A DNA stretch of 5,564 nucleotides from Elusimicrobia bacterium HGW-Elusimicrobia-2. GTDB taxonomy: Bacteria; CG03. This document shows, piece after piece, positions 1-5,564 of the stretch. Both the position numbers and the translations under genes were made by a program. Location of the stretch: assembly GCA_002841685.1 (NCBI GenBank), contig PHAM01000087.1, positions 1 through 5,564 of the forward strand, in the 5' to 3' direction. Below the pieces are notes generated by a model. That model made no database searches, was not told the DNA's origin, and saw nothing but the letters and a program-made list of their open reading frames with translations. How positions within the stretch are numbered: position 1 is the first letter of the stretch; each line of letters begins with the position of its first letter.

Positions 1-26
1 CATTGTCCTCTTTCTTCTCTTTTCAT
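1..26 (-). CDS. 5' end of an unidentified gene leaving the left edge
   Basis: Only eight codons are inside the window. They read M-K-R-E-E-R-G-Q before the edge. The start is supported by a strong Shine-Dalgarno sequence (AGGAGG on the minus strand, plus coordinates 32-37) placed 5 nt before the ATG, and by a TATAAT box further upstream. The few visible residues are charged and hydrophilic and do not identify a family. A second ATG lies at the very edge (1-3), preceded by AGAGGA, and could be an alternative start. The gene is co-directional with the hydE-like gene but separated from it by about 390 bp of repeat and remnant sequence, so it probably has its own promoter. Confidence 0.5.
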
Positions 27-31
27 ACCTA

Positions 32-60
32 CCTCCTCTTTCCTTCTTTCCCTCATTATA
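32..60 (-). promoter_or_regulatory. Ribosome-binding site and -10 box of the left-edge gene
   Basis: On the minus strand a perfect TATAAT lies at 55-60 and an AGGAGG ribosome-binding site at 32-37. The -35 region 17 bp upstream (about 78-83, TGAAAA) is a poor match, so promoter strength is uncertain. A single GTATGA half-site (89-94) has no partner at NikR spacing. Confidence 0.4.
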
Positions 61-116
61 CTTTTTTGGAAGGTAGGTTTTCATATAATCATACTCCGAC
101 TGAACGGCATACATTC

Positions 117-178
117 TGTCATTTCGAGCGAAACGAGAAATCTTAGATTCTTCGTCGCTAACGCTCCTCAGAATGACA
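117..178. repeat. Imperfect palindromic dispersed-repeat element
   Basis: The element starts with TGTCATT (117-123) and ends with its exact complement AATGACA (172-178). Inside, GAGCG and CGAGAAATCT on the left face AGATTCTTCG and GCTC on the right, so most of the 62 bp can fold into a long imperfect hairpin. This layout (GTCATT, GAGCGAA, AATCT, then the mirror image) is that of short dispersed palindromes present in many copies in some environmental bacterial genomes. Copy number cannot be judged from one window. It lies just before the truncated DUF1016 remnant and may mark the break point. Confidence 0.7.
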
Positions 179-193
179 TGAGAGTATGAATAA

Positions 194-373
194 TTCAAGT
201 TAATTTTGTGTCAAGATAAGAATGCGGTTGTGGCAGAATATGCGCTACGCGGGTTCAGTAAACCGATAGGTGTTTCCGAATATGAGTTAACTCGCGCATT
301 GCCGCAAAGTTTAAAATCTTCACTGCCTACGGTTGAAGAAATTGAAGAAGAGTTGAAAAGTAGGAAAAAATAG
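194..373 (+). pseudogene. C-terminal remnant of a DUF1016/YhcG-type PDDEXK nuclease
   Basis: One plus-strand frame is open from 194 to the TAG at 371-373 and reads about 59 residues, including LILCQDKN, VVAEYALR, KPIGVSEYELT and LPTVEEIEEEL. This matches my memory of the extreme C terminus of DUF1016 (YhcG) proteins, whose PDDEXK nuclease domain ends with 'KPIGVSEY.LT..LP..LKSSLPT.EEIE.EL'. Nothing of the remaining, roughly 300-residue protein is present. The frame is closed by a TAA at 191-193, and the palindromic repeat lies just upstream. No ATG or ribosome-binding site opens the fragment. I therefore call it a decayed, truncated gene, unrelated in function and strand to the nickel-linked operon. 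Intact relatives are often found near restriction-modification or mobile genes. Confidence 0.75.
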
Positions 374-414
374 AGGGGGGGGTACCTTAAAACGGCGTCG
401 TCGGAAAAAAGGGG

Positions 415-1716
415 TTAAACGCCCGCGCCAAGGTCGGTGGGAGCTCTGCCGAGTTTCCTGAGATCCGAAACAGCTTCCCGCACCTGCACGTCAACAGATA
501 CGTTTTCGTGTATCCTTTCGGGATATATTTGATAGTTCTTTCTGTGCTCATCGGGAGTGAGGTTGAGCATCATGGAATTTGCCCCCGCCATAAAACCTCT
601 GTTTCGCCCTTCCACAGGGGCCAGAGTTTCCAGAGCCGTTGTTGAAACGATTTTTCCCAAGGGGTCCGCGATTCTCAGCAGAGAGATTGTTTTTAATATT
701 TTGTCGAGAGAAGGGGGCTTTGTTCCCGCAAAAGGCGTTTGAGGATGAGGAATAAAAGGCCCGAAGGTGTACATTTCAGGAGCGAGTTTTACCGCCTCAA
801 GAATATCCTTCACTGTATCTTCGTCACTCTGTCCGGGGAATCCGACAAGGCCCCCGGTCAGGACCAGAAAACCTAACTTTTTTGCCTCTTCAATTTCTTC
901 CAGGCGACGGCTCAGGGAATCCCCGGGATGGATTTTTGAATAAATAGTTTCGTTTGAAGTTTCAAAGCGTATGAGCACGCCGCGGGCTCCAGCGTCATAG
1001 AATTTTTTCAATCCGGCTTTGCCAACTTCCCCGACGCTTATAAAGAGCAGGACAGCGTTTTCACCGCGTATTTTTTTAATGAGTTTTGCAATGCGTCCGG
1101 CGTCCCATTCGGGGTCTTCTCCGCTTTGAAGAACCAGCGCCTTGAAACCGTAAATATCAATAGAGCGTTTAACGGTGTCAAGGATTTCTTCCTCGGTCAT
1201 TCTATATCGGGGCAGTGCGATATTGTCTTTTCGTATGCCGCAGTACAGGCAGTTGTTCGCGCAGTTGTTTGAGAATTCAATGATACCATGCACGCAGCAG
1301 GCGTTTTTGTGGTATTTCTGGCGTATGAAATTCGCCACCTTGTATAAGTATTCTTTATCTCCCTCGTCTTCCAGTGAGAAAAGATGCAGATATTCCTCAA
1401 ATTTTATTTTTCTTCCTTCCAGCGCCGCATCCAGTATCGTCCGGGTTTTTTTTGACGCTTCTCCTTTTCCTTCAAGTTTTGAAAGGCGAAGGTCCACTTT
1501 CCGGAGCTTAAAAAATGTTTCTTTCCAGAATTCCAGTATTTCCCGGGCTTCTTTTTCGGGAACGACATTTATGACAAAACCGCCCTGCGCATATATATAG
1601 TCACCGGCCTTTACTTTTACAAAATCGTTGTGAGCGTAGCGTTTCTCGCCGAAGTAGTCTATTATGACTTTCTTGTCCTGGAAGCCTGTTATTTTACCGG
1701 GGATGGCGTAGCACAT
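415..1716 (-). CDS. HypC-HydE fusion: HypC-like domain plus HydE-like radical-SAM enzyme
   Basis: The 433-residue protein has two parts. Residues 1-75 are a full HypC/HupF-type chaperone domain: it starts MCYAIPGKI, with Cys2 as in HypC, and contains the GDYIYAQGGF strand. HypC carries Fe(CO)(CN)2 for [NiFe]-hydrogenase using Cys2. Residues 90-433 resemble HydE, with a radical-SAM cluster motif CX3CX2C (Cys152, Cys156, Cys159 in SNNCANNCLYCGIRKDN), LQSGEDP at 196-202, VGFPGQ at 291-296 and GPFIPHPQTP at 319-328. The second-cluster Cys motif seen near the C terminus of some HydE proteins is absent. The usual HypC His in 'HxGF' is Gln44 here. HydE acts on the HydG product in H-cluster assembly; the substrate here is unknown. 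The start is 12 nt after the hydG-like stop, with GAAGAG as ribosome-binding site, so it is the last gene of the apparent operon. The domain calls are strong; the function is inference. Confidence 0.9.
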   Translation of the reverse strand: MCYAIPGKITGFQDKKVIIDYFGEKRYAHNDFVKVKAGDYIYAQGGFVINVVPEKEAREILEFWKETFFKLRKVDLRLSKLEGKGEASKKTRTILDAALEGRKIKFEEYLHLFSLEDEGDKEYLYKVANFIRQKYHKNACCVHGIIEFSNNCANNCLYCGIRKDNIALPRYRMTEEEILDTVKRSIDIYGFKALVLQSGEDPEWDAGRIAKLIKKIRGENAVLLFISVGEVGKAGLKKFYDAGARGVLIRFETSNETIYSKIHPGDSLSRRLEEIEEAKKLGFLVLTGGLVGFPGQSDEDTVKDILEAVKLAPEMYTFGPFIPHPQTPFAGTKPPSLDKILKTISLLRIADPLGKIVSTTALETLAPVEGRNRGFMAGANSMMLNLTPDEHRKNYQIYPERIHENVSVDVQVREAVSDLRKLGRAPTDLGAGV

Positions 1717-1728
1717 AATATCCGCTCT

Positions 1729-3183
1729 TCAAAAGTAGATGTCGCGTTCTCCGTTTTTGATTTTTGTGTAGTCGTCCATAAATTTTTTAAATATCTTCGG
1801 TTTTTGCTTTTTTATTTCATCAATTTCTTTTTTTATTATTTTTTCACCTTTTTTCTTTGTTTCAGGAGAAGCGTAATCGTCCAGCCATTCCCTGAATGTA
1901 AGAACGGCGTTCATTTTACAGAACCATTTTTCCTCGCCTTTTTTCAGGAGGTTCATTATACATTTGCCGGTCCTGCCGCAGCGGTATCCGGCGGTGCAGA
2001 AAGAAGTTATATAGCCCATGTCGGCGAATTCGCCTATGACTTCATCAAGGCTTCTTGTGTCGCCGAGCATAAACTGCTGCCGTTCCGCTTCCTGTTCGCT
2101 GTATCGGTCGCTGTATGCGCCTATTCCTATTTTGGTTGAAGCGTCGGTCTGTGTTACTCCCAGGCTTAGCGCTTCACGGCGTATTTTAGCCTTTTCCCTC
2201 GCCGTTATTATCATTCCCGTGTAGGGCACAGAAATGCGTATTATGGTTATAAGTTTTTTAAAATCTTCGTCTGAAACCTTATATGTACTTTTTTTAGATA
2301 GAGTGGTGCCGGACGCCGGTTCAAGCCGGGGAAATGAAATTGTGTGAGGGCCTATCCCGAAATGTTTTTCCAGGTCGATAGTATGATATAAAAGGCCCAT
2401 CACTTCAAAACGCCAGTCATATAATCCGAAAAGTGCGCCTATGGCCACATCGTCTATTCCGGCTTTCTGCGCCCTGTGAAGGGCATAGAGACGCCACCTG
2501 TAATCAGATTTTGATCCGGTCGGATGCATTTTTGAGTAAGTGTCATGATGATAAGTTTCCTGAAAAACCTGATATGTTCCGATACCGGTTTTTTTAAGCT
2601 GTTTTAACTCTTTTACCGTCATAGGCGCGGCATTTACATTGACCCTGCGGATCTCTCCGTGGCGGACTTTTACGCTGTATATGGTGTTAATAGTGTCGGT
2701 CATATAATCTATCCCTGAGGATGGATGTTCTCCGTAGACAACAATTATGCGTTTGTGCCCTGAAGAGACAAGGGCTTTTGCCTCATTTTCAGTTTCTTTA
2801 AGAGATAATTTACGGCGTTTTTCAGATTTATTGCTTTTTCTGAAAGCGCAGTATAGACAGTCGTTTTCACAAAGATTGCTCAGGTAAAGCGGAGCGAAAG
2901 TGACGATCCTGTTGTCATAGACTTTTTTCTTTATCGCCAGGGCCGCTTTCTGCATCTCAAGCAGAAGTTTTTTGTCAGTCACATTTAAAAGAGCCGCTGT
3001 TTCATCGGGCTCAAGTCTTTTTATCTTGAGAGCTTTGGCGATGATCTGCCTTATGCGCTTTTTAGACGGTGACTTATTTTTTTTAATGAGCTCCCATATA
3101 TGCGTGTCATTAATGAAATCGTTACCGTTCTTATTGAGATATTGAGAATACTCCTGTGGTACGATACGGGAGATATTTTTCAT
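1729..3183 (-). CDS. HydG-like radical-SAM enzyme with altered C-terminal cluster motif
   Basis: From the ATG at 3183 the protein has 484 residues, close to the usual HydG length. HydG cleaves tyrosine to p-cresol and makes CO and cyanide on an Fe-S cluster for [FeFe]-hydrogenase. The radical-SAM motif is Cys105, Cys109, Cys112 (LSNLCENDCLYCAFRKSN). Family-typical stretches follow: VNVNAAP, FQETYH, KMHPTG, KSDYRWR, GLYDWRFEV and GIGPHTISFPRLEPA. His267 sits where HydG binds the extra 'dangler' iron. The C-terminal CX2CX22C spacing is kept, but the middle Cys is Gly: Cys396, Gly399, Cys422 (CTAGYRCGRTGKC), with extra Cys401 and Cys408. An upstream ATG at 3261 would add 26 residues unlike HydG and overlap the previous gene by 64 nt. 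I prefer 3183, although its ribosome-binding site is weak. It could be a paralogue with different chemistry rather than true HydG. Confidence 0.88.
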   Translation of the reverse strand: MKNISRIVPQEYSQYLNKNGNDFINDTHIWELIKKNKSPSKKRIRQIIAKALKIKRLEPDETAALLNVTDKKLLLEMQKAALAIKKKVYDNRIVTFAPLYLSNLCENDCLYCAFRKSNKSEKRRKLSLKETENEAKALVSSGHKRIIVVYGEHPSSGIDYMTDTINTIYSVKVRHGEIRRVNVNAAPMTVKELKQLKKTGIGTYQVFQETYHHDTYSKMHPTGSKSDYRWRLYALHRAQKAGIDDVAIGALFGLYDWRFEVMGLLYHTIDLEKHFGIGPHTISFPRLEPASGTTLSKKSTYKVSDEDFKKLITIIRISVPYTGMIITAREKAKIRREALSLGVTQTDASTKIGIGAYSDRYSEQEAERQQFMLGDTRSLDEVIGEFADMGYITSFCTAGYRCGRTGKCIMNLLKKGEEKWFCKMNAVLTFREWLDDYASPETKKKGEKIIKKEIDEIKKQKPKIFKKFMDDYTKIKNGERDIYF

Positions 3184-3197
3184 CAGGGCGGCGGGGT

Positions 3198-3494
3198 TTA
3201 ATTTTCCAATGCGCTTTTGAAAACTTTTCCGGGATTGTCCGCCAGCAGCAGGATTCCCCATACCGCAAGGGCAAGGATGATTACAGAAAGTCCGAGCAAT
3301 GCGGCATCCGGAGTCATTTCAAAAAACGCTTCCCCCTCTGTCAGATATGCCATGACTGAGTCGATGAACCACATGATTGCCGCGCCCCAGAATATCAGGC
3401 TTAACGTGCCCAGCTTATATTTGTCGTCGGGGGCGTTTACATACCATAGCGCAGTTGTGATCACCGCCGCCAGTGCGGTCATAAGCAGCCACAT
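3198..3494 (-). CDS. Small three-segment membrane protein, unknown function
   Basis: The 98-residue protein has three hydrophobic stretches, roughly residues 1-20, 28-51 and 64-85, joined by short acidic loops (APDDKYK and TEGEAFFEMTPDA). It ends in a short basic tail. I do not recognise the family. There are no Cys or His residues for metal binding. Its ATG overlaps the stop of the 128-aa gene by one base (TAATG), and a very strong AGGGAGG ribosome-binding site lies 7 nt upstream. Translational coupling and joint stoichiometry with the 128-aa protein are therefore likely, and the two may form one inner-membrane unit. The hydG-like start lies 14 nt downstream of its stop. Confidence 0.82.
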   Translation of the reverse strand: MWLLMTALAAVITTALWYVNAPDDKYKLGTLSLIFWGAAIMWFIDSVMAYLTEGEAFFEMTPDAALLGLSVIILALAVWGILLLADNPGKVFKSALEN

Positions 3495-3880
3495 TATTCA
3501 GCCTCCCTGACAATGGCCATCTTTGCTCCGTTAATGGCTCTGTTTACCAGCTCAACGGCCGTAACCATTATTGCCCAGATGCTTGTTACGGTTACGGACA
3601 TAGCTGTACCCACTGTAGCCATCTCGTGAAGCATTGGAGCCACTTCCGAAGGATTTTTCAGCGCTGTCAAAAAAGGCGGCCAGGGCGTGACTTCCCCGTG
3701 CCATATATGTTCCAGCGCCAGCAGTATAACCCCGCCCCATAACATCGTGTTCAGCCAGCCCAATCTCCGGCTCCAGCTCAATCCGGCATTTTCAGTCTTT
3801 TTACCCTCTCTCTTCTTAACAACCTTCTGCGCAACGCTTGTTACGATGGCCTCTGCCATAGGTACAATAAAACACGCCAT
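3494..3880 (-). CDS. Small membrane protein with conserved-looking N terminus, unknown function
   Basis: The 128-residue protein begins MACFIVPMAEAIVTSVAQKVV, a hydrophobic or amphipathic stretch with Cys3. A very basic segment follows (KKREGKK, about 22-28). Clear transmembrane segments are about residues 41-60 (ending ALEHIWHGE) and 88-112. His60-region and Met/His residues (EHIWH at 57-61, MLHEM at 83-87) near the membrane edges could contact a metal, but this is a guess. There is no signal-peptidase site and no known domain that I recognise. The start is firmly set by AGGAGGT 8 nt before the ATG. It is coupled to the 98-aa gene by TAATG. It follows the porin gene after an 81-nt gap, so it may be the first inner-membrane component of the nickel-linked operon. 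Confidence 0.83.
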   Translation of the reverse strand: MACFIVPMAEAIVTSVAQKVVKKREGKKTENAGLSWSRRLGWLNTMLWGGVILLALEHIWHGEVTPWPPFLTALKNPSEVAPMLHEMATVGTAMSVTVTSIWAIMVTAVELVNRAINGAKMAIVREAE

Positions 3881-3899
3881 ACTCTTACCTCCTGTCTAT

Positions 3900-3928
3900 C
3901 CCCGTCATCCTGAGGCGAGGGGGAGTTT
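3900..3928. repeat. Possible half copy of a palindromic repeat between porin and membrane genes
   Basis: The segment CCGTCATCCTGAGGCGAGG resembles one arm of the GTCAT-CCTGAG-GCGA type of dispersed palindrome and is related in layout to the element at 117-178. The second arm is missing. On the minus strand a 5-bp stem (TCCCC/GGGGA) with a 15-16-nt loop is possible, and it lies just upstream of the 128-aa gene's ribosome-binding site. It has no T-tract, so it is not a classical terminator. It could affect mRNA stability or reduce expression of the distal genes. Confidence 0.35.
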
Positions 3929-3961
3929 CCAATACGTCAACATACTAAATTCTTTCATTTA

Positions 3962-4924
3962 TTAAAAATTTATTACAGTCTGCAGCGCAACCGAATTATT
4001 GTTAACACTCGGCGTTTCACTGTTTACCTGGTATTCGCCGCGTATTGAAATGTTTTCCGCGACATCACAGCCGATAGCGAGTGTTGATCTTTTAATTTTA
4101 TCACCGCCATCCGGTTTCCATTGGCCGTAGCGCGCAGTCCCATAAACATTTTTGTAAATGCCGGCGAGCGCCTGCATATAAAATCCGCTGTGTTTGTTTT
4201 CTCCTGTTCCCGACAGGTCTTCTTTACCTGCAATGTATTCTCCTTTTAAGTTGAACGATTTTTTCCCGCACCTGACATCCGCTCCTGTTCTCTGCCACAG
4301 TTTTTCGCTGTCGTCGTCAAAATATGGCCCCCTTGCGAAAGAAAAACCGAATTCAAGCTGTTTTGCCGGAGAGACGCCTATTCTGCCGCCGTAAGTTTTC
4401 GAATTATTATTGTCCGCGGTCTGATTAACGGGAGCGCTGCTTATATCAACGCCCATGCCGTTAACCGCGAAAAGATTGAAATTCAGCATAGAAGTTTTGC
4501 CGTGGAAATTTATTCCGGTATCGCTCCATCCTCCGTCCATCATGAGTTCGGTTGTAATGGGAGGAGTTACGATTTTTCTGTCGCAGGCCGCAAATGTGTG
4601 ACAGTCAATTCCGAAAGGTACATCAATGAGTCCTGCCTGTATCCCGAGTTTTTCTTTTACAATACTGAAATCAACAAGTGTCTGGCCGAGAGAGGCCTCT
4701 CCGTCTTCTACGACAACGGCACCCTCAAATGAGGCCTGCTCACTGATTTCGGTTTCAAAATCAATTTCAAATGTTCCCATTTGAAATGAACTGTTTTCGC
4801 TCTGCGTATCGCGATAAAGAATGTCGGCAAAACCGCTGATCGCGCCTTCGCCCTGCGCGGCGGTTATAAATACCACTGTCGTTGCCGAGAATAGAACCAT
4901 CGTTTTTAAAATCAGTTTTTTCAT
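3962..4924 (-). CDS. Porin-like outer-membrane beta-barrel protein
   Basis: From the ATG at 4924 the protein has 320 residues. It starts with a signal peptide (MKKLILKTMVLFSATTVVFITAAQG, cleavage near residue 25). The rest alternates polar and hydrophobic residues in beta-strand style and ends TVINF, with the terminal Phe typical of BAM-assembled barrels. It looks like a general or substrate-specific porin; the exact family is not recognised. Cys108-His109 and Cys114 (DCHTFAACDRK) form an unusual Cys/His-rich spot for a porin and might bind metal. The ATG at 4933 is less likely, because AAAGG directly abuts it, while the same AAGG is about 9 nt before the ATG at 4924. A NikR-type operator and promoter lie just upstream, so a role in passage of nickel or a nickel chelate across the outer membrane is a reasonable inference. 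Confidence 0.85.
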   Translation of the reverse strand: MKKLILKTMVLFSATTVVFITAAQGEGAISGFADILYRDTQSENSSFQMGTFEIDFETEISEQASFEGAVVVEDGEASLGQTLVDFSIVKEKLGIQAGLIDVPFGIDCHTFAACDRKIVTPPITTELMMDGGWSDTGINFHGKTSMLNFNLFAVNGMGVDISSAPVNQTADNNNSKTYGGRIGVSPAKQLEFGFSFARGPYFDDDSEKLWQRTGADVRCGKKSFNLKGEYIAGKEDLSGTGENKHSGFYMQALAGIYKNVYGTARYGQWKPDGGDKIKRSTLAIGCDVAENISIRGEYQVNSETPSVNNNSVALQTVINF

Positions 4925-4940
4925 AATTTCCATCCTTTAT

Positions 4941-4971
4941 AAGTGTTACGATTTCAATAATAGTAACACTT
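4941..4971. promoter_or_regulatory. Probable NikR operator upstream of the porin operon
   Basis: A perfect 9-bp inverted repeat, AAGTGTTAC (4941-4949) and GTAACACTT (4963-4971), is separated by 13 bp. The half-site centres are 22 bp apart, exactly as in the E. coli NikR site GTATGA-N16-TCATAC. As I recall, GTGTTAC/GTAACAC half-sites have been proposed for NikR in other anaerobes. The site lies next to nikR and overlaps the promoter region of the porin gene. Nickel-loaded NikR bound here would block RNA polymerase, so expression should rise when nickel is scarce. Confidence 0.83.
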
Positions 4972-4987
4972 TAAAAAAGTTTGTCAA
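4957..4987 (-). promoter_or_regulatory. Promoter of the porin/maturase operon
   Basis: On the minus strand a consensus TTGACA (plus coordinates 4982-4987) is followed by two possible -10 boxes: TATTAT (4957-4962, spacing 19, 5/6 match) or TACTAT (4960-4965, spacing 16, 4/6). One operator half-site falls between the -35 and -10 boxes and the other just downstream, which fits repression. Non-ideal spacing is common in regulated promoters. Confidence 0.6.
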
Positions 4988-4996
4988 GAAGAAAAT

Positions 4997-5410
4997 TCAG
5001 ATTCCTTTGCCGGTTGTAGCGGCATTCAGGGAGGAGTGCTTGACGCCTTTTACGGATTTTAGTTTATCCGCAAGACTTTTTATTTTTTGAGGCGCTCCTT
5101 TTACAATTATTATCTCAAAGCAGTTATTATGGTCCAGGTGGATGTGCTGTGAGGAAATAATGAGCCCGTGTGTGTCATGCTGTATATCGATAAGTTTGCT
5201 GATGAGATCTTTTTTGTGATGGTCATAGACAAGAGTTATCGCGGCCACGACCGTTTTGCCCTTGTCCCATTCGCTTTTGACAAGCTCTTTCCTTATAAGG
5301 TCCGCAATCGCTTTTGAGCGGGCCGGACAATTCTGTTTTTTTATGTGGAGGTCAAACTTTGACAGAAGTTCTTTTTCAAGCGAAACGCCGAATCTTGTAA
5401 GCTTATCCAT
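4997..5410 (-). CDS. nikR: NikR nickel-responsive transcriptional regulator
   Basis: The 137-residue protein is full length for NikR. Residues 1-45 are a ribbon-helix-helix DNA-binding domain: LTRFGVSLEKELLSKFD, then ARSKAIADLIRKEL. The C-terminal ACT-like metal-binding domain carries the expected nickel ligands His78 (IQHDTHG), His89 and His91 (SQHIHLDH) and Cys97 (NNCFEI), equivalent to E. coli His76, His87, His89 and Cys95. NikR tetramers bind nickel in the cytoplasm and then repress nickel-uptake genes. Its likely target is the inverted repeat directly downstream, before the porin gene. No matching operator is seen in front of nikR itself, so autoregulation is not evident. Cys28 within the DNA-binding domain is an unremarkable extra Cys. 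The start is the only good ATG; no clear ribosome-binding site precedes it. Confidence 0.95.
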   Translation of the reverse strand: MDKLTRFGVSLEKELLSKFDLHIKKQNCPARSKAIADLIRKELVKSEWDKGKTVVAAITLVYDHHKKDLISKLIDIQHDTHGLIISSQHIHLDHNNCFEIIIVKGAPQKIKSLADKLKSVKGVKHSSLNAATTGKGI

Positions 5411-5418
5411 TGATTGTA

Positions 5419-5447
5419 ATTTAACAAGTTGAGTGGTTTTGTGTCAA
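5419..5447 (-). promoter_or_regulatory. Probable nikR promoter, possibly giving a leaderless transcript
   Basis: On the minus strand TTGACA (plus coordinates 5442-5447) is followed after 17 bp by TTAAAT (5419-5424, 4/6 match to TATAAT). The expected transcription start then falls at or within a few bases of the nikR ATG (5408-5410), and no Shine-Dalgarno sequence is seen. A leaderless nikR mRNA is possible. Confidence 0.45.
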
Positions 5448-5449
5448 GC

Positions 5450-5464
5450 TTTTTGTGACAAAAA
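5450..5464. promoter_or_regulatory. 15-bp palindrome upstream of the nikR promoter
   Basis: TTTTTGT-G-ACAAAAA is a perfect palindrome about one base pair from the nikR -35 box. A near-direct repeat, TTTTGTGTCAA (5437-5447) and TTTTGTGACAA (5451-5461), spans it and the -35 box. It could be an operator for an unknown dimeric regulator. It is A/T-rich, so chance is possible, and it does not match the NikR half-sites. Confidence 0.3.
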
Positions 5465-5564
5465 AGTGGGAATAGGAAGGGACATCGTGACCCCCCTGGG
5501 AAGAAATATAGGTTTATCAGGTTGATTTGTTTTGGGGAAGAATATGAAAAGAAGATAAGGATTA
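5465..5564. other. Non-coding right end, no feature seen
   Basis: I see no credible gene here. A plus-strand ATG near the end (in GAATATGAAAAG) meets TAA after four codons. The stretch may belong to the intergenic space between nikR and an upstream or divergent gene outside the window. Confidence 0.4.

Follow-up and report, generated by a model that had tools for sequence, protein, structure and literature searches.

A HydG-type enzyme and a HypC-HydE fusion appear to provide a previously undescribed anaerobic way to the Fe-CO-CN part of [NiFe]-hydrogenases

Judging from the genomic and sequence data obtained here, it is very likely that a HydG-type tyrosine lyase and a fusion of HypC with HydE make up an alternative route of [NiFe]-hydrogenase maturation, in which they would replace HypD, HypE and HypF. 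According to a 2025 review, the [NiFe] cofactor is made under anaerobic conditions by six Hyp proteins and the origin of its CO ligand is the most pressing open question; HydG and radical SAM enzymes are not mentioned there (PMC12134894). The route appears to be a previously undescribed anaerobic way to build the Fe-CO-CN part of these hydrogenases, which borrows enzymes of the unrelated [FeFe] pathway, and no description of the fusion or its pathway was found in the open-licence literature, subscription papers and preprints being outside the scope of the search. What is observed directly is the gene content, the linkage in operons, the mutual exclusion of the fusion and HypD, and the residue patterns. 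A first-pass annotation of the same DNA had suggested that HydE/HydG-type proteins take on a new role here, in a nickel-linked cofactor system not described before, and this general idea is supported by our data.

Gene content of the window and its nickel-responsive box

The window, i.e. the whole analysed stretch of 5,564 bases, is an entire contig of the host genome (1.78 Mb, 96% complete). All six genes of the set are located on the minus strand (Table 1), and their presence, as claimed by the first-pass annotation, was confirmed. The same gene set was found again in relatives. The remark that neither HydF nor a hydrogenase was in view held for the window, where no gene of either kind was found, and for HydF it held genome-wide at the family cut-off; the hydrogenase, however, is present in the host on contig C55, and is missing from the window because the contig ends. 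A search of the window against Rfam gave no match.

Table 1. Positions of the features found in the window
Feature	Position	Strand	Supporting data
nikR, nickel-responsive repressor	4997..5410	-	PF08753 E=7e-32; NF003381 170 bits, cut-off 105
NikR operator GTGTTAC-N13-GTAACAC, upstream of porin gene	4943..4969	.	0 mismatches
Porin-like outer-membrane protein, probable nickel entry	3962..4933	-	nikR-adjacent orthologues in relatives; function inferred
Small membrane protein M128, possibly nickel uptake	3494..3880	-	orthologues in two relatives
Small membrane protein M98, possibly nickel uptake	3198..3494	-	three hydrophobic stretches
HydG-type tyrosine lyase	1729..3261	-	TIGR03955 481.7 bits, cut-off 312
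HypC-HydE fusion	415..1716	-	HypC domain residues 1-67, HydE domain about 90-429

Family models gave no match for the porin-like protein, whose label reflects only its appearance and position, and nothing above cut-off for M128; the best match of M98 was DUF2178 with 20.0 bits, under the cut-off of 22.8. The called start of the HydG gene creates a 64-base overlap with the preceding gene, the HydGs of relatives have 488-496 residues, and the true start is probably located further in than position 3261.

The NikR box, placed between the nikR and porin genes, is identical to the published consensus GTGTTAC-N13/14-GTAACAC (PMC545781), the chance expectation being 0.06 matches even if up to 3 mismatches are allowed. 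Copies with one mismatch occupy the equivalent position in two relatives. Thus, both attributes of a NikR regulon, the regulator and its box, are present in the window. In two relatives (loci L017 and L018) nikMNQO-type genes stand where M128 and M98 would be, and the two membrane proteins therefore stand in a position that a nickel transporter fills in those relatives. Since the box precedes these genes and nikMNQO-type genes substitute for part of them, nickel uptake is, as far as sequence can tell, a simpler reading of the porin and the membrane proteins than metallophore traffic. The position of the whole gene run after the NikR box, together with genes of nickel-uptake type, suggests that in the lineage of the window synthesis of the Fe unit and nickel supply are probably induced jointly at nickel shortage. 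The box consensus and the nikMNQO-type transporter of relatives are shared with the NikR regulons of delta-proteobacteria (PMC545781), from which the present one differs by the maturases included in the gene run behind the box.

Hydrogenase genes in the host and its relatives

The operon on contig C55 (locus L072) encodes an MBH-like hydrogenase of group 4 with large and small subunits, Mrp-type subunits, a maturation protease (PF01750) and HypA (PF01155). The large subunit of the host (G000) matches the membrane-bound hydrogenase chain 6cfw_L at 2e-84, possesses in its motifs CGICSCSH and DPCYCC all four metal-binding cysteines and bears a 33-residue C-terminal tail. Searches of the host genome for HypD, HypE and HypF gave nothing above the cut-offs, and the same is true for HypE and HypF in the six relatives searched. 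HydF and [FeFe]-hydrogenase likewise gave nothing above the cut-offs in the host and five relatives (G000-G005).

The fusion is present in five of the six other genomes of the host's family, and its gene neighbourhood, the conservation of which had been proposed as a check, is indeed conserved in relatives. In G001 (L018) the porin gene is followed by nikM/N/Q/O-type genes, hydG, the fusion, genes for FeS and flavin subunits of hydrogenase, a NuoH-like gene and the [NiFe] small subunit; G002 (L015) has nikR, M128, M98, hydG and the fusion and then hydrogenase genes like those of G001; and in G004 (L017) hydG and the fusion come after nikR, the porin, a DUF4198 protein and nikM/Q/O-type genes. 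The expected link with [NiFe]-hydrogenase and nickel transporters was thereby found.

Members of the phylum that bear HypD, HypE and HypF (G007, G008, G010 and G014) are all devoid of the fusion: the fusion query had no match in G007 and G010, and its matches in G008 and G014 are HydE-like proteins without the HypC part. If only the phylum is considered, this mutual exclusion of HypD and the fusion does not reach significance (Fisher p=0.08). Three more genomes of the phylum, which may be incomplete, fit neither maturation scheme: in G006, which has a four-cysteine large subunit, neither the fusion nor HypD/E/F was found, G011 combines such a large subunit and HydEFG with no HypD/E/F found, and in G015, the least certain of the three, the second motif of the large-subunit homologue was not recovered. 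In G005, a fusion carrier that is 89% complete, no [NiFe] large subunit was found. These four genomes count against our proposal.

Distribution of the fusion in other lineages

A scan of genome contigs revealed relatives of the query at 113 loci, and the best 80 of 113 were kept. The kept loci belong to Omnitrophota, Margulisiibacteriota, Saganbacteria/WOR-1 and Elusimicrobia, and also to bins labelled Riflebacteria, Brevinematales, Planctomycetales, Lentisphaerae, WOR-3, Patescibacteria and Micrarchaeota, some of these labels being possible binning errors. The commonest gene order is FeS beta, flavin gamma, small and large subunits, protease, short HypA, fusion, sometimes a regulator of Rex type, and hydG, so the fusion typically stands directly after the [NiFe] large subunit, protease and HypA. 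The short HypA has 80 residues and no zinc domain (PF01155 positions 1-68 of 112). Neighbourhoods were counted at those 75 of the kept loci (best 80 of 113) that have a called fusion and lie outside the host's family. A [NiFe] subunit gene was found nearby in 45 of them; with protease, hypA and electron-transfer subunits included, the number rises to 54 of 75. hydG is close to the fusion in only 43 of the 75, and hypD, hypE or hypF in none of the 75.

The porin and the membrane proteins were not found at the fusion loci of other lineages, where hydrogenase genes accompany the fusion and hydG. This bears on the earlier suggestion that the enzymes make a small metal-binding molecule moved through the membrane proteins and the porin. 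These proteins do belong to the gene set of the window, but HypC is a protein-delivery module, and the fused HypC domain together with HypA, the protease and the hydrogenase operons points to delivery of a cofactor into a protein, which leaves the metallophore with practically no probability.

Co-occurrence was studied in 50 genomes of the kept loci, picked as fusion carriers and related to each other. A match to the [NiFe] large-subunit family (PF00374) was registered in all 50, and every full-length large subunit read from fusion operons has four cysteines, PF00374 matches elsewhere being only partly checked. HypD was found in none of the 50. A joined query of HypF, HypE, HydA and HydF, for which G014 served as positive control, gave no full or convincing match of HypE or HypF in the 50 genomes; HydA was detected in 14 and HydF in 12 of them, and 35 have neither. 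For these carriers and four named controls the exclusion of fusion and HypD gives p=3e-8, which is only indicative because the carriers were selected and are related. As they are nearly all metagenome-assembled genomes, the absences rest on numbers.

The first-pass annotation had also considered a nickel-free enzyme used at nickel shortage, for which the genes would make an Fe-CO/CN cofactor. The genes do adjoin nikR behind a NikR box, but the HmdB model scores only 63.8 bits with the window, far under its cut-off of 320.9, and the hydrogenases of the partner operons are nickel enzymes that retain all four metal-binding cysteines, in line with the [NiFe] large subunit of all 50 carriers. This model is not supported by the data and seems extremely improbable.

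Conventional maturation of an [FeFe]-hydrogenase is the otherwise known role of HydE and HydG; the fused HypC domain would then be an unusual accessory. [FeFe]-hydrogenase genes occur in the 14 carriers mentioned, at some loci close by. However, neither [FeFe]-hydrogenase nor HydF was found above cut-off in the host and G001-G005, which refutes this reading for the host's family unless assembly gaps hide both genes in every one of the six genomes. It had been proposed to look for carriers without these two genes, and besides the host the 35 other carriers proved to be such. Moreover, at the [FeFe]-hydrogenase locus L103 a separate standard HydE stands beside the fusion. We consider such a role very improbable.

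It may also be supposed that HydG and the fusion give only the CO ligand and that cyanide comes from unrecognised substitutes of HypE and HypF. The anaerobic CO source of [NiFe] enzymes is unknown (PMC12134894) and CO is made by HydG; cyanide, however, is a HydG product too, and the searches described above for HypE and HypF gave nothing over cut-off in the six relatives and no convincing match in the 50 carriers. A division of labour of this kind seems improbable.

Residue patterns of the fusion and the HydG-type enzyme

The HypC part of the fusion matches PF01455 at residues 1-64 with 48.5 bits (cut-off 28.5). The model of stand-alone HypC, TIGR00074, is not reached (42.6 bits, cut-off 48), so the protein has a HypC-type domain rather than a stand-alone HypC. 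All 81 fusions retain Cys2, the cofactor-carrying residue. His51, on which good contact with HypD depends in HypC and HybG of E. coli (PMC9002611), is replaced by Gln in 81 of 81, as is expected if HypD is gone.

The HydE part scores 263.3 bits with TIGR03956 (cut-off 254.6) and retains the radical SAM cysteines. Just before the SAM-cluster loop it carries residues N138, C140, C141 and H143 (NxCCxH), which are invariant in 81 of 81 fusions and absent from all four standard HydEs of a small comparison set that included the enzyme of T. maritima; in the alignment H143 takes the place of arginine, and C140 and C141 those of V and H/Y. An AlphaFold2 model of both domains together was predicted with mean pLDDT 94 and pTM 0.93, and its HydE part superimposes on 3iiz with Z 48.5 and rmsd 1.5 over 336 residues. 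The match lists of the structure search were filled by the HydE domain and barely probed the HypC half.

The window HydG matches HydG of T. italicus (4wcx) at 5e-143, and its radical SAM motif CX3CX2C (Cys131/135/138) is kept in 47 of 47 homologues. The auxiliary-cluster motif CX2CX22C is present in 35 of these 47, which belong to other lineages; the lineage of the window carries CTAGYRCGRTGKC...WFC instead, with the altered cysteines at positions 422, 428, 434 and 448. In 12 of the 47 fusion-linked HydGs, forming a single clade that includes the window protein, CTACYR of the rest is changed to CTAGYRC, i.e. the second auxiliary-cluster cysteine is moved by three residues. Because of this deviation we call the protein HydG-type, meaning that it would work like HydG. 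The shift itself counts against our proposal.

In the HydG tree five [FeFe]-type HydGs group together and are separated by one branch from the 47 fusion-linked ones; the midpoint root, however, draws the [FeFe]-type group among the fusion-linked proteins. No relatives of the window HydG were found in viral contigs.

Candidate maturation route

It is known that HydG obtains CO and cyanide by splitting tyrosine, and that the [Fe(Cys)(CO)2(CN)] which it builds is passed directly to HydE (PMC11736057); as two tyrosines are consumed per unit, two molecules each of CO and cyanide arise (PMC6212873). Fe(CN)2CO is delivered to the large subunit by HypC-type chaperones (PMC8692609, PMC9002611). For the chemistry, delivery and regulation of the HydG/fusion route we infer the following sequence of events. 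HydG would cleave tyrosine and build an Fe(CO)x(CN)y unit, which would be handed to the HydE domain with its new Cys-Cys-X-His ahead of the SAM-cluster loop. There it may be remodelled into the mononuclear form found in the [NiFe] site rather than dimerised for the H-cluster. The fused HypC domain would then carry the unit on Cys2 and insert it into the apo large subunit, after which nickel would be added by HypA and the C-terminus trimmed by the protease, as usual. The joining of HydE to HypC would thus lead the unit from HydG through HydE and HypC to the large subunit with no participation of HypD, HypE and HypF. Since HydG gives Fe(CO)2(CN) and the [NiFe] site contains Fe(CN)2CO, an exchange of ligands from two CO and one CN to one CO and two CN would be required, a hypothetical step that counts against our proposal.

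A bolder version would be an independently evolved pathway that takes both CO and cyanide from tyrosine and in some enzymes leaves another ligand set, for instance Fe(CO)2(CN). In the comparison made, group-4 enzymes of fusion type and of HypD type could not be told apart by the large-subunit residues that precede DPC or surround APRG. An altered ligand set thus finds no positive support near the ligands, and we regard this version as unlikely.

Thus, the proposed replacement of HypD, HypE and HypF shares with the HypCDEF pathway the HypC module with Cys2, HypA, the maturation protease and the [NiFe] large subunit as client, but differs from it in the lack of detectable HypD/E/F, in Gln at the HypD-contacting position and in the fusion of HypC to a radical SAM enzyme. 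With the HydEFG pathway it has in common HydG and HydE homologues scoring above family cut-offs and the close fit of the HydE fold; unlike that pathway, it would operate in a host where neither HydF nor an [FeFe] client was found, its HydE bears HypC and the new Cys-Cys-X-His, and the HydG cysteines are shifted in the window's lineage. HypX, which synthesises CO under oxygen, is likewise a dedicated CO source for the [NiFe] cofactor, but it takes CO from formyl-tetrahydrofolate and works with HypCD, whereas here a tyrosine lyase would act without HypD.

If this proposal is true, there is a second route to the [NiFe] cofactor, made of [FeFe] maturases, in which CO and cyanide would both likely come from tyrosine, and a two-gene maturation kit becomes conceivable for biotechnology. 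Two otherwise separate systems of hydrogenase maturation would then be joined, and it would be explained how many bacteria of candidate phyla can have [NiFe]-hydrogenases without hypDEF.

HydG variants and genes adjoining the fusion

The second cysteine of the auxiliary cluster is displaced by three residues in HydG of the window lineage, giving the motif CTAGYRC, and the twelve HydGs of this type form a single clade. Outside the window, a short HypA of approximately 80 residues, devoid of its zinc-binding half, is encoded immediately ahead of the HypC-HydE fusion in many loci, and in many Omnitrophota loci the fusion is separated from hydG by a gene for a Rex-type redox regulator. A large protein, some 1,100 residues long, is encoded ahead of hydG and the fusion in loci L146, L149 and L155; the L155 protein is a molybdopterin oxidoreductase. 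In L138, from a bin labelled Micrarchaeota, a membrane pyrophosphatase gene precedes the fusion and hydG.

Group-4 large subunits with four cysteines are present in genomes G006 (locus L077) and G011 (L063), and in neither genome were HypD, HypE, HypF or the fusion found.

Coordinates of the features discussed
Feature	Location	Strand	Remark
YhcG/DUF1016-type nuclease gene, C-terminal remnant	window 212-370	+	PF06250, profile positions 117-157
HydG	window 1729-3261	-	
Two small membrane proteins	window 3198-3880	-	
Short HypA (example)	L106:9756-9998		
Rex-type regulator (example)	L115:11338-11970		

Small membrane proteins

The two small membrane proteins are encoded at the position that nickel ABC transporter genes occupy in relatives. 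Possibly, they represent a new type of nickel uptake.
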